Origin: Lysobacterales bacterium
GTDB lineage: Bacteria > Pseudomonadota > Gammaproteobacteria > Xanthomonadales > Ahniellaceae
Assembly: GCA_016182785.1 (NCBI GenBank)
Contig: JACPFU010000023.1
Span: 124,001-188,000 of the forward strand
Direction of reading: 5' to 3'
Length of the DNA stretch: 64,000 bases
The position numbers and the translations under genes are program-made. This document shows, one piece after another, positions 1 to 64,000 of this stretch. The notes under the pieces were generated by a model that saw nothing but the letters and a program-made list of their open reading frames with translations, was not told the DNA's origin and did not search any database. Position 1 is the first letter of the stretch; each line of letters starts with the position of its first letter.

Positions 1-1
1 C

Positions 2-430
2 GCGCTGGTGAACTGGGCGCGCACCGGTTCGATGTGGCCGATGACCTTCGGTCTTGCCTGCTGTGCAGTCGAGATGATGCAGGCCGGCGCTTCGCGACTC
101 GACACCGATCGCTACGGCGTGGTGTTCCGTCCGTCGCCGCGCCAGTCCGACGTGATGATCGTCGCCGGTACCCTGGTCAACAAGATGGCCCCGGCGCTGC
201 GCCGCGTCTACGACCAGATGCCGGAGCCGAAGTGGGTGATCTCGATGGGTTCCTGCGCCAATGGCGGCGGCTACTACCACTATTCGTACTCGGTGGTGCG
301 CGGCTGCGACCGCGTGGTCCCGGTCGACATCTACGTGCCGGGTTGCCCGCCCACCGCCGAAGCGCTGATCTGGGGCATTCTGCAGTTGCAGAAGAAGATC
401 CGCAAAACCAACACCATCATCGCGCGCTGA
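2..430 (+). CDS. nuoB: NADH-quinone oxidoreductase subunit B (5' end cut off by window)
   Basis: NuoB is the connecting-arm subunit of complex I that carries the last iron-sulfur cluster (N2), which passes electrons to ubiquinone. The 142 residues present run from the window edge to the stop. The adjacent cysteines at fragment residues 20-21 (LACCAVEMM), C85 (SMGSCANGG) and C115 (VPGCPPTAE) are the four expected N2 ligands. The frame is open to the first bases, and the residues before the GTG at position 8 (A-L-V) fit the family, so the true start lies roughly 20-40 codons upstream, outside the window. nuoC follows after 9 bases. Identification is secure. Confidence 0.97.
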
Positions 431-439
431 GGTGGATGC

Positions 440-1168
440 ATGAACGAGGCCGCGACCAGTTTTGCCGACCGCCTGCGCGAACGTCTCGCAGCACAGATCC
501 TTCGCGTCATCGACTCGGTCGACGCGCCGACCGTCGAGGTCAAGGCCGAGCACTGGCTTGAGGTCGCACGCGCTCTGCGCGACGAAGCCGAGTTCCGCTT
601 CGAGCAGGCGGTCGACCTGTGCGGCGTCGATTACCTCGGTTTCGGCGATGCCGAATGGGATACCAGCGACGTTTCCGGCGAGGGCTTCTCGCGCGGCGTC
701 GAGGGCTTCGGGCCGGGCCGGTTCAAGTGGTCCGAGCGACCGGAGTCGGCGCACAAGGACAACCGCTACGCCGTGGTCGTGAACCTGATGTCGCTGGCGC
801 ACAATCGCCGCCTGCGCCTGCGCTGCTTCGCGGCCGACGAGGCGTTGCCGGTGGTGCCGTCGCTGATCTCGGTGTGGCGCGGGCTGAACTGGTTCGAGCG
901 CGAGGCGTTCGACCTGTTCGGCATCCTGTTCGCCGGGCACCCGGACCTGCGCCGCATCCTCACCGACTACGGCTTCGTCGGACATCCGTTCCGCAAGGAC
1001 TTCCCGCTGATCGGCAATGTCGAAGTGCGCTACGACGCCGAGAAGCAGCGCGTGGTCTACGAGCCGGTGTCGATCGAGCCGCGCGTCGGCGTGCCGCGCG
1101 TGGTGCGCGACGACGCGCGCTACCAGCAGGCGCGCAGCGAATCCGCGCATGCCGCGGCGGGGAAGTGA
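440..1168 (+). CDS. nuoC: NADH-quinone oxidoreductase subunit C
   Basis: Peripheral-arm subunit of complex I (30 kDa family) that packs against NuoD near the quinone site. The protein has 242 residues and is a stand-alone NuoC, not the NuoCD fusion found in E. coli. The family signature is clear: [12 protein letters not shown], followed by [14 protein letters not shown] and [10 protein letters not shown] in the C-terminal third. The acidic, glycine-rich stretch around residues 70-105 looks like a lineage insertion. The ATG at 440 follows the nuoB stop by 9 bases, with GAGGTGG just upstream as a possible ribosome-binding site. nuoD starts two bases after the stop. Confidence 0.96.
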
Positions 1169-1170
1169 AC

Positions 1171-2424
1171 ATGCAAGAGATCCGCAACTACACGATCAAC
1201 TTCGGGCCGCAGCATCCGGCCGCGCACGGCGTGCTGCGGCTCGTGCTCGAACTCGACGGCGAAGTGGTGATGCGCGCCGACCCGCACGTCGGGCTGCTGC
1301 ATCGCGGTACCGAGAAGCTGGCCGAGTCGAAGCCGTACAACCAGTCGATCGGCTACATGGATCGCCTCGACTACGTCTCGATGATGTGCAACGAGCACGC
1401 CTACGTGCGCGCCATCGAGCAGCTGCTCGGGATCGCGGCGCCGGAGCGGGCGCAGGTGATCCGCACCCTGTTCGACGAGATCACGCGCATCCTCAACCAC
1501 CTGATGTGGCTCGGCTCGAATGCGCTCGACCTCGGCGCGATGACGCTGTTCCTGTATGCGTTCCGCGAACGCGAGGAACTGATGGACTGCTACGAGGCGG
1601 TGTCCGGCGCGCGCATGCACGCCACCTACTATCGCCCCGGCGGCGTCTATCGCGACCTGCCCGAGCAGATGCCGAAGTACCGCGAGTCGCCGTGGACCAA
1701 GGGCAGCGACCTCAAGCGCGTCAACGGCTGGCGCGAGGGCTCGATGCTGGACTTCCTCGACGCCTTCACCGACGACTTCCCGAAGCGCGTCGACGAGTAC
1801 GAGACCCTGCTCACCGACAACCGCATCTGGAAGCAGCGCACCGTCGGCATCGGCGTGGTCTCCCCGGAACAGGCGTTGGCCTGGGGCATGAGCGGGCCGA
1901 TGCTGCGCGGTTCCGGCATCGAGTGGGACCTGCGCCGCAAGCAGCCCTACGCCGCCTACGACAAGTTCCAGTTCCAGATTCCGGTGGGTCGCAATGGCGA
2001 CTGCTACGACCGCTACCTGGTGCGCGTCGAGGAGATGCGCCAGTCGAACCGGATCATGAAGCAGTGCGTCGCCTGGCTGCGCGCGCACCCGGGCCCGGTG
2101 ATGGTGCAGAACTACAAGGTCGCGCCGCCGAAGCGCGAAGAGATGAAGCAGGACAGGGAAGCCCTGATCCATCACTTCAAGCTGTTCACCGAGGGCTACT
2201 CGGTGCCGACCGGCGAAGTCTACGCCGCGGTCGAGGCACCGAAGGGCGAGTTCGGCGCGTACATCATCGCCGACGGCGCCAACAAGCCGTTCCGCCTGAA
2301 GCTGCGCGCGCCCGGCTTCGCGCACCTCTCGGCGATGGACGAGATCGCGAAGGGGCACATGCTGCCGGACGTGGTCGCGTTGATCGGCACCTTCGACGTC
2401 GTCTTCGGCGAGATCGATCGCTGA
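1171..2424 (+). CDS. nuoD: NADH-quinone oxidoreductase subunit D
   Basis: The 49 kDa subunit of complex I, related to the large subunit of NiFe hydrogenases. With NuoB it forms the ubiquinone-binding pocket. The 417-residue length is normal for a separate NuoD. The N-terminal [17 protein letters not shown] motif and the HRGTEKL motif that line the quinone cavity are intact. The ATG at 1171 is chosen because GGGGAAG precedes it and it matches the family N terminus; the frame is also open further upstream through nuoC, but that extension is only a shadow. nuoE follows after a 19-base gap. Confidence 0.97.
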
Positions 2425-2443
2425 GCGGAATGCAGGAATCCAG

Positions 2444-2971
2444 ATGAAAGCCACCGGCAATTTCGACAAGGTCAGGAACCTCGATCCGAAGTCCGTGCTC
2501 AGCGCGCACACGATCGAGCACATCGAGCACTGGCGCGCCAAGTTCCCGCCCGAGCGCAAGCGTTCCGCGCTGCTGCAGGCGCTGTGGGCGGCGCAGGAGC
2601 AGAACCACGGTCACCTCACCGACGAACTGATCGCCGCGGTTGCCGGGTATCTCGAACTGCCTCCGGTGTGGGCATACGAGGTGGCCAGCTTCTACTCGAT
2701 GTACGAGACCACCCCGGTCGGGCGCAACAACGTCGCCGTATGCACCAACATCTCGTGCTGGCTGAATGGCGCCGAGGACATCGTGCGCCACTGCGAAAAC
2801 AAGCTCGGCATCCGGCTCGGCGAATCGACTGCGGATGGACGCATCTACCTCAAGCGCGAGGAAGAGTGCCTCGCCGCCTGCGCCTGCGCGCCGATGATGG
2901 TCGTCAACGGGCATTACCACGAGAAACTCACGCCGCTTGCGGTGGACGAGATTCTCGACGGACTGAAGTGA
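2444..2971 (+). CDS. nuoE: NADH-quinone oxidoreductase subunit E
   Basis: The 24 kDa subunit of the NADH-oxidising module, with a thioredoxin-like [2Fe-2S] domain (cluster N1a). It has 175 residues. The four cluster ligands appear as C100 and C105 (CTNISC) and C142 and C146 (CLAAC), the usual spacing. The helical N-terminal region (residues about 20-75, with [14 protein letters not shown]) is the part that docks on NuoF. The gene sits 19 bases after nuoD and 7 bases before nuoF, in the standard order. Confidence 0.96.
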
Positions 2972-2978
2972 GAGCGCC

Positions 2979-4288
<1,310 letters not shown>

Positions 4289-4292
<4 letters not shown>

Positions 4293-6649
4293 GTGCGCAG
4301 CCGAGCAACAGCACCGCGCCGGACCTGGTCAACATCGAGGTCGACGGCACGCCGATGCAGGTGCCCAAGGGATCGATGATCATCCACGCCACCGACAAGG
4401 CGCGGGTGGCGGTGCCACGCTTCTGCTACCACGAGAAGCTGCCGATCGCGGCGAACTGCCGCATGTGCCTGGTCGACGTCGAGAAGGCGCCGAAACCGGT
4501 GCCAGCGTGCGCGACCCCGGTGATGGAAGGCATGAAGATCCGCACCCGTTCCGAGCGTGCGCTGAACTCGCAGCGCAACGTGATGGAGTTCCTGCTGATC
4601 AACCATCCGCTCGACTGCCCGGTCTGCGACCAGGGCGGCGAGTGCGAACTGCAGGACGTCGCGATGGGCTACGGCCGCTCGGTATCGCGCTTCGTCGAGC
4701 GCAAGCGCGTGGTTGCCGACGAGGATATCGGGCCGCTGATCGCCACCGACATGACCCGCTGCATCCATTGCACGCGTTGTGTCCGCTTCATGGGCGAGAT
4801 CGCCGGCACCAGCGAACTCGGCGGCATCGGCCGCGGCGAGGCGACCGAGATCGGCACCTACATTGGCAAGTCGATCGAGTCCGAACTCGGCGGCAACATC
4901 ATCGACGTCTGCCCGGTCGGCGCGCTGACCAACAAGCCGTTCCGCTTCAAGGCCCGCGCCTGGGAACTGATCGCACGCGAGTCGATCGGCTATCACGATG
5001 CGCTCGGCTCGAACCTGTTCCTGCATACCCGCCGCGGCGAAGTGCTGCGCGTGGTGCCGCGTGCCTGCGAGGCGGTCAACGAGAACTGGCTGTCCGACCG
5101 CGACCGCTACAGCCACCAGGGCCTGTATGCGGAGGATCGCGCGACGCAGCCGATGATCCGCGGCGCCGACGGCGAACTGAAGCCGGTGTCGTGGGACGAG
5201 GCGATCCGCTTCGTCGCGGACGGCCTCACCCGCGTGCAGACCGCGCATGGCGGCGATCAGATCGCCGCATTGGTGGCGCCGATGGCGTCGAGCGAAGAGG
5301 GCTTCCTGCTGGCCGAGATCCTGCGCGGGCTTGGCAGCCGGAATCTCGATCATCGCCTGCGCGTGGTCGATGCCGGAGACCGCAGTGGCGGCGCCACCTT
5401 CGAGCTGCCGCTGGCGGAGATCGAGAAGGCATCCGCGATCCTGCTGCTCGGCTCGAATCCGCGCCTGGACCAGCCCTTGCTCGGACACCGCGTGCGCAAG
5501 GCCTGGAAGCACGGGGCCAGCGTCGACGCGATCAACCCGATCGCATTCGATTTCCACTTCGACACGCAGGCAGCGCGCATCGTCGAACCCTGGCGCATGC
5601 TCGACGAGGCCGCGGCGCTGGCGAAGGCCGCCGCCGAACGCACCGGTGCGAGCGTCGCTGGCGCGATCGCGCCGCTGCTGGCGGCGGCGACGGTCGAGGA
5701 CGCGCATCGCGAGATGGCCAGGCGCTTGCACGAGGCCGGCTCGGCGGTGCTGATCTTCGGCGACTTCGCCGTGCAGCACCCGGCGGCATCGACCTTGCGC
5801 GCATTGGCACGCTTCATCGCGCAGTGCACCGCGAGCGCATTCAACGAGGTCGCCTCCGGCGCCAATGGCGTCGGACTGGCCCGCGTTGGCGTGCTGCCTG
5901 GCGCAGGCGGCTTTGGAGCGGCGCAGATCCTCGCGCAGCCGCGCAAGGCGCTGCTCGTGCATCACGCCGGGTCGCAGGACACGCTGCGCTCGAAGTCCTA
6001 CGACGAGGCGCGCAGCGGCGCCGAGTTCCACGTCTACCTCGGCGCCTATGCGTGCAGCGGCGTGCGGCGCACCGCCCACGCGGTGTTGCCGCTCGGCCTC
6101 GCGCCGGAGATCGATGGCACCTACCTCAATGTCGACGGCCGCGTGCAGACGATTGCCGCCGGCGCCAAGCTGCCGGGCGAGGCGCGCCCGGGTTGGCGCG
6201 TGCTGCGCGCGCTCGGCGCGGCGCTCGGCTTGCCCGGCTTCGAGTTCACCGAGCTTGGCGAGTTGCGCGAACGCATCGCGCCGCGTCTTGCCGGCGCGGT
6301 GGCTGAGGCGGGCCAGATCGGCACGTTCGCGCGACCCGCGGCGGGCGGCCTGAGCCGCGTCGCCACCGTCGCGGTGTATCGCAGCGACGCCGTGGTGCGG
6401 CGTGCCGCGGCGCTGCAGGCCACGCCGCTGGCTTCGACCGCGTGCGTTGCGCTGAATCCCGCCGACTTCACCACCCTGGGACTCGACGCTGGCGGCAACG
6501 CCCGCGTCAGCGATGGATCTTGCACCGCGGAACTGCCGGTGCGCGCGGATACGCGCGTGCCGGCGGGTGCGGCCTGGATCGAACTGGGTCATTCCGAGAC
6601 CGCCGCGCTGGCACCGAACGGTGCGCGCCTGACTGTGACGAGGGTCTGA
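4289..6649 (+). CDS. nuoG: NADH-quinone oxidoreductase subunit G
   Basis: The 75 kDa subunit, which carries three clusters between FMN and the quinone arm. In the 786-residue protein the [2Fe-2S] ligands are C46, C57, C60 and C74. The His/Cys cluster N5 uses H106, C110, C113 and C119. The next [4Fe-4S] cluster uses C158, C161, C164 and C208. The remainder is a degenerate molybdopterin-oxidoreductase fold with no visible cofactor site. The ATG at 4289 overlaps the nuoF stop; the open frame upstream of it inside nuoF is a shadow. The last part of the protein (after about residue 690) is alanine-rich and least conserved. Confidence 0.96.
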
Positions 6650-6650
6650 C

Positions 6651-7697
6651 ATGGACCAGATGCTGTCCCTGTTCAACACCTACACCGCGCAGTTCCCGAC
6701 CATCTGGATGGCGATCAAGATCGTGCTGCTGCCGATCCTGCCGCTGATCATCGCGGTCGCGTTCTACACGCTCGCCGAGCGCTGGGTGATCGGCTGGATG
6801 CAGGTGCGCCGCGGGCCGGTGTACATCGGCATGGGCATCCTGCAGCCGTTCGCCGACACCTTCAAGCTGCTGTTCAAGGAACTGCTGATCCCGTCGAAGT
6901 CGAACCTGTTCCTGTTCCGGCTGGCGCCGATGCTGGCGCTGATCCCGGCGTTCTCGGCGTGGGCGGTGGTGCCGGCGGGCGAGGGGCTGGTGCATTCCGA
7001 CGTCAACGCCGGGCTGCTGTATCTGCTGGCGATGACCTCGATGGGCGTGTACGGCATCATCCTTGCCGGCTGGGCATCGAATTCCAAGTACGCATTTCTC
7101 GGCGCGATGCGCGCGGCGGCGCAGGTGATCTCCTACGAGATCGCAATGGGCTTCGCGCTGGTCGGCGTGCTGATCGCCGCCGGCAGCCTGAACCTGTCCG
7201 AGATCGTGCGCGCGCAGTCCGGCAACCTCGGCATCGGCGAGTGGTTCATGTGGCCGTTGCTGCCGCTGTTCGTGATCTACCTGATCTCCGGCGTGGCCGA
7301 GACCAACCGCGCGCCGTTCGACGTCGCCGAGGGCGAATCCGAGATCGTCGCCGGCTTCCACGTCGAGTACTCGGGTTCGGCGTTCGCGATCTTCTTCCTC
7401 GCCGAATACGCCAACATGATCCTGGTGTCGTTCCTGGTGCCGCTGTTCTTCATGGGTGGCTGGCTGTCGCCCTGCCCGGAATCGTGGGGCTGGATCGGCA
7501 AGGGCGGGCCGCACTGGCTGGCGCTCAAGGTCGGCATCATCGCGTTCTCGTTCCTGTGGTTCCGTGCCACCTTCCCGCGCTATCGCTACGACCAGATCAT
7601 GCGCCTGGGCTGGAAGGTGTTCATCCCGATCACGATCGTCTGGGTCATGGTCACCGGCGTGCTCGTGTACACCGGCGCGCTCGTGCCGAACGCCTGA
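6651..7697 (+). CDS. nuoH: NADH-quinone oxidoreductase subunit H
   Basis: Membrane subunit that joins the hydrophilic and membrane arms and forms part of the quinone tunnel. Its 348 residues comprise about eight hydrophobic segments. Conserved family elements seen are the [18 protein letters not shown] loop after the first helix and [21 protein letters not shown], an acidic loop involved in coupling. It starts one base after the nuoG stop, and nuoI follows after 8 bases. Confidence 0.97.
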
Positions 7698-7705
7698 GGA
7701 GAGCC

Positions 7706-8194
7706 ATGAACCCCGTGTTCCGCTACCTGAAGAGCCTGTTGCTGATCGAGTTGCTGAAGGGCATGGCGCTCACCGGCAAGTACCTGGTCGCGCCCAAGTA
7801 CACCGTGCGCTATCCCGAGGAGACGATTCCGAAGTCGAACCGTTTCCGCGGCCTGCACGCGCTGCGCCGCTACCCGAACGGCGAGGAACGCTGCATCGCC
7901 TGCAAGCTGTGCGAGGCGGTGTGTCCGGCGCTCGCGATCACGATCGACTCCGAGCAGCGCGCCGACGGTTCGCGCCGCACCACGCGCTACGAGATCGACC
8001 TGTTCAAGTGCATCTTCTGCGGCTTCTGCGAGGAAAGCTGTCCGGTCGACTCGATCGTCGAGACCCACGTCCACGAATACCATTTCGAGAATCGCGGCGA
8101 AAACATCCTGAGCAAGCAGAAGCTGCTTGCACTCGGTGACCGCTTCGAGGCCGAGATCGCGGCCGCGCGTCAGCAAGACGCCGCGTACCGCTGA
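7706..8194 (+). CDS. nuoI: NADH-quinone oxidoreductase subunit I
   Basis: The 23 kDa subunit with two ferredoxin-type [4Fe-4S] clusters (N6a and N6b), which relay electrons from NuoG to NuoB. At 162 residues it has the normal size. Ligands are C63, C66, C69, C73 ([11 protein letters not shown]) and C102, C105, C108, C112 ([11 protein letters not shown]). The N-terminal 30 residues include an amphipathic helix ([18 protein letters not shown]) that lies on the membrane. The start at 7706 follows GAGGAGAG. Longer open frames upstream run through nuoH and are not coding. Confidence 0.97.
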
Positions 8195-8203
8195 GGAGCC
8201 CGC

Positions 8204-8818
8204 ATGACCTTCGAAGCCTTGCTGTTCTACTTCTTCGCCGCGGTGATGGTCGCCGCCAGCCTCGCGGTGGTGACCTTGCGCAATCCGGTGCACTGCGCGC
8301 TGTCGCTGGTACTGACCTTCTTCACCTGCGCCTGCCTGTGGCTGCTGCTGCGCGCCGAGTTCCTGGCGATCGCGCTGGTGCTGGTCTACGTCGGCGCGGT
8401 GATGGTGCTGTTCCTGTTCGTGGTGATGATGCTCGACATCAAGACCCTGCCCGGGCGCGAGGGCTTCACCAGCTACCTGCCGGCGGGGCTGGTGGTGGCC
8501 ACGGTCATGCTCGCCGAGCTGATCGGACTGATGGGCGCACGCAAGCTGATGCAGGGCGGTCCGGTGCGCGATGCCGCGACCGAGCAGGGGCTGTCGAACA
8601 CCGAGTGGCTGGGGCGCGCGTTGTTCTCCGACTACATCCTGCCGTTCGAGATCGCCGCGGTGATCCTGACCGTCGCCATTGTCGCGGCGGTTGCGCTGAC
8701 CCTGCGCCGGCGCCCGAACGTGCGCACGCAGGACCCGGCGCAGCAGGCGGCGACGCGCAAGCAGGACCGCTTGCGACTGGTCGACCTGCCGCACCACGAC
8801 GGGAGCAAGCAGGCATGA
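8204..8818 (+). CDS. nuoJ: NADH-quinone oxidoreductase subunit J
   Basis: Membrane subunit near the quinone cavity whose third helix changes conformation during coupling. It has 204 residues and about five hydrophobic segments; the signature [18 protein letters not shown] lies around residues 63-80. The hydrophilic C-terminal tail (about residues 165-204, RRRPNVRTQ to GSKQA) is charged and probably cytoplasmic. The stop overlaps the nuoK start as ATGA. Confidence 0.95.
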
Positions 8819-9120
8819 TCACCCTCGGCCACTACCTCGTGCTCGGCGCGATCCTGTTCTGCGTCAGCGTCGCCGGCATCTTCATCAACCGCAAGAACGT
8901 GATCATCCTGCTGATGGCACTCGAGTTGATGCTGCTGGCGGTGAACATGAACTTCGTCGCCTTCTCCGCCTTCCTCGGCGATGCCGCGGGCCAGATCTTC
9001 GTGTTTTTCATTCTCACCGTGGCAGCGGCGGAGTCGGCGATCGGGCTCGCGATCCTGGTGCTGCTGTTCCGCAACCGCGCCACGATCAATGTCGAAGAAC
9101 TCGACACGATGAAAGGTTGA
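8815..9120 (+). CDS. nuoK: NADH-quinone oxidoreductase subunit K
   Basis: Small antiporter-like membrane subunit in the proton path of complex I. Its 101 residues form three helices. The two membrane glutamates essential in this family appear as E37 ([10 protein letters not shown]) and E73 ([11 protein letters not shown]). The start overlaps the nuoJ stop by ATGA; nuoL begins four bases after the stop. Confidence 0.97.
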
Positions 9121-9124
9121 TCCG

Positions 9125-11155
9125 ATGCAGGCCACACTCCTCACCATCGCGCTGGCGCCGCTGGTCGGCGCCATCATCGCCGGGTTCTTCCGCAACCAGG
9201 TCGGTCGCCGCGGCGCGCACATCGTCACCATCGCCGGCGTGGCGGTCTCTTGCCTGCTGTCGATGCACGTGTTCAAGCTGATCGCGTTCGACGGCCTGCC
9301 GACCTACAACGAGAACGTCTACACCTGGTTCGAGGCCGGGGGCTATTCGGCCCACGTCGGCTTTCTGGTCGACCGCCTGACCGCGATGATGATGGTCGTG
9401 GTCACCTTCGTCTCGCTGATGGTGCATGTCTACACCATCGGCTACATGGCCGAGGACCCGGGCTACCAGCGCTTCTTCAGCTACATCGCGCTGTTCACCT
9501 TCTCGATGCTGATGCTGGTGATGAGCAACAACTTCCTGCAGCTGTTCTTCGGCTGGGAGGCGGTGGGTCTGGTCTCGTACCTGCTGATCGGGTTCTGGTT
9601 CAAGAAGCCGAGTGCGATCTTCGCGAACCTGAAGGCATTCCTGGTCAACCGCGTCGGTGACTTCGGCTTCTTGCTCGGCATCGCCGCGGTGCTGATGTAT
9701 TTCGGCACCCTCGACTACGCGACGGTGTTCGCCAACCGCCTGGCGATCGACGGCAAGACCATCGAACTGGTCGCCGGTCATGCCTGGGCGGTGCCGACGG
9801 TGATCTGCATCCTGCTGTTCATCGGCGCGATGGGCAAGTCGGCGCAGGTGCCGCTGCATGTCTGGCTGCCGGACTCGATGGAAGGCCCGACCCCGATCTC
9901 GGCGCTGATCCACGCCGCGACCATGGTCACCGCCGGCATCTTCATGGTTGCGCGCATGTCGCCGCTGTTCGAGATGTCCGAGACCGCGCTTGCGACGGTC
10001 GCGGTGATCGGCGCGACGACGGCGTTCTTCACCGGCCTGATCGGCCTGGTGCAGAACGACATCAAGCGCGTGGTCGCGTACTCGACGCTGTCGCAGCTCG
10101 GCTACATGACGGTCGCGCTCGGCGTGTCGGCGTATTCGGCAGCGGTGTTCCACCTGATGACCCACGCGTTCTTCAAGGCGCTGCTGTTCCTCGGCGCAGG
10201 TTCGGTGATCATGGCCATGCATCACGAGCAGGACATGCGCTACATGGGTGGCCTGCGCAAGTACCTGCCGGTCACCTACTGGACGGCGGTGATCGGCACC
10301 CTGGCACTGGTCGGAACACCGCTGTTCTCGGGCTTCTACTCGAAGGACGCGATCATCGTCGCTGCGCAGAGCGCGGCCCACCACGGTGGCGCCGCCTTCG
10401 CCTACGCGTACTACGCGGTGCTGTTCGGCGTGTTCGTGACCGCGCTGTATTCGTTCCGGCTGCTGTACCTGACCTTCCACGGCAAGGAACGCTTCGTGGT
10501 CGACGCGCAGCACGGCGACGCCCACCACGACGACCATGGCGACGACCACGGCCACCACGAACCGGGCCACCTGGCGCACGCACCGCACGAGTCGCCGCTG
10601 GTGGTGACGATCCCGCTGGTGCTGCTCGCGATCCCATCGGTCGCGATCGCCTGGTTCTTCGTGCAGCCGATGCTGATCGGGGATTTCTTCGCCGGGTCGA
10701 TCTTCGTCGATATCCGGCACGCGCCGCTCGCGCATTTCGCCAAGGAGTTCCACGGCGTGGTCGCGTTCGCGCTGCACGGGCTGTCGACGCTGCCGTTCTG
10801 GCTGGCGTTCGCGGGGTTCGCGCTCGCGACCTACCTGTACCTGTTCAATCCGGCGATGCCGGGGCGCATCTATGCGGCGTTGCGGCCGCTCGCGCGCGTG
10901 CTCGAGAACAAGTACGGCTTCGACGACCTGTACCAGGCGCTGTTCGCGCGCGGCAGCGTGCTGCTTGGCCGCGGCCTGTGGCGTGGCGGCGACGTCGCGG
11001 TGATCGACGGCGCCATCGTCAACGGCTCCGCGGCGGTGGTCGAGCGCGCCGCCAGCATCATGCGCTGGATGCAATCCGGTTACCTCTACCACTACGCCTT
11101 CGCGATGATCCTCGGGCTCATCGCGCTGCTTGGCGCGTTCGTCTGGATCGAGTGA
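9125..11155 (+). CDS. nuoL: NADH-quinone oxidoreductase subunit L
   Basis: The most distal proton-pumping subunit of complex I, with an antiporter-like core and a long lateral helix at the C terminus. It has 676 residues with many membrane segments. The core motif GWEAVGLVSYLLIGFWF around residue 140 carries the key glutamate, and HVWLPDSMEGPTPISALIHAA around residues 240-260 is diagnostic. A hydrophilic loop at residues 460-490 contains ten histidines plus many aspartates, which is unusual in base composition compared with the rest. The start follows nuoK by four bases, and nuoM begins ten bases downstream. Confidence 0.97.
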   Translation: MQATLLTIALAPLVGAIIAGFFRNQVGRRGAHIVTIAGVAVSCLLSMHVFKLIAFDGLPTYNENVYTWFEAGGYSAHVGFLVDRLTAMMMVVVTFVSLMVHVYTIGYMAEDPGYQRFFSYIALFTFSMLMLVMSNNFLQLFFGWEAVGLVSYLLIGFWFKKPSAIFANLKAFLVNRVGDFGFLLGIAAVLMYFGTLDYATVFANRLAIDGKTIELVAGHAWAVPTVICILLFIGAMGKSAQVPLHVWLPDSMEGPTPISALIHAATMVTAGIFMVARMSPLFEMSETALATVAVIGATTAFFTGLIGLVQNDIKRVVAYSTLSQLGYMTVALGVSAYSAAVFHLMTHAFFKALLFLGAGSVIMAMHHEQDMRYMGGLRKYLPVTYWTAVIGTLALVGTPLFSGFYSKDAIIVAAQSAAHHGGAAFAYAYYAVLFGVFVTALYSFRLLYLTFHGKERFVVDAQHGDAHHDDHGDDHGHHEPGHLAHAPHESPLVVTIPLVLLAIPSVAIAWFFVQPMLIGDFFAGSIFVDIRHAPLAHFAKEFHGVVAFALHGLSTLPFWLAFAGFALATYLYLFNPAMPGRIYAALRPLARVLENKYGFDDLYQALFARGSVLLGRGLWRGGDVAVIDGAIVNGSAAVVERAASIMRWMQSGYLYHYAFAMILGLIALLGAFVWIE

Positions 11156-11165
11156 GGAATAGTCG

Positions 11166-12677
11166 ATGATCTCAACTCACTTGCTCAGCTGGTTGATTGC
11201 GCTGCCGGTGCTCGGCGGCGTGGCGACGCTCGCGTCCGGCGGCAACAACAGCAACCGTGCCCGCTGGATCGCGCTCGCCTTCGCCATCGCGACGCTGGCG
11301 CTGTGCATTCCGCTGTGGAACGGCTTCGACTCCGCTTCGGCGGCGATGCAGTTCGTGCAGAAGATGCCGTGGATCGAGGCGCTGAGCGTCAACTACCACG
11401 TCGGCGTCGACGGCGTGGCGGTAGCGCTGATCGCCCTGACCGCGTTCACCACGGTGCTGGTGCTGATCGGCGCGTGGGATGCGATCGACGACAAGGTGCA
11501 CCAGTACTACGCCGCGTTCCTGGTGCTGGAAGGCCTGATGATCGGCGTGTTCTGCGCGCTCGACGCGCTGCTGTTCTACGTGTTCTTCGAGGCCATGCTG
11601 ATCCCCATGTTCATCATCATCGGCATCTGGGGCGGGCCGCGGCGCGTGTACGCGACCATCAAGTTCTTCCTGTACACCTTCTTCGGCTCGATCTTCATGC
11701 TGATCGGCCTGATTTACCTGTACCTGAAGTCGGGCAGCTTCGACCTCGCATTCCTGGCGCAGTATCCGCTGTCGCGCGACGAACAGATGTGGCTGTTCTT
11801 CTCGTTCCTGCTCGCGTTCGCGGTCAAGGTGCCGATGTTCCCGGTGCACACCTGGCTTCCCGACGCGCACGTCGAGGCGCCGACCGGCGGCTCGGTGATC
11901 CTGGCCGCGATCATGCTGAAGATCGGCGGCTTCGGCTTCCTGCGTTTCGCGCTGCCGATCACCCCGGATGCGGCGCACGAGTTCGCCTGGCTGGTGATCG
12001 CGCTGTCGCTGATCGCGGTCGTCTACATCGGCTTCGTCGCGCTGGTGCAGCAGGACATGAAGAAGCTGATCGCGTATTCGTCGATCTCGCACATGGGCTT
12101 CGTCACGCTCGGCGCGTTCCTGCCGCTGCAACTGGCACGCGACGTCGGCAATGTCGGCGCTGCCCAGCTCGCGCTGCAGGGCGCCATGGTGCAGATGGTG
12201 TCGCACGGCTTCATCTCGGCCGCGCTGTTCTCGTGCGTCGGCGTGCTCTATGACCGCGTGCACAGCCGCATGATCGGCGACTACGGCGGCGTCGCCAACC
12301 ATATGCCGTGGTTCGCGTTCTTCGCGGTGTTCTTCGCGATGGCCAACAGCGGCTTGCCCGGGACTTCGGGATTCGTCGGCGAGTTCATGGTCATCCTGGC
12401 CAGTTTCCAGGCGAAGCCGTGGATTGCCGCTACTGCGGCGCTGACCCTGATTCTGGGTGCGGCGTACACCTTGTGGATGGTCAAGCGGGTGATCTTCGGT
12501 GAGGCGCAGCACGCGCACGTGAAGGCGCTGCAGGACATCAGCGGGCGCGAGACGATCGTGCTCGGCGGGTTCGCGGCGGCCACGCTGCTGTTGGGTCTGT
12601 GGCCGGCGCCACTGACCGATCTGATGAACGCATCGCTCGGCAACGTCGTCGAGCAGCTGATGCGCGTGAAGGTCTGA
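11166..12677 (+). CDS. nuoM: NADH-quinone oxidoreductase subunit M
   Basis: Second antiporter-like proton-pumping subunit. It has 503 residues and about 14 hydrophobic segments. FFEAMLIPMFIIIGIWGG holds the conserved membrane glutamate, and VPMFPVHTWLPDAHVEAPT is the typical discontinuous-helix motif. SSISHMGFV around residue 305 is also conserved. The ATG at 11166 is preceded by GAGGAATAG. It lies between nuoL and nuoN as expected. Confidence 0.97.
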   Translation: MISTHLLSWLIALPVLGGVATLASGGNNSNRARWIALAFAIATLALCIPLWNGFDSASAAMQFVQKMPWIEALSVNYHVGVDGVAVALIALTAFTTVLVLIGAWDAIDDKVHQYYAAFLVLEGLMIGVFCALDALLFYVFFEAMLIPMFIIIGIWGGPRRVYATIKFFLYTFFGSIFMLIGLIYLYLKSGSFDLAFLAQYPLSRDEQMWLFFSFLLAFAVKVPMFPVHTWLPDAHVEAPTGGSVILAAIMLKIGGFGFLRFALPITPDAAHEFAWLVIALSLIAVVYIGFVALVQQDMKKLIAYSSISHMGFVTLGAFLPLQLARDVGNVGAAQLALQGAMVQMVSHGFISAALFSCVGVLYDRVHSRMIGDYGGVANHMPWFAFFAVFFAMANSGLPGTSGFVGEFMVILASFQAKPWIAATAALTLILGAAYTLWMVKRVIFGEAQHAHVKALQDISGRETIVLGGFAAATLLLGLWPAPLTDLMNASLGNVVEQLMRVKV

Positions 12678-12689
12678 GGAGCTCGCGAT

Positions 12690-14171
12690 ATGGTCGACAA
12701 CACAGTTGCAATCGCGATCTCGATGGCGGATGTCCGGGCAATGCTGCCCGAACTGTTCCTGCTCGCGGCCGCCTTCACCATCCTGATGGCGGACCTGTTC
12801 ATCGCGCAGGCGCAGCGCTCGGTCACGCACTGGCTGGCGATCGCTTCGCTGCTGCTCACCGGCGCGCTGGTGTGGCGCGCGAGCGGCGATGACTCGCTGG
12901 CGCGCAGCGCGTTCGGCGGCATGTACATCGCCGACCAGGTGGCGGCGGTGTGCAAGTTGTTCATCCTCGGCAGCACGCTGTTGGCCTATGTCTACGCACG
13001 ACCGCACCTGAAACCGCGCGGGTTGTTCCAGGGCGAGTTCTACACGCTCACGCTGTTCGCGGTGATCGGCATGATGCTGCTGGTGTCCGCCGGCAACCTG
13101 CTCAGTGCCTACCTCGGGCTGGAGATGCTGGCGCTGTGTTCGTATGCGCTGGTCGCGCTCAACCGCGACAGCCCGCTGTCTTCCGAGGCGGCGATGAAGT
13201 ACTTCGTGCTCGGCGCGCTCGCTTCCGGTCTGCTGCTGTACGGCATGAGCATGGTCTATGGCGCGACCGGTTCGCTCGACCTCGGCGGCATCCGCGCGAT
13301 GTCGTCGAGCAACCTGCTGCACCCGGACCTGCTGGTGTTCGGCCTGGTGTTCATCGTCGTCGGCATCGCCTTCAAGTTCGGCGCGGCACCGTTCCACGCC
13401 TGGGTGCCGGACGTTTATCAGGGATCGCCGACCGGCGTCACCCTGTTCGTCGCCAGCGCACCCAAGGTTGCCGCGTTCGGCATGGCCTACCGGCTGCTCG
13501 ACAACGGCTTCGGCACGCCGGCGCTGTGGCCGAACTGGGCGGCGATGCTGTCGGTACTGGCGGTGCTGTCGTTGGTGATCGGCAATGTCGTCGCGATCGC
13601 GCAGACCAACCTCAAGCGCATGCTTGCCTATTCGACGGTGTCCCACGTCGGCTTCCTGTTGCTTGGCATCATCGGCGGTGGCGCCGACGGTTTCGCGGCG
13701 TCGCTGTTCTACGCAACCACCTATTCGATCACCGTCGTCGCCGCGTTCGGCCTGATCGTGCTGCTGTCGCGCGCCGGGTTCGAGGCCGAGGAGATCGACG
13801 ACTTCCGCGGCCTGAACCAGCGCAGTCCGTTCCATGCGTTCCTGATGCTGGTGGTGATGGCGTCGTTCGCGGGCGTGCCGCTGTTCGTCGGCTTCCTGGC
13901 CAAGCTGCAGGTGCTGAAGGCGGTGATCCGCGCCGATGCGTTGTGGCTCGCGATTGTCGGTGGACTGTGTGCCGTGGTCGGCGCGTTCTACTACCTGCGC
14001 GTGATCAAGGTGATGTATTTCGACAAGCCGGTCGCCGATGCGCCCGTGCTCGGCGCTACCGATGCCGGATTCCGGCTGGTGCTGTCGGGCAACGTGCTGG
14101 CGTTGATCGCGCTCGGCATCTTCGGTGGGCCGCTGCTGACGTGGTGCATGCGCGCGGTGGCGGCGAGCTGA
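12690..14171 (+). CDS. nuoN: NADH-quinone oxidoreductase subunit N (last gene of operon)
   Basis: Third antiporter-like subunit. It has 493 residues, with GLEMLALCSYALVAL holding the conserved glutamate and FKFGAAPFHAWVPDVYQGSP as the family motif. YSTVSHVGFLLLGI is the later conserved helix. The ATG at 12690 follows the nuoM stop by 12 bases with GAGGAGC upstream. No clear terminator is seen between its stop and the promoter-like site at 14191, so read-through into the tRNA is possible. Confidence 0.97.
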   Translation: MVDNTVAIAISMADVRAMLPELFLLAAAFTILMADLFIAQAQRSVTHWLAIASLLLTGALVWRASGDDSLARSAFGGMYIADQVAAVCKLFILGSTLLAYVYARPHLKPRGLFQGEFYTLTLFAVIGMMLLVSAGNLLSAYLGLEMLALCSYALVALNRDSPLSSEAAMKYFVLGALASGLLLYGMSMVYGATGSLDLGGIRAMSSSNLLHPDLLVFGLVFIVVGIAFKFGAAPFHAWVPDVYQGSPTGVTLFVASAPKVAAFGMAYRLLDNGFGTPALWPNWAAMLSVLAVLSLVIGNVVAIAQTNLKRMLAYSTVSHVGFLLLGIIGGGADGFAASLFYATTYSITVVAAFGLIVLLSRAGFEAEEIDDFRGLNQRSPFHAFLMLVVMASFAGVPLFVGFLAKLQVLKAVIRADALWLAIVGGLCAVVGAFYYLRVIKVMYFDKPVADAPVLGATDAGFRLVLSGNVLALIALGIFGGPLLTWCMRAVAAS

Positions 14172-14190
14172 ACGTGGTCGTTCTTTTTGG

Positions 14191-14219
14191 TTGCTTTGCG
14201 CGACCCCGCTCACTATAGT
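14191..14219 (+). promoter_or_regulatory. Likely sigma-70 promoter for the initiator tRNA
   Basis: A -35 element TTGCTT (14191-14196) and a -10 element TATAGT (14214-14219) are separated by exactly 17 bases. The -10 is followed by GCGCG, and the tRNA begins 14 bases after it. The -35 is weak (three of six consensus bases), but spacing and position fit well. Confidence 0.6.
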
Positions 14220-14232
14220 GCGCGTCGCCTGA

Positions 14233-14309
14233 TGCGGGGTGGAGCAGTCTGGCAGCTCGTCGGGCTCATAACCCGAAGGTCGCAGGTTCAAATCCTGCCC
14301 CCGCTACCA
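14233..14309 (+). tRNA. Initiator tRNA-fMet (anticodon CAU)
   Basis: The 77 bases fold into a cloverleaf: acceptor stem with G2-C71 to G7-C66 paired, anticodon loop CTCATAA in a stem with the three consecutive G-C pairs typical of initiators, T-arm GCAGG/CCTGC around TTCAAAT, and an encoded CCA end. The 1-72 pair is unpaired, as required for formylation, but here it is U-U rather than the C-A of E. coli. It lies directly upstream of rimP-nusA-infB, the same place as E. coli metY. Confidence 0.96.
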
Positions 14310-14320
14310 ATGATCCATGG

Positions 14321-14350
14321 AAAGGGCCTCTTCGGAGGCCCTTTTCTTTC
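14321..14350 (+). terminator. Intrinsic terminator after the initiator tRNA
   Basis: A 7-bp perfect stem GGGCCTC/GAGGCCC closes a TTCG loop and is followed by TTTTCTTTC. It starts 12 bases after the tRNA CCA end, so it probably ends most tRNA transcripts or marks a processing point before rimP. Confidence 0.85.
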
Positions 14351-14414
14351 GCACCGCATGCCCGGTTCCGACCGGACTGCGCGGCGCGCACGGAAGCGGA
14401 CCGTGCACGATGCG

Positions 14415-14442
14415 ATGGGCCTACGGGCCCATTTTTGTTTTT
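14415..14442 (+). terminator. Second terminator-like hairpin in the rimP leader
   Basis: The stem ATGGGCC/GGCCCAT with loop TACG is followed by TTTTGTTTTT. It lies only 26 bases before the rimP ATG, so transcription of the operon must either pass it or begin after it. It could act as an attenuator for the rimP-nusA-infB operon; that role is inferred from position. Confidence 0.6.
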
Positions 14443-14467
14443 GGAGTCCTGCCGTGCAGGAGACGAG

Positions 14468-14983
14468 ATGAACGCGGAAAAGCTGACGCAACTGTTCGAT
14501 CCGGTGATCGCCTCGCTCGGGCTGGAATGCCTCGGCGTCGAGTTCGTCGCGAGTCGCGGCAGCGGGCTGGTACGCGTGTACATCGACGTCGCGGACCGCA
14601 ACGTGACCGTGGACGACTGCGAAGCGGTGAGTCGCGAGATCAGCGGCATCCTCGACGTGAACGATCCGATCTCCGGCCGCTACACGCTGGAAGTGTCGTC
14701 GCCCGGCTTCGATCGTCCGTTGTTCACGCCGGCGCAGTTCGCGCGCTTCATCGGCGAGAGCGCGAAGGTGAACGTCAACCTGGCGGTCAATGGCCGTCGC
14801 CGCTTCCAGGGCGCGATCGTTCGCGTCGACGGCGACAGCATCGTCCTCGCGCAGGACGGCAGCGAAGTTGCGATCGCCCACTCGAACATCGAGAAGGCGA
14901 AGCTGGTTCCGGATTTTTCGGCGATCGACCCGGCGCCCAAGCCGAAGGGTGCGAAGCCGGGCAAGACCAAGAAGAAACCTTGA
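14468..14983 (+). CDS. rimP: Ribosome maturation factor RimP
   Basis: RimP assists assembly of the 30S subunit. It has 171 residues with the two-domain family pattern: an N-terminal domain containing GLECLGVEFV and VRVYIDVADRNVTVDDCEAVSREIS, and a small beta-barrel from about residue 90 (SSPGFDRPLF is the hallmark). The C-terminal tail (residues about 155-171) is a lysine/proline run, probably disordered. The ATG at 14468 follows AGGAGACGAG; an alternative upstream start in the leader lacks support. The gene precedes nusA as in most proteobacteria. Confidence 0.95.
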   Translation: MNAEKLTQLFDPVIASLGLECLGVEFVASRGSGLVRVYIDVADRNVTVDDCEAVSREISGILDVNDPISGRYTLEVSSPGFDRPLFTPAQFARFIGESAKVNVNLAVNGRRRFQGAIVRVDGDSIVLAQDGSEVAIAHSNIEKAKLVPDFSAIDPAPKPKGAKPGKTKKKP

Positions 14984-15021
14984 TCACGTCGGCCCGCGCA
15001 GGCGGGCCATGGAGAGCTGTG

Positions 15022-16509
15022 ATGAGCAAAGAAATGTTGATGGTGGTGGATGCCGTGGCCAACGAGAAGGGCGTCGCGCGCGGCGTCATCTTCGATGCCA
15101 TGGAGGCGGCGCTCGCGTCGGCAGCCAAGAAGCGCTACGCCGAGGCCGATGTCGCGATGCGCGTGTCCATCGACCGCAACAGCGGCGAATACCAGACCTT
15201 CCGCCGTTGGGAAGTGGTCGCCGACGACGTCGTCATGGAATCCCCGGATCGCCAGATCCGCCTGATGGACGCGGTCGACGTCAAGGCGGACGCCGCGGTC
15301 GGCGACTACCTCGAGGAACAGGTCGAGAACGCCGAGTTCGGGCGCATCGCCGCGCAGGCCGCGAAGCAGGTGATCGTGCAGCGCGTGCGCGAAGCCGAGC
15401 GTGCCCAGGTGGTCGACGCCTATACCGATCGCATCGGCGAACTCGTCACCGGCATCGTCAAGCGCGTCGAGCGCGGTGCGGTCTATCTCGACCTCGGCGG
15501 CAACGCCGAAGCCTTCATCGCCCGCGACAAGGCGATTCCGCGCGAGAACGTGCGCGCCGGCGATCGCGTGCGCGGCTACCTCTACGACGTGCGCCTGGAG
15601 GCGCGTGGGCCGCAGCTGTTCGTCTCGCGCACCGCGCCCGAGTTCATGATGGAACTGTTCAAGCTCGAAGTGCCGGAAGTGGGCCAGGGGCTGGTCACGA
15701 TCATGGGTTGCGCGCGCGACGCCGGTGACCGCGCCAAGATCGCGGTCAAGGCCAATGATCACCGCACCGACCCGATCGGCGCCTGCATCGGCATGCGCGG
15801 GTCGCGCGTGCAGGCGGTGTCGAACGAACTCAATGGCGAGCGCGTCGACATCATCCTGTGGAACGAGAACCCGGCGCAGTTCGTGATCAACGCGATGGCG
15901 CCGGCCGAGGTGCAGTCGATCATCGTCGACGAAGACAAGCACTCGATGGATGTCGCGGTCGCCGAGGACAAGCTGTCGCAGGCGATCGGCCGCGGCGGCC
16001 AGAACGTGCGCCTGGCCAGCAAGCTCACCGGCTGGCAGCTCAACGTGATGACCCAGGCGCAGGTGCAGGAGAAGAGCGAGGCCGAGCAGGAAGCGGCGCG
16101 CGCCCTGTTCGTCGAGAAACTCGAAGTCGATTCCGAGATCGCCTCGATCCTGGTGCAGGAAGGGTTCTCCTCGATCGAGGAAATCGCCTACGTGCCGGAG
16201 AGCGAACTGCTGGCGGTCGAGGAGTTCGACGAGGACATCGTGGCCGAGCTGCGCGCTCGTGCGCGCGACTCGCTGCTGACGCAGATGATCGCCGCCGAGG
16301 AAGATGTCGAGTCGCACAAGCCGGCCGAAGACCTGCTGGCGCTCGACGGCATGGACGAGGCCACCGCGTACGCGCTGGCCGAGCGCGGCATCCGCACCCA
16401 GGAAGACCTGGCGGAATTGGCCGCGGACGAGATCACCGACATCGAGGGCATGGACGCCGAACGCGCCGCCGCCTTGATCCTTGCGGCGCGTGCGCCGTGG
16501 TTCCAGTAA
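15022..16509 (+). CDS. nusA: Transcription termination/antitermination factor NusA
   Basis: NusA binds RNA polymerase and modulates pausing, termination and antitermination. It has 495 residues: an N-terminal polymerase-binding domain (about 1-125), an S1 domain (about 135-200, [22 protein letters not shown]), two KH domains (about 205-345, including [15 protein letters not shown] and [15 protein letters not shown]), and two C-terminal acidic helical repeats (about 365-490) as in gammaproteobacteria. The ATG at 15022 is preceded by GGAGAGC. In E. coli NusA feeds back on its own operon; the hairpin before rimP would suit that, but this is inference. Confidence 0.97.
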
Positions 16510-16543
16510 TTACGTCGCAGCGAAAGCCGCAAAGAGGCAAAGC

Positions 16544-19192
16544 ATGTCCGATGTCACCGTACGCCAGCTCGCGCAAGTCCTCGGCATGACCGTGGACAAG
16601 CTGCTCGCGCAGCTTTCCGAGGCGGGAATGAAATTCCAGGGAGCGGACCAGGTCGTCAGCAGCACCGAGAAGGTCAAGCTGCTCGGGTTCCTGCGTCGCA
16701 CCCATGGCAAGAAGGAAGAGCCGGTCGATGCCGGCGCGCCGAAGCAGATCACGCTCAAGCGCAAGCAGGTCGGCGAGCTGACCGTGTCGAGCGGCGCGGC
16801 CAAGGGCAAGACCGTCAACATCGAGGTGCGCCAGAAGCGCACCTACGTCAAGCGCAGCGAGGTCGAAGAGCAGCAGGCGGCGCCGGAAGTCGATGCCGAG
16901 CGCGAGCAGGCGTTGAAGCTGCTCGCCGAATCGCGTGCACGCAACGACGCCGAGCAGAAGCGGCTGAGCGAGATGGACGCCGCACGCCGCGCCGAATTCG
17001 ACGCGCAGCGACGTGAACAGGAAGAACGCCAGCGCGCCGAAGAGGCGGTCGCCGAGGCGGCGCGGCGCGCCGAGATCGAAGCGGCGAGCCTGCGCGAGGA
17101 AGAGGAAGCGCGCGCCGGCAAGAAGCATCACCACGAGGCACCGAAGAAGGCCGAAGACAAGGCGCCGGCCCCGGTGCGTAAGGAAGCGCCCAAGGGCAGC
17201 GAACCGCCGCATCGCCACAAGGGCGCCAAGGGCAGCCATCGCATGGTGGTGACCGACGTCGCCGAGGACGACTCCGCGGCGACGCGCTTCGCGGCGGGCG
17301 AGTTGCACCTGCCGGGCGATCATGCGCGGCGTCCGCGCAAGAAGCCGCGCGCCTCCAAGCCGGACTTCCGCTTCGGCGACCGTGGCGCCGCCAGCAGCGG
17401 CGTTTCCGGCGGGTTCTCGCGGCCGACGGCGCCGATCGTGCGTGAGGTCGCGATTGCCGACACCATCGTTGTCGCCGATCTCGCGACCAAGCTCGCGCTG
17501 AAGGGCGCGGACGTGGTCAAGGCGCTGTTCAAGATGGGCGTGATGGCCACGATCAACCAGAGCATCGACCACGACACCGCGGTGCTGGTGGTCGAGGAAC
17601 TCGGGCACAAGGCAGTGCGCGCCACCGAAACCGACGCCGAGTCGGCGCTGGCGGCGCAGATCGACACCCAGCAGGGCGAGAAGACCGGACGTCCTCCGGT
17701 GGTCACGATCATGGGCCATGTCGATCACGGCAAGACCTCGCTGCTCGACTACATCCGACGTACCAAGGTTGCTGCGGGCGAGGCCGGCGGCATCACCCAG
17801 CACATCGGCGCCTATCACGTGGAGACGCCAAAGGGCGTGGTGTCGTTCCTCGACACCCCGGGCCACGCGGCGTTCACGCAGATGCGCGCGCGCGGCGCGA
17901 AGCTGACCGACATCGTGATCCTGGTGGTCGCGGCCGACGACGGCGTGATGCCGCAGACCATCGAAGCGGTGCAGCATGCACGCGCGGCGAAGGTGCCGCT
18001 GATCGTCGCGGTCAACAAGATGGACAAGGCCGATGCCGATCCGGAACGCGTCAAGCAGGGCCTGATCCAGCACGAAGTGGTGCCGGAGGAATGGGGTGGC
18101 GACACCATCTTCGTGCCGGTATCGGCGAAGACCGGCATGGGCGTCGACAACCTGATCGACGCGGTGCTGGTGCAGGCGGAAGTGATGGAACTGACCGCGG
18201 TGGCCGGTGGCCGCGCCAGCGGCACCGTGATCGAGTCCAGCCTGGACAAGGGCCGCGGCCCGGTCGCGACCGTGCTGGTGCAGGGCGGCACGCTGAACAA
18301 GGGCGACTTCCTGGTCTGCGGCATCCACTACGGTCGCGTGCGTGCGATGTTCGACGAAGCCGGTCGGCCGGTGGCCGAGGCCGGACCCTCGATCCCGGTG
18401 GTGGTGCTCGGTCTCTCCGGCGTGCCCGATGCCGGCGACGACTTCATCGTGGTCGAGGACGAGCGCCTGGCCAAGGACGTCGCGCAGCAGCGCGAGCAGA
18501 AGCGCCGCGAGACGCGACTGGTCAAGCAGCAGACGGCCAAGATGGAGGACGTCTGGTCGAGCGTGACCCAGGGCGATCTGCGCACGCTGAACCTGGTCGT
18601 GAAGGCGGACGTGCAGGGTTCGGTCGAGGCGCTGCGCGACTCGCTGACCCGGCTCAGCACCGAGGCGATCAAGATCAACGTCATCGCCAGCGGCGTCGGC
18701 GGCATCACCGAATCCGACGCGACGCTGGCGGCTGCCTCGAAGGCGGTCATCATCGGCTTCAACGTGCGCGCCGACGCCACCGCGCGCAAGATCGTGCAGG
18801 ACAACGGCCTCGACCTGCGCTACTTCTCGATCATCTACGACGTGATCGACCAGGTGAAGCAGGTCGCGACCGGTCTGCTCGGCACCGAAGTGCGCGAGGA
18901 GATCATCGGCGTGGCGCAGGTGCGCGACGTGTTCCGCTCGTCGAAGTTCGGCGCGATCGCGGGTTGCATGATCATCGAGGGCCAGGTCAAGCGCAACAAG
19001 CCGATCCGCGTGCTGCGCGACAACGTCGTGGTGTTCCAGGGCGAGCTCGAATCGCTGCGCCGCTTCAAGGAAGCGGTGGAGGAAGTGCGCAACGGCATGG
19101 AGTGCGGCATCGGCGTCAAGCAGTACAACGACGTCAAGGTCGGCGACCAGATCGAGTGCTTCGAGCGCATCGAAGTGGCGCGTACGCTGTAA
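16544..19192 (+). CDS. infB: Translation initiation factor IF-2
   Basis: GTPase that brings initiator tRNA to the 30S subunit. It has 882 residues. The N-terminal IF2N domain (about 1-55) is followed by a long charged, mostly helical and disordered linker (about 110-260) rich in Glu, Arg and Lys, with a His/Lys-rich patch. A second IF2N-like domain (about 300-365) precedes the G domain with GHVDHGKT at 391-398, then DTPGHAAF and NKMD. Domains II, III and C2 complete the protein. Its tRNA partner is encoded upstream of the same operon. The start at 16544 is the first ATG matching the family. Confidence 0.97.
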
Positions 19193-19204
19193 GGGGCAGG
19201 GAGC

Positions 19205-19726
19205 ATGCGCGCAGGCTTTCATCGGACCGATCGCATCGCGGCGCTGTTGCGCCGCGAGATCGGCGCGCTCGTGCACGACGCCGTGCGCGAGAAGCTGATT
19301 CCGTCGGTCTCGGTGTCCGATGTCGAGGTCACCCGCGACCTCGCGCACGCCACGGTCTACGTGACCGCGCGGCTCGGCGAGCAGGGCAAGCCGACGGTCA
19401 AGGAACTGAACGAGGCGGCGTGGGAATTCCGGCGCGAACTGGCGCAACGCGTCGAACTGCGCACGGTACCCGCGCTGCATTTCAAGTACGACGATTCGGT
19501 CGATCGCGGCGAGCGCATCGAGACGCTGCTGCGTGAACCGGTGCTGCCGGTGGCTGCGGTCGCTGCAGCGAAGGCGGCAACCGCGGGCGAATCGGCGGCT
19601 GCGTCCGGGAAGGTGGCGGCGAAGAAGGCGGCACCTGCGAAGAAGGTGGCCGTCAGCAAGACCGCGGCGGCGCGCAAGTCGGCCGCTCCGGCCAGGAAGC
19701 GGGCCCCGCGCAAGACTGCGGATTGA
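19205..19726 (+). CDS. rbfA: Ribosome-binding factor A with Lys/Ala-rich tail
   Basis: RbfA helps mature the 16S rRNA 5' region in the 30S subunit. The KH-type core covers residues 1-113 (RTDRIAALLRREIG, VSDVEVTRDLAHATVYV, ALHFKYDDSVDRGERI). After it comes a roughly 60-residue extension built of alanine, lysine and arginine, including AKKAAPAKKVAV and APARKRAPRK, resembling histone H1-like tails. E. coli RbfA is 133 residues, so this one, at 173, is extended. The gene starts 12 bases after infB, and truB begins 4 bases after its stop. Confidence 0.94.
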   Translation: MRAGFHRTDRIAALLRREIGALVHDAVREKLIPSVSVSDVEVTRDLAHATVYVTARLGEQGKPTVKELNEAAWEFRRELAQRVELRTVPALHFKYDDSVDRGERIETLLREPVLPVAAVAAAKAATAGESAAASGKVAAKKAAPAKKVAVSKTAAARKSAAPARKRAPRKTAD

Positions 19727-19730
19727 GTCG

Positions 19731-20597
19731 ATGCATGGCATCGTCCTGCTCGACAAGCCGCTTGGCCTGAGCTCGAACGCGGCCCTGCAGCGTGTGCGCA
19801 GGCGATTCGACCGCATCAAGGCCGGCCATGCCGGCACGCTCGATCCGCTGGCGACCGGCATGCTGCCGATCTTCCTCGGCGAGGCGACCAAGTTCCTCCA
19901 GCACGTGCTGAGTGCGCGCAAGGCGTACCGCACCACCATCGCCTTTGGCACCGAGACCGCGACCGCGGACCGTGAAGGCGAGGTGGTGGCGAGCGCGCCG
20001 TTGCCGACGGCGTCCCGCGCTGAAGTCGATCTGGTGCTGACTCGATTCGTCGGACGCATCCGCCAGCGGCCCCCGGCCTATTCCGCAATCAAGCGCGACG
20101 GCGTGCCGCTGTACAAGCTGGCGCGCCAGGGCGAAGTGGTCGAAGCGCCCGAACGCGAGGTCCAGATCGAGCGCATCGATGTGCTGGCCTGCTCACCCGA
20201 AGCGCTCGAGATCGAGGTCGTCTGCGGTTCCGGCACCTACATCCGCAGCCTCGGCGTCGACATCGGCCGTGCGCTCGGTTCGGCCGCGCACCTGTCGGCC
20301 CTGCGTCGGCTCTGGGTCAGCCCGTTCGAGACCGCCGAAATGGTCGAACTGGAAACCCTGAACGAATGTGTCGATCCCGCCGCCTGCGTGCGGGCGATCG
20401 ACCAGGCAATGCCGCAGTTCGCGCCGTTGCGTCTGGAAGAGGCGGAGCTGGCCGAATTGAAGTTCGGTCGCGTGGTCGCCGGGCGTGCCGAGGCCGAAGC
20501 GCGCTATCGGCTATACGCCGTGGATGGCACCTTTGTCGGGCTCGGTCTGGTGCGTGAAGGCGTGTTGCGCGTCGACCGCCTGATGGCGACCGGATGA
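19731..20597 (+). CDS. truB: tRNA pseudouridine(55) synthase TruB
   Basis: TruB makes the universal pseudouridine at position 55 of tRNA T-loops. It has 288 residues. The catalytic aspartate is D38 in KAGHAGTLDPLATGMLP, and the N-terminal GIVLLDKPLGLSSN motif is typical. The later conserved CGSGTYIRSLGVDIG is also present. The C-terminal third holds a PUA-like region. The ATG at 19731 lies four bases after rbfA. Other open-frame starts upstream overlap the rbfA tail and are unsupported. Confidence 0.95.
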   Translation: MHGIVLLDKPLGLSSNAALQRVRRRFDRIKAGHAGTLDPLATGMLPIFLGEATKFLQHVLSARKAYRTTIAFGTETATADREGEVVASAPLPTASRAEVDLVLTRFVGRIRQRPPAYSAIKRDGVPLYKLARQGEVVEAPEREVQIERIDVLACSPEALEIEVVCGSGTYIRSLGVDIGRALGSAAHLSALRRLWVSPFETAEMVELETLNECVDPAACVRAIDQAMPQFAPLRLEEAELAELKFGRVVAGRAEAEARYRLYAVDGTFVGLGLVREGVLRVDRLMATG

Positions 20598-20626
20598 GCC
20601 GCCCGGGGAAATTCACGCCGGTTTGC

Positions 20627-20655
20627 TTGTGAAGACCCCGGCGCGCCCCTAGAAT
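20627..20655 (+). promoter_or_regulatory. Likely sigma-70 promoter for rpsO-pnp
   Basis: TTGTGA (20627-20632) and TAGAAT (20650-20655) are separated by exactly 17 bases and lie in the truB-rpsO gap. The -10 is followed by GCGCGCC, a pattern repeated at other starts in this window. An independent promoter before rpsO is known in E. coli. Confidence 0.7.
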
Positions 20656-20744
20656 GCGCGCCTTCCTTCGCCCAAAACCACTCGTTGAGACCGACTGCGC
20701 GTATCTGGCGCCGTGCGGCCTCGTCCCGTTTCAGGAAAATAGAC

Positions 20745-21014
20745 ATGTCCCTGACTGCTGAACAATCCGCCAAGATCATCGCCGAATACGGCCGCAAGCC
20801 CAACGACACCGGTTCGCCGGAAGTCCAGATCGCGCTGCTCTCGGCGCAGATCGACGTCCTCGCGCCGCACTTCCAGGCGCATGCGAAGGACCATCACTCC
20901 CGCCGCGGCCTGATCACCATGGTGAACAGCCGCCGCCGCCTGCTGGCGTATCTGAAGAAGAACGACGGCGCGCGCTACAAGGCGCTGATCGAGAAACTCG
21001 GCCTCCGTCGCTAA
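20745..21014 (+). CDS. rpsO: 30S ribosomal protein S15
   Basis: S15 binds the central domain of 16S rRNA early in 30S assembly. The length of 89 residues is exact for the family. [17 protein letters not shown] and the [23 protein letters not shown] rRNA-binding helices are clear. The ATG at 20745 follows TCAGGAAAATAGAC. About 90 bases of leader separate it from its promoter; in E. coli S15 represses its own translation through such a leader, but no pseudoknot was demonstrated here. pnp follows after 24 bases. Confidence 0.98.
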
Positions 21015-21038
21015 TCGATCATCCAAAGGAACCGCCTC

Positions 21039-23144
21039 GTGGCCAAGACAGTCAAGTCGTTCAAGTACGGAAATCATGATGTCACCCTGGAAACGGGTGA
21101 GATCGCCCGCCAAGCCAGCGGGGCGGTGGTGGTCAAGATGTCCGACACGGTGGTACTCGTGTCGGTCGTCGGCGCGAAGTCGGTGCGTGAAGGCACCGAC
21201 TTCTTCCCGCTGACGGTGGACTACCAGGAAAAGTTCTATGCCGGTGGCCGTATCCCCGGTGGCTTCTTCAAGCGTGAAGGTCGCCCGACCGAGAAGGAAA
21301 CGCTGACCTCGCGCCTGATCGATCGTCCGATCCGCCCGCTGTTCCCGGAAGAAATGCGCAACGAGGTGCAGATCATCGCCACCGTGCTGTCGCTCAATCC
21401 GGAAGTCGACGGCGACATCCCGGCCCTGATCGGCGCCTCCGCGGCGCTCGCGATCTCCGGCCTGCCGTTCAACGGCCCGATCGGCGCCGCCAAGATCGGT
21501 TACGCGAACGGCCAGTACCTGCTGTGCCCGACCGCGACCGAACTGAAGACTTCGCAGCTCGAACTGGTCGTCGCCGGTACCGCGAACGCGGTGCTGATGG
21601 TCGAATCCGAAGCCAAGATGTTGAGCGAAGAAGTGATGCTCGGCGCCGTCACCCATGGCCACAAGGCGATGCAGGCGGTGATCCAGGCGATCAACGAATT
21701 CGCCGATGCCGCCGGCCGCAAGACCTTCGAATACAGCTCGCCGGCGCGCAACGACGCGCTGATCGACGCTATCAAGGCGGTGATCGGAGACCGTCTCGGT
21801 GCCGCCTACAAGATCCACGACAAGGGCCAGCGTCGCGACGCGATCTCGGTCATCCGCAAGGAAGTCCAGGAAGCGCTGAAGGCGAAGGCCGAAGCGAACG
21901 GCTGGACGCCGGCGGCGATCAACAAGGAATTCGTCGACCTCGAGTACCACACCATGCGTCGCAGCGTGCTCGAGACCAAGGTCCGCATCGACGGCCGTGA
22001 CCTGGTCACCGTGCGTCCGATCACGGTCCGTGTCGGCGTGCTGCCGCGCACCCACGGCTCGGCGCTGTTCACCCGTGGCGAGACCCAGGCGCTGGTCACG
22101 ACCACGCTCGGCACCACCCGTGATGCGCAGATCATCGACGCGGTCGAAGGCGAGACCAAGGATCCGTTCCTGTTCCACTACAACTTCCCGCCGTTCTCGG
22201 TCGGCGAGACCGGTCGTGGCGGCGGCCCGAAGCGCCGCGAAATCGGCCACGGTCGCCTCGCCAAGCGCGGTGTTGCCGCGGTGATGCCGAGCATGGAAGC
22301 GTTCCCGTACGTGATCCGCTGCGTCTCGGAAATCACCGAGTCGAACGGTTCCTCGTCGATGGCCTCGGTCTGCGGATCGTCGCTGGCGATGATGGATGCC
22401 GGCATCCCGCTCAAGGCACCGGTCGCGGGCATCGCGATGGGCCTGATCAAGGAAGGCGGCGACTTCGCCGTGCTGTCCGACATCCTCGGCGACGAAGACC
22501 ATCTCGGCGACATGGATTTCAAGGTGGCCGGTAGCGCCGAAGGCATCTCCGCGCTGCAGATGGACATCAAGATCGACGGCATCACCGAAGAAATCATGAA
22601 GGTGGCGCTGAACCAGGCCAAGGCCGGTCGCCTGCACATCCTCGGCGAAATGGCCAAGGGCCTGAGCGCGCCGCGTGCGGAGCTGTCCGACTACGCGCCA
22701 CGCCTGCTGACGATGAAGATCCACCCGGACAAGATCCGCGAAGTGATCGGCAAGGGCGGTTCGACCATCCAGGCCATCACCAAGGAAACCGGCACCCAGA
22801 TCGACATCCAGGACGACGGCACCATCATCATCGCCTCGGTCAACGCCGCTGCCGCGCAGGCTGCGAAGGCGCGCATCGAGTCGATCACGTCCGACGTCGA
22901 ACCGGGCCGCATCTACGAAGGCAAGGTCGCCAAGCTGATGGACTTCGGTGCCTTCGTCACCATTGCCCCGGGCAAGGACGGTCTGGTCCACGTCTCGCAG
23001 ATCTCCAACGAGCGCGTCGAGAAAGTCTCGGACAAGCTCAAGGAAGGCGACATCGTCAAGGTCAAGGTGCTCGAAGTCGACAAGCAGGGCCGCATCCGCC
23101 TGTCGATCAAGGCCGTCCTCGAAGACGCCGCCGCCGAAGCCTGA
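21039..23144 (+). CDS. pnp: Polyribonucleotide nucleotidyltransferase (PNPase)
   Basis: Phosphorolytic 3'-5' exoribonuclease and degradosome enzyme. It has 701 residues: two RNase PH domains (about 10-220 and 310-540) around a helical linker, a KH domain (about 550-610, with [11 protein letters not shown]), and an S1 domain (about 618-690, with [18 protein letters not shown]). It starts with GTG at 21039 behind AAAGGAACC. The rpsO-pnp pairing is conserved across proteobacteria. Confidence 0.98.
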
Positions 23145-23165
23145 TCGCTCCAGCGACACGTACCA

Positions 23166-23198
23166 AACAACAAACGGGCTTCGGCCCGTTTTTTGTTG
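23166..23198 (+). terminator. Intrinsic terminator after pnp
   Basis: The stem AAACGGGC/GCCCGTTT with a TTCG loop is followed by a T-rich run (TTTGTTG). It lies about 20 bases after the pnp stop and closes the rpsO-pnp unit. Confidence 0.9.
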
Positions 23199-23311
23199 TG
23201 CCGCGCTCCACCTTGGTGGTGTAGGGCGGGCGAGGGGGACTGTCGTAACATCGGGGGGGCGCAGGACGGTCGTGGCTTGGTGTCGCGGCGAGGTGCAGGA
23301 GAGCAGTGCAG

Positions 23312-24646
23312 ATGAACGATTCGCCGCAGGCGGTGATCGCCGATGTGCGGGATGGACGTGCGCCCGATCCGCAGGCGCTCGGTCGGTTCGTGCAGGGCAT
23401 GGCCGATGGCCGTACCAGCGAAGGGCAGATGGCGGCGTTCGCGATGGCGGTGCGCTTGCGCGGTCTCGCGGATGCGGACACGGTCCGGCTGACGCTGGCG
23501 ATGCGCGACAGCGGCGAGCGGTTGACGCGGGCGATGCTTGGCATCGACCTGCCCTTGCTCGACAAGCATTCGACCGGCGGCGTCGGCGATGCCGTCAGCC
23601 TGGCGCTGGCGCCGATGCTGGCGGCCTGCGGTGCGGCGGTGCCGATGCTGTCCGGGCGCGGTCTGGGCCACACCGGTGGCACGCTGGACAAGCTCTGCGC
23701 GATTCCCGGCTACCGCGTCGATGTCGATACCGACATCTTGCGGCACGCGCTGCATGCGGCCGGTTGCGCGATCGTCGGCGCGGGCAAGGGCCTGGCGCCG
23801 GCCGACCGGCGCCTGTATGCGGTGCGCGATGTCACCGCGACGGTGGACGCGATGCCGCTGATCGTCGCCTCGATCCTGTCGAAGAAACTCGCGGTCGAGC
23901 TCGATGCGCTGGTGCTCGACGTGAAATGCGGCAGCGGCGCGTTCTTTCCGGATCGCGACGACGCGGCGCGTCTGGCGCGTGGCCTGGTCGATGTCGCGAA
24001 CGGTGCCGGCGTGGCGTGCTCGGCACTGATCACCGACATGGGCGAGCCACTGGTTCCGGCGGTCGGCAACGCCACCGAGATGCGCGCCGTGTGCGCGTAC
24101 CTGCGTGGCGATGCACTGCCGCCGCGGATGCACGAGGCCTGCCTCGCGCTCGGCGCCGAGGTGCTGTGGCGCGGCGGGCTGGCTTCGACGCCTGCGGATG
24201 CGCGCGCGCAGCTGCAGCGCGCGCTCGCCAGCGGCGCCGCCGCCGAACGCTTCGAGCGCATGGTCGCGGCCCTCGGCGGCCGCAGCGATGTGTTGCGCAA
24301 CGCTGCCGCCGATCTCGCGCAGGCCGCGGTGCACTGCGATGTGCGGGCTCCGGCTTCGGGACACATCCGCGCCATCGACTGCCGTCGCCTCGGCGAACTG
24401 GTGGTCGATCTCGGCGGCGGGCGCCGTCACCCGGACGACGTCATCGACTACGCCGTCGGCCTCGATCAGGTTCGCGCCATCGGCAGCGTGGTGCATGCGG
24501 GCGATCCGCTGCTGCGCCTGTGTCTGCGTGATGCGGCCCAGGAAGCATGGGCGCGCGAGCGCGTGCTGGCCGCGTTCGAGATCGGCGACGCCGCCCCGAC
24601 GGCCGCGCTGGTGCAGGCGCAGGTCACGATGGGAGAGACGCCATGA
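23312..24646 (+). CDS. deoA: Thymidine phosphorylase
   Basis: Splits thymidine or deoxyuridine with phosphate to the base and deoxyribose 1-phosphate in nucleoside salvage. It has 444 residues from this ATG. The phosphate-site motif KHSTGGVGDAVSL and the family signature SGRGLGHTGGTLDKL are intact, as are the later KCGSGAFFPD and GNATEM elements. An in-frame GTG at 23306 lies closer to an AGGAG (23297-23301) and is a possible start two codons earlier. The deoB start overlaps its stop (ATGA). No deoC or regulator is nearby. A two-domain pyrimidine nucleoside phosphorylase of broader specificity cannot be excluded. Confidence 0.92.
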   Translation: MNDSPQAVIADVRDGRAPDPQALGRFVQGMADGRTSEGQMAAFAMAVRLRGLADADTVRLTLAMRDSGERLTRAMLGIDLPLLDKHSTGGVGDAVSLALAPMLAACGAAVPMLSGRGLGHTGGTLDKLCAIPGYRVDVDTDILRHALHAAGCAIVGAGKGLAPADRRLYAVRDVTATVDAMPLIVASILSKKLAVELDALVLDVKCGSGAFFPDRDDAARLARGLVDVANGAGVACSALITDMGEPLVPAVGNATEMRAVCAYLRGDALPPRMHEACLALGAEVLWRGGLASTPADARAQLQRALASGAAAERFERMVAALGGRSDVLRNAAADLAQAAVHCDVRAPASGHIRAIDCRRLGELVVDLGGGRRHPDDVIDYAVGLDQVRAIGSVVHAGDPLLRLCLRDAAQEAWARERVLAAFEIGDAAPTAALVQAQVTMGETP

Positions 24647-25836
24647 GCCGCGCATTGCTGGTGGTGCTGGACTCGCTCGGCATCGGTGCCGCCCCGGATG
24701 CCGAGCGCTTCGGCGATGTCGGCGCCGATACCTACGGCCACATCGTCGAGCGTTGCGCGCCAAACTTGCCGAACCTGACCGCGCTCGGGCTGGCCGCGGC
24801 GCATGCGCTCGCGCGAGGTCGCGAACCCACGGACAGCGAGCGTGCCGGCGCGAACGCGGTATACGCGGCGATGCACGAGCGCTCCACCGGCAAGGACACG
24901 ACCAGCGGCCACTGGGAAATGTGCGGCGTGCCGGTGACCTTCGACTGGGGCTATTTCACCGCACACGAGAACAGCTTCCCGCCGGCACTGCTCGCTGCGC
25001 TGATCGAACGCGCCGGCTTGCCTGGAGTGCTCGGCAACTGCCGCGCCTCCGGCACCGAGATTATCGACCGCCTCGGTCCGGAACACGTCGCCAGCGGCAA
25101 GCCGATCGTCTACACCTCGGCCGATTCGGTGTTCCAGATCGCCGCGCACGAGGAGGCATTCGGTCTCGATCGCCTGTACCAGGTCTGCGCGATCGCGCGC
25201 GAACTGGTTGACGAATACCGCATCGCGCGCGTCATTGCGCGGCCGTTCCTCGGCTCCGCCACGCAGGGCTTCAAGCGCACCGGCCACCGCCACGACTACG
25301 CGGTGCCGCCGAGCGCGCCGACGTTGCTCGATGCGCTCGTCGCAGCGGGCCGCGAAGTGATCGCGATCGGCAAGGTCTCCGACATCTTCGCCGCGCAGGG
25401 CATCAGCCGTTCGTTGCCGGCAAGCGGGCTCGATACCTTGATCGAGACCACGATCCGCAGTTTCCGCGATGCGCCCGATGACAGCCTGGTGTTCGTGAAC
25501 CTGGTCGACTTCGATTCCGAGTACGGGCATCGCCGCGATGTTGCCGGGTATGCCGCGGCGCTCGAGCACTTCGATGCGCGCCTGCCGGAACTGCTGGCCG
25601 CCGGTCGCGACGGCGACTTGCTGCTGTTCAGCGCCGACCACGGCAACGACCCGACCTGGCCCGGTTCCGACCACACCCGCGAATGCGTGCCGCTGCTCGC
25701 GCTCGGTGGCGGTTTGCGACCCGGCAGCGCGGGATTGCGCGATGGTTTCGCCGATCTCGGCCAGACGCTCGCCCGTCATTTCGGCATCGTCGCGCTCGCG
25801 CACGGCCGCGCCCTGACCTTGAACGATTCGCACTGA
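24643..25836 (+). CDS. deoB: Phosphopentomutase
   Basis: Interconverts ribose or deoxyribose 1-phosphate and 5-phosphate, linking nucleoside phosphorolysis to sugar metabolism. It has 397 residues and belongs to the alkaline-phosphatase superfamily. Metal and phosphothreonine motifs are present: VVLDSLGIGAAPDA at the N terminus, KDTTSGHWEMCGVP around residue 85, and ADHGNDPTWPGSDHTRE near residue 330. It is coupled to deoA by a 4-base overlap and followed 10 bases later by deoD. Confidence 0.95.
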   Translation: MSRALLVVLDSLGIGAAPDAERFGDVGADTYGHIVERCAPNLPNLTALGLAAAHALARGREPTDSERAGANAVYAAMHERSTGKDTTSGHWEMCGVPVTFDWGYFTAHENSFPPALLAALIERAGLPGVLGNCRASGTEIIDRLGPEHVASGKPIVYTSADSVFQIAAHEEAFGLDRLYQVCAIARELVDEYRIARVIARPFLGSATQGFKRTGHRHDYAVPPSAPTLLDALVAAGREVIAIGKVSDIFAAQGISRSLPASGLDTLIETTIRSFRDAPDDSLVFVNLVDFDSEYGHRRDVAGYAAALEHFDARLPELLAAGRDGDLLLFSADHGNDPTWPGSDHTRECVPLLALGGGLRPGSAGLRDGFADLGQTLARHFGIVALAHGRALTLNDSH

Positions 25837-25846
25837 AGGAGCCTGC

Positions 25847-26557
25847 ATGGGAACCCCGCACATCTCCGCCAAACCTGGTGATTTCGCCGAGACCGTACTG
25901 TTGCCGGGCGATCCGCTGCGCGCGCTGCATATCGCCACCACGCTGCTCGACGACGCCGTCGAGGTGACGCGGGTGCGCGCCATGGGTGGCTACACCGGCA
26001 CCTGGCGCGGTCGGCGCGTGTCGGTGATGGGTACCGGCATGGGCATTCCCTCATCGTCGATCTACGCCACCGAACTGGTGCGCGAATACGGCGTCAAGCG
26101 CCTGGTGCGCATCGGCACCTGCGGTGGCGTAGCGGACTCGCTGCAACTCGGCGACATCGTGCTCGGCATCGGCGCCTGCACCGACTCCGGCGTCAATCGC
26201 GCACGATTCAAGGGCATGGACTACGCCGCGGTCGCGAGCTACGGCCTGCTTGCCGCGGTGGCCAACGAAGCGCAGCGCCAGAACATCGCGGTGCAGGTCG
26301 GCAACCTGTTCAGCGCCGACCTGTTCTACGGCCCCGACCCGACCATGGTCGATACGCTGGCGGCGATGAACATCCTCGGCATCGAAATGGAAGCCGCCGG
26401 GCTGTACGGACTCGCCGCGCAGTACGGCGCCGAGGCGCTCACCGTGTGCGCGGTGTCCGATCATCTGCGCACGCACCAGAGCTGGTCACCGGAACAACGC
26501 CAGCTCGGCGTCGATGCGATGGTGCGGCTGGTGCTGGAGGCAGTCGTCGGCGCGTAG
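25847..26557 (+). CDS. deoD: Purine nucleoside phosphorylase, DeoD type
   Basis: Hexameric-type phosphorylase that cleaves purine (deoxy)nucleosides. It has 236 residues. The N terminus TPHISAKPGDFAETVLLPGDPLRA carries the phosphate loop, and MGTGMGIPSSSIYATEL and GIEMEAAGLYGLA are family signatures. The active-site aspartate is in VSDHLRTH. The ATG at 25847 follows GAAGGAGCC. It completes a deoA-deoB-deoD salvage operon, which sends both purine and pyrimidine sugars through DeoB. Confidence 0.96.
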   Translation: MGTPHISAKPGDFAETVLLPGDPLRALHIATTLLDDAVEVTRVRAMGGYTGTWRGRRVSVMGTGMGIPSSSIYATELVREYGVKRLVRIGTCGGVADSLQLGDIVLGIGACTDSGVNRARFKGMDYAAVASYGLLAAVANEAQRQNIAVQVGNLFSADLFYGPDPTMVDTLAAMNILGIEMEAAGLYGLAAQYGAEALTVCAVSDHLRTHQSWSPEQRQLGVDAMVRLVLEAVVGA

Positions 26558-26599
26558 CCGCGCCCCGAATCCGCCTGCGACGCGGCGCCTGCACTCGGG

Positions 26600-26610
26600 G
26601 ATAATGCGCG
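26600..26610 (+). promoter_or_regulatory. Possible -10 element for folD
   Basis: GATAAT (26600-26605) is followed directly by GCGCG and lies 21 bases before the folD ATG. No convincing -35 is seen 16-18 bases upstream. It shares the -10-plus-GCGCG layout seen before rpsO, guaB and icmF. Confidence 0.4.
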
Positions 26611-26626
26611 CCTCCAAGGAGGTCCG

Positions 26627-27481
26627 ATGACGGCACGCATTCTGGATGGCAAGCGGATTGCGGACGAGGTGCTTGACGGCATCGCGTCGCGGGTGCGCGC
26701 GCGGGTGACGCGCGGGCAACGGCGCCCGGGTCTGGCGGTGGTGCTGGTCGGGGCCGATCCGGCGTCGGCGGTGTACGTGCGCAACAAGCGCCGCGCCTGC
26801 GAGCGCGTCGGCTTCGTGACCCGGGACTTCGATCTGCCGGCATCGATCGACGGTGCCGAACTCTATGCGCTGATCGACCGCCTGAATGCCGACCCGGCAG
26901 TCGACGGCATCCTGATCCAGTTGCCGCTGCCGCCGCAGATCGACGCCACCGACCTGATCCAGCGCATTCGTCCGGACAAGGACGTCGATGGCTTCCATGC
27001 CGAGAACGTCGGTCGCCTCGCGCTGCGCCAGCCGGGCCTGCGTCCGTGCACGCCGAAGGGCATCATGACCCTGCTCGCACACACCGACAAGCCGGTGCGT
27101 GGACGCCACGCCGTGGTCGTTGGCGTGTCCAATCACGTCGGTCGGCCGCTGGTGCTCGAATACCTGCTCGCCGGCGCCACCGTCACCGCCTGCCATCGCT
27201 TCACCGCGGACCTGGCGGAACAGGTCGCCAAGGCCGATCTGCTCACGGTGGCGGTGGGGATTCCCGGCCTGGTGCGTGGCGAGTGGGTGAAGCCGGGCGC
27301 GGTGGTCATCGATGTCGGCATCAACCGCCTCGCGGATGGCAGTCTGACCGGCGACGTCGAGTACGCCGCCGCTGCCGAGCGTGCCTCCTGGATTACGCCG
27401 GTGCCGGGCGGGGTTGGCCCGATGACGGTCGCGATGCTGATGCAGAACACCCTGGAGGCCGTGGAGATGCGCGGCGATTGA
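26627..27481 (+). CDS. folD: Methylenetetrahydrofolate dehydrogenase/cyclohydrolase
   Basis: Bifunctional one-carbon enzyme: NADP-dependent oxidation of 5,10-methylene-THF and hydrolysis of methenyl-THF to 10-formyl-THF. It has 284 residues. The substrate motif [14 protein letters not shown] holds the catalytic lysine, [10 protein letters not shown] and the C-terminal [15 protein letters not shown] are diagnostic. The NADP loop reads [12 protein letters not shown]; the more usual form is GRSN or GASN followed by IVGRP, so the Val and His there are small departures. A GGAGG lies 5 bases before the ATG. Confidence 0.95.
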
Positions 27482-27503
27482 TCCAATTGCACCGCGGCTC
27501 GCC

Positions 27504-27509
27504 TACAAT
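27504..27509 (+). promoter_or_regulatory. Possible -10 element for the TRAP operon
   Basis: TACAAT followed by CCGCG lies 25 bases before the TatT gene. No good -35 is visible, so this is only suggestive. Confidence 0.3.
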
Positions 27510-27533
27510 CCGCGTTCCCGTCGAGTCGCCCGA

Positions 27534-28394
27534 ATGCACTTCCGCCTGCGCCCGCTGTTGCTGATCCTTCTCCTGCCGTTTGCGGGCTGCGCCGCGCTGG
27601 TGCAGCGCGCGGCGGATGGGTTGGGCGCGGGTCTCACCCAGGGCGTCAGCAACCATGACGACATCGATACCGTCGCCGATGGCCTGCCGGCCTACCTGCT
27701 GTTGCTCGACGGCTTGATCGAGGGCGATCCGCAGAACCCGGCGCTGCTGCTCTCCGCGGCCAGGCTCTATGGCACCTACGCCGGTGGCTTCGTTGCCGAT
27801 GCCGAGCGTGCCAAGCGTCTCTCCGACCGCAGCTTCGACTATGCCCGCCGCGGCATCTGCGCGCGCGACGCGGCGTTCTGCAAACAGTTCGACAGCAACG
27901 ACTTCGACGCCTTCAACGCATTCGTCGCGGCCCATGTCGGGCCCAAGGACGTCGACGCCACCTACACGCTCGCATCGAGCTGGGTCGGCTGGCTGCGCGC
28001 CGACAGCGCCGACTGGAACCGCGTCGCCGACTTGCCGCGCATCGAGACCTTGCTGAACCGCGTCCATCAACTCGCGCCGGCGCATGACCACGGCAACGTG
28101 CTCGCCTACCTCGGCGTGCTCGATTGCCTGCGCCCGCAATCGCTCGGCGGCAATCCCGAGCGCGGGCAACAGCGCATGCAGGCGGCGGCCGCGGTCGACG
28201 CCGGGCGCAACCTGTTGCCGAAGGTGCTGGATGCCGAGTATTGCCAGCGCCTGCTGTTCGACCAGGCGGCGCATGATCGGCTGCTGGCCGAGGTTCAGGC
28301 CGCGGACGCGAACATCCGCGGCCTGACGCTGTCGAACACCATCGCCAAACGCCGTGCGGCCGAACTGGTCGTCTCCGGCAAGGACTATTTCTGA
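27534..28394 (+). CDS. TRAP transporter TatT-type lipoprotein
   Basis: Predicted periplasmic lipoprotein of 286 residues. It has a lipoprotein signal with lipobox FAGC, so Cys18 would be acylated. The remainder is mostly helical with TPR-like repeats, and it matches the pattern of TatT proteins such as Treponema pallidum Tp0956, which associate with the DctP-type solute receptor. Supporting features are LPAYLLLLDGLIEGDPQNPALLLSAARLYGTYA near the N terminus and a gene directly upstream of dctP (10-base gap). The transported substrate is unknown. The family call rests on pattern and context. Confidence 0.8.
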   Translation: MHFRLRPLLLILLLPFAGCAALVQRAADGLGAGLTQGVSNHDDIDTVADGLPAYLLLLDGLIEGDPQNPALLLSAARLYGTYAGGFVADAERAKRLSDRSFDYARRGICARDAAFCKQFDSNDFDAFNAFVAAHVGPKDVDATYTLASSWVGWLRADSADWNRVADLPRIETLLNRVHQLAPAHDHGNVLAYLGVLDCLRPQSLGGNPERGQQRMQAAAAVDAGRNLLPKVLDAEYCQRLLFDQAAHDRLLAEVQAADANIRGLTLSNTIAKRRAAELVVSGKDYF

Positions 28395-28404
28395 GGAACA
28401 CCCG

Positions 28405-29430
28405 ATGTTGAAGCGCATTCTGTTCGCCCTTGCCGCCTGCGCCGCCTGCGCCGCCAGCGCCGCCGACGCCCAGATCCTGAAGATCGCCACGATCGCGCCC
28501 GAGGGCACGGTGTGGATGAAGGAGATGCGCGAGGCCGGTGCCAACATCAAGGCGCGCACCGCGGGGCGGGTCGAGATCAAGTATTTCCCTGGTGGCGTGA
28601 TGGGCAACGACGCCGCGGTGATGCGCAAGATCAAGCTCGGCCAGTTGCAGGGCGGGGCGTTCTCCGGCGCCGAGCTGTCGCCGGTGTATCGCGACGCGAC
28701 GGTCTACAGCCTGCCGTTCCTGTTCAACGATCTGGGCGAAGTCGAGTACGTGCGCGGCAAGATCGATCCACTGCTGCGCGCCGGCTTCGAGAAGGCCGGA
28801 CTGGTCGCGGTCGGCCTGTCCGGCGGCGGCTTTGCCTACCTGATGAGCACCAAGCCGATCGCGAACAAGGAAGACCTGCGCGCGACCAAGGTCTGGGTGC
28901 CGCAGAACGACCGCATTGCCCAGGTCGCGTTCGACAAGGCCGGCGTCAACCCGATCGCGCTGCCGCTCGGCGACGTCAACACCTCGCTGCAGACCGGTCT
29001 GCTGGAGACGGTGGCGATCACCACCAGCGGCGCGATCGCATTCCAGTGGCACACCAAGGTGAAGCATGCGGTGGACCTGCCGCTGACCTACGTGATGGGC
29101 ATCCTCGCCATCGACCAGAAGGCCTTCAACCGCATCGGCGCGGGCGACCAGCCAATCGTGCGCGAGGAACTCGGCCAGGCGTTCGTTGACCTCGATAGCG
29201 TCAACCAGCGCGACAACGAATCGGCGCGCGCGGCGCTGCTCAAGCTGGGCATCGTGTTCAAGGCGCCAAGCGCCGACGAAACCGGCTACTGGCGCGGCAT
29301 CGGCGAAGAAACCCGCAAGCAGATGCTCGCGAACAACGAGATCTCCAGGGAGTTGCTTGACCTGATCGCCAAGGCACAGGCGGAGTATCGGGCCAAGGCG
29401 ACGCCGGCCGCGGCGGGCAAGGCTCCGTGA
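28405..29430 (+). CDS. dctP: TRAP transporter solute-binding protein, DctP family
   Basis: Periplasmic receptor that delivers a small, usually acidic, solute to the DctQM membrane unit. It has 341 residues. The first 22 form a signal peptide ending near ASAADA. The mature protein begins with the typical ILKIATIAPEGTVWMKEM. The central LPFLFNDLGEVEYVRG and the ligand-site stretch KVWVPQNDRIAQVAF (where most DctP proteins have a conserved Arg) are recognisable. The end is a low-complexity Ala/Lys tail. Pairing with a TatT protein places it in the lipoprotein-associated TRAP group. Substrate not predictable from sequence. Confidence 0.88.
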   Translation: MLKRILFALAACAACAASAADAQILKIATIAPEGTVWMKEMREAGANIKARTAGRVEIKYFPGGVMGNDAAVMRKIKLGQLQGGAFSGAELSPVYRDATVYSLPFLFNDLGEVEYVRGKIDPLLRAGFEKAGLVAVGLSGGGFAYLMSTKPIANKEDLRATKVWVPQNDRIAQVAFDKAGVNPIALPLGDVNTSLQTGLLETVAITTSGAIAFQWHTKVKHAVDLPLTYVMGILAIDQKAFNRIGAGDQPIVREELGQAFVDLDSVNQRDNESARAALLKLGIVFKAPSADETGYWRGIGEETRKQMLANNEISRELLDLIAKAQAEYRAKATPAAAGKAP

Positions 29431-29915
29431 GACCTTGGGTCGCACGCGTTCTCGGCATCGTCAACACGATCGAGAACTGGCTGATCGCGACGCTGGCGCT
29501 GGCGCTGGTGCTGCTTTCCGGCCTGCAGATCGTGCTGCGCCTGCTCGAACACGGGCTGGTGTGGCTCGACCCGCTGTTGCGCGTGCTGGTGATCTGGGTG
29601 GCACTGCTCGGAGCGGTGGCTGCGGCGCGTCAGGACAAGCACATCAGTCTGGATCTGGTCGGGCGCTTCCTGCACGGCCGCGGCCTGCGCGTCGCGCGCC
29701 TGTTTGCGTTCGGCTTCGCGGCGCTCGCGGCATTCGCCTTGCTGCGCGCATCGCTCGGCCTGATCGAGATGGATCGCGAGTCCGGCACCACGCTGTTCGG
29801 TTCGGTGCCGACCTGGTGGGCGGAACTGATTCTCCCGGTCGCGTTCGGATTGCTCGGGTTGCGCTTCGTGCTGCGCGCGTTCGCCGCGCCGGCGGCGCGC
29901 GAGGGCGGCGCATGA
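29427..29915 (+). CDS. dctQ: TRAP transporter small permease, DctQ
   Basis: Small membrane subunit of the TRAP transporter. It has 162 residues and four hydrophobic segments. RVLVIWVALLGAVAAARQDKHISLDLV is the family hallmark loop and helix. The GTG start overlaps the dctP stop as GTGA and its own stop overlaps dctM as ATGA, so P, Q and M are translationally coupled. Confidence 0.9.
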   Translation: MRPWVARVLGIVNTIENWLIATLALALVLLSGLQIVLRLLEHGLVWLDPLLRVLVIWVALLGAVAAARQDKHISLDLVGRFLHGRGLRVARLFAFGFAALAAFALLRASLGLIEMDRESGTTLFGSVPTWWAELILPVAFGLLGLRFVLRAFAAPAAREGGA

Positions 29916-31192
29916 GTCTCCTGGTCGTTGCGCTGGTGGTGTTGCTGTTCGCGGTGCTTGGTGCGCCGCTGTTCGCGTTGGTGGCGGCGGTGGCCTGGCT
30001 CGGCCTGCGTGCCGCCGGCTACGACGAGACCCTGCTCGCGGTGCAGTTCTGGAGCCTCACCGAGATGCCGGTGCTGATCGCGATTCCGCTGTTCACGCTG
30101 GCCGGTTACCTGCTCAGCGAGAGCAAGGCGCCGCAACGCCTTCTGCGCCTGTCCGAGGCCCTGCTCGGCTGGTTGCATGGCGGGCTGGCCATCGTTGCGC
30201 TGCTGGTCTGCGCGTTCTTCACCGCGTTCACCGGCGCTTCCGGCGTCACCATCATCGCCTTCGGTGCCTTGTTGCTGCCGGCCTTGCGCCAGGCGGGCTA
30301 CCCGGAGCGCTTCTCCTACGGCGTGGTCACCACCGCGCCCAGCCTCGGCATGCTGTTTGCGCCCTCGGTGCCGCTGATCCTCTATGGCATCGTCGCGCAG
30401 CAACTGAGCACGACGCCGAGCGTCAGCATCAACGACATGTTCGCGGCCGGCGTGCTGCCCGGGCTGATGATGATCGCGGTGGTCTCGGCCTACAGCATGT
30501 GGCGCGCGCCCAAGCGCGCCCACGACATCCCGTTCTCGGCCGCCGAGGCGCGCGCGGCGTTGTGGGAAGCGCGCTGGGAACTGCCGCTGCCCTTCATCCT
30601 GATCGGCGGCGTCTACGGCGGCGTGTTCGCGACCTCGGAAGCGGCGGCGGTAGTGTCGCTGTACGTGCTGTTCGTGACCGTCGTCGTGCGCCGCGAGATC
30701 AGCCTGGCGCGGCTGCCGGCGGTGCTGCGCGACTCGATGATGCTGGTCGGCGCGATCCTGCTGATCCTCGGCGTGTCGCTGGCGCTGACCAACGTCATCA
30801 TCGACGCCGAGGTGCCGACGCGGCTGATCGAGTGGGTGAGCGCGCATGTCGACAGCAAGCTCGCCTTCCTGCTGCTGCTGAACCTGTTCCTGCTCGGGCT
30901 CGGCATGATGCTCGACGTGTTCTCGGCGACGGTGATCATGGTGCCGATCCTGCTGCCGATCGCGATGCACTACGGCGTGCACCCGGTGCACCTCGGCATC
31001 ATCTTCCTGGCGAACATGGAGATCGGCTACTTCATGCCGCCAATGGGCATGAACCTGTTCATCGCCAGCTACCGCTTCGACCAGCCCCTGCTCACCCTGT
31101 CGCGCTCGACGCTGCCGTTCTTCTGGCTGCTGCTCGCCTGCGTGCTCGTCATCACCTACTTCCCGGGGCTGTCGCTGGTCTGGGTGGGTTGA
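29912..31192 (+). CDS. dctM: TRAP transporter large permease, DctM
   Basis: Large membrane subunit that drives ion-coupled solute import. It has 426 residues and about eleven to twelve hydrophobic segments. FFTAFTGASGVTIIAFGALLLPAL and APSLGMLFAPSVPLILYG correspond to the conserved transport elements, and LANMEIGYFMPPMGMNLF near the end is typical. The ATG overlaps dctQ; an open frame that runs further upstream is a shadow. It ends the transporter operon, with guaB beginning 106 bases later. Confidence 0.93.
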   Translation: MSLLVVALVVLLFAVLGAPLFALVAAVAWLGLRAAGYDETLLAVQFWSLTEMPVLIAIPLFTLAGYLLSESKAPQRLLRLSEALLGWLHGGLAIVALLVCAFFTAFTGASGVTIIAFGALLLPALRQAGYPERFSYGVVTTAPSLGMLFAPSVPLILYGIVAQQLSTTPSVSINDMFAAGVLPGLMMIAVVSAYSMWRAPKRAHDIPFSAAEARAALWEARWELPLPFILIGGVYGGVFATSEAAAVVSLYVLFVTVVVRREISLARLPAVLRDSMMLVGAILLILGVSLALTNVIIDAEVPTRLIEWVSAHVDSKLAFLLLLNLFLLGLGMMLDVFSATVIMVPILLPIAMHYGVHPVHLGIIFLANMEIGYFMPPMGMNLFIASYRFDQPLLTLSRSTLPFFWLLLACVLVITYFPGLSLVWVG

Positions 31193-31268
31193 ACCCGCAG
31201 CCAGGTGGCAATTCGTGGGCAGCGCGCGGCAGGCGGGTTTCGGTTCCGCGGTCGGGTCGCCGCGCGGT

Positions 31269-32753
<1,485 letters not shown>

Positions 32754-32754
32754 C

Positions 32755-32873
32755 TGACCCCTTCCCTTGCGCGCGTAGCGCGGAGGGTTGGGGTGGGGTG
32801 GCTTTCAGGATCGCGCCGCCGCTCGGAGCGACCCCCTCCCGGCCTCCCCCTTGCTGCGCAACGGGGAGGAGAC
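32755..32873. repeat. Pair of inverted GC-rich palindromic units (REP-like) between guaB and guaA
   Basis: Unit 1 (about 32755-32802) has a GC-rich hairpin core CCCTTGCGCGC/GCGCGGAGGG and then runs of G with T. Unit 2 (about 32829-32873) has the core CTCCCCCTTG/CAACGGGGAG and points the other way. Both share the layout hairpin, GGGAGG, GGGGTGGGGT-like arm, which suggests a head-to-head pair of the same repeat family. They fill most of the guaB-guaA spacer. Confidence 0.65.
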
Positions 32874-32903
32874 AAGACGACACTGCTTCGAGAACCGGAT
32901 CCC

Positions 32904-34532
32904 ATGACCGACATCCACCAGCACAAGATCCTGATCCTCGACTTCGGCGCGCAGTACACGCAGCTGATCGCGCGCCGCGTGCGCGAAATCGGGGTCTATT
33001 GCGAGATCTGGGCCTGGGACCGCGCCGCGGGCCGCATCAAGGATTTCGCGCCGACCGGCATCATCCTGTCCGGCGGCCCGGAGTCGGTGACCGAGGCGAA
33101 TTCGCCGCGTGCGCCGGAGGAAGTGTTCACGCTCGGCGTGCCGGTGCTCGGCATCTGCTACGGCATGCAGACCATGGCCGAGCAACTCGGCGGCAAGGTC
33201 GAGAGCGGACACAACCGCGAGTTCGGTCTCGCGCGCCTGCGCATCGTGCACGACAACGCCCTGCTGCGGGTGCCGCGGGAAACGCGCGTGCCGGCGGGCG
33301 AGGGCGAGTCGTGGATGGGCCAGGTCGCGAACACCGTGGCGCAGGCGCCGCTGGAGCAGGCGTTCACGGCGTGGATGTCGCATGGCGATCGCGTGGTGAA
33401 GATCCCCGACGGCTTCACCACCATCGGCGCCACCGACGACCTGCCGATCGCGGCGATGATGGACGCCAGGCGCCGCTACTACGCGGTGCAGTTCCATCCG
33501 GAAGTGACGCATACCCAGTTCGGCAGCGAGTTGCTGCGCCGTTTCGTCGTCGACCTGTGTGGCTGCGAAACGCGCTGGACCAGCGCCAACATCATCGAGG
33601 ACGCGATCGCGCGCGTGCGCGCCCAGGTCGGCAGCCGGAAGGTGTTGCTTGGCCTGTCCGGTGGTGTTGATTCCTCGGTGGTCGCAGCCCTGCTCGAACG
33701 CGCGATCGGCGATCAGCTGGTGTGCGTGTTCGTCGACACCGGCCTGCTGCGCTTCCGCGAAGGCGACCAAGTGATGGAGACGATGGCCGAGCACATGGGC
33801 GTGCATGTGATCCGCGTGAACGCCGCCGATCGCTATTTCGGCGAACTCAAGGGCGTCGACGACCCCGAGGCCAAGCGCAAGATCATCGGTCGGCTGTTCG
33901 TCGAGATCTTCGAGGAGGAGTCGAAGAAGCTCGATGGCGTCGCCTTCCTCGCCCAGGGCACGATTTATCCGGACGTGATCGAGTCGGCCGGTTCCGCGAC
34001 CGGCAAGGCCCACGTGATCAAGTCGCACCACAACGTCGGTGGCCTGCCCGAGCGCATGAACTTGAAGCTGGTGGAGCCGCTGCGCGAGCTGTTCAAGGAC
34101 GAGGTGCGGCGCATCGGCGTCGAGCTCGGCCTGCCGCGCGAGATGGTCTATCGCCATCCGTTCCCGGGCCCGGGGCTCGGCGTGCGCATCCTCGGCGAAG
34201 TGACCCGCGAAGCGGCCGACACGCTGGCACGCGCGGACGCGATCTTCATCGAGGAACTGCGCAAACACGGCTGGTACGACCGCGTCAGCCAGGCGTTCGC
34301 GGTATGGCTGCCGGTGCGCTCGGTCGGTGTCGTCGGTGACGCCCGCGCCTACGAACCGGTGGTCGCCCTGCGTGCGGTCGAGACCATCGACTTCATGACC
34401 GCGCACTGGGCGCATCTGCCCTACGAACTGCTCGACCACGTTGCGCGCCGCATCGTCAACGAGGTGCGCGGCATCTCGCGCGTGGTCTACGACATCTCCG
34501 GCAAGCCGCCGGCGACGATCGAGTGGGAATGA
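32904..34532 (+). CDS. guaA: GMP synthase (glutamine-hydrolysing)
   Basis: Aminates XMP to GMP using glutamine and ATP. It has 542 residues. The glutaminase domain carries the nucleophile C85 in [12 protein letters not shown] and the His/Glu pair in [10 protein letters not shown]. The ATP-pyrophosphatase domain has the PP-loop [14 protein letters not shown], followed by the C-terminal dimerisation domain ending KPPATIEWE. The ATG at 32904 matches the family N terminus [22 protein letters not shown]. Its stop overlaps the tadA start. Confidence 0.97.
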
Positions 34533-35017
34533 GTTCCGCGGGACAGGACGCGCTGGACCTGAAGTGGATGCAGCACGCGCTGTGTCTGGCCGAGCGTGCC
34601 GACGAGACCGATGGCGAAGTGCCGGTCGGGGCGGTGATCGTCGATGCCGAGGGGCAGTTGCTGGCGGAAGGTGCCAACCGCGTGATCAGCGAGACCGATC
34701 CGAGTGCCCACGCCGAGATCGTCGCGTTGCGTGCGGCCGGGCGCCGGCTCGGCAATTACCGGCTGCCGGGAACGACCCTGTACGTGACGCTCGAACCCTG
34801 TGCGATGTGTGCGATGGCAATGGTGCACGCGCGCGTCGCGCGGGTGGTGTTCGCGGCACGCGATCCCAAGACCGGTGCGGCCGGCAGCGTGTTCGACCTG
34901 CTCGCGGCGCCGCAGCACAACCACCGCGTCGAGGTGGTCGAGGGCGTGCTGGCGGAGGAGGCGAGCCGCATGCTCAGCAACTATTTCCGTCGCAAACGCG
35001 GCAGAGCTGCGCTCTAA
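34529..35017 (+). CDS. tadA: tRNA adenosine(34) deaminase TadA
   Basis: Converts wobble adenosine of tRNA-Arg(ACG) to inosine, allowing it to read several codons. It has 162 residues. Zinc ligands and the catalytic glutamate are H61 and E63 ([10 protein letters not shown]) plus C91 and C94 ([10 protein letters not shown]). The start ATG overlaps the guaA stop (ATGA). A GTG two codons earlier is possible but less likely. The basic C-terminal tail KRGRAAL fits tRNA binding. Confidence 0.95.
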
Positions 35018-35045
35018 TTCGCGCCATCTCACCGCGAAATCCGGC

Positions 35046-35606
35046 ATGTCCTCAGCGAACGACAACCATCTGATCTGGATCGACCTGGAGATGACCGGGC
35101 TCAACCCGGACAGCGACTCGATCCTCGAAATCGCCACGCTCGTCACCGACGTCGACCTGAACGTGATCGCCGAAGGACCCGAGTATGCGATCGCGCATCC
35201 GCTGGCGCGGCTGCAGGCGATGGATGAGTGGAACCACAACACCCACCAGAAGACCGGGTTGTGGCAACGCGTGCTCGACTCGACCATCCGCATGGCGCAG
35301 GCCGAAGCCGACACCATCGGCTTCCTGGAATCCTGGGTCACGCGCGGCAAGTCGCCGATCTGCGGCAACTCGATCTGCCAGGACCGGCGCTTCCTGGCGC
35401 GTTGCATGCCGGAGCTGGAGCGCTACTTCCACTACCGCAACCTCGACGTGTCCACGCTCAAGGAACTGGTGCGGCGCTGGAATCCGGCCTTGCTCGAAGG
35501 CTTCAGCAAGCAGGGCACGCACACCGCGTTGAGCGACATCCGCGAATCGGTCGCCGAACTGCGCTACTACCGCCAGTTCATGGGCAAGCTCGGCGGCGCC
35601 GGCTAG
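35046..35606 (+). CDS. orn: Oligoribonuclease
   Basis: Degrades di- and short oligoribonucleotides, including pGpG released from c-di-GMP. It has 186 residues of the DEDDh exonuclease fold: acidic residues D12 and E14 in WIDLEMTGL, the aspartate in CQDRRF, and the [11 protein letters not shown] motif with catalytic His and Asp near the end. A role downstream of the c-di-GMP phosphodiesterases encoded in this window is reasonable. Its TAG stop shares the palindrome CTAG with the stop of the convergent acetyltransferase gene. Confidence 0.96.
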
Positions 35607-36127
35607 ATCTCGCGCACGAAGAAGCTGTCGCAGCTGAAGTGGCCGGTGCGACCCAGGGCTTCGCGGATCGGTGTGAAACCGGACATGCGGTAGAGTTTCT
35701 TGGCCGCGTCCATGCCGGTCAGCGTTTCCAGGTAGACCCGGTGGTAGCCGAACGCCTTGGCCTTCGCGATACAGGTCTGCATCAGCGCATTGCCGGCGCC
35801 GAGGCCGCGCAGTTCCGGCAGGAAGTACATCTTGCGCAGTTCGCAAGTGTCGGCATCACCCCCGATCAGCGGCGCGATGCCGCCTCCGCCCATCACCACG
35901 CCGTCCTTCTCCACCACGAAATAGGCAGCGCGCGGAATGGCGTAGGCCTCGGCCATCGCGTCGACCTCGGCGTCGCGGATCGCGAAGCCGGGACCGTCGG
36001 CGCCGAACTCGGGCATGACGCTGCGGATGATGGAAGCGACGACGGCGTTGTCGGCGGGCGTGATCGGGCGGATGACGTGGCTCATTGCGGCAATCTGCAC
36101 CATCGCGCCGGATTCGGCAACCGCCAT
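35603..36127 (-). CDS. GNAT-family N-acetyltransferase
   Basis: Predicted acetyl-CoA-dependent acetyltransferase, substrate unknown. From this start it has 174 residues. The GNAT acetyl-CoA loop is seen in [24 protein letters not shown] and the C-terminal strand in [26 protein letters not shown]. The start at 36127 overlaps the stop of the upstream GGDEF-EAL gene as TGATG, which implies coupling; the next Met (36085) begins the conserved domain and is an alternative giving 160 residues. Confidence 0.8.
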
Positions 36128-38730
36128 CACCCGGCGCAGCCGTGCATGCGCACGAACTCGGCGATTTCGTCGGCCGCGACCGGGCGCGAGAACAGGAATC
36201 CCTGCGCCTGCGTGGTGCCCTGGCGCAGCAGGAACTGGCGCTGCGTCTCCAGTTCCACGCCTTCCGCGATCACCACCATGCCGAGGCTCTGCGCGATGCG
36301 GATGATCGCTTCGCAGATCGCGGTGTCGCTCGGCGTCGCCGGAATGCCCTGCATGAAGTGGTGGCTGATCTTGAGTCCGTCGAAGGGCAGTTGGCGCAGG
36401 TAGTTCAGCGCCGAGTAGCCCTCGCCGAAATCGTCGATCACCAGCGACACGCCAAGCTGCTTGATGGCCTTGAAGATGGCGAGCGTGTCCGGGACGTCCT
36501 CGACCAGCACGCGCTCGGTCATTTCCAGCTCCAGGCAGGAGCCGGCCAGCCCGAATTCCTGCAGCGCGCCGGACACCACCTCGGGCAGGTTGTCGCTCAG
36601 GAACTGGCGGTAGGAGACGTTCACCGCCACGCGCGGCACCGCCAGTCCGGCGTCGCGCCAGCTGCGCAACTGGCGGCACGCCTCGCGGATCACCCAGGCG
36701 CCGATGCGCACGATGTCGCCGGTGTTCTCGGCGTGGGTGATGAACAGGTCGGGAGCCATCGGTCCGAGCACCCGATTGCGCCAGCGCAGCAACGCTTCCG
36801 CGGCGGTCACGCGGCCGCTGCGCAGATCCACCTGCGGCTGGTAGCAGAGGTGGAACTCCTGGTTGTCGAGCGCACGGCGCAGTTGCGTCTCGATCAGCAG
36901 CCGGTCGGTCAGCGTGCGTGCCAGCGCCGGCGAGAACGCCTGCCAGTTGTTGCGGCCGCGGCGCTTGGCGTCGAACATCGCCGCGTCGGCGTGGTTGATC
37001 AATTGCTGGATGGTGGCGCCATCCTGCGGATAGTGCGCGATGCCGACCGAAGCGGTGATCGAGAACTCCTCGCCGCTGTGCGGGAACGGCTCGGCGAATG
37101 CGCGCGTGACCCGCATCGCCATCTCGCGCGCGACCGACTCGTCGGCGCAGGGCGCGATCATGGCCATGAACTCGTCGCCGCCAAAGCGCGCCAGCAGCGT
37201 GTTGGCGCCGACGCAGGTGCGCAGGCGCTGCGCGGCCGCGACCAGCAACCCGTCGCCGGCGGCGTGGCCGAGCAGATCGTTGATCACCTTGAATCGGTCG
37301 AGGTCGACATACAGCAGCGCCGGACCGGCGCCCGGCGGTGCCTCGTCCAGCGCCAACGCCAGCGCGCGCATCAGTGCATCGCGGTTGCTCAGCCCGGTGA
37401 GCGGATCGGTCAGCGCCTGGCGCCGCAGCTGTTCTTCCTGGCGCTTGCGCGAGGTGATGTCCTGGGCGGTGCCGATCACGCTGTCGGCCGTGCCGCGTGG
37501 CGATTGCGGCTGGCCGATCACGCGCAGCCAGCGACGCTGGCCCGAGGCGGTGACCACGCGCAGTTCCAGGTCGAAGGGTTCGGAGCGCAGCCTCGCGCTA
37601 TCCATGGCGTTGCGCAGCCGGTCGCGGTCGCCGGGCACGAACACGGCGTAGACCGCCTCGCGGTCTAGCTCCTGGCCGCGCGGCAGTTCCAGCAGCCGGT
37701 GCAGTTCGGGCGATCCGTACATGCGCTTGCGCAGGAAGTCGTAGTGCCAGCCGCCGATGCTCGCGAGCGACTGCACCTCGTCGAACAGCACCGATTCCAG
37801 CTTGAGCGCGGTGATGTCGCTGAACAGCGTGATCACCTCGAACGGCGTCGACTCCCCGTCGCGGAATTGCGGCACCGCAGTGACCGAGAACCACGAATGC
37901 CCGCCGAGCAGCGGACTGCTGATGCCGATCACCGTCGACTCGATCGCACGGCCCTCGCTGGCCGCGCGCAGCGGCGGCAGCGCTGCCGGCTTGAGCGGCT
38001 GGCCACGCTCGTCGACGAAACGCCAGTCGGAGACGTCGAGCCGTTCGGCGCGCAGCGACGCCTCGTCCATCCCGAGCATGCGTTCGGCGGCGGCGTTGGC
38101 CGAGAGCACGCGCCCGCTCGGTTCCTGCACCAGGATGCCCTTGTCGACCGCATCGAACAGCTCGCGATAGCGCCGCTCCGAAGCGTGCAGCTCGCGCTCC
38201 GCCTGCTGGCGTGCGGTGACATCGCGGACCACGGCGATGATGCGCATGTCGTCGCCGTCGAGGAACATGCGCGAGTGCACCTCGATCGGGAAGTAGTGGC
38301 CGTCGCCGTGGCGGTTGGTGGTCTCGACGGTTTCGGTGCGCCCGACCTGGAAGGTTCGGAACACCTCGTCCATGTAGGCGTCGGGCAGGGTCGGATTGAG
38401 GTCCTGGATGCGCAGCGAACGCAACTGCTCCAGCGGGTAGCCGTACACCGATTCGGCGGTGCGGTTGGCCTCCAGGATGCGGCCGTGGCGGTCGTGCACG
38501 GTCACGGCTTCGGGCACCGCGTCGAGCAGCGAGCGGTAGCGTGACTCCAGTGCCTCGGTCGAACGCAACAGGGCTTCGAGCTGGTCGCGGGCGAGTCGCA
38601 GCGGCGTCGCCGCACCGGCACCAGGCGGCAGCGCCGCGATCGCTTCGGCCAGGCGCGCGACCGTGTCCGCCCAGACCTGCCTGGGAGCGGCTGGGCCAGT
38701 CGCAACGCGCCGCGCCGGATCAGGCTTCAT
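36127..38730 (-). CDS. PAS-PAS-PAS-GGDEF-EAL c-di-GMP signalling protein
   Basis: Predicted cytoplasmic sensor that makes and/or degrades c-di-GMP. From the ATG at 38730 it has 867 residues; a GTG start at 38757 would add nine. Three PAS domains occupy about residues 60-440 (with linkers ending VRDVTARQQAERE, FSDITALK and AQDITSRKRQEEQ). The cyclase domain begins DPLTGLSNRDAL and has intact GGDEF at 517-521; the RxxD product-inhibition site is not present (GANT in that place). The EAL domain has EALLRW at 645 and the later CLELEMTERVL. No membrane segment is seen, so the signal is probably soluble. Both catalytic motifs look functional. Confidence 0.93.
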   Translation of the reverse strand: MKPDPARRVATGPAAPRQVWADTVARLAEAIAALPPGAGAATPLRLARDQLEALLRSTEALESRYRSLLDAVPEAVTVHDRHGRILEANRTAESVYGYPLEQLRSLRIQDLNPTLPDAYMDEVFRTFQVGRTETVETTNRHGDGHYFPIEVHSRMFLDGDDMRIIAVVRDVTARQQAERELHASERRYRELFDAVDKGILVQEPSGRVLSANAAAERMLGMDEASLRAERLDVSDWRFVDERGQPLKPAALPPLRAASEGRAIESTVIGISSPLLGGHSWFSVTAVPQFRDGESTPFEVITLFSDITALKLESVLFDEVQSLASIGGWHYDFLRKRMYGSPELHRLLELPRGQELDREAVYAVFVPGDRDRLRNAMDSARLRSEPFDLELRVVTASGQRRWLRVIGQPQSPRGTADSVIGTAQDITSRKRQEEQLRRQALTDPLTGLSNRDALMRALALALDEAPPGAGPALLYVDLDRFKVINDLLGHAAGDGLLVAAAQRLRTCVGANTLLARFGGDEFMAMIAPCADESVAREMAMRVTRAFAEPFPHSGEEFSITASVGIAHYPQDGATIQQLINHADAAMFDAKRRGRNNWQAFSPALARTLTDRLLIETQLRRALDNQEFHLCYQPQVDLRSGRVTAAEALLRWRNRVLGPMAPDLFITHAENTGDIVRIGAWVIREACRQLRSWRDAGLAVPRVAVNVSYRQFLSDNLPEVVSGALQEFGLAGSCLELEMTERVLVEDVPDTLAIFKAIKQLGVSLVIDDFGEGYSALNYLRQLPFDGLKISHHFMQGIPATPSDTAICEAIIRIAQSLGMVVIAEGVELETQRQFLLRQGTTQAQGFLFSRPVAADEIAEFVRMHGCAG

Positions 38731-38790
38731 GGTCGTCGCCGGAACTCCCCCGAGCACCGAAACTGTGACGAAGATAACACTTTTCGGCGA

Positions 38791-40884
38791 TTACAGCCCC
38801 AGGGCCGAAGCCACGTGTCCGCGCAGCGCCTGGCCGCAGGCGGCGTCGTCGACCAGCTGCTCAAGGCCCTGGCTGGCGCGTTCGCGGAACTGGGCCGCGA
38901 ACTCGCGGTCGCCCACCCGCTCTGCGGCCAGAGCCGCCAGACGCTCCGGGTTTTCGGCGATGGCACCTTCGATCCCGAGCAGCCGCAGCATCGTCGCGCA
39001 CTGGCGGCCGCGCATGAATTCCCCAGGCCAGGTGACGATCGGCAGACGCGCGCGCAAGGCATCGAGCGCGGAATTGCCTCCGGACCAGCCGAGGGTGTCG
39101 ATCATCAGGTCGCAGGCGGCAAGCGTTTCCAGGAAGCGCTCGCGGGTCAGCTCCGGCAGGAACACGATGCGTCCCGCCAGCTCCGCGCCGGCGGCCCGGC
39201 GCAGCCGTTCCCGGAAACGGGCGTCCTCGGCCGTCAGGTTGGCGCCGGAGAAGGCGATCCGCAGCGACGGGTCGCGCTGCAACAGCTCGACGTAGATCGC
39301 GTCATTGGCCGGCAGCACCTTGAACGTCGACTGCGGGACCACCGCCAGCCGGCCTGCCGGCAGGCCGAGTTCGGCGCGCGTCCGCGGCGTGGGTGCGGGC
39401 GGCAGCGCATAGCGCGTACCGATGCCCGGCAGCGGCAGCAACTGCTCGCGATAGCAGCGCTGCGCGCCCTCGGGTTCCATCTCGCCGCAGGTCAGATAGT
39501 GCGAGACCGTGGGCAGGCCGGAGGTGACCGGGTGACCCCATGCCATCCACTGCTGGCGACCGAGACCAAAGGCAGCGGCTGCGAACAGGCGCTGGATCAT
39601 CCCGAGTTCCGGGTAGATCACCAGGTCCAGGTCGAGCGCCCGGGTTTGCGCGATGAACTCGTCCACGTCCGCGCCGAATCGGTGAAAGTTGGGTGCGCGG
39701 GTAGCGAACCGCTCCGTGCCCGTGTCCTCGATCGGGCCCATGTGCACGACGTGCAGGTCGACATCGAGCCGCGCGAGGTCTTCGATCCAGCTGCCGAAAT
39801 ACGAACCGACGGTGCAGGTGCGCCAATGCGAGGAGACCAGCCCGAGGCGTGGACGGCCGGGTCGGCGCCGATCGGCGATCGACGGCAGGTTGCGCCCCAG
39901 CACCGAGGTGGCCATGGCCAGCCAGTCGCCGAAGCGGCTCTGCAGTTCGAGGTCATCGCGATTCTGGTAGGCGAGCAGGAAGTTGCTCCACGCGACCTGC
40001 GCGATGCGTGGTTCGCATCGGCGCAATCGTGGCGCGTCGTAGGTCGCGACCAGCGTGTGCAGGCCGGCATCGAAGCGCTGGCGGATGTGCTCGATCTCGG
40101 TCGCATCGTGCATCGTTTGCGGCAAGGCAAGCGCACGGGTCAGCGCGACCTGCAGCTCCGGCGAGTGCTCGCCCAGTCGCGCCGGATCGAAACAGGCATC
40201 GATCAGTGCATCGCTGTCGCGGCGGCGGGTTACCGCGTCCAGCTGCGCCGACAGCACCGCATCGACGCGCTCCGCGGCAGTTGCGGCGCGGGCGATGTGC
40301 GCCGCCGCGACCTCGATGGCGCCGCAGCGGTTGGCGACCTCGGCGACTGCATTCAGCAGCTGCGGCGGGTATTCGCTGCTGCGCAGGCGCTCGGCGGCCG
40401 CGGCAGTGCGGCCACTCATGGCCAGGCACTCGGCGATGCGCAGCGTGACTTCGGGGTCGGCGAGCTCACGGTCGAGCGCTTCGTAGAGGGCGAGCGCCTG
40501 CGCCCACTGCTCGGCCCGGCGCAATGCCGCCGCGAGATTGAAGCGGGCGTCGCGGTGCTGCGGCCAGACCTCGAGCGCCGCACGCCACGACGCTTCGGCC
40601 GCGGTGAATGCCGATTGCTCGAGCTGGCGGTTGCCGCGCCGATTCAGGGCGGTGGCGAGGTTGCGGCGCACCGGGGCATCCTCCGGGCGCAGCGCGTGCA
40701 GACGCTGCAACGCGCCGACCAGCGCGTCGTTGTCGCCGAGCTGCATCGCGGCATTGGCCTTGAGCGCGAGCGCTTGCGCGTGGTTCGGGCTGCGCGCCAG
40801 CACGCGTTCGCTGCCGGCCAGCGCGGCGGCGAGATCGCCGCCCCGGAAAGCCGCGAGGGCCTGGGCGAGCGGGTCGGCGGTCAT
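38791..40884 (-). CDS. TPR protein with SPINDLY/OGT-like (GT41) glycosyltransferase domain
   Basis: Predicted protein glycosyltransferase of 697 residues. The N-terminal half (about 1-230) consists of TPR helices (ALAAFRGGDLAAALAGSERVLARSPNH is a typical unit). The C-terminal half matches GT41 enzymes: RLGLVSSHWRTCTVG, WGHPVTSGLPTVSHYLTC, MEPEGAQRCYREQLLPLPG, and DTLGWSGGNSALDAL. In the first motif the residue where GT41 enzymes usually have His appears to be Cys. The start overlaps the HMG-CoA lyase stop (ATGA). The open frame continues upstream into that gene but those codons are shadow. Acceptor protein unknown. Confidence 0.85.
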   Translation of the reverse strand: MTADPLAQALAAFRGGDLAAALAGSERVLARSPNHAQALALKANAAMQLGDNDALVGALQRLHALRPEDAPVRRNLATALNRRGNRQLEQSAFTAAEASWRAALEVWPQHRDARFNLAAALRRAEQWAQALALYEALDRELADPEVTLRIAECLAMSGRTAAAAERLRSSEYPPQLLNAVAEVANRCGAIEVAAAHIARAATAAERVDAVLSAQLDAVTRRRDSDALIDACFDPARLGEHSPELQVALTRALALPQTMHDATEIEHIRQRFDAGLHTLVATYDAPRLRRCEPRIAQVAWSNFLLAYQNRDDLELQSRFGDWLAMATSVLGRNLPSIADRRRPGRPRLGLVSSHWRTCTVGSYFGSWIEDLARLDVDLHVVHMGPIEDTGTERFATRAPNFHRFGADVDEFIAQTRALDLDLVIYPELGMIQRLFAAAAFGLGRQQWMAWGHPVTSGLPTVSHYLTCGEMEPEGAQRCYREQLLPLPGIGTRYALPPAPTPRTRAELGLPAGRLAVVPQSTFKVLPANDAIYVELLQRDPSLRIAFSGANLTAEDARFRERLRRAAGAELAGRIVFLPELTRERFLETLAACDLMIDTLGWSGGNSALDALRARLPIVTWPGEFMRGRQCATMLRLLGIEGAIAENPERLAALAAERVGDREFAAQFRERASQGLEQLVDDAACGQALRGHVASALGL

Positions 40885-41798
40885 GCGGCGGCGGTGGTTG
40901 CGGCCAGTGCCCGTCCGAACTTGGAACCGTTGAGGCGCCCGATCTCGTTGCTGATCCACTGCCCGGTCTCGACCAGCGCGTCGAGGTCGACGCCGGTGAC
41001 GAAGCCCATGCCGTGCAGCAGGTAGACGACGTCCTCGGTCGCGACGTTGCCGCTCGCGCCGGTGGCGTAGGGGCAGCCGCCGAGGCCGGAGACCGCGGCG
41101 TCGACCACGCGCACGCCTTCCTCGACGCAGGCGAAGACGTTGGCCAGCGCCTGGCCGCGGGTGTCGTGGAAATGCACCGCGAGCGCGCCCATCGGCACTT
41201 CGTCGGCGACCGCCTTCAGCATCGCGCGTGCCTTCGACGGCGTGCCGACGCCGATGGTGTCGCCGAGCGATACCTCGTAGCAGCCGAGGTCGTGGATGCG
41301 GCGCGCGACGCGCACCACGTCGCGCACATCGACGGCGCCCTGGTAGGGGCAGCCGAGCGTGGTCGAGACGTAGCCGCGCACCCGCACGCCGTCGTTGCCG
41401 GCGCGCTCCAGGATCGGCCGGAAGCGGTCGATCGATTCCTCGATGCTGGCGTTGATGTTCTGCCGCGTGAATGCTTCCGAGGCGCCGGTGAACAGCGCGA
41501 CCTCGCGTACCCCGACGGCGAGCGCGCGCTCGTAGCCTTGCAGGTTCGGCACCAGCACCGGGTAGGAAACGCCCTCGAACTTCTGGATGCCGGCGAATAC
41601 CTCGGCGGCGTCGGCGAGCTGCGGGATCCACTTCGGACTGACGAAGCTGGTCGCCTCGATGCTGCGCAGGCCGGCCGCGGACAGGCGGTCGATCAGCGCG
41701 ATCTTGGTCGCGGTCGGGACGATCGGCTTTTCGTTCTGCAGGCCGTCGCGCGGACCGACTTCAACGATGCGGACGCTGTCGTTCATGGGCTCATTCAT
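40881..41798 (-). CDS. mvaB: Hydroxymethylglutaryl-CoA lyase
   Basis: Cleaves HMG-CoA into acetoacetate and acetyl-CoA, the last step of leucine breakdown. It has 305 residues on a TIM barrel. VEVGPRDGLQNE carries the metal-binding Asp, HFHDTRGQALAN the metal His residues, and VSGLGGCPYATGASGN the catalytic cysteine loop. The start overlaps the upstream lipoprotein gene by 8 bases, and its stop overlaps the glycosyltransferase start. The name liuE is used in Pseudomonas. Confidence 0.95.
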   Translation of the reverse strand: MNEPMNDSVRIVEVGPRDGLQNEKPIVPTATKIALIDRLSAAGLRSIEATSFVSPKWIPQLADAAEVFAGIQKFEGVSYPVLVPNLQGYERALAVGVREVALFTGASEAFTRQNINASIEESIDRFRPILERAGNDGVRVRGYVSTTLGCPYQGAVDVRDVVRVARRIHDLGCYEVSLGDTIGVGTPSKARAMLKAVADEVPMGALAVHFHDTRGQALANVFACVEEGVRVVDAAVSGLGGCPYATGASGNVATEDVVYLLHGMGFVTGVDLDALVETGQWISNEIGRLNGSKFGRALAATTAAA

Positions 41799-42467
41799 GG
41801 GGTTTGGGCTTGCCGTCGGCGGGCGGGGTTTTCAGGAGCGCATCGAGCTGCGCCTGTTGCTGGGTATCCACGCGGCGCAGTTCCAGGAACGCGCGGTCGA
41901 TCGGGTCGAAGCGTTTCAGCCAGGCGGCGATGGCATCGCCGTCGCCGCTGATCATGGTGTTGACACTGCACTTGCCGTCGGCGCCGCAGTTCGCGTGCGA
42001 ACCGGTTTCGACCTTGCCGCTCACCAGACCATCGGCGATGCGGTGCGCCTCGCGCCGCGGGTCGCCCTCGAACAGGTCGATGCGGTCGGTACGCACGACG
42101 TAGCGCAACAGCACATGGCCATCGCCGACTTCTCGCTTGCCGGATTCGCCGGGATCGCGGTCGGACACGGCCAGGTAGGCGTCGTCGTCGACCTTGCGGA
42201 ACTCGAAGCGCATCTTCTCGGAAAGTTCTTCGCGCTCGCGTTCTCCGGCGCTGTCGGTCTCGACGCTGACCCAGTGCATGCAGTCCGCGTCTACGTGCAG
42301 GTGCATCGGCTCATCGTCGTCGTCGTCGGCCGCTTCGGACTCGACCTGCCACCAGCCGGCGAAGGCCGGATCGCAGGCAATGACCTCGCCGGTCGGGATC
42401 GACTCGACGTGCAACTGCTCGCAGCCGGCGAGCGCGAACGCGGCGATCAGGGCACAGAGGAGGTGTC

Positions 42468-42471
<4 letters not shown>
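41791..42471 (-). CDS. Uncharacterised lipoprotein in the leucine operon
   Basis: Unrecognised protein of 226 residues. The N terminus MRHLLCALIAAFALAGC is a lipoprotein signal with the lipobox LAGC, so Cys17 is probably acylated. The mature part has an acidic run (AADDDDDEP, about residues 47-55), several cysteines and a C-terminal lysine/proline tail. Its start overlaps the liuD stop by ATGA and its end overlaps mvaB, so it is translated together with two leucine-pathway enzymes even though it should be exported. It could be an envelope protein of lineage-restricted type. No function can be assigned. Confidence 0.8.
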
Positions 42472-44465
<1,994 letters not shown>

Positions 44466-44514
44466 GGTCGCTCCTTGCGGGGGCTGCGATTGTACGGGGA
44501 AGGGGAGCAGGTGC

Positions 44515-44604
44515 GGCGAGAGCGTCCGGCTGAAGCCAAACCCACAGGAGCAGAGAGCGTCTGGCCTGTCTTTGCGGGTCCGGCTTCAGCCGGACGCTCT
44601 CGCC
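44515..44604. repeat. Inverted palindromic repeat pair between liuC and liuD
   Basis: Two 23-bp arms, 44515-44537 and 44582-44604, are exact reverse complements, separated by 44 bases. The right arm region itself folds as GTCCGGCT/AGCCGGAC. The right arm ends directly at the liuC stop codon. The layout matches REP/BIME-like elements. It may also act as the 3' end hairpin of the liuC transcript on the minus strand. Confidence 0.85.
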
Positions 44605-45390
44605 TCAACCCACCCACCGCGGCGGCCGCTTGTCGAGGAAGGAGCCGAGGCCCTCTTGGCCTTCGGGCGAGACGCGCAGGCGGGCGATCAGTTCGGCGTT
44701 TTCGAGATCGCGGGCGTGCTGCGCTTCGAGCGTCATGCCGGCCTGGCGCAGGGCCAGTTGCTTGGCTTCGCGCTGCGCCAGCGGTCCGCCCTTGGCGAGG
44801 AAGTGCAGGGCGCGCTCGACCGCGGCATCGAGTTCTTCGGCAGCGACGAGTTCATGCACCAGGTCGATGCGCAGCGCGCAGTCGGCATCGAACACCTCGC
44901 CGCTGACGAACAGCCGCCGCGCATGGCGCAGCCCGATCGCCGCGACCACATAGGGCGAGATCACCGCCGGCACCAGTCCGAGCTTCACTTCCGACAGCGA
45001 GAATTTCGCGGCGGGCGTGGCGATGGCATGGTCGCAACAGGCGATCAGGCCCACGCCGCCGCCGTAGGCCGAGCCGTTGACGCGGGCGATGGTTGGCTTG
45101 CCGAGGAAGTTCAGGGTGCGCATCAACGCCGCCAGCCCGAGCGCGTCGCTGCGGTTGTCCGCGGCCGTTGCGCCGGCCATGCGTTGCATCCAGTTCAGGT
45201 CGGCGCCCGCGGAGAAGGTGCTGCCGGCACCGGTCAGCACCAGCGCGCGCACCGCGTCGTCGCCGTCGAGTTCCTGCAGCGCGGCGGTGAGTTCGGCGAT
45301 CAGGACGTCATCGAACGCATTGTGGACGGAGGCACGGTCGAGCTCGACGTGGGCGACGCGGCCACGGCGTTCAATGCGGACGGAGGACAT
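44605..45390 (-). CDS. liuC: Methylglutaconyl-CoA hydratase (enoyl-CoA hydratase family)
   Basis: Hydrates 3-methylglutaconyl-CoA to HMG-CoA in leucine breakdown. It has 261 residues of the crotonase fold. The oxyanion-hole motifs are FSAGADLNWM and AYGGGVGLIACCDH; KFSLSEVKLGLVPAVISPYV is characteristic of the AUH/LiuC group. The ATG at 45390 is preceded on its strand by GGGAG at good distance, so the longer frame starting at 45432 is not used. Specificity is supported by flanking liuD and by the other leucine genes. It is transcribed divergently from feoA. Confidence 0.88.
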   Translation of the reverse strand: MSSVRIERRGRVAHVELDRASVHNAFDDVLIAELTAALQELDGDDAVRALVLTGAGSTFSAGADLNWMQRMAGATAADNRSDALGLAALMRTLNFLGKPTIARVNGSAYGGGVGLIACCDHAIATPAAKFSLSEVKLGLVPAVISPYVVAAIGLRHARRLFVSGEVFDADCALRIDLVHELVAAEELDAAVERALHFLAKGGPLAQREAKQLALRQAGMTLEAQHARDLENAELIARLRVSPEGQEGLGSFLDKRPPRWVG

Positions 45391-45481
45391 GTCGGCTCCC
45401 TGCGGATGGGGCGCGGATGATAGCGGCCGCATGATCTGCTTCGATCCTGACCCAGATCATCCAGCGCCTGCGTTTTGTGTC

Positions 45482-45503
45482 TATAATGCGAACCATTCTC
45501 ATT
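45482..45503 (+). promoter_or_regulatory. feoA promoter -10 overlapping a Fur box
   Basis: A consensus -10 TATAAT (45482-45487) overlaps a 19-base near-palindrome (45485-45503, AATGCGAACCATTCTCATT) that matches the Fur-box layout; seven of nine positions pair across the centre. Binding of iron-loaded Fur here would block RNA polymerase. The feoA GTG lies 21 bases further on. No clear -35 was found. Confidence 0.75.
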
Positions 45504-45523
45504 TGTAGTGAGTTGCACTGCTC

Positions 45524-45766
45524 GTGAAACTCTCGGAAGTGCCGCGCGGCGGCGGAGGCATCGTGGTGGGCGTGGAGGCGCTCGGACCCAACGACCAGAT
45601 CGCGCGGCGTCTGCGCGATCTCGGCTTCGTCGCCGGCGAGGCGGTGAGCGTGCTCGCGTTCGGGCCGCTGGGGTCGGAGCCGGTACTGGTGCGCGTCGGC
45701 GATGCGCGCTTCGCGCTGCGTCGCGCCGAAGCGGCGCGCGTGTGCCTGCAGGAGCAAAGCCCGTGA
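45524..45766 (+). CDS. feoA: Ferrous iron transport protein A
   Basis: Small cytoplasmic SH3-like partner required for FeoB-dependent Fe2+ uptake. It has 80 residues: KLSEVPRGGGGIVVGVEA, then IARRLRDLGFVAGEAVSVL, and a C-terminal strand ARFALRRAEAARVCL. The start is GTG at 45524; no ATG is available in frame nearby. Its stop overlaps the feoB GTG start as GTGA. Confidence 0.93.
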   Translation: MKLSEVPRGGGGIVVGVEALGPNDQIARRLRDLGFVAGEAVSVLAFGPLGSEPVLVRVGDARFALRRAEAARVCLQEQSP

Positions 45767-47610
45767 CCGCCGCAGCCGCCACCATCGCCAGCCAGATCGC
45801 GCTGGTCGGCAATCCGAACTGCGGCAAGACCGCGTTGTTCAACACGCTCACCGGCAGCCGCCAGAAGGTCGCGAACTACGCCGGCGTCACCGTCGAACGC
45901 AAGGAGGGCCGCTTTACGACGGATTCCGGCCGCCTGGTGCGCGTGCTCGATCTGCCCGGTGCCTACAGCTTCGATGCGACCAGCCCGGACGAGCAGATCA
46001 CCCGCGACGTCTGCAAGGGTCACCATCCGGAAGAACCCAAGCCGGACCTGCTGGTCTGCGTGGCCGACGCCACCAACCTGCGCCTGCACCTGCGCTTCGT
46101 GCTCGAAGTGCGCCAGCTCGGCCAGCCGATGCTGCTCGCGCTGAACATGATGGATGCAGCGGCACGGCGCGGCATCCGCATCGATGTTGCGAGGCTCGCT
46201 GCCGAGCTCGGCATCCCGGTGGTCGAGACGGTGGCGGTGCGCCGGCATGGCGCCGATGCGCTGCGTGCGGCGATCGACGGCACGCCGCCGCCATCACCCG
46301 CAGTGGTGCCCGATCTGGACTTGCACGCCGAGACCCGGCGCTTGCTGCGCGCAGCGGTGCAGTTGCCGATGCAGCACGCCGAGCTGGAAGACGCGATCGA
46401 CCGCGTCGTGCTGCATCCGGTATTCGGGCTCGCCATCCTCGGTGCGGTGATGTTCCTGATCTTCCAGGCGGTGTTCGCCTGGGCGGCGCCGCTGCAGGAT
46501 GCACTGGCCGCTGGCACCGCGAGCGTCGGCGCCTGGCTGGCGGCAGCGCTGCCGGACGGTCCGCTGCAGAGCCTGCTGACCGACGGCGTCTTCGCCGGTG
46601 TCGGCACCGTGCTCGAGTTCCTGCCGCAGATCCTGCTGCTGTTCGTGTTCATCCTGACCCTGGAGGAATCCGGCTACCTGCCGCGCGCCGCATTCCTGCT
46701 GGATCGGCTGATGTTCGCGGCCGGCTTGTCCGGGCGTTCGTTCATCCCGCTGCTGTCGAGCTTCGCCTGCGCCATTCCCGGCATCATGGCGACGCGCTCG
46801 ATCCAGGACCCGCGCGACCGCATCGCCACGATCCTGGTGGCGCCGCTGATGACCTGTTCTGCGCGATTGCCGGTGTACACGCTGCTGATCGGTGCGTTCG
46901 TGCCGCGGCGCGAGGTCGCCGGGCTGTTCAATCTCCAGGGCCTGGTGCTGTTCGGGCTGTACGCTGCCGGCATCGCCAGCGCGCTGCTGGTGGCGACGAT
47001 CATGAAGCGCTGGCGGCGCGACCGCGGCGAGCACGCGCTGCTGCTGGAGCTTCCGTCGTATCGTTGGCCGCATCCGCGCGACCTGTTGATCGGCCTGTGG
47101 GAACGCGCCGCGATCTTCCTGCGCCGGGTGACCACGATCATCCTCGCGCTCACCGTGCTGCTGTGGTTCCTGTCGAGTTTCCCGGCAGCGCCGGCAGGCG
47201 CCGGCGGACCCGCCATCGACTACAGCTTCGCCGGTCGCATCGGCCACTGGATGGAGCCGCTGTTCGCGCCGATCGGCTTCAATTGGCAGATCTGCATCGC
47301 GCTGATCCCCGGCATCGCCGCGCGCGAAGTGGCGGTATCTTCGCTGGCGACCGTGTACGCGCTGGCCGCCGGCAGTGACGACGCAGCCATTTCGCAACTC
47401 TCCGGCATCGTCGCGAGCGAGTGGTCGCTGGCCACCGGGCTGTCGTTGCTGGTCTGGTACATCTACGCACCGATGTGCCTGAGCACCTTCGCGGTGATCC
47501 GGCGCGAAACCAATGGCTGGAAGCATGTCGCCATCGCCGCGATCTATCTGTTCGCGCTTGCCTATGCCGCGTCGCTGCTCACCTATCAGCTGACGGTCTG
47601 GCTGACATGA
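45763..47610 (+). CDS. feoB: Ferrous iron transport protein B
   Basis: Membrane protein with an N-terminal GTPase that imports Fe2+ across the inner membrane. It has 615 residues. G motifs are GNPNCGKTALFN, GVTVERKEGR, DLPGAYSF and NMMD. The membrane part has two Gate-type repeats, with LPRAAFLLDRLMFAAGLSGRSFIPLLSSFACAIPGIMATR split across the first and GIAAREVAVSSLATVYA in the second. It starts with GTG overlapping feoA. It is shorter than E. coli FeoB (773), mainly because the region after the G domain is reduced. Confidence 0.95.
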   Translation: MTAAAATIASQIALVGNPNCGKTALFNTLTGSRQKVANYAGVTVERKEGRFTTDSGRLVRVLDLPGAYSFDATSPDEQITRDVCKGHHPEEPKPDLLVCVADATNLRLHLRFVLEVRQLGQPMLLALNMMDAAARRGIRIDVARLAAELGIPVVETVAVRRHGADALRAAIDGTPPPSPAVVPDLDLHAETRRLLRAAVQLPMQHAELEDAIDRVVLHPVFGLAILGAVMFLIFQAVFAWAAPLQDALAAGTASVGAWLAAALPDGPLQSLLTDGVFAGVGTVLEFLPQILLLFVFILTLEESGYLPRAAFLLDRLMFAAGLSGRSFIPLLSSFACAIPGIMATRSIQDPRDRIATILVAPLMTCSARLPVYTLLIGAFVPRREVAGLFNLQGLVLFGLYAAGIASALLVATIMKRWRRDRGEHALLLELPSYRWPHPRDLLIGLWERAAIFLRRVTTIILALTVLLWFLSSFPAAPAGAGGPAIDYSFAGRIGHWMEPLFAPIGFNWQICIALIPGIAAREVAVSSLATVYALAAGSDDAAISQLSGIVASEWSLATGLSLLVWYIYAPMCLSTFAVIRRETNGWKHVAIAAIYLFALAYAASLLTYQLTVWLT

Positions 47611-47873
47611 GCAGCTACGACGCGATGCAGTGGACGATCATCGCGCTCGCGGTGCTGGCGAGCGCGAGCTACGCCATCCACAAGCTCGCCCCGCGCAGCG
47701 TGCGCCGCGTCCGCACCGAGCTCGCCCTGGTCTTCCTGCAACCCAGCCGCGGCCCGAGCGCACGCCGGCTCGGCCGCTGGCTCGCCCCGAAGCCGCAAGC
47801 CGGTGCCGGATGTGGAGGCGGGTCGTGCGATGGGTGTGAAACGGACCGGCCGACTGCCCGCAAGCGCGGGTAG
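47607..47873 (+). CDS. Small FeoB-associated membrane protein with CGGGSCDGC motif
   Basis: Protein of 88 residues coupled to feoB by an ATGA overlap. One hydrophobic segment (about residues 8-25, WTIIALAVLASASYAI) is followed by a basic stretch and a cysteine motif CGGGSCDGC near the C terminus (about residues 69-77). The layout resembles FeoB-associated Cys-rich membrane proteins, although here the TM-to-Cys spacer is longer. A role as third Feo component is inferred from position and motif; it is not a classical FeoC, which is a winged-helix protein. Confidence 0.8.
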   Translation: MSSYDAMQWTIIALAVLASASYAIHKLAPRSVRRVRTELALVFLQPSRGPSARRLGRWLAPKPQAGAGCGGGSCDGCETDRPTARKRG

Positions 47874-47909
47874 CGCGCGGCGCAGCCGGTGGCGGTGTCG
47901 TGTCACACG

Positions 47910-48061
47910 CAACGTCGGATCCGCTGCGCTTGATCCGACCTACATTCGATGGTGAAACACCGCGCGCTCGCTCGCAGGCCGGATCAAGCGCAACGAACGC
48001 GACATCGGTTCGCCACCGAATGTAGGTCGGATCAAGTCGCGCAGCGACGGATCCGACGTTG
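47910..48061. repeat. Inverted repeat pair (REP-like) between the feo set and liuB
   Basis: The left arm (47910-47948) and right arm (48017-48061) are imperfect reverse complements of about 39-45 bases. The right arm reads TGTAGGTCGGATCAAG, a short CGCAGCG hairpin loop, then GGATCCGACGTTG. A third, shorter copy of the GGATCAAGCGCAACG part lies between them. The element separates the convergent genes at 47873 and 48096 and fills nearly all of the gap. Confidence 0.85.
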
Positions 48062-48095
48062 CAGGTCATCCGATGCCAACCTGCACCGTCAGCCT

Positions 48096-49703
<1,608 letters not shown>

Positions 49704-49745
49704 GTCTTGGGTCCTGCAACGAGGCGGCGAGTGTAGCGAGCGGGC

Positions 49746-49776
49746 AACAAAAAACCGCCGGGTTGCCCCGGCGGTT
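49746..49776 (-). terminator. Intrinsic terminator downstream of the alanine-rich lipoprotein gene
   Basis: On the minus strand a 10-bp perfect stem AACCGCCGGG/CCCGGCGGTT is followed by TTTTTTGTTG. It lies 25 bases after the lipoprotein stop and 43 bases before the liuB start, so liuB should have its own promoter or depend on read-through. Confidence 0.9.
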
Positions 49777-49800
49777 CGTTGGCTTGCGAGACGCAGCCGA

Positions 49801-50184
49801 TTACTGCTTCGGCGCTTCTTCGGCCGGAGCAGCGGCGGCATCGGCCGGGGCGGCAGCGGCGTCGGTCGCGGCAGCGGCAGCGTCGGTCGCAGCAGCGGCA
49901 GCGTCGGTCGCGACAGCGGCGGCGTCGGTGGCAACTTCGCCCGCGGCAGCGGCGGCATCAGCGGCGACTTCGCCCGCAGCAGCGGCGGCGTCCGTGGCGG
50001 TCGCGGCGGCGTCGGTCGCGGCAGCGGCGGCGTCGGTGGCAGCGGCGGCGGCGGCGTCGGCAGCCTGCTCGGCAGCCTGGGTGGCTTCGGTGGCGGCCGT
50101 GTCGGCGGCCTGCTGGGCATCACCACCGCAGGCGGCCAGGGCGGCGGCGAGGGCGGCGATCAGAGCGAGCTTGTTCAGTTGCAT
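49801..50184 (-). CDS. Alanine-rich lipoprotein with seven-residue repeats
   Basis: Protein of 127 residues. The signal [19 protein letters not shown] ends in a lipobox (LAAC), so Cys19 is probably acylated. The mature part is almost entirely alanine with regularly spaced Thr-Asp: about nine units of a heptad-like AAAATDA, two of them carrying GEV inserts. The C-terminal end is [10 protein letters not shown] repeat every seven residues suggests a long helix or coiled coil, as in Lpp-type envelope proteins, but there is no clear peptidoglycan-linking terminal Lys arrangement. Family not recognised. It is a stand-alone gene ended by a strong terminator. Confidence 0.85.
49861..50060. repeat. 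21-bp tandem repeat tract inside the alanine-rich lipoprotein gene
   Basis: GTCGGTCGC-type cores recur at 49861, 49882, 49903 and 49924 and continue, with drift, to about 50060, a period of 21 bases (seven codons). This kind of tract can gain or lose units by slippage without breaking the frame. Confidence 0.8.
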
Positions 50185-50283
50185 GGTTTCTTCTCCAAGG
50201 AGTCAGTTGAAAACACGACCTTTCCGCGCCGCAGGGCTGGCCTGCCATGCGGTCGCGGAGGGGTACAAGGCCGGGGCCGGATA

Positions 50284-51465
50284 TTACACGAGTTCAATCG
50301 CGATCGCGGTCGCCTCGCCACCACCGATGCACAGCGATGCCACGCCCTTCTTCAGCCCGCGCGCAGCGAGCGCATGGATCAGCGTGACGACGATGCGTGC
50401 GCCGCTGGCGCCGATCGGATGGCCGAGCGCGCAGGCGCCGCCGTTGACGTTGATGCGCTCGTGCGCGATGCCGAGTTCGTGCATCGCCGCCATCGCCACC
50501 ACGGCAAATGCCTCGTTCACCTCGAACAGGTCGACGTCGGCCACCGACCAGCCGATCTGCTTCAGCAACTTCGTGATCGCCGGCGCCGGTGCGGTGGTGA
50601 ACCAGGCCGGGTCCTGGGCGTGGGTGGCATGTCCGAGCACGCGCGCGATCGGCCGCAGACCCCGCGCCAGCGCGTCGTTTTCGCGCATCATCACGGTCGC
50701 CGCGGCACCGTCGTTGATGCTCGATGAACTCGCTGCGGTGATGGTGCCGTCCTTCTTGAAGGCGGGCTTCAGCGTGCCGATCTTGGCGATGTCGCAACGC
50801 CCGGGTTGCTCATCGCTGTCGATGACGACGTCGCCCTTGCGACCGGCGACGGTGACCGCAGCGATCTCGTTCTTGAATGCGCCCGAAGCTTGCGCGGCCA
50901 GCGCGCGGCGCACCGATTCGGCGGCGAATGCGTCCTGCGCTTCGCGCGTGAACGCGAGCTTGTCCGCACACAGTTCGCCGAACACGCCCATCGACTGCTT
51001 GTCGTAGGGATTGACCAGGCCGTCCCAGGCCATGTGGTCGACCGCCTCGAAATTGCCATATTTGATGCCGCTGCGGCTGCCCGGCAACAGGTGCGGGGCA
51101 TTGGTCATCGATTCCATGCCGCCGGCCACAACCACGTTCGCGTTGCCGAGCTTGAGCGCATCGTGGCCGAGCATGATCGCCTTCATGCCCGAGCCGCAGA
51201 CCTTGTTCAGCGTGGTGCAACCGGCGCCGGTGGCGATGCCGGCGGCGATCGCCGCCTGTCGTGCCGGTGCCTGGCCGAGGCCGGCCGGCAGCACGCAGCC
51301 CATCAGCACTTCCTCGACCTGATCGCCAGCGATGCCGGCCTCGGCGAGTGCCGCGCGAATCGCCGCGGCACCCAGTTGCGGCGTCGCAACACCGGTGAAC
51401 TGACCGAGCAGCGACCCAAGCGCCGTGCGCTTCGCGCCGACGATGACAACGGGATTTTGCGACAT
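50284..51465 (-). CDS. Acetyl-CoA C-acetyltransferase (thiolase)
   Basis: Biosynthetic or degradative thiolase, able to condense or split acetoacetyl-CoA. It has 393 residues. The nucleophile is C90 in LNKVCGSGMKA; the C-terminal catalytic residues are in GGACALGHPIGASGAR and LCIGGGEATA. With HMG-CoA lyase producing acetoacetate nearby, it could finish leucine breakdown, provided a CoA-transferase exists elsewhere (none is in this window). atoB or phaA-type naming cannot be resolved from sequence alone. It is divergent from the sensor-kinase gene. Confidence 0.92.
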   Translation of the reverse strand: MSQNPVVIVGAKRTALGSLLGQFTGVATPQLGAAAIRAALAEAGIAGDQVEEVLMGCVLPAGLGQAPARQAAIAAGIATGAGCTTLNKVCGSGMKAIMLGHDALKLGNANVVVAGGMESMTNAPHLLPGSRSGIKYGNFEAVDHMAWDGLVNPYDKQSMGVFGELCADKLAFTREAQDAFAAESVRRALAAQASGAFKNEIAAVTVAGRKGDVVIDSDEQPGRCDIAKIGTLKPAFKKDGTITAASSSSINDGAAATVMMRENDALARGLRPIARVLGHATHAQDPAWFTTAPAPAITKLLKQIGWSVADVDLFEVNEAFAVVAMAAMHELGIAHERINVNGGACALGHPIGASGARIVVTLIHALAARGLKKGVASLCIGGGEATAIAIELV

Positions 51466-51580
51466 GGCGACTCCAGTGGGTGGGAAGGGGCGAACGCCCG
51501 ATTATCGCGGTGCAACATGGCCGCGGCAATCAAGAATCGTCACGGTTGTCGGCGTCCGGTCGCGGCGATAGCCTCGCGTA

Positions 51581-54500
51581 ATGCACCGCCTGCTGATCGC
51601 ATGCGCCGGGATCGTGGCCGCACTTCTCGCGACCGGAGCGTCTGCGGCCGAGGCGCCGGTTGTCGACAGCGTGCGTTTCCGGACGATCACGGTGGCGCAG
51701 GGGCTGAGCCAACCGACCGTGCGCGCCCTGCTGCAGGACCGCCGCGGCTACCTGTGGATCGGCACGCTGGATGGGCTGAACCGCAGCGACGGCAGCCGCA
51801 TCCGCGTCTTTCGCAATCGACCGCAGCAACCCGAGAGCCTGGCCGACAATCATGTTTCGGCGCTGCTTGAGGATGCGCAGGGCAACCTGTGGGTCGGCAC
51901 CGGCGGTGGCGGGCTCGACCGCTTCGATCCGGTGCACGAGCGCTTCGAGCATTTCCGCCACGATCCCTCCGACCCGGGGTCGATCGCCGGCGACGGCGTC
52001 AACGCGCTCGGTCTCGATGCCAGCGGTGCCGTCTGGGTGGCGACTTCCGCCGGGGGCTTGCAGCGCCTGCTGTCGGGCACCAGGCGCTTCGTCGTGGCGC
52101 GCGACGGTGCGCGCTTGCCCGGCGTCAACAGCACCCGCGCGATCCTGCTGCTGCGCAACGGCAACCTGCTGGTTCCGACCCGACTCGGCTGCTACGAGCT
52201 GGATCCGCAAGGCGCGCTGGTGCGCGAGTGGACCGATGGTGACGGGCATTCGATCGACGGCTATGCAGTGGCGCAGGGACCCGACGCCGCGTTGTGGATC
52301 GGCTCGGGTGGAGCCGGGTTGTACCGGATCGATGCCGCCGGACAGGTGCGGAACTGGCGGGCGGCGTCACAGGGGCTGGGGGGAGACGGCGTGCGCGCGC
52401 TGCAGTTCGACGCCTCCGGCGCGTTGTGGATCGGCACCCTGACCGGGTTGTCGCGACTGCAGCCGGCAAGTTCCGAGATCCGCACCTGGCGCTATGACCC
52501 CTATGGCCGCACCGGGCTCGCGGCGCACCGGGTCGAGTCGATGACCGTGGACCGCGACGGACTGATCTGGATCGGCACCTGGGCCAACGGCATCAGCCTG
52601 CACGACCCGGGACGCACCGGGTTCCATCTCGCGAGTTTCCGGCCCGACGACCCGCGCTATCTGCCGCGGCCCACCGTCATCGGTGTCGCCGCCGCCAGCG
52701 ATGGCAAGGTCTGGGTCGGGATGCACGAGGAAGGTGGCGTCGCGTTGCTCGATCCGCAACGTGGCGTCGAGCGCGTCTATCGGCACGACCCGGCCGACCC
52801 GCAATCGATCGGCTCGTCATCGGCGCAGGCGCTGCGTCAGACGCGCGACGGCAGCCTGTGGGTCGGGTCTGCCACTGCCGGCCTGTCGCGCCTTGCCCCG
52901 GGCAGCGATCGCTGGCAGCGGTTCGTTCCCGATCCCGCCGATCCGCGCGCGCTGCGCAGCCTGAATGTCGCCGGCCTGTACGAAGATCGCGACGCCAACC
53001 TCTGGGTAGCGACGCTCGGTGCCGGCGTCGCGCGGCGTTGTGCCGGCTGCGACGGCTTCGAGCCACTGGAAGCACTGAGCGGCGGCCGCTCGCTGCCGCT
53101 GCAGGTGGTGAACCTCGTCTACCAAACGCAGGATGGCGCGATGTGGTTCGGCATGCGCAGTCGCGGACTGGTGCGCTTCGATCCGGCCAGTCGTGCACTC
53201 GACCACTACGCACCGGGTGGTGTCGATGCGATCAGCGGCGGCGTGATCACGCACATGCACGAAGATCGTCAGGGCCGGTTGTGGGTGGCGACACAGGGTG
53301 GCGGGCTCAATCGCGGCGTGCGCGACGCGCAGGGTCGCTACCGCTTTCGCGCCATTCGCCGCGTGGACGGGCTGGCCGCGGACGCGATCGCCGCAGTGGT
53401 CGAAGACGACGCCGGCCGGCTGTGGGTGTCGCATTCCGCCGGGATCTCCAGGCTCGACGCGGACGGCGGCCGGTTGGTCAACTTCGACTGGTCGGACGGC
53501 ACCCAGAGCCTCGGCTACTTCGTCGGCTCCGCGGCCAAGGGCGCCGATGGGCGGATCTACTTCGGCGGGCTCGAAGGTCTGACGCTGTTCGACCCGCGCG
53601 AGATCGGCGAGCCGCGCGCACCCAAGGCGCCGATGGTTTCGGCGATCGGGGTGCTCGGGTCGACGGTGCTGACCAACGCCGAAACCGAATCGGCGAGCCG
53701 GCGCGTGTTGGTCGAGGACGGCGTGGTGCAGCTCGGCCATCGCGACCGCGTGGTCCATGTCGATTTCACTGCGTTCAACTACACGCACCCGACCTCGACC
53801 CGCTACGCCTACCTGCTCGAAGGGTTCGAGGACCGTTGGATCTCGCTCGAGCCTGGCGCCAGCAGCGCCACGTTCACCGGCCTGCCCGCAGGCGAATACC
53901 GGTTGCGGCTGCGCGCTGCCGGGCCCGCCAGCCAGCGCTGGATCGAGTCGCCCGGCGTGCTCACCGTGCGCGTGCGACCGGCACCGTGGTGGTCGTGGTG
54001 GGCGCTGTCCGGCTACGCCGCGCTGACCCTGCTGGCGGCGGGATTCGTGCTGCAGCGCCTGGCCCGCTACGCGCGCCAGCGCCTGGACGAACAGCGTCGC
54101 CTGAAGCAGAGCGAGGAGTGGTTGAGCATGGCGCTGGAATCCTCGGGCGACGAAATCTGGGACGCGGACCTGGTCGCCGGCAGCATCGTGCGCCGCAACG
54201 CCAACCCGCAGACGCTGGTTCCGCACGGCGAACGCCTGCGCGTGCAGGACATCTTCGGCGCGGTGCATCCGGACGACCAGCAGGGATTCCTCGACGCCTA
54301 CCACGCTGCGGTGAAGGGGCTCAGCGAGCGCCTGAAGACCAGCTTCCGCGTCGCCACTCGCGATGGCGGCTGGCTGTGGGCGCTGTCCTACGGGCGCGTC
54401 GTCGAGCGCGACGCCGAAGGCCGCGCCACGCGGCTGATCGGCGTGTCGCGCGACATCAGCGAGATCATGCAGCACGAGGAGGCGCTGCAGCGCCTGAACA

Positions 54501-55360
54501 GCGAGCTCGAACACCGCGTCGATGCGCGCACCCGCGACCTGCAGGGCGCCAACGCCCAGTTGCGGCGCACGCTCGATGATCTGCGCCAGGCGCAGAAGCA
54601 ACTGGTCGAGTCGGAGAAGATGGCGGCCCTCGGCGCGCTGGTCGCCGGCGTCGCGCACGAGATCAACACGCCGCTCGGCATCGGCGTCACCGCGGCTTCG
54701 CACCTGTCGACCGAATCGCGGCGCATCCAGGGGCTGGTCGCCGAGGGCACGATGAAGCGCTCCGACCTGGATGCCTACCTGGCGACGGCGGGCGACAGCT
54801 CCGAACTGATCCTGCGCAACCTCAAGCGCGCCGATCACCTGGTCAAGAGCTTCAAGCAGGTTGCCGTCGACCAGTCCAGCGAACAGCGTCGCGTGGTCGG
54901 CCTGGCCGAATACCTGGACGAGATCCTGACCTCGCTGCACCCACGCCTGAAGCGCACCGGGCACCGCGTGCTGGTCGACTGCGATCCCTCGATCCGCGCC
55001 CACACCTACCCGGGCGCGCTGTACCAGGTCATCGTCAACCTGGTGATCAATTCGCTGGTGCACGGCTTCGAGGGCCGCGACGACGGTACCGTGCGCATTG
55101 CCGTGCGCTGCGCAGCCGGGCAGGTCGAGATCGACTTCAGCGACGATGGTTGCGGCATGGCCGAGGAAGTGCGCACGCGCATCTTCGAGCCGTTCTTCAC
55201 CACCAAGCGCGGCCAGGGCGGGTCCGGGCTCGGCATGCACATCGTCTACAACCTGGTGACGCAGATGCTCGGCGGCACCGTGACCTGCGACAGCGCTCCC
55301 GGGCAGGGCGTGCGCTTCCTGCTGCGCTTCCCGCAGGGCGACCTCGATGCGATCGACTGA
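51581..55360 (+). CDS. Beta-propeller sensor histidine kinase (Reg_prop, Y_Y_Y, PAS, HisKA, HATPase)
   Basis: Large inner-membrane sensor of 1259 residues. A signal peptide (about 1-22) leads a periplasmic region of repeated propeller blades (VRALLQDRRGYLWIGTLDGLNR is a typical blade; about residues 30-720). A Y_Y_Y domain (about 730-800) precedes one membrane helix (about 804-824). Then follow a PAS domain (about 845-965), a coiled coil, and the kinase core with H1026 in VAHEINTPLG, the N box LVINSLVHGF, and DDGCGMAEEVRTRIFEPFFTTK with GLGMHIV. No receiver or DNA-binding domain is fused, unlike many hybrid propeller kinases, so it needs a separate response regulator. The convergent REC/HD-GYP gene is the obvious candidate. 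Confidence 0.93.
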   Translation: MHRLLIACAGIVAALLATGASAAEAPVVDSVRFRTITVAQGLSQPTVRALLQDRRGYLWIGTLDGLNRSDGSRIRVFRNRPQQPESLADNHVSALLEDAQGNLWVGTGGGGLDRFDPVHERFEHFRHDPSDPGSIAGDGVNALGLDASGAVWVATSAGGLQRLLSGTRRFVVARDGARLPGVNSTRAILLLRNGNLLVPTRLGCYELDPQGALVREWTDGDGHSIDGYAVAQGPDAALWIGSGGAGLYRIDAAGQVRNWRAASQGLGGDGVRALQFDASGALWIGTLTGLSRLQPASSEIRTWRYDPYGRTGLAAHRVESMTVDRDGLIWIGTWANGISLHDPGRTGFHLASFRPDDPRYLPRPTVIGVAAASDGKVWVGMHEEGGVALLDPQRGVERVYRHDPADPQSIGSSSAQALRQTRDGSLWVGSATAGLSRLAPGSDRWQRFVPDPADPRALRSLNVAGLYEDRDANLWVATLGAGVARRCAGCDGFEPLEALSGGRSLPLQVVNLVYQTQDGAMWFGMRSRGLVRFDPASRALDHYAPGGVDAISGGVITHMHEDRQGRLWVATQGGGLNRGVRDAQGRYRFRAIRRVDGLAADAIAAVVEDDAGRLWVSHSAGISRLDADGGRLVNFDWSDGTQSLGYFVGSAAKGADGRIYFGGLEGLTLFDPREIGEPRAPKAPMVSAIGVLGSTVLTNAETESASRRVLVEDGVVQLGHRDRVVHVDFTAFNYTHPTSTRYAYLLEGFEDRWISLEPGASSATFTGLPAGEYRLRLRAAGPASQRWIESPGVLTVRVRPAPWWSWWALSGYAALTLLAAGFVLQRLARYARQRLDEQRRLKQSEEWLSMALESSGDEIWDADLVAGSIVRRNANPQTLVPHGERLRVQDIFGAVHPDDQQGFLDAYHAAVKGLSERLKTSFRVATRDGGWLWALSYGRVVERDAEGRATRLIGVSRDISEIMQHEEALQRLNSELEHRVDARTRDLQGANAQLRRTLDDLRQAQKQLVESEKMAALGALVAGVAHEINTPLGIGVTAASHLSTESRRIQGLVAEGTMKRSDLDAYLATAGDSSELILRNLKRADHLVKSFKQVAVDQSSEQRRVVGLAEYLDEILTSLHPRLKRTGHRVLVDCDPSIRAHTYPGALYQVIVNLVINSLVHGFEGRDDGTVRIAVRCAAGQVEIDFSDDGCGMAEEVRTRIFEPFFTTKRGQGGSGLGMHIVYNLVTQMLGGTVTCDSAPGQGVRFLLRFPQGDLDAID

Positions 55361-56878
55361 TCAGTCCGGGAAGCGGGCGCGGATCTGCTCGGCGCGCTGC
55401 CAGTTGTCGAACAGCAGCTGCACCAGCCTGGGATCGAACTTCTTGCCGGTCTGCTCGCGGATGAAGGCGCGGATGTCCTCGGCGCTCCAGGCTTCCTTGT
55501 AGCAGCGCTTGCTGCCGAGCGCGTCGAACACGTCGGCGAGCGCGGTGATGCGTCCGCCGATCGAGATCTCGTCGCCGCGCAGCCCGCGCGGGTAGCCGGA
55601 ACCGTCCCAGTTCTCGTGGTGGTCCTCGGCGATGATCGCGGCCAGTTGCAGCAGCGGCAGGCGCGAGGCGGCTAACCACTGCGCGCCGATGCGTGCGTGC
55701 GTGCGCATCACATCGGTTTCCTCGGGCGAATGCGTGCCCGGCTTGTTCAGCACCGAATCGGGAATGCCGATCTTGCCGATATCGTGCAGCGGCGCCGCGT
55801 AGCGCAGCATCTCGCGCGCGCGCGACTCCAGCCCGTAGGCCTCGCCGATCAGGTCGGCGAGGTGGCCGACGCGCTTGACGTGGTTCAGCGTGTCCTTGGA
55901 GCGGCTTTCGGCGACGCCGGCGAGCAGGGTGACGATCTCGACCTGCGAGTCGAACATCTCGCGCTGCAGGTGCAGGTTCTCGAACGCGATCGAGACATTG
56001 GTGCAGAACACCTCGACCAGTTTCATGTCGAGCGGGGTCAGGTCCCAGGTCTCGCCAACGTAGAGCAGGCTCTCGGTGCGGTGGCTGTCGGTGAAGTGCA
56101 GGACGTAGTGGTCCTTGTTGAACACGTGGCGCTTGCGCGTGTAGGCGTCGCGCAGGGTGTCGGCGATGTGCGGCGGCAGGCGTTCGTCGGCGTTGTTGTC
56201 GACGAAGCGCGAGTAGTCGCCGTTCGCGGCCGCGATCACGAAGTGCTCCGGTGTCTGCGTCGCCGGACGCGGCACCTTGCAGTACAGCGCGCCGCGCTCG
56301 ACGCCGACCAGGGTGGTCAGCTGGCCGAGCACGGCCGAGGCGAACTCGTGCGAGTGCTGGTGCGAGAAGATCCTGGCCGACGCCTCGATGACGCGTTCGA
56401 GGCCGCGCTTGTTCGCCTCGATGGTCATGATGTCGCGGTGCGCGCGTAGCGTTGCGTACATCATCGTCGACAGTTTCTGCGCGGTGAGTTCGGTCTTTTC
56501 CTTGTAGTCGTTGATGTCGTAGTTGGCGATCACGTCCTGCTCCGGCGCCTGCCCGGGCTGGCCGGTGCGCAGCACGATGCGCACGAAGCGGTTGCCGATC
56601 TCGTTGCGGATGATCTTGACCAGATCCAGTCCGGCCTGGTCGCTCTCCATGACCACGTCGAGCAGCATCACCGAGGTGTCCGGGTTCTGCGCGATCAACC
56701 CGCGCGCTTCCCGCGCCGAATACGCCTGCAGGAACTGCAGCGGCCGGTTCTCGAAGCGGAAGTTCGACAGCACCAGGCGGGTGACATTGTGCACCTCGGG
56801 CTCATCGTCGACGATCATCACCTTCCACGGTTGCACCGTGGTGGTTTCCTCGGGTGCGAACAGTTCATCCATCGCCAC
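55361..56878 (-). CDS. Response regulator with DUF3369 and HD-GYP c-di-GMP phosphodiesterase domain
   Basis: Predicted phosphorylation-controlled c-di-GMP phosphodiesterase of 505 residues. The receiver domain (about 18-140) has DD at 24-25 and the phospho-acceptor D74. A DUF3369 region (about 160-305), a GAF-like sensor, follows. The HD-GYP domain (about 310-500) has H365-D366 in LHDIGKIG, HHEN at 420-423 and GYP at 428-430, so metal-binding residues are present. The gene is convergent with the sensor kinase at 51581, with directly adjacent stop codons. ivd lies upstream on the same strand. Confidence 0.94.
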   Translation of the reverse strand: MAMDELFAPEETTTVQPWKVMIVDDEPEVHNVTRLVLSNFRFENRPLQFLQAYSAREARGLIAQNPDTSVMLLDVVMESDQAGLDLVKIIRNEIGNRFVRIVLRTGQPGQAPEQDVIANYDINDYKEKTELTAQKLSTMMYATLRAHRDIMTIEANKRGLERVIEASARIFSHQHSHEFASAVLGQLTTLVGVERGALYCKVPRPATQTPEHFVIAAANGDYSRFVDNNADERLPPHIADTLRDAYTRKRHVFNKDHYVLHFTDSHRTESLLYVGETWDLTPLDMKLVEVFCTNVSIAFENLHLQREMFDSQVEIVTLLAGVAESRSKDTLNHVKRVGHLADLIGEAYGLESRAREMLRYAAPLHDIGKIGIPDSVLNKPGTHSPEETDVMRTHARIGAQWLAASRLPLLQLAAIIAEDHHENWDGSGYPRGLRGDEISIGGRITALADVFDALGSKRCYKEAWSAEDIRAFIREQTGKKFDPRLVQLLFDNWQRAEQIRARFPD

Positions 56879-56972
56879 GACCCCCTCTCAAACGGCCGAC
56901 CGAACATACCAGCCCCGAATGAAAACGGAAGCTATCGGCCGGGTCGGATTGGCCGGGAAGAACATCGCCCCG

Positions 56973-56996
56973 GTAGGAGGGCCACTTGTGGCCCGA
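56973..56996. repeat. REP-like unit between ivd and the HD-GYP gene
   Basis: GTAGGAGGGCCACTTGTGGC and following bases form a hairpin GGGCCAC/GTGGCCC with loop TT. A shorter echo, GTGGCCCGAAT, lies at about 57018. It belongs to the same family as the pair at 60190-60316. Confidence 0.75.
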
Positions 56997-57029
56997 ATGC
57001 CTCTGACCCGATCACCGTGGCCCGAATCC

Positions 57030-58187
57030 CTAATTCCGCCCTTCGAACAACTCGCGGCCGATCAGCATCTGGCGGATTTCGTTGGTGCCGGCGCCGATTT
57101 CGTAGAGCTTGGCGTCGCGCAGCAGGCGGCCGGTCGGGTATTCGTTGATGAAGCCGTTGCCGCCGAGCGTCTGGATCGCTTCCAGCGTGACCTGGACCGC
57201 GGAGCGCGAGGCGTGCAGCAGGCAGGCGGCGGTGTCGATGCGCGAGCGGTTTCCGGCGTCGTAGTCGCGGGCGATCTGGTAGGCGAAGGCGCGCGAACTC
57301 TGCAGCGCGGTGTACATGTCCGCGAGCTTGGCCTGCATGATGCCGAAGCTGCCGATCGGTGAGTCGAACTGGCGGCGTTCGCGGGCATAGCCGAGCGCGA
57401 TCTCGATCGCCGCCTGCATCAGCCCGATCGGTCCGCCGGAGAGCACCAGGCGCTCGGTGTTGAGACCGCTCATCAGCACCTTCACGCCCTGGTTCACTTC
57501 GCCGAGCACGTTCGCGACCGGGATCGCGCAGTCCTCGAACACCAATTCGCAGGTGTTGGAGCCACGCATGCCGAGCTTGTCAAGCTTCTGCGCGGTGCGA
57601 AACCCGGGCATGCCCTTCTCGACGATGAAGGCGGTCATTGCGCGCGACTTCATCTCCTTGCCCGCCGTGCGCATGTACACGACCAGCACGTCGGCTTCGG
57701 GACCATTGGTGATCCACATCTTGGAGCCGTTGGCGAGCCAATGGTCGCCGCGCAGTTCCGCGCGGCAGGCCATCGAACCGACCACGTCCGAGCCGGCACC
57801 CGGTTCGCTCATCGCCAGCGCGCCGACGTGCTCGCCCGAGCACAGCTTCGGCAGGTAGCGCGCGCGCTGTTCCGGCGTCGCATTGTTGTACAGGTTCTGC
57901 ACGCACAGGTTCGAGTGCGCGCCGTAACTCAAGCCCACCGAACCCGAGGCGCGCGAGATCTCCTCCATCGCGACCAGATGCGCCAGATAGCCCATCTCCG
58001 AGCCGCCGTATTCGCCGGGCAGGGTGATGCCAAGCAGACCAAGCTCGCCGAGCTTGCGCCACAGGTCCGCCGGGAACAGGTTGTCGTGGTCGATCTGCGC
58101 CGCGCGCGGCGCGATCTCCTTCTCGGCGAACGCTCGCACCGTGTCGCGCAGCAGGTCGATGTCTTCGCCGAGGGGAAATGCGCGCAT
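57030..58187 (-). CDS. liuA: Isovaleryl-CoA dehydrogenase
   Basis: FAD enzyme that oxidises isovaleryl-CoA to 3-methylcrotonyl-CoA. It has 385 residues of the acyl-CoA dehydrogenase fold. The catalytic glutamate specific to this subgroup is seen in [17 protein letters not shown]; correspondingly, the position used in medium-chain enzymes is not Glu ([12 protein letters not shown]). [10 protein letters not shown] and [15 protein letters not shown] are family motifs. It lies 70 bases downstream of leucine dehydrogenase on the same strand, with a strong hairpin between them. Confidence 0.93.
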
Positions 58188-58215
58188 CGCGGAAACTCCG
58201 TAGGTCCGAACGAGA

Positions 58216-58242
58216 ACGCCACGCGCGAGCTGCGCGTGGCGT
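58216..58242 (-). promoter_or_regulatory. 11-bp perfect hairpin between leucine dehydrogenase and ivd genes
   Basis: ACGCCACGCGC/GCGCGTGGCGT with a 5-base loop sits in the 70-base gap. There is no real T-run after it on the minus strand (TTCTCGTT), so it is more likely an RNA-stabilising or partial-attenuation hairpin than a full terminator. Confidence 0.5.
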
Positions 58243-58257
58243 CGGGGGCACCAGTGC

Positions 58258-59364
58258 TCAGCCCAGTCCGCGCATGCGGCCGAGGAAGCGCGGGGCGCCG
58301 TTGCCCATGTGCGGCAGGCGGATCTTGCCGATGGTCTGGATGCGCTCTTCGGCCATGCGGTCGGCGGCCTTGTACGAAGGGATGTTGTCGCGCTTGGCGA
58401 TTGCGAAGATCTTGCCGAGGTTGTGGTAGATCGTGCGCATCATGCGCATCGCGCGTTCGCGGTTGTAGCCGTCGATTTCGAGCGACACGTTCATCAGGCC
58501 GCCGGCGTTCACGGCGTAGTCGGGCGCGTAGATGATGCCGCGCTTCTCGACTTCGTCACCGCAGTCCTCGGTGGCGAGCTGGTTGTTGGCGGCGCCGCAG
58601 ATGACCTTGAACTTGAAGCGCGGAATGGTGCTGTGGTTGACGGTGCCGCCGAGCGCGCACGGCGAATAGACGTCGGCGTCGACGTCGTAGATGTCGTCCA
58701 GGCTCACCGCTTCGCAGCCGTAGTCGTCGACGCAGCGCTGCACCGACTCCTTGTTGATGTCGGTGACGAACACCTTGGCGCCCTGTTCGCGCAGCAGCTT
58801 GACGAACTCGCCGCCGACGTGGCCGACGCCCTGCACCGCATAGCTGTACTTGCCGACGTCCTCGTTGCCGAACTTGGCGTTCAGCGTCGCCATCAGGCCC
58901 TGCAGGGTGCCGTAGGCGGTGAATGGCGAGGGGTCGCCGGAACCGCCATGCACCTGGTGCACGCCGGTGACGAAATCGGTTTCCTTGAGCACCCATTCCA
59001 TGTCGTTGACGTCGATGCCAACGTCCTCGGCAGTGATGTATCGGCCATTCAACGAATTCACGTAGCGGCCGAAGGCGCGGAACAGCGCTTCCGACTTGTC
59101 CTTGGACGGGTCGCCGATGATCACGCCCTTGCCGCCGCCGAGGTTGAGCCCCGACACCGCCGCCTTGTAGGTCATGCCGCGCGACAGGCGCAGCACGTCG
59201 TTCAGCGCGTCCTGCTCGGTCTTGTACGGCCACATGCGCAGACCGCCCAGCGCCGGCCCGAGGACCGTGTTGTGGATCGCGATGATCGCCTTCAGTCCGG
59301 CATCCTTGTTGTGGCAGAAGACGACTTCCTCGTGACCCGAGGATGCGAGCGTTTCGAAAATCAT
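58258..59364 (-). CDS. Leucine dehydrogenase (Glu/Leu/Phe/Val dehydrogenase family)
   Basis: NAD-dependent oxidative deamination of leucine (and probably valine and isoleucine) to the keto acid. It has 368 residues. [12 protein letters not shown] and the catalytic-lysine region [20 protein letters not shown] are diagnostic; the Rossmann fold begins with [24 protein letters not shown] is also conserved in this group. It precedes ivd on the same strand and thus starts the leucine route; only the keto-acid dehydrogenase is missing between the two. Some members prefer valine or phenylalanine, so naming is by context. Confidence 0.92.
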
Positions 59365-59570
59365 GGGACGGAACTCCAGAACGGAAGGATGATTCGGGTT
59401 GCGGCAGCGGGCCAGGACCGCGTGGGTCGGCCGGGCCGCGAGCGGCGCGAAGTGTAGCCACGTCCCCGCGGCGCGGGAACCCGGCGCCGTTTGAAGGGGG
59501 CGTGGCCGGTTCTGTCCTGGTTTTGCGGAGGCTTGCTATCGTCCGCATCCCCAACCTGAGGAGTCCATCG

Positions 59571-60185
59571 ATGTCGATCCGTTCCCTGCTGCTGTCGCTC
59601 GCGCTTGCCTGCGGCAGCCTCGTTGCCCCCGCCGTGCATGCCGACGACCTGGCGGCCCGTGCCGAGCTGATGGGCCTGTGGGCGAAGATGTTCGACGCCC
59701 ACGACTTGGCCTTCAGCGCCAAGATCACCACCACCGACAAGAAGGGTCGGGTGACGGTCTCGGAAATGCGTACCAACTGGCCGAACAAGTTCCACATGAA
59801 GTCGCAGGAGAGCGAGTTCATCATCATCGGCGACGGCACCTGGATGAAGCCCGAGGGCGGCAACTGGATGAAGTTCCCGATGAGCATGAGCAAGATGATC
59901 GACGCCTACAAGCCGGAGATGATGAAGGCGTCGATGGATGGCACGCGCAACGTGCGCATGCTCGGCGACGAGTCCGTCAACGGCCGCGACTGCAAGGTGT
60001 TCGCGTACGACTTCGACGTGAAGATGATGGGCTTCCGTTCCCAGGGCACCAGCACCATCTACCTAGACAAGTCCACCGGCTACCCGGCGCGGGTCGAGAC
60101 CGATGGCGAGGCGATGGGACAGCGCAGCAAGACCGTGGTCGATTACAGCTATGACCCGGACATCCGCATCGTCGCTCCGAATTGA
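59571..60185 (+). CDS. Periplasmic protein, LolA-like fold suspected
   Basis: Protein of 204 residues with a signal peptide (cleavage about residue 24, AVHADDLAARAE). The mature part is methionine- and lysine-rich: IIIGDGTWMKPEGGNWMKFP, then a helical stretch MSMSKMIDAYKPEMMKASMD, and a strand-rich end (CKVFAYDF, STIYLDKSTGYPARVE). The pattern of strands describing a tested film-like concave sheet (DGTWMK, TIYLDKSTGYP) resembles LolA/LppX-type lipoprotein carriers, but this is a guess. The ATG at 59571 has GAGGAG 9 bases upstream. It is monocistronic. Confidence 0.7.
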   Translation: MSIRSLLLSLALACGSLVAPAVHADDLAARAELMGLWAKMFDAHDLAFSAKITTTDKKGRVTVSEMRTNWPNKFHMKSQESEFIIIGDGTWMKPEGGNWMKFPMSMSKMIDAYKPEMMKASMDGTRNVRMLGDESVNGRDCKVFAYDFDVKMMGFRSQGTSTIYLDKSTGYPARVETDGEAMGQRSKTVVDYSYDPDIRIVAPN

Positions 60186-60189
60186 ACGA

Positions 60190-60316
60190 GTCGGGCCACA
60201 AGTGGCCCTCCCACAGATTGCTCCACCGGCTCCGAAAACCCCGGTGCGATGCACCAATGGGAGCAGTCTTCGGCCGCGATGTTTGCAGAATGTGGGAGGC
60301 CCATTCATGGGCCGAC
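60190..60316. repeat. Head-to-head pair of REP-like units between convergent genes
   Basis: Unit 1 (60190-60215) and unit 2 (60291-60316) are inverted relative to each other. Their outer ends (GTCGG and TCCCACA) are identical, while the hairpin stems differ in a compensatory way (CCAC/GTGG against CCAT/ATGG), so both keep pairing. A weaker unit (TGGGAGCAGTCTTCGGCC) lies between them at about 60258. The pair fills the gap before the phoD stop. Confidence 0.8.
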
Positions 60317-60318
60317 CC

Positions 60319-61950
60319 TCAGACCTTCGTGACCCCGGCCTTGCCGTCCTCGACGCGGAAGCTGGCCATCGTGCTGATGCCGGAGTCGCGCCGCTTCTCG
60401 TCTTCGAGCACGCGCAGGCGCGCGTCGCAGCCGCGGCGGTCGATGTCGAAGGCGATGTAGCCGCGCTTGGTGGTGTTGCCGAACTGCACGTGCGGGTTCT
60501 GCGGCAGGCGCGGGTTGAACATATCCTCGGTCCAGCCCTGCGATGCCAGCGAGGTGCCGCAGAACTCGGCCGCCACCTTGGCCGATTGCGGGTTGCCGGC
60601 TTCGCGATGCACGTTGGCGACCACGGTGGCGTGGATGTCGCCGCCGAGGATCATCGGGTTGCGCACGTGGTGGGTGCGCAACGCAGTCAGCAGACGCTCG
60701 CGCGTGGCCGGATAGCCGTCCCAGCCGTCGGTCCAGGCACTCATCTCGTCGTCGTGCCGGCTGCCGAAGCGCGAGAAGATGGTCTGCTGCGCGATCACGT
60801 TCCACTGCGCGCGGCTGGCCGCGAAGCGCTGCTCCAGCCAGCGCTCCTGCGCGGCGCCGAGCATGCTGCGTGATGGGTCGTTGACTTGCGGACACTGGCT
60901 CGGCAGCACGTCGGTCGAGCCGCCGCCCTTGTACGGGTCCGGGCACACCTGTGGCGCCCGATACTGGCGGTTGTCGACCAGGTAGAAGCGCGCGAGATCG
61001 CCGTAGTCGAGGGTGTCGTAGATGCGCATCTCGTTGGCTTTCGGGCGCATCGTCAGCGGCACCGGCATGTGCTCGAAGAACGCCTGGTACGCCGCTGCGC
61101 GGCGCAGCAGGAAGGACGGGTCCAGGTTCTCGCTCTGGTCGCCGGCGTAGTCGTTCTCGACTTCGTGGTCGTCCCAGGTGAATGCCCACGGCAGCGCGGC
61201 GTGCAGCCGCTGCAGGTCGGCATCGGTCTTGTACTGGGCATGACGGACGCGATAGCGCTCAAGGGTGTCGGCTTCGGGCCCGACGTGGCGGCGCACCAGG
61301 TTGTCGCCCCAGTTGCTCTCGTAGATGTAGTCGCCGACGAAGAACATCAGGTCGAGGTTCTCGTCGAGCAGGTGCCGGTGCGCCGAGAAGTAGGCCTGCT
61401 CGTAGTGCTGGCAGGAGGCGACGGCGAAGCGCAGGCGGTCGGGGCGGCTGCCGCGGGCTTCCGCGGTGCGCGTGCGCCCGATCGGGCTGACTTCGTCGCC
61501 GCAGGTGAAGCGATACCAGTACCAGCGCCCGGGTTCGAGGTCGCGCACGTCGACATGCACGCTGTGCGCGAGTTCCGGCACCGCGCGCGCGGCACCCTTG
61601 CGCACGACGTCCGCGAATTGCTCGTCACGCGCGACTTCCCAACCGACGTGGATCATGTCCGGCACCATGCCGCCGTCGGCGTGCAGCGGTTCCGGGGCCA
61701 GGCGTGTCCACAGCGACACGCCATCGGCGCGCGGATAGCCGGAGGCGACGCCGAGCGTGAACGGGTAGCCGGTGAAGCGGGGCGTTTCGAGGCCGTAGGC
61801 CCGCGCCGGCCGCGGCAGCAGCGACGCGGCGATGCCGGCGGCGCTGAATGCGAAGGCCGCGCGAATCACATCGCGGCGTGTCGGTCGCGGCAGTTGTTCA
61901 CGCAGGCGCCGGATCAGCCTCTGGGCGCGGTCGAAGTCCTGGTCGTGCAT
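60319..61950 (-). CDS. phoD: Alkaline phosphatase D (PhoD family), Tat-exported
   Basis: Secreted metal-dependent phosphodiesterase/phosphomonoesterase of 543 residues. A twin-arginine signal is present (RPTRRDVIR, Arg25-Arg26) followed by a hydrophobic stretch and a cleavage site near residue 51 (PARA). The mature protein begins with the fibronectin-like PhoD N-terminal domain (FTLGVASGYPRADGVSLWTRL). The phosphatase domain has FAVASCQHYEQ, FFVGDYIYE, TWDDHEVENDY and ILGGDIHATVVAN, the expected metal ligands. No neighbouring phosphate gene is seen, and no Pho box was identified. Confidence 0.93.
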   Translation of the reverse strand: MHDQDFDRAQRLIRRLREQLPRPTRRDVIRAAFAFSAAGIAASLLPRPARAYGLETPRFTGYPFTLGVASGYPRADGVSLWTRLAPEPLHADGGMVPDMIHVGWEVARDEQFADVVRKGAARAVPELAHSVHVDVRDLEPGRWYWYRFTCGDEVSPIGRTRTAEARGSRPDRLRFAVASCQHYEQAYFSAHRHLLDENLDLMFFVGDYIYESNWGDNLVRRHVGPEADTLERYRVRHAQYKTDADLQRLHAALPWAFTWDDHEVENDYAGDQSENLDPSFLLRRAAAYQAFFEHMPVPLTMRPKANEMRIYDTLDYGDLARFYLVDNRQYRAPQVCPDPYKGGGSTDVLPSQCPQVNDPSRSMLGAAQERWLEQRFAASRAQWNVIAQQTIFSRFGSRHDDEMSAWTDGWDGYPATRERLLTALRTHHVRNPMILGGDIHATVVANVHREAGNPQSAKVAAEFCGTSLASQGWTEDMFNPRLPQNPHVQFGNTTKRGYIAFDIDRRGCDARLRVLEDEKRRDSGISTMASFRVEDGKAGVTKV

Positions 61951-62068
61951 GCGCTACTCCATGAGCAATTGGACTGGATGCGATCCCGCCGAGCTTAGCG
62001 CGTTCGATGAGCGCCCGTACCGTCGCGGATGGACGCGGCATGCCGGCCATCGGGCGCGAAGCGGTCGC

Positions 62069-62080
62069 TACAATGCGCGC
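62069..62080 (+). promoter_or_regulatory. Possible -10 element for icmF
   Basis: TACAAT (62069-62074) followed by GCGCGCC lies 32 bases before the icmF ATG in the gap divergent from phoD. No good -35 is seen. Confidence 0.4.
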
Positions 62081-62106
62081 CTCACCCCCGTTGCCCGGAG
62101 TTCCCG

Positions 62107-64000
62107 ATGCCCACCCCCGCGAGCCCGATGCCTCTCGCACGATCGCACGAAGCGACGCCGCTGCGCTTCGTCACCGCGGCCAGCCTGTTCGACGGGCACG
62201 ATGCCGCGATCAACATCATGCGCCGGCTGATCCAGGCGCAGGGCGTCGAGGTCATCCACCTCGGGCACAACCGCTCGGTCGAGGACGTGGTGCGCGCGGC
62301 GCTGCAGGAAGACGCCGACGGCATCGCGCTCAGCTCCTACCAGGGTGGCCATGTCGAGTATTTCAAGTACATGGTCGACATGCTCAAGGAACGCGGCGCC
62401 GCGCATATCCGCGTGTTCGGCGGTGGCGGCGGCACCATCACGCCGGAGGAGATCCGTGAGCTGCAGGACTACGGTGTCGAGCGCATCTACCACCCCAACG
62501 ACGGCATGGCCATGGGCCTGGTCGCGATGATCGAGGACTTGGTGCGGCGCACCGAGAGACGCGGCCAGCGAAAACGGGGTCAGAGTCCGTTTTCCGACGG
62601 GAAAAGGGACTCTGACCCCGTTTTCGCGGTTTCGATGGACGACGAGATCGCGGTCGGACGCATGCTGTCGGCGATCGAGGATGGCGAGTTCACCGATACC
62701 GAATTGGCGACGCTGCGCAAGGAATGGCAACTCGCCGGTGGCAAGACACCGGTGATCGGCCTGACCGGCACCGGCGGCGCCGGCAAGTCGTCGGTGACCG
62801 ATGAACTGCTGAACCGCTTCCTCGCCAGTTTCCCGGAGATGCGCATCGCGGTGATTTCGGTCGACCCGACCCGCCGGCGCACCGGCGGCGCGTTGCTCGG
62901 CGATCGCATCCGCATGAATTCGCTGCGCAGCCCGCGCGTGTTCATGCGTTCGATGGCGACACGACGCCAGCATGTCGCCACCAACGTGATGCTGAAGGAC
63001 TGCATCGGGTTCCTGCGCGGCCAGGGCTATGACCTGGTGATGGTCGAAACCGCCGGCATCGGCCAGTCGGATTCCGAGATCGTCGACCTGGTCGATTTTC
63101 CGGTGTACGTGATGACCAGCGACTTCGGCGCGCCGAGCCAGCTGGAGAAGATCGACATGCTCGACTTCGCCGAACTCGTGGTGCTGAACAAGTTCGACAA
63201 GCGCGGTGCCGAAGACGCGCTGCGCGACGTGCGCAAGCAGTGGAAGCGCAATCGCACCGCATTCACGCTGGCCGACGCGGACGTGCCGGTCTACCCAACC
63301 ATCGCTTCGCAGTTCAACGATCCCGGCATCGGCTGGATGTTCGCGAACCTGTGCAGGCTGCTGCGAACCAAGCTGCAGCTGCCGGAAGCGAAATGGTCGC
63401 CGCAACTGGATACCTCGCTGAAGGAGCCGCGGGCGACGGTGCTGATCCCCGGCAACCGCACGCGCTATCTCGCCGAGATTGCCGAGCAGGGTCGTGGCAT
63501 CAACCGCAGCATCGAGTCCCAGGCCGAGATCGCCAGCCGCGCGCAGAGCTATTACGAGACCCTGCGTGACCTCGACGACGCGGCGCTGCCGAAACCCCTT
63601 GAGCTGTATAGCAACGAAGCGTTGAACAACGGCGGCGACCGCTCCCTGCTGACCCTGCGCCAGCGCTACAACGAGGCGATCAAGGCGCTGTCCAACGATG
63701 CGCTGAACCTGCTGCGCGAATGGCCGCAGCGGCGCGCGTCGATCACCAGCGAGTTCAACGAATACACGGTGCGCGACAAGGTCATCCGCGTCGAGAACTA
63801 CCGCGAGTCGCTGAGCCACCAGAAGATTCCGAAGATCGCCGCGCCGACCATGCGCGACTGGGGCGACCAGCTGCGCTTCCTGCAGAAGGAAAACCTGCCG
63901 GGCGCGTATCCGTACACCGGCGGCGTCTATCCGTACCGGCGCAGCGGCGAGGACCCGACGCGCATGTTCGCGGGCGAGGGCACGCCCGAGCGCACCAATC
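62107..64000 (+). CDS. icmF: Fused acyl-CoA mutase/G-protein chaperone IcmF (3' end beyond window)
   Basis: B12-dependent mutase that interconverts isobutyryl- and butyryl-CoA (some family members also pivalyl- and isovaleryl-CoA), with a built-in GTPase that loads and repairs the cofactor. The 631 codons seen are open to the window end. The B12 domain (about 18-150) has D29-G-H31, the His that binds cobalt. The MeaI-type G domain (about 175-430) has a P-loop GTGGAGKS at 221-228. The start of the substrate-binding mutase domain follows (NRTRYLAEIAEQGRGI and YRESLSHQKIPKI). Residues 155-173 are encoded by an inserted palindromic repeat. The ATG has GGAG 6 bases upstream. Confidence 0.93.
   Translation, partial: MPTPASPMPLARSHEATPLRFVTAASLFDGHDAAINIMRRLIQAQGVEVIHLGHNRSVEDVVRAALQEDADGIALSSYQGGHVEYFKYMVDMLKERGAAHIRVFGGGGGTITPEEIRELQDYGVERIYHPNDGMAMGLVAMIEDLVRRTERRGQRKRGQSPFSDGKRDSDPVFAVSMDDEIAVGRMLSAIEDGEFTDTELATLRKEWQLAGGKTPVIGLTGTGGAGKSSVTDELLNRFLASFPEMRIAVISVDPTRRRTGGALLGDRIRMNSLRSPRVFMRSMATRRQHVATNVMLKDCIGFLRGQGYDLVMVETAGIGQSDSEIVDLVDFPVYVMTSDFGAPSQLEKIDMLDFAELVVLNKFDKRGAEDALRDVRKQWKRNRTAFTLADADVPVYPTIASQFNDPGIGWMFANLCRLLRTKLQLPEAKWSPQLDTSLKEPRATVLIPGNRTRYLAEIAEQGRGINRSIESQAEIASRAQSYYETLRDLDDAALPKPLELYSNEALNNGGDRSLLTLRQRYNEAIKALSNDALNLLREWPQRRASITSEFNEYTVRDKVIRVENYRESLSHQKIPKIAAPTMRDWGDQLRFLQKENLPGAYPYTGGVYPYRRSGEDPTRMFAGEGTPERTN
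62568..62627. repeat. 60-bp palindromic repeat embedded in frame in icmF
   Basis: Two 21-bp arms, 62568-62588 and 62607-62627, are exact reverse complements. The loop contains a further 6-bp stem (TTTTCC/GGAAAA) after one G-G mismatch, giving a near-continuous hairpin of 27 pairs. Its length is 60 bases, exactly 20 codons, and it has no stop in the icmF frame. The arm (GGGGTCAGAGTCC) resembles an abundant dispersed palindromic repeat known from many proteobacterial genomes; that link is from memory. Confidence 0.9.

Follow-up and report, generated by a model that had tools for sequence, protein, structure and literature searches.

A convergent propeller-bearing sensor kinase and REC-DUF3369-HD-GYP regulator as a probable two-component pair

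Two genes that meet head-on within the window (the whole 64,000-nucleotide stretch of DNA analysed here) raise the question of whether a sensor kinase and a response regulator encoded on opposite strands can belong to one signalling pathway. The first-pass annotation had proposed a probable convergent two-component pair, and this proposal is supported by co-occurrence, conserved adjacency, the subfamily to which the kinase belongs, and a within-genome partner-swap test. Judged from sequence comparison, we put the probability that kinase and regulator form one two-component signalling pair at about 0.8.

Both open reading frames lie where they had been annotated, and their back-to-back stop codons are confirmed (Table 1). 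The kinase is a non-hybrid, propeller-bearing protein in which Pfam recognises Reg_prop repeats, Y_Y_Y, PAS_3, and HATPase_c. Pfam does not list HisKA for the phosphoacceptor domain; the HEINTPLG motif with its histidine is present all the same, as are the N and G boxes of HATPase_c. No fused receiver or DNA-binding domain is listed by Pfam at E 0.001, with the protein ending just after HATPase_c, and the earlier description of a kinase without a receiver therefore stands; so does that of a regulator without a kinase, for which Pfam lists a receiver, DUF3369, and HD_5/HD only. DUF3369 had gone unmentioned in the first-pass annotation and served as a useful handle on the regulator family.

Table 1. 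Features of the kinase–regulator locus (positions in the window).
Feature	Position	Strand	Details and basis
Kinase gene	51581..55360	+	1259 aa, ATG start; ORF list, Pfam, own-genome Reg_prop search
Hydrophobic N-terminus, probably a signal peptide or anchor (~residues 1-24)	51581..51652	+	Predicted from hydropathy and helix 2-21 in model
Periplasmic beta-propellers, Reg_prop (~residues 25-715)	51653..53725	+	Pfam, model, Foldseek to BT4663 (4a2l)
Y_Y_Y domain (~residues 726-800)	53756..53980	+	Pfam match 733-785
Probable transmembrane helix (~residues 806-828)	53996..54064	+	Predicted from hydropathy peak 1.56 at 806 and model helix 806-839
PAS domain (~residues 861-965)	54161..54475	+	PAS_3 match 888-955
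Phosphoacceptor His1026 in AHEINTPLG	54656..54658	+	Sequence motif
HATPase_c catalytic domain (~residues 1130-1252)	54968..55336	+	Pfam match 1145-1252; N and G boxes
TGATCA, in which the stops of the two convergent genes touch	55358..55363		Read in sequence
Regulator gene	55361..56878	-	505 aa, beginning at GTG or at an in-frame ATG two codons later; ORF list, Pfam
HD-GYP phosphodiesterase domain (predicted)	55364..55957	-	Pfam, PmGH alignment, residue counts
DUF3369, GAF-like by fold	55958..56461	-	Pfam; model superposes on GAF-HD-GYP enzyme 4mcw
Receiver domain, Asp74 acceptor	56483..56827	-	Pfam

Within the regulator, DUF3369 (PF11849) is located between the receiver and HD-GYP domains and scores 156.4 bits; HD_5 scores 109.7 bits, and the receiver 26.7 bits, which is below the Pfam cut-off of 30.2. 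A receiver fold is nevertheless seen in the regulator model, with the best receiver chains in the structure search reaching Z of about 18–20, and residues D24, D25, D74, T105, K126, and K128 are kept in 40 of 40 aligned regulators. Seven of the eight metal ligands of the solved HD-GYP enzyme PmGH are identical, the exception being Glu185, which corresponds to Asp329; the GYP motif is present and PmGH Lys225 is kept as Lys369, but PmGH Asp183, a catalytic residue, is replaced by Ser327. As far as the alignment indicates, the catalytic residues are near-intact rather than complete.

If the two proteins act together, the periplasmic propeller would sense an outside ligand, with a glycan being a guess from BT4663, and the signal would pass through Y_Y_Y and a single membrane helix to the PAS and then the DHp domain. 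The latter would autophosphorylate His1026, from which the phosphate would presumably be passed to Asp74 of the regulator. The predicted output is the breakdown of c-di-GMP by HD-GYP, a substrate and direction of effect suggested by the domain's relatives.

Across 250 genomes of the host order, the regulator occurs in 24, a close relative of the kinase in 30, and both in 23 (Fisher 2.4e-25, a value that ignores the shared ancestry of the genomes). Only the best first-look candidates were scored per genome, so absences in this count are soft. The first-pass annotation had named frequent separate occurrence as grounds for abandoning the pair, and within the order this is not what is seen: seven genomes are kinase-only and one is regulator-only. 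In the latter (G001), a kinase fragment lies at a contig end. Among the former, a convergent HD-GYP fragment lies at the contig end in G162, the contig stops 71–190 bases beyond a kinase 3′ end in G049, G055, and G098, and G005 is 67% complete with its orthologue cut at a contig end; in G013 and G236, a REC-DUF3369-GGDEF-EAL regulator adjoins the kinase. Three genomes (G019, G036, and G067) retain both genes but apart.

Adjacency within the order follows the same pattern. Counting that of the window, 29 regulators were examined; for 20 of them a kinase of this kind lies no more than 2.5 kb away, and for nine none does. Every one of the 20 is convergent with its kinase, and 16 convergent kinases carry a propeller. 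The named strain Dokdonella immobilis (L109) has the convergent pair too. The exact TGATCA junction is common to five loci, again including that of the window. In the available portion of a general survey, same-strand neighbours outnumber opposite-strand neighbours by more than 15:1 among two-component genes less than 200 bp apart (PMC3018481). The annotated view that convergence is rare for cognate pairs has to be toned down for the host order, where convergence is the rule.

Among 66 subfamily kinases in loci of the order, 19 have a receiver gene within 2.5 kb, and all 19 of these are REC-DUF3369 proteins, 15 with HD-GYP and four with GGDEF-EAL outputs; receivers of any other kind within that distance numbered zero. 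Two further kinases have an HD-GYP fragment beside them where the contig ends. The count was made with a purpose-built receiver profile; on a control locus, this profile recovered the two ordinary receivers present. An alignment made for the searches comprised 15 rows, with L082 and L090 left out. A regulator of another kind beside the kinase in relatives, which had been named as evidence against the pair, was accordingly not seen within 2.5 kb of these 66 kinases. The HEINTP motif occurs in 36 of 200 genomes, DUF3369 in 26, and both in 23; as an exclusive mark of DUF3369 partners the motif is ruled out, because a more distant kinase subfamily with the same helix adjoins REC-REC proteins.

Of the 170 regulators from other orders and phyla, 96 have a kinase of this subfamily nearby and 74 have none within 2.5 kb, and hence the expected adjacency and co-occurrence hold in the host order but only partly beyond it. 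Pooling all regulators, 83 of 199 are without such a kinase within 2.5 kb, nine of them in the host order. In 80 of the 170, the kinase gene precedes the regulator gene on one strand at a distance of up to 2.5 kb, and 76 of these 80 are within 200 bases; examples include Paenibacillus, Pelosinus, and alphaproteobacterial MAGs. Where seen, the kinases beside regulators outside the order carry other sensors. The pair is related to same-strand pairs across phyla, and in the host order it is convergent and mostly has a propeller sensor. Since the pairs elsewhere are mostly on the same strand and, where seen, bear other sensors, it looks as though an ancestral arrangement was flipped into a convergent one in this order and most of these kinases acquired a propeller, with the direction of change read from this distribution.

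Co-evolution of kinase and regulator is supported by swapping partners within genomes: across 29 pairs from 13 genomes, all from outside the host order, the correlation was 0.763 against 0.471 (sd 0.094) for swapped partners, with 5 of 5,000 swaps as high. Contact-residue covariance (mutual information with APC, 116 adjacent pairs, Neff 92) enriched no DHp–receiver block, and its output was dominated by the variable termini and by relatedness. The recognition helix is nearly invariant, which leaves little for such a test to work on. Of the two checks proposed in the first-pass annotation, co-occurrence was borne out in 23 of the 24 regulator genomes of the order, and covariance gave no interface signal and was counted neither for nor against the pair.

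The two genes could instead be neighbours without a shared pathway, held together by a conserved block of thiolase, acyl-CoA dehydrogenase, and Leu dehydrogenase genes, and this flanking block is indeed kept in many of the same genomes. Such an explanation is very unlikely, however, because the convergent pair persists in four loci (L083, L085, L087, and L089) that have neither the acyl-CoA nor the Leu dehydrogenase in the 5–7 kb upstream of the regulator, as sought at E 1e-40, a threshold that diverged copies could escape; in L084 and L088 the upstream sequence is too short to judge. Beyond the order, moreover, the two families are same-strand neighbours in different genomic surroundings. A change of substrate is improbable rather than negligible: the HD-GYP domain might act on another cyclic dinucleotide (3′3′-cGAMP), or as a binding partner, and not as a c-di-GMP phosphodiesterase. 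V-cGAP3 is a solved relative of this domain, Asp183, required in PmGH, aligns with Ser327, a serine nearly invariant across the family, and RpfG of Lysobacter, in the part of the source available, controls an antifungal product without needing its phosphodiesterase activity (PMC8463545). Against this, the residues matching PmGH R314 and K317 are kept, and VCA0210 is described, in the passages at hand, as hydrolysing c-di-GMP in lysates and acting like a phosphodiesterase when expressed in vivo (PMC4212101).

It is possible, though we lean against it, that several kinases of the subfamily, both adjacent and orphan propeller kinases, signal to the regulator, so that the adjacent kinase would be just one among many inputs or not the principal one. 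Alongside a single DUF3369 protein each, G000, G003, and G002 have at least three close kinases, G036 at least four, G244 at least five, and G043 at least six. For 45 of the 66 kinases of the order, no receiver and no HD-GYP fragment lies within 2.5 kb, partly through contig ends; the two orphans of G000 are more than 20 kb from the nearest receivers among the matches listed, and the recognition helix is nearly alike in orphan and paired kinases. One G000 orphan (C32), however, groups with a clade that includes partners of GGDEF-EAL regulators. A speculative and rather unlikely elaboration is that several propeller kinases per cell, adjacent and orphan, phosphorylate one REC-DUF3369-HD-GYP protein, summing extracellular signals into a single c-di-GMP phosphodiesterase, because the recognition helix of the subfamily (HEINTPxG..TAxSHL) is nearly fixed. 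It further holds that the kinase and regulator transcripts would overlap, each able to damp the other, because the convergent junction is zero-gap and no intrinsic terminator was found there; over 8.2 kb, the scan returned two terminator-like sites, where shuffled sequence gave 4.1 on average.

Taking the adjacent pair as the preferred reading, what is new is the sensor type and a variant of gene layout; the underlying system is already known and widespread. Propeller sensors are best known for the control of polysaccharide transcription in Bacteroides. Hybrid two-component systems (HTCS) of that genus likewise have a propeller and Y_Y_Y periplasmic sensor; they are defined by a fused receiver and DNA-binding domain, neither of which Pfam lists in the kinase here. 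The model superposes on the propeller periplasmic sensor of BT4663 (4a2l; Foldseek TM 0.67/0.75), but BT4663 is a hybrid two-component protein, whereas the output here is a separate predicted phosphodiesterase. RpfC of Xanthomonas is a hybrid kinase and its partner RpfG is without DUF3369, unlike the non-hybrid, propeller-bearing kinase and the regulator of this locus.

The logic of a kinase acting on a receiver-HD-GYP phosphodiesterase is nonetheless common to RpfC/RpfG, going by the excerpted account (PMC4212101). The same excerpt describes VCA0210 of Vibrio cholerae, a single chain that joins receiver, DUF3369, and HD-GYP as here and cleaves c-di-GMP; it names no kinase partner for VCA0210, whereas the present regulator faces a convergent propeller kinase. 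In the related bacterium Lysobacter enzymogenes, the propeller/Y_Y_Y kinases HtsH1/2/3 bind the HD-GYP regulator RpfG; these are hybrid kinases with receivers, and through their cytoplasmic portions they bind a promoter and reduce the phosphodiesterase activity of RpfG, as far as the excerpt extends (PMC8463545). Reg_prop and Y_Y_Y sensors are also tied to c-di-GMP in GdpX2/GdpX3 of Xanthomonas oryzae, described in the available text as standalone GGDEF proteins with sensor and output in one chain (PMC6637768). The annotated idea that c-di-GMP would be a different output for a propeller sensor consequently survives in part: a separate phosphodiesterase regulator distinguishes this locus, but the link itself has precedents in GdpX2/GdpX3 and RpfG–HtsH.

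Propeller sensors would thereby be linked to c-di-GMP turnover through a two-component system, and the widespread, little-studied REC-DUF3369-HD-GYP regulators would gain a recognisable kinase subfamily. In different families of a single order, the probable pair has stayed convergent even as its sensor was swapped, and the orphan kinases can now be named as candidates for convergence on a single regulator.

The propeller histidine kinase and the HD-GYP response regulator of the window (see table) form a real, conserved pair. Their coordinates and back-to-back stop codons, as read in the first-pass annotation, were confirmed, as were the absence of a receiver from the kinase (propeller, Y_Y_Y, PAS and HATPase_c, with His1026 in an AHEINTPLG motif) and of a kinase domain from the regulator (receiver, DUF3369 and HD-GYP). 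The regulator's receiver reaches 26.7 bits in Pfam, under the Pfam cut-off; in the predicted structure, it groups with known receivers (Z about 18–20). A model of the kinase periplasmic part, built from 7 sequences (mean pLDDT 83), superposes on the Bacteroides propeller sensor BT4663 (4a2l; TM 0.67 by query, 0.75 by target).

Coordinates of the genes and features discussed
Feature	Position	Strand	Remark
Propeller/Y_Y_Y/PAS histidine kinase	window 51581-55360	+	1259 aa
Stop-codon junction	window 55358-55363		TGATCA
REC-DUF3369-HD-GYP regulator	window 55361-56878	-	505 aa
Leu/Glu-type dehydrogenase gene, then acyl-CoA dehydrogenase gene	window 57030-59364		151 bases before regulator
Convergent kinase of genome G008	L081:5222-8650		~700 N-terminal residues without a Pfam family at E 0.001
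Hemerythrin-HisKA protein	L097:9863-11188		same genome as the window; an orphan propeller kinase is nearby

Co-occurrence, one of the two checks proposed in the first-pass annotation, was surveyed in 250 genomes of the source's order at thresholds of E ≤1e-70 for the regulator and E ≤1e-60 for the kinase part. The regulator was found in 24, the kinase in 30, and both in 23 (Fisher 2.4e-25, kinship ignored). Scoring was limited to each genome's best candidates from a first look (up to 6 and 9), which makes absences soft and the kinase counts minimum values. In the sole regulator-only genome (G001), a contig end carries part of a kinase. Among the kinase-only genomes, G162 has an HD-GYP fragment at a contig end, oriented head-on to the kinase, the contigs of G049, G055, and G098 stop 155, 190, and 71 bases, respectively, beyond a kinase 3′ end, and G005 is 67% complete, with its orthologue cut at a contig end. 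In G013 and G236, a REC-DUF3369-GGDEF-EAL protein adjoins the kinase.

Layout was compared for 199 distinct REC-DUF3369-HD-GYP genes, from loci picked because they hold the regulator. A kinase of the subfamily lies within 2.5 kb of 116: upstream on the same strand in 80 (76 within 200 bases), downstream on the same strand in 11, convergent in 25, and divergent in none. The other 83 lack such a neighbour; for 8 of them, the sequence available on one side is <1.2 kb. Twenty-nine regulators were assigned to the order, namely those from the 24 survey genomes plus L105, L107, L108, L109, and L133 (L108, labelled Gammaproteobacteria only, was placed by 63% identity and tree position). In 20 of these 29 a kinase is adjacent, convergent in every case and within 200 bases in 16; of the remaining nine, two (L072 and L086) are at contig ends, and the other half of the L086 gene was found on L221, adjoining a convergent kinase. 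The window locus (L068) shares its zero-base TGATCA junction with L069, L088, L089, and L133. Outside the order, five pairs are convergent (L230, L244, L246, L286, and L298), and no subfamily kinase was found within 2.5 kb of 74 of 170 regulators.

A propeller was seen in 16 of the 20 convergent order kinases, two of the 20 being cut by contig ends; the four without are G002, G008, G244, and L105. No same-strand kinase (0/91) exceeded 50 bits with the propeller profile, many being cut by short flanks and 45 being longer than 600 aa. Ten of these scanned with Pfam carry PAS, GAF, dCache, Tll0287 or no named sensor, with Reg_prop in none.

The surroundings are conserved in several families: the Leu dehydrogenase, acyl-CoA dehydrogenase, and regulator genes run one way and meet the kinase head-on, followed by a thiolase gene. 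The dehydrogenases and regulator, in conserved order on one strand, are possibly co-transcribed. The pair persists in four loci of family f9 (L083, L085, L087, and L089), where the upstream 5–7 kb contain no gene for either dehydrogenase. In G019, G036, and G067 of family f11, kinase and regulator occupy separate contigs, and each is followed at its 3′ end by >5 kb of other sequence. In G067, the acyl-CoA dehydrogenase gene still precedes the regulator and kinases still lie beside the thiolase gene, which suggests that the sequence was broken between the 3′ ends of the two genes and that neither was lost. In G073, the kinase runs off the contig end.

A 173-row kinase tree made by a quick method places 19 of 20 convergent order kinases in one group of 44 (SH-aLRT 86), together with 24 lone order kinases and one outsider. 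The G244 kinase stands outside it, near two other convergent kinases, suggesting that the convergent layout had more than one origin. When partners were exchanged within genomes (13 genomes and 29 pairs, none from the order), the kinase–receiver distance correlation fell from 0.763 to 0.471 on average, and 5 of 5000 swaps matched the original value; in the 20 order pairs the correlation is 0.806, species relatedness not being controlled. Contact-residue covariance, the other proposed check, yielded no interface block over 116 pairs.

From the kinase side, 66 subfamily kinases (>200 bits) were taken from order loci, some fetched for the regulator and others for the kinase. A receiver gene lies within 2.5 kb of 19: 15 REC-DUF3369-HD-GYP and 4 REC-DUF3369-GGDEF-EAL. 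Two further kinases have an HD-GYP fragment next to them where the contig ends, and 45, some at contig ends, have neither. No receiver of any other kind was found within that distance (0/66) with a home-made profile of 30 sequences; in a control locus both ordinary receivers matched at 27 and 37 bits, and weak receivers may therefore escape it. REC-DUF3369-GGDEF-EAL proteins share a strand with subfamily kinases in L194, L201, L206, and L218, two of these being propeller kinases. A second, more distant kinase subfamily with the HEINTP helix adjoins REC-REC proteins; in L326, L327, L329, L334, and L339, where neighbours were scanned with Pfam, the adjacent protein has 306–322 aa and two receiver stretches, and the subfamily also occurs in L325 and L328.

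The DUF3369 and HD-GYP parts of the regulator model (pLDDT 84, pTM 0.54; DUF3369 less confident, in blocks of 60–88) superpose on the GAF-HD-GYP enzyme PmGH (4mcw; Z 32, 331 residues, rmsd 4.1), and DUF3369 is thus predicted to be a GAF-like fold. By alignment, PmGH His189, His221, Asp222, His250, His276, His277, and Asp305 correspond to His333, His365, Asp366, His394, His420, His421, and Asp449. The metal ligand Glu185 is Asp329 in the window (Glu in 38 of 40 aligned sequences), and Asp183 is Ser327, a Ser in ≥90% of the family alignment; in the PmGH study, D183A is inactive and E185A partly active (PMC4159591). VCA0210 of Vibrio cholerae, which shares the REC-DUF3369-HD-GYP architecture, is active (PMC4212101), and by this analogy the regulator is expected to be enzymatically active. 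The direction of the effect is inferred by analogy with Desulfovibrio HD-GYP regulators, whose isolated domains are more active than the full-length proteins (PMC4114195).

Reg_prop/Y_Y_Y sensors are listed for GdpX2 and GdpX3 of Xanthomonas oryzae (PMC6637768), and Lysobacter enzymogenes RpfG binds three propeller hybrid kinases that reduce its phosphodiesterase activity (PMC8463545). A link between propellers and c-di-GMP is thus present in nearby lineages, although these RpfG partners are hybrid kinases, whereas the window kinase lacks a receiver. The open-access library searched yielded no report of a REC-DUF3369-HD-GYP regulator partnered by a stand-alone propeller kinase. Signalling from a kinase to an HD-GYP regulator is already known; what is new is this convergent, propeller-sensing form of it.

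At least 67 close kinases occur in 30 genomes, whereas strong DUF3369 proteins number 32 and are spread over 29 of the 250 genomes. Genome G000 has three close kinases and one DUF3369 protein, and its two orphan kinases lie >20 kb from the nearest receiver among those listed. The recognition helix is almost common to orphan and paired kinases. On the boldest reading of these sequences, several kinases of one cell may act on a single regulator.
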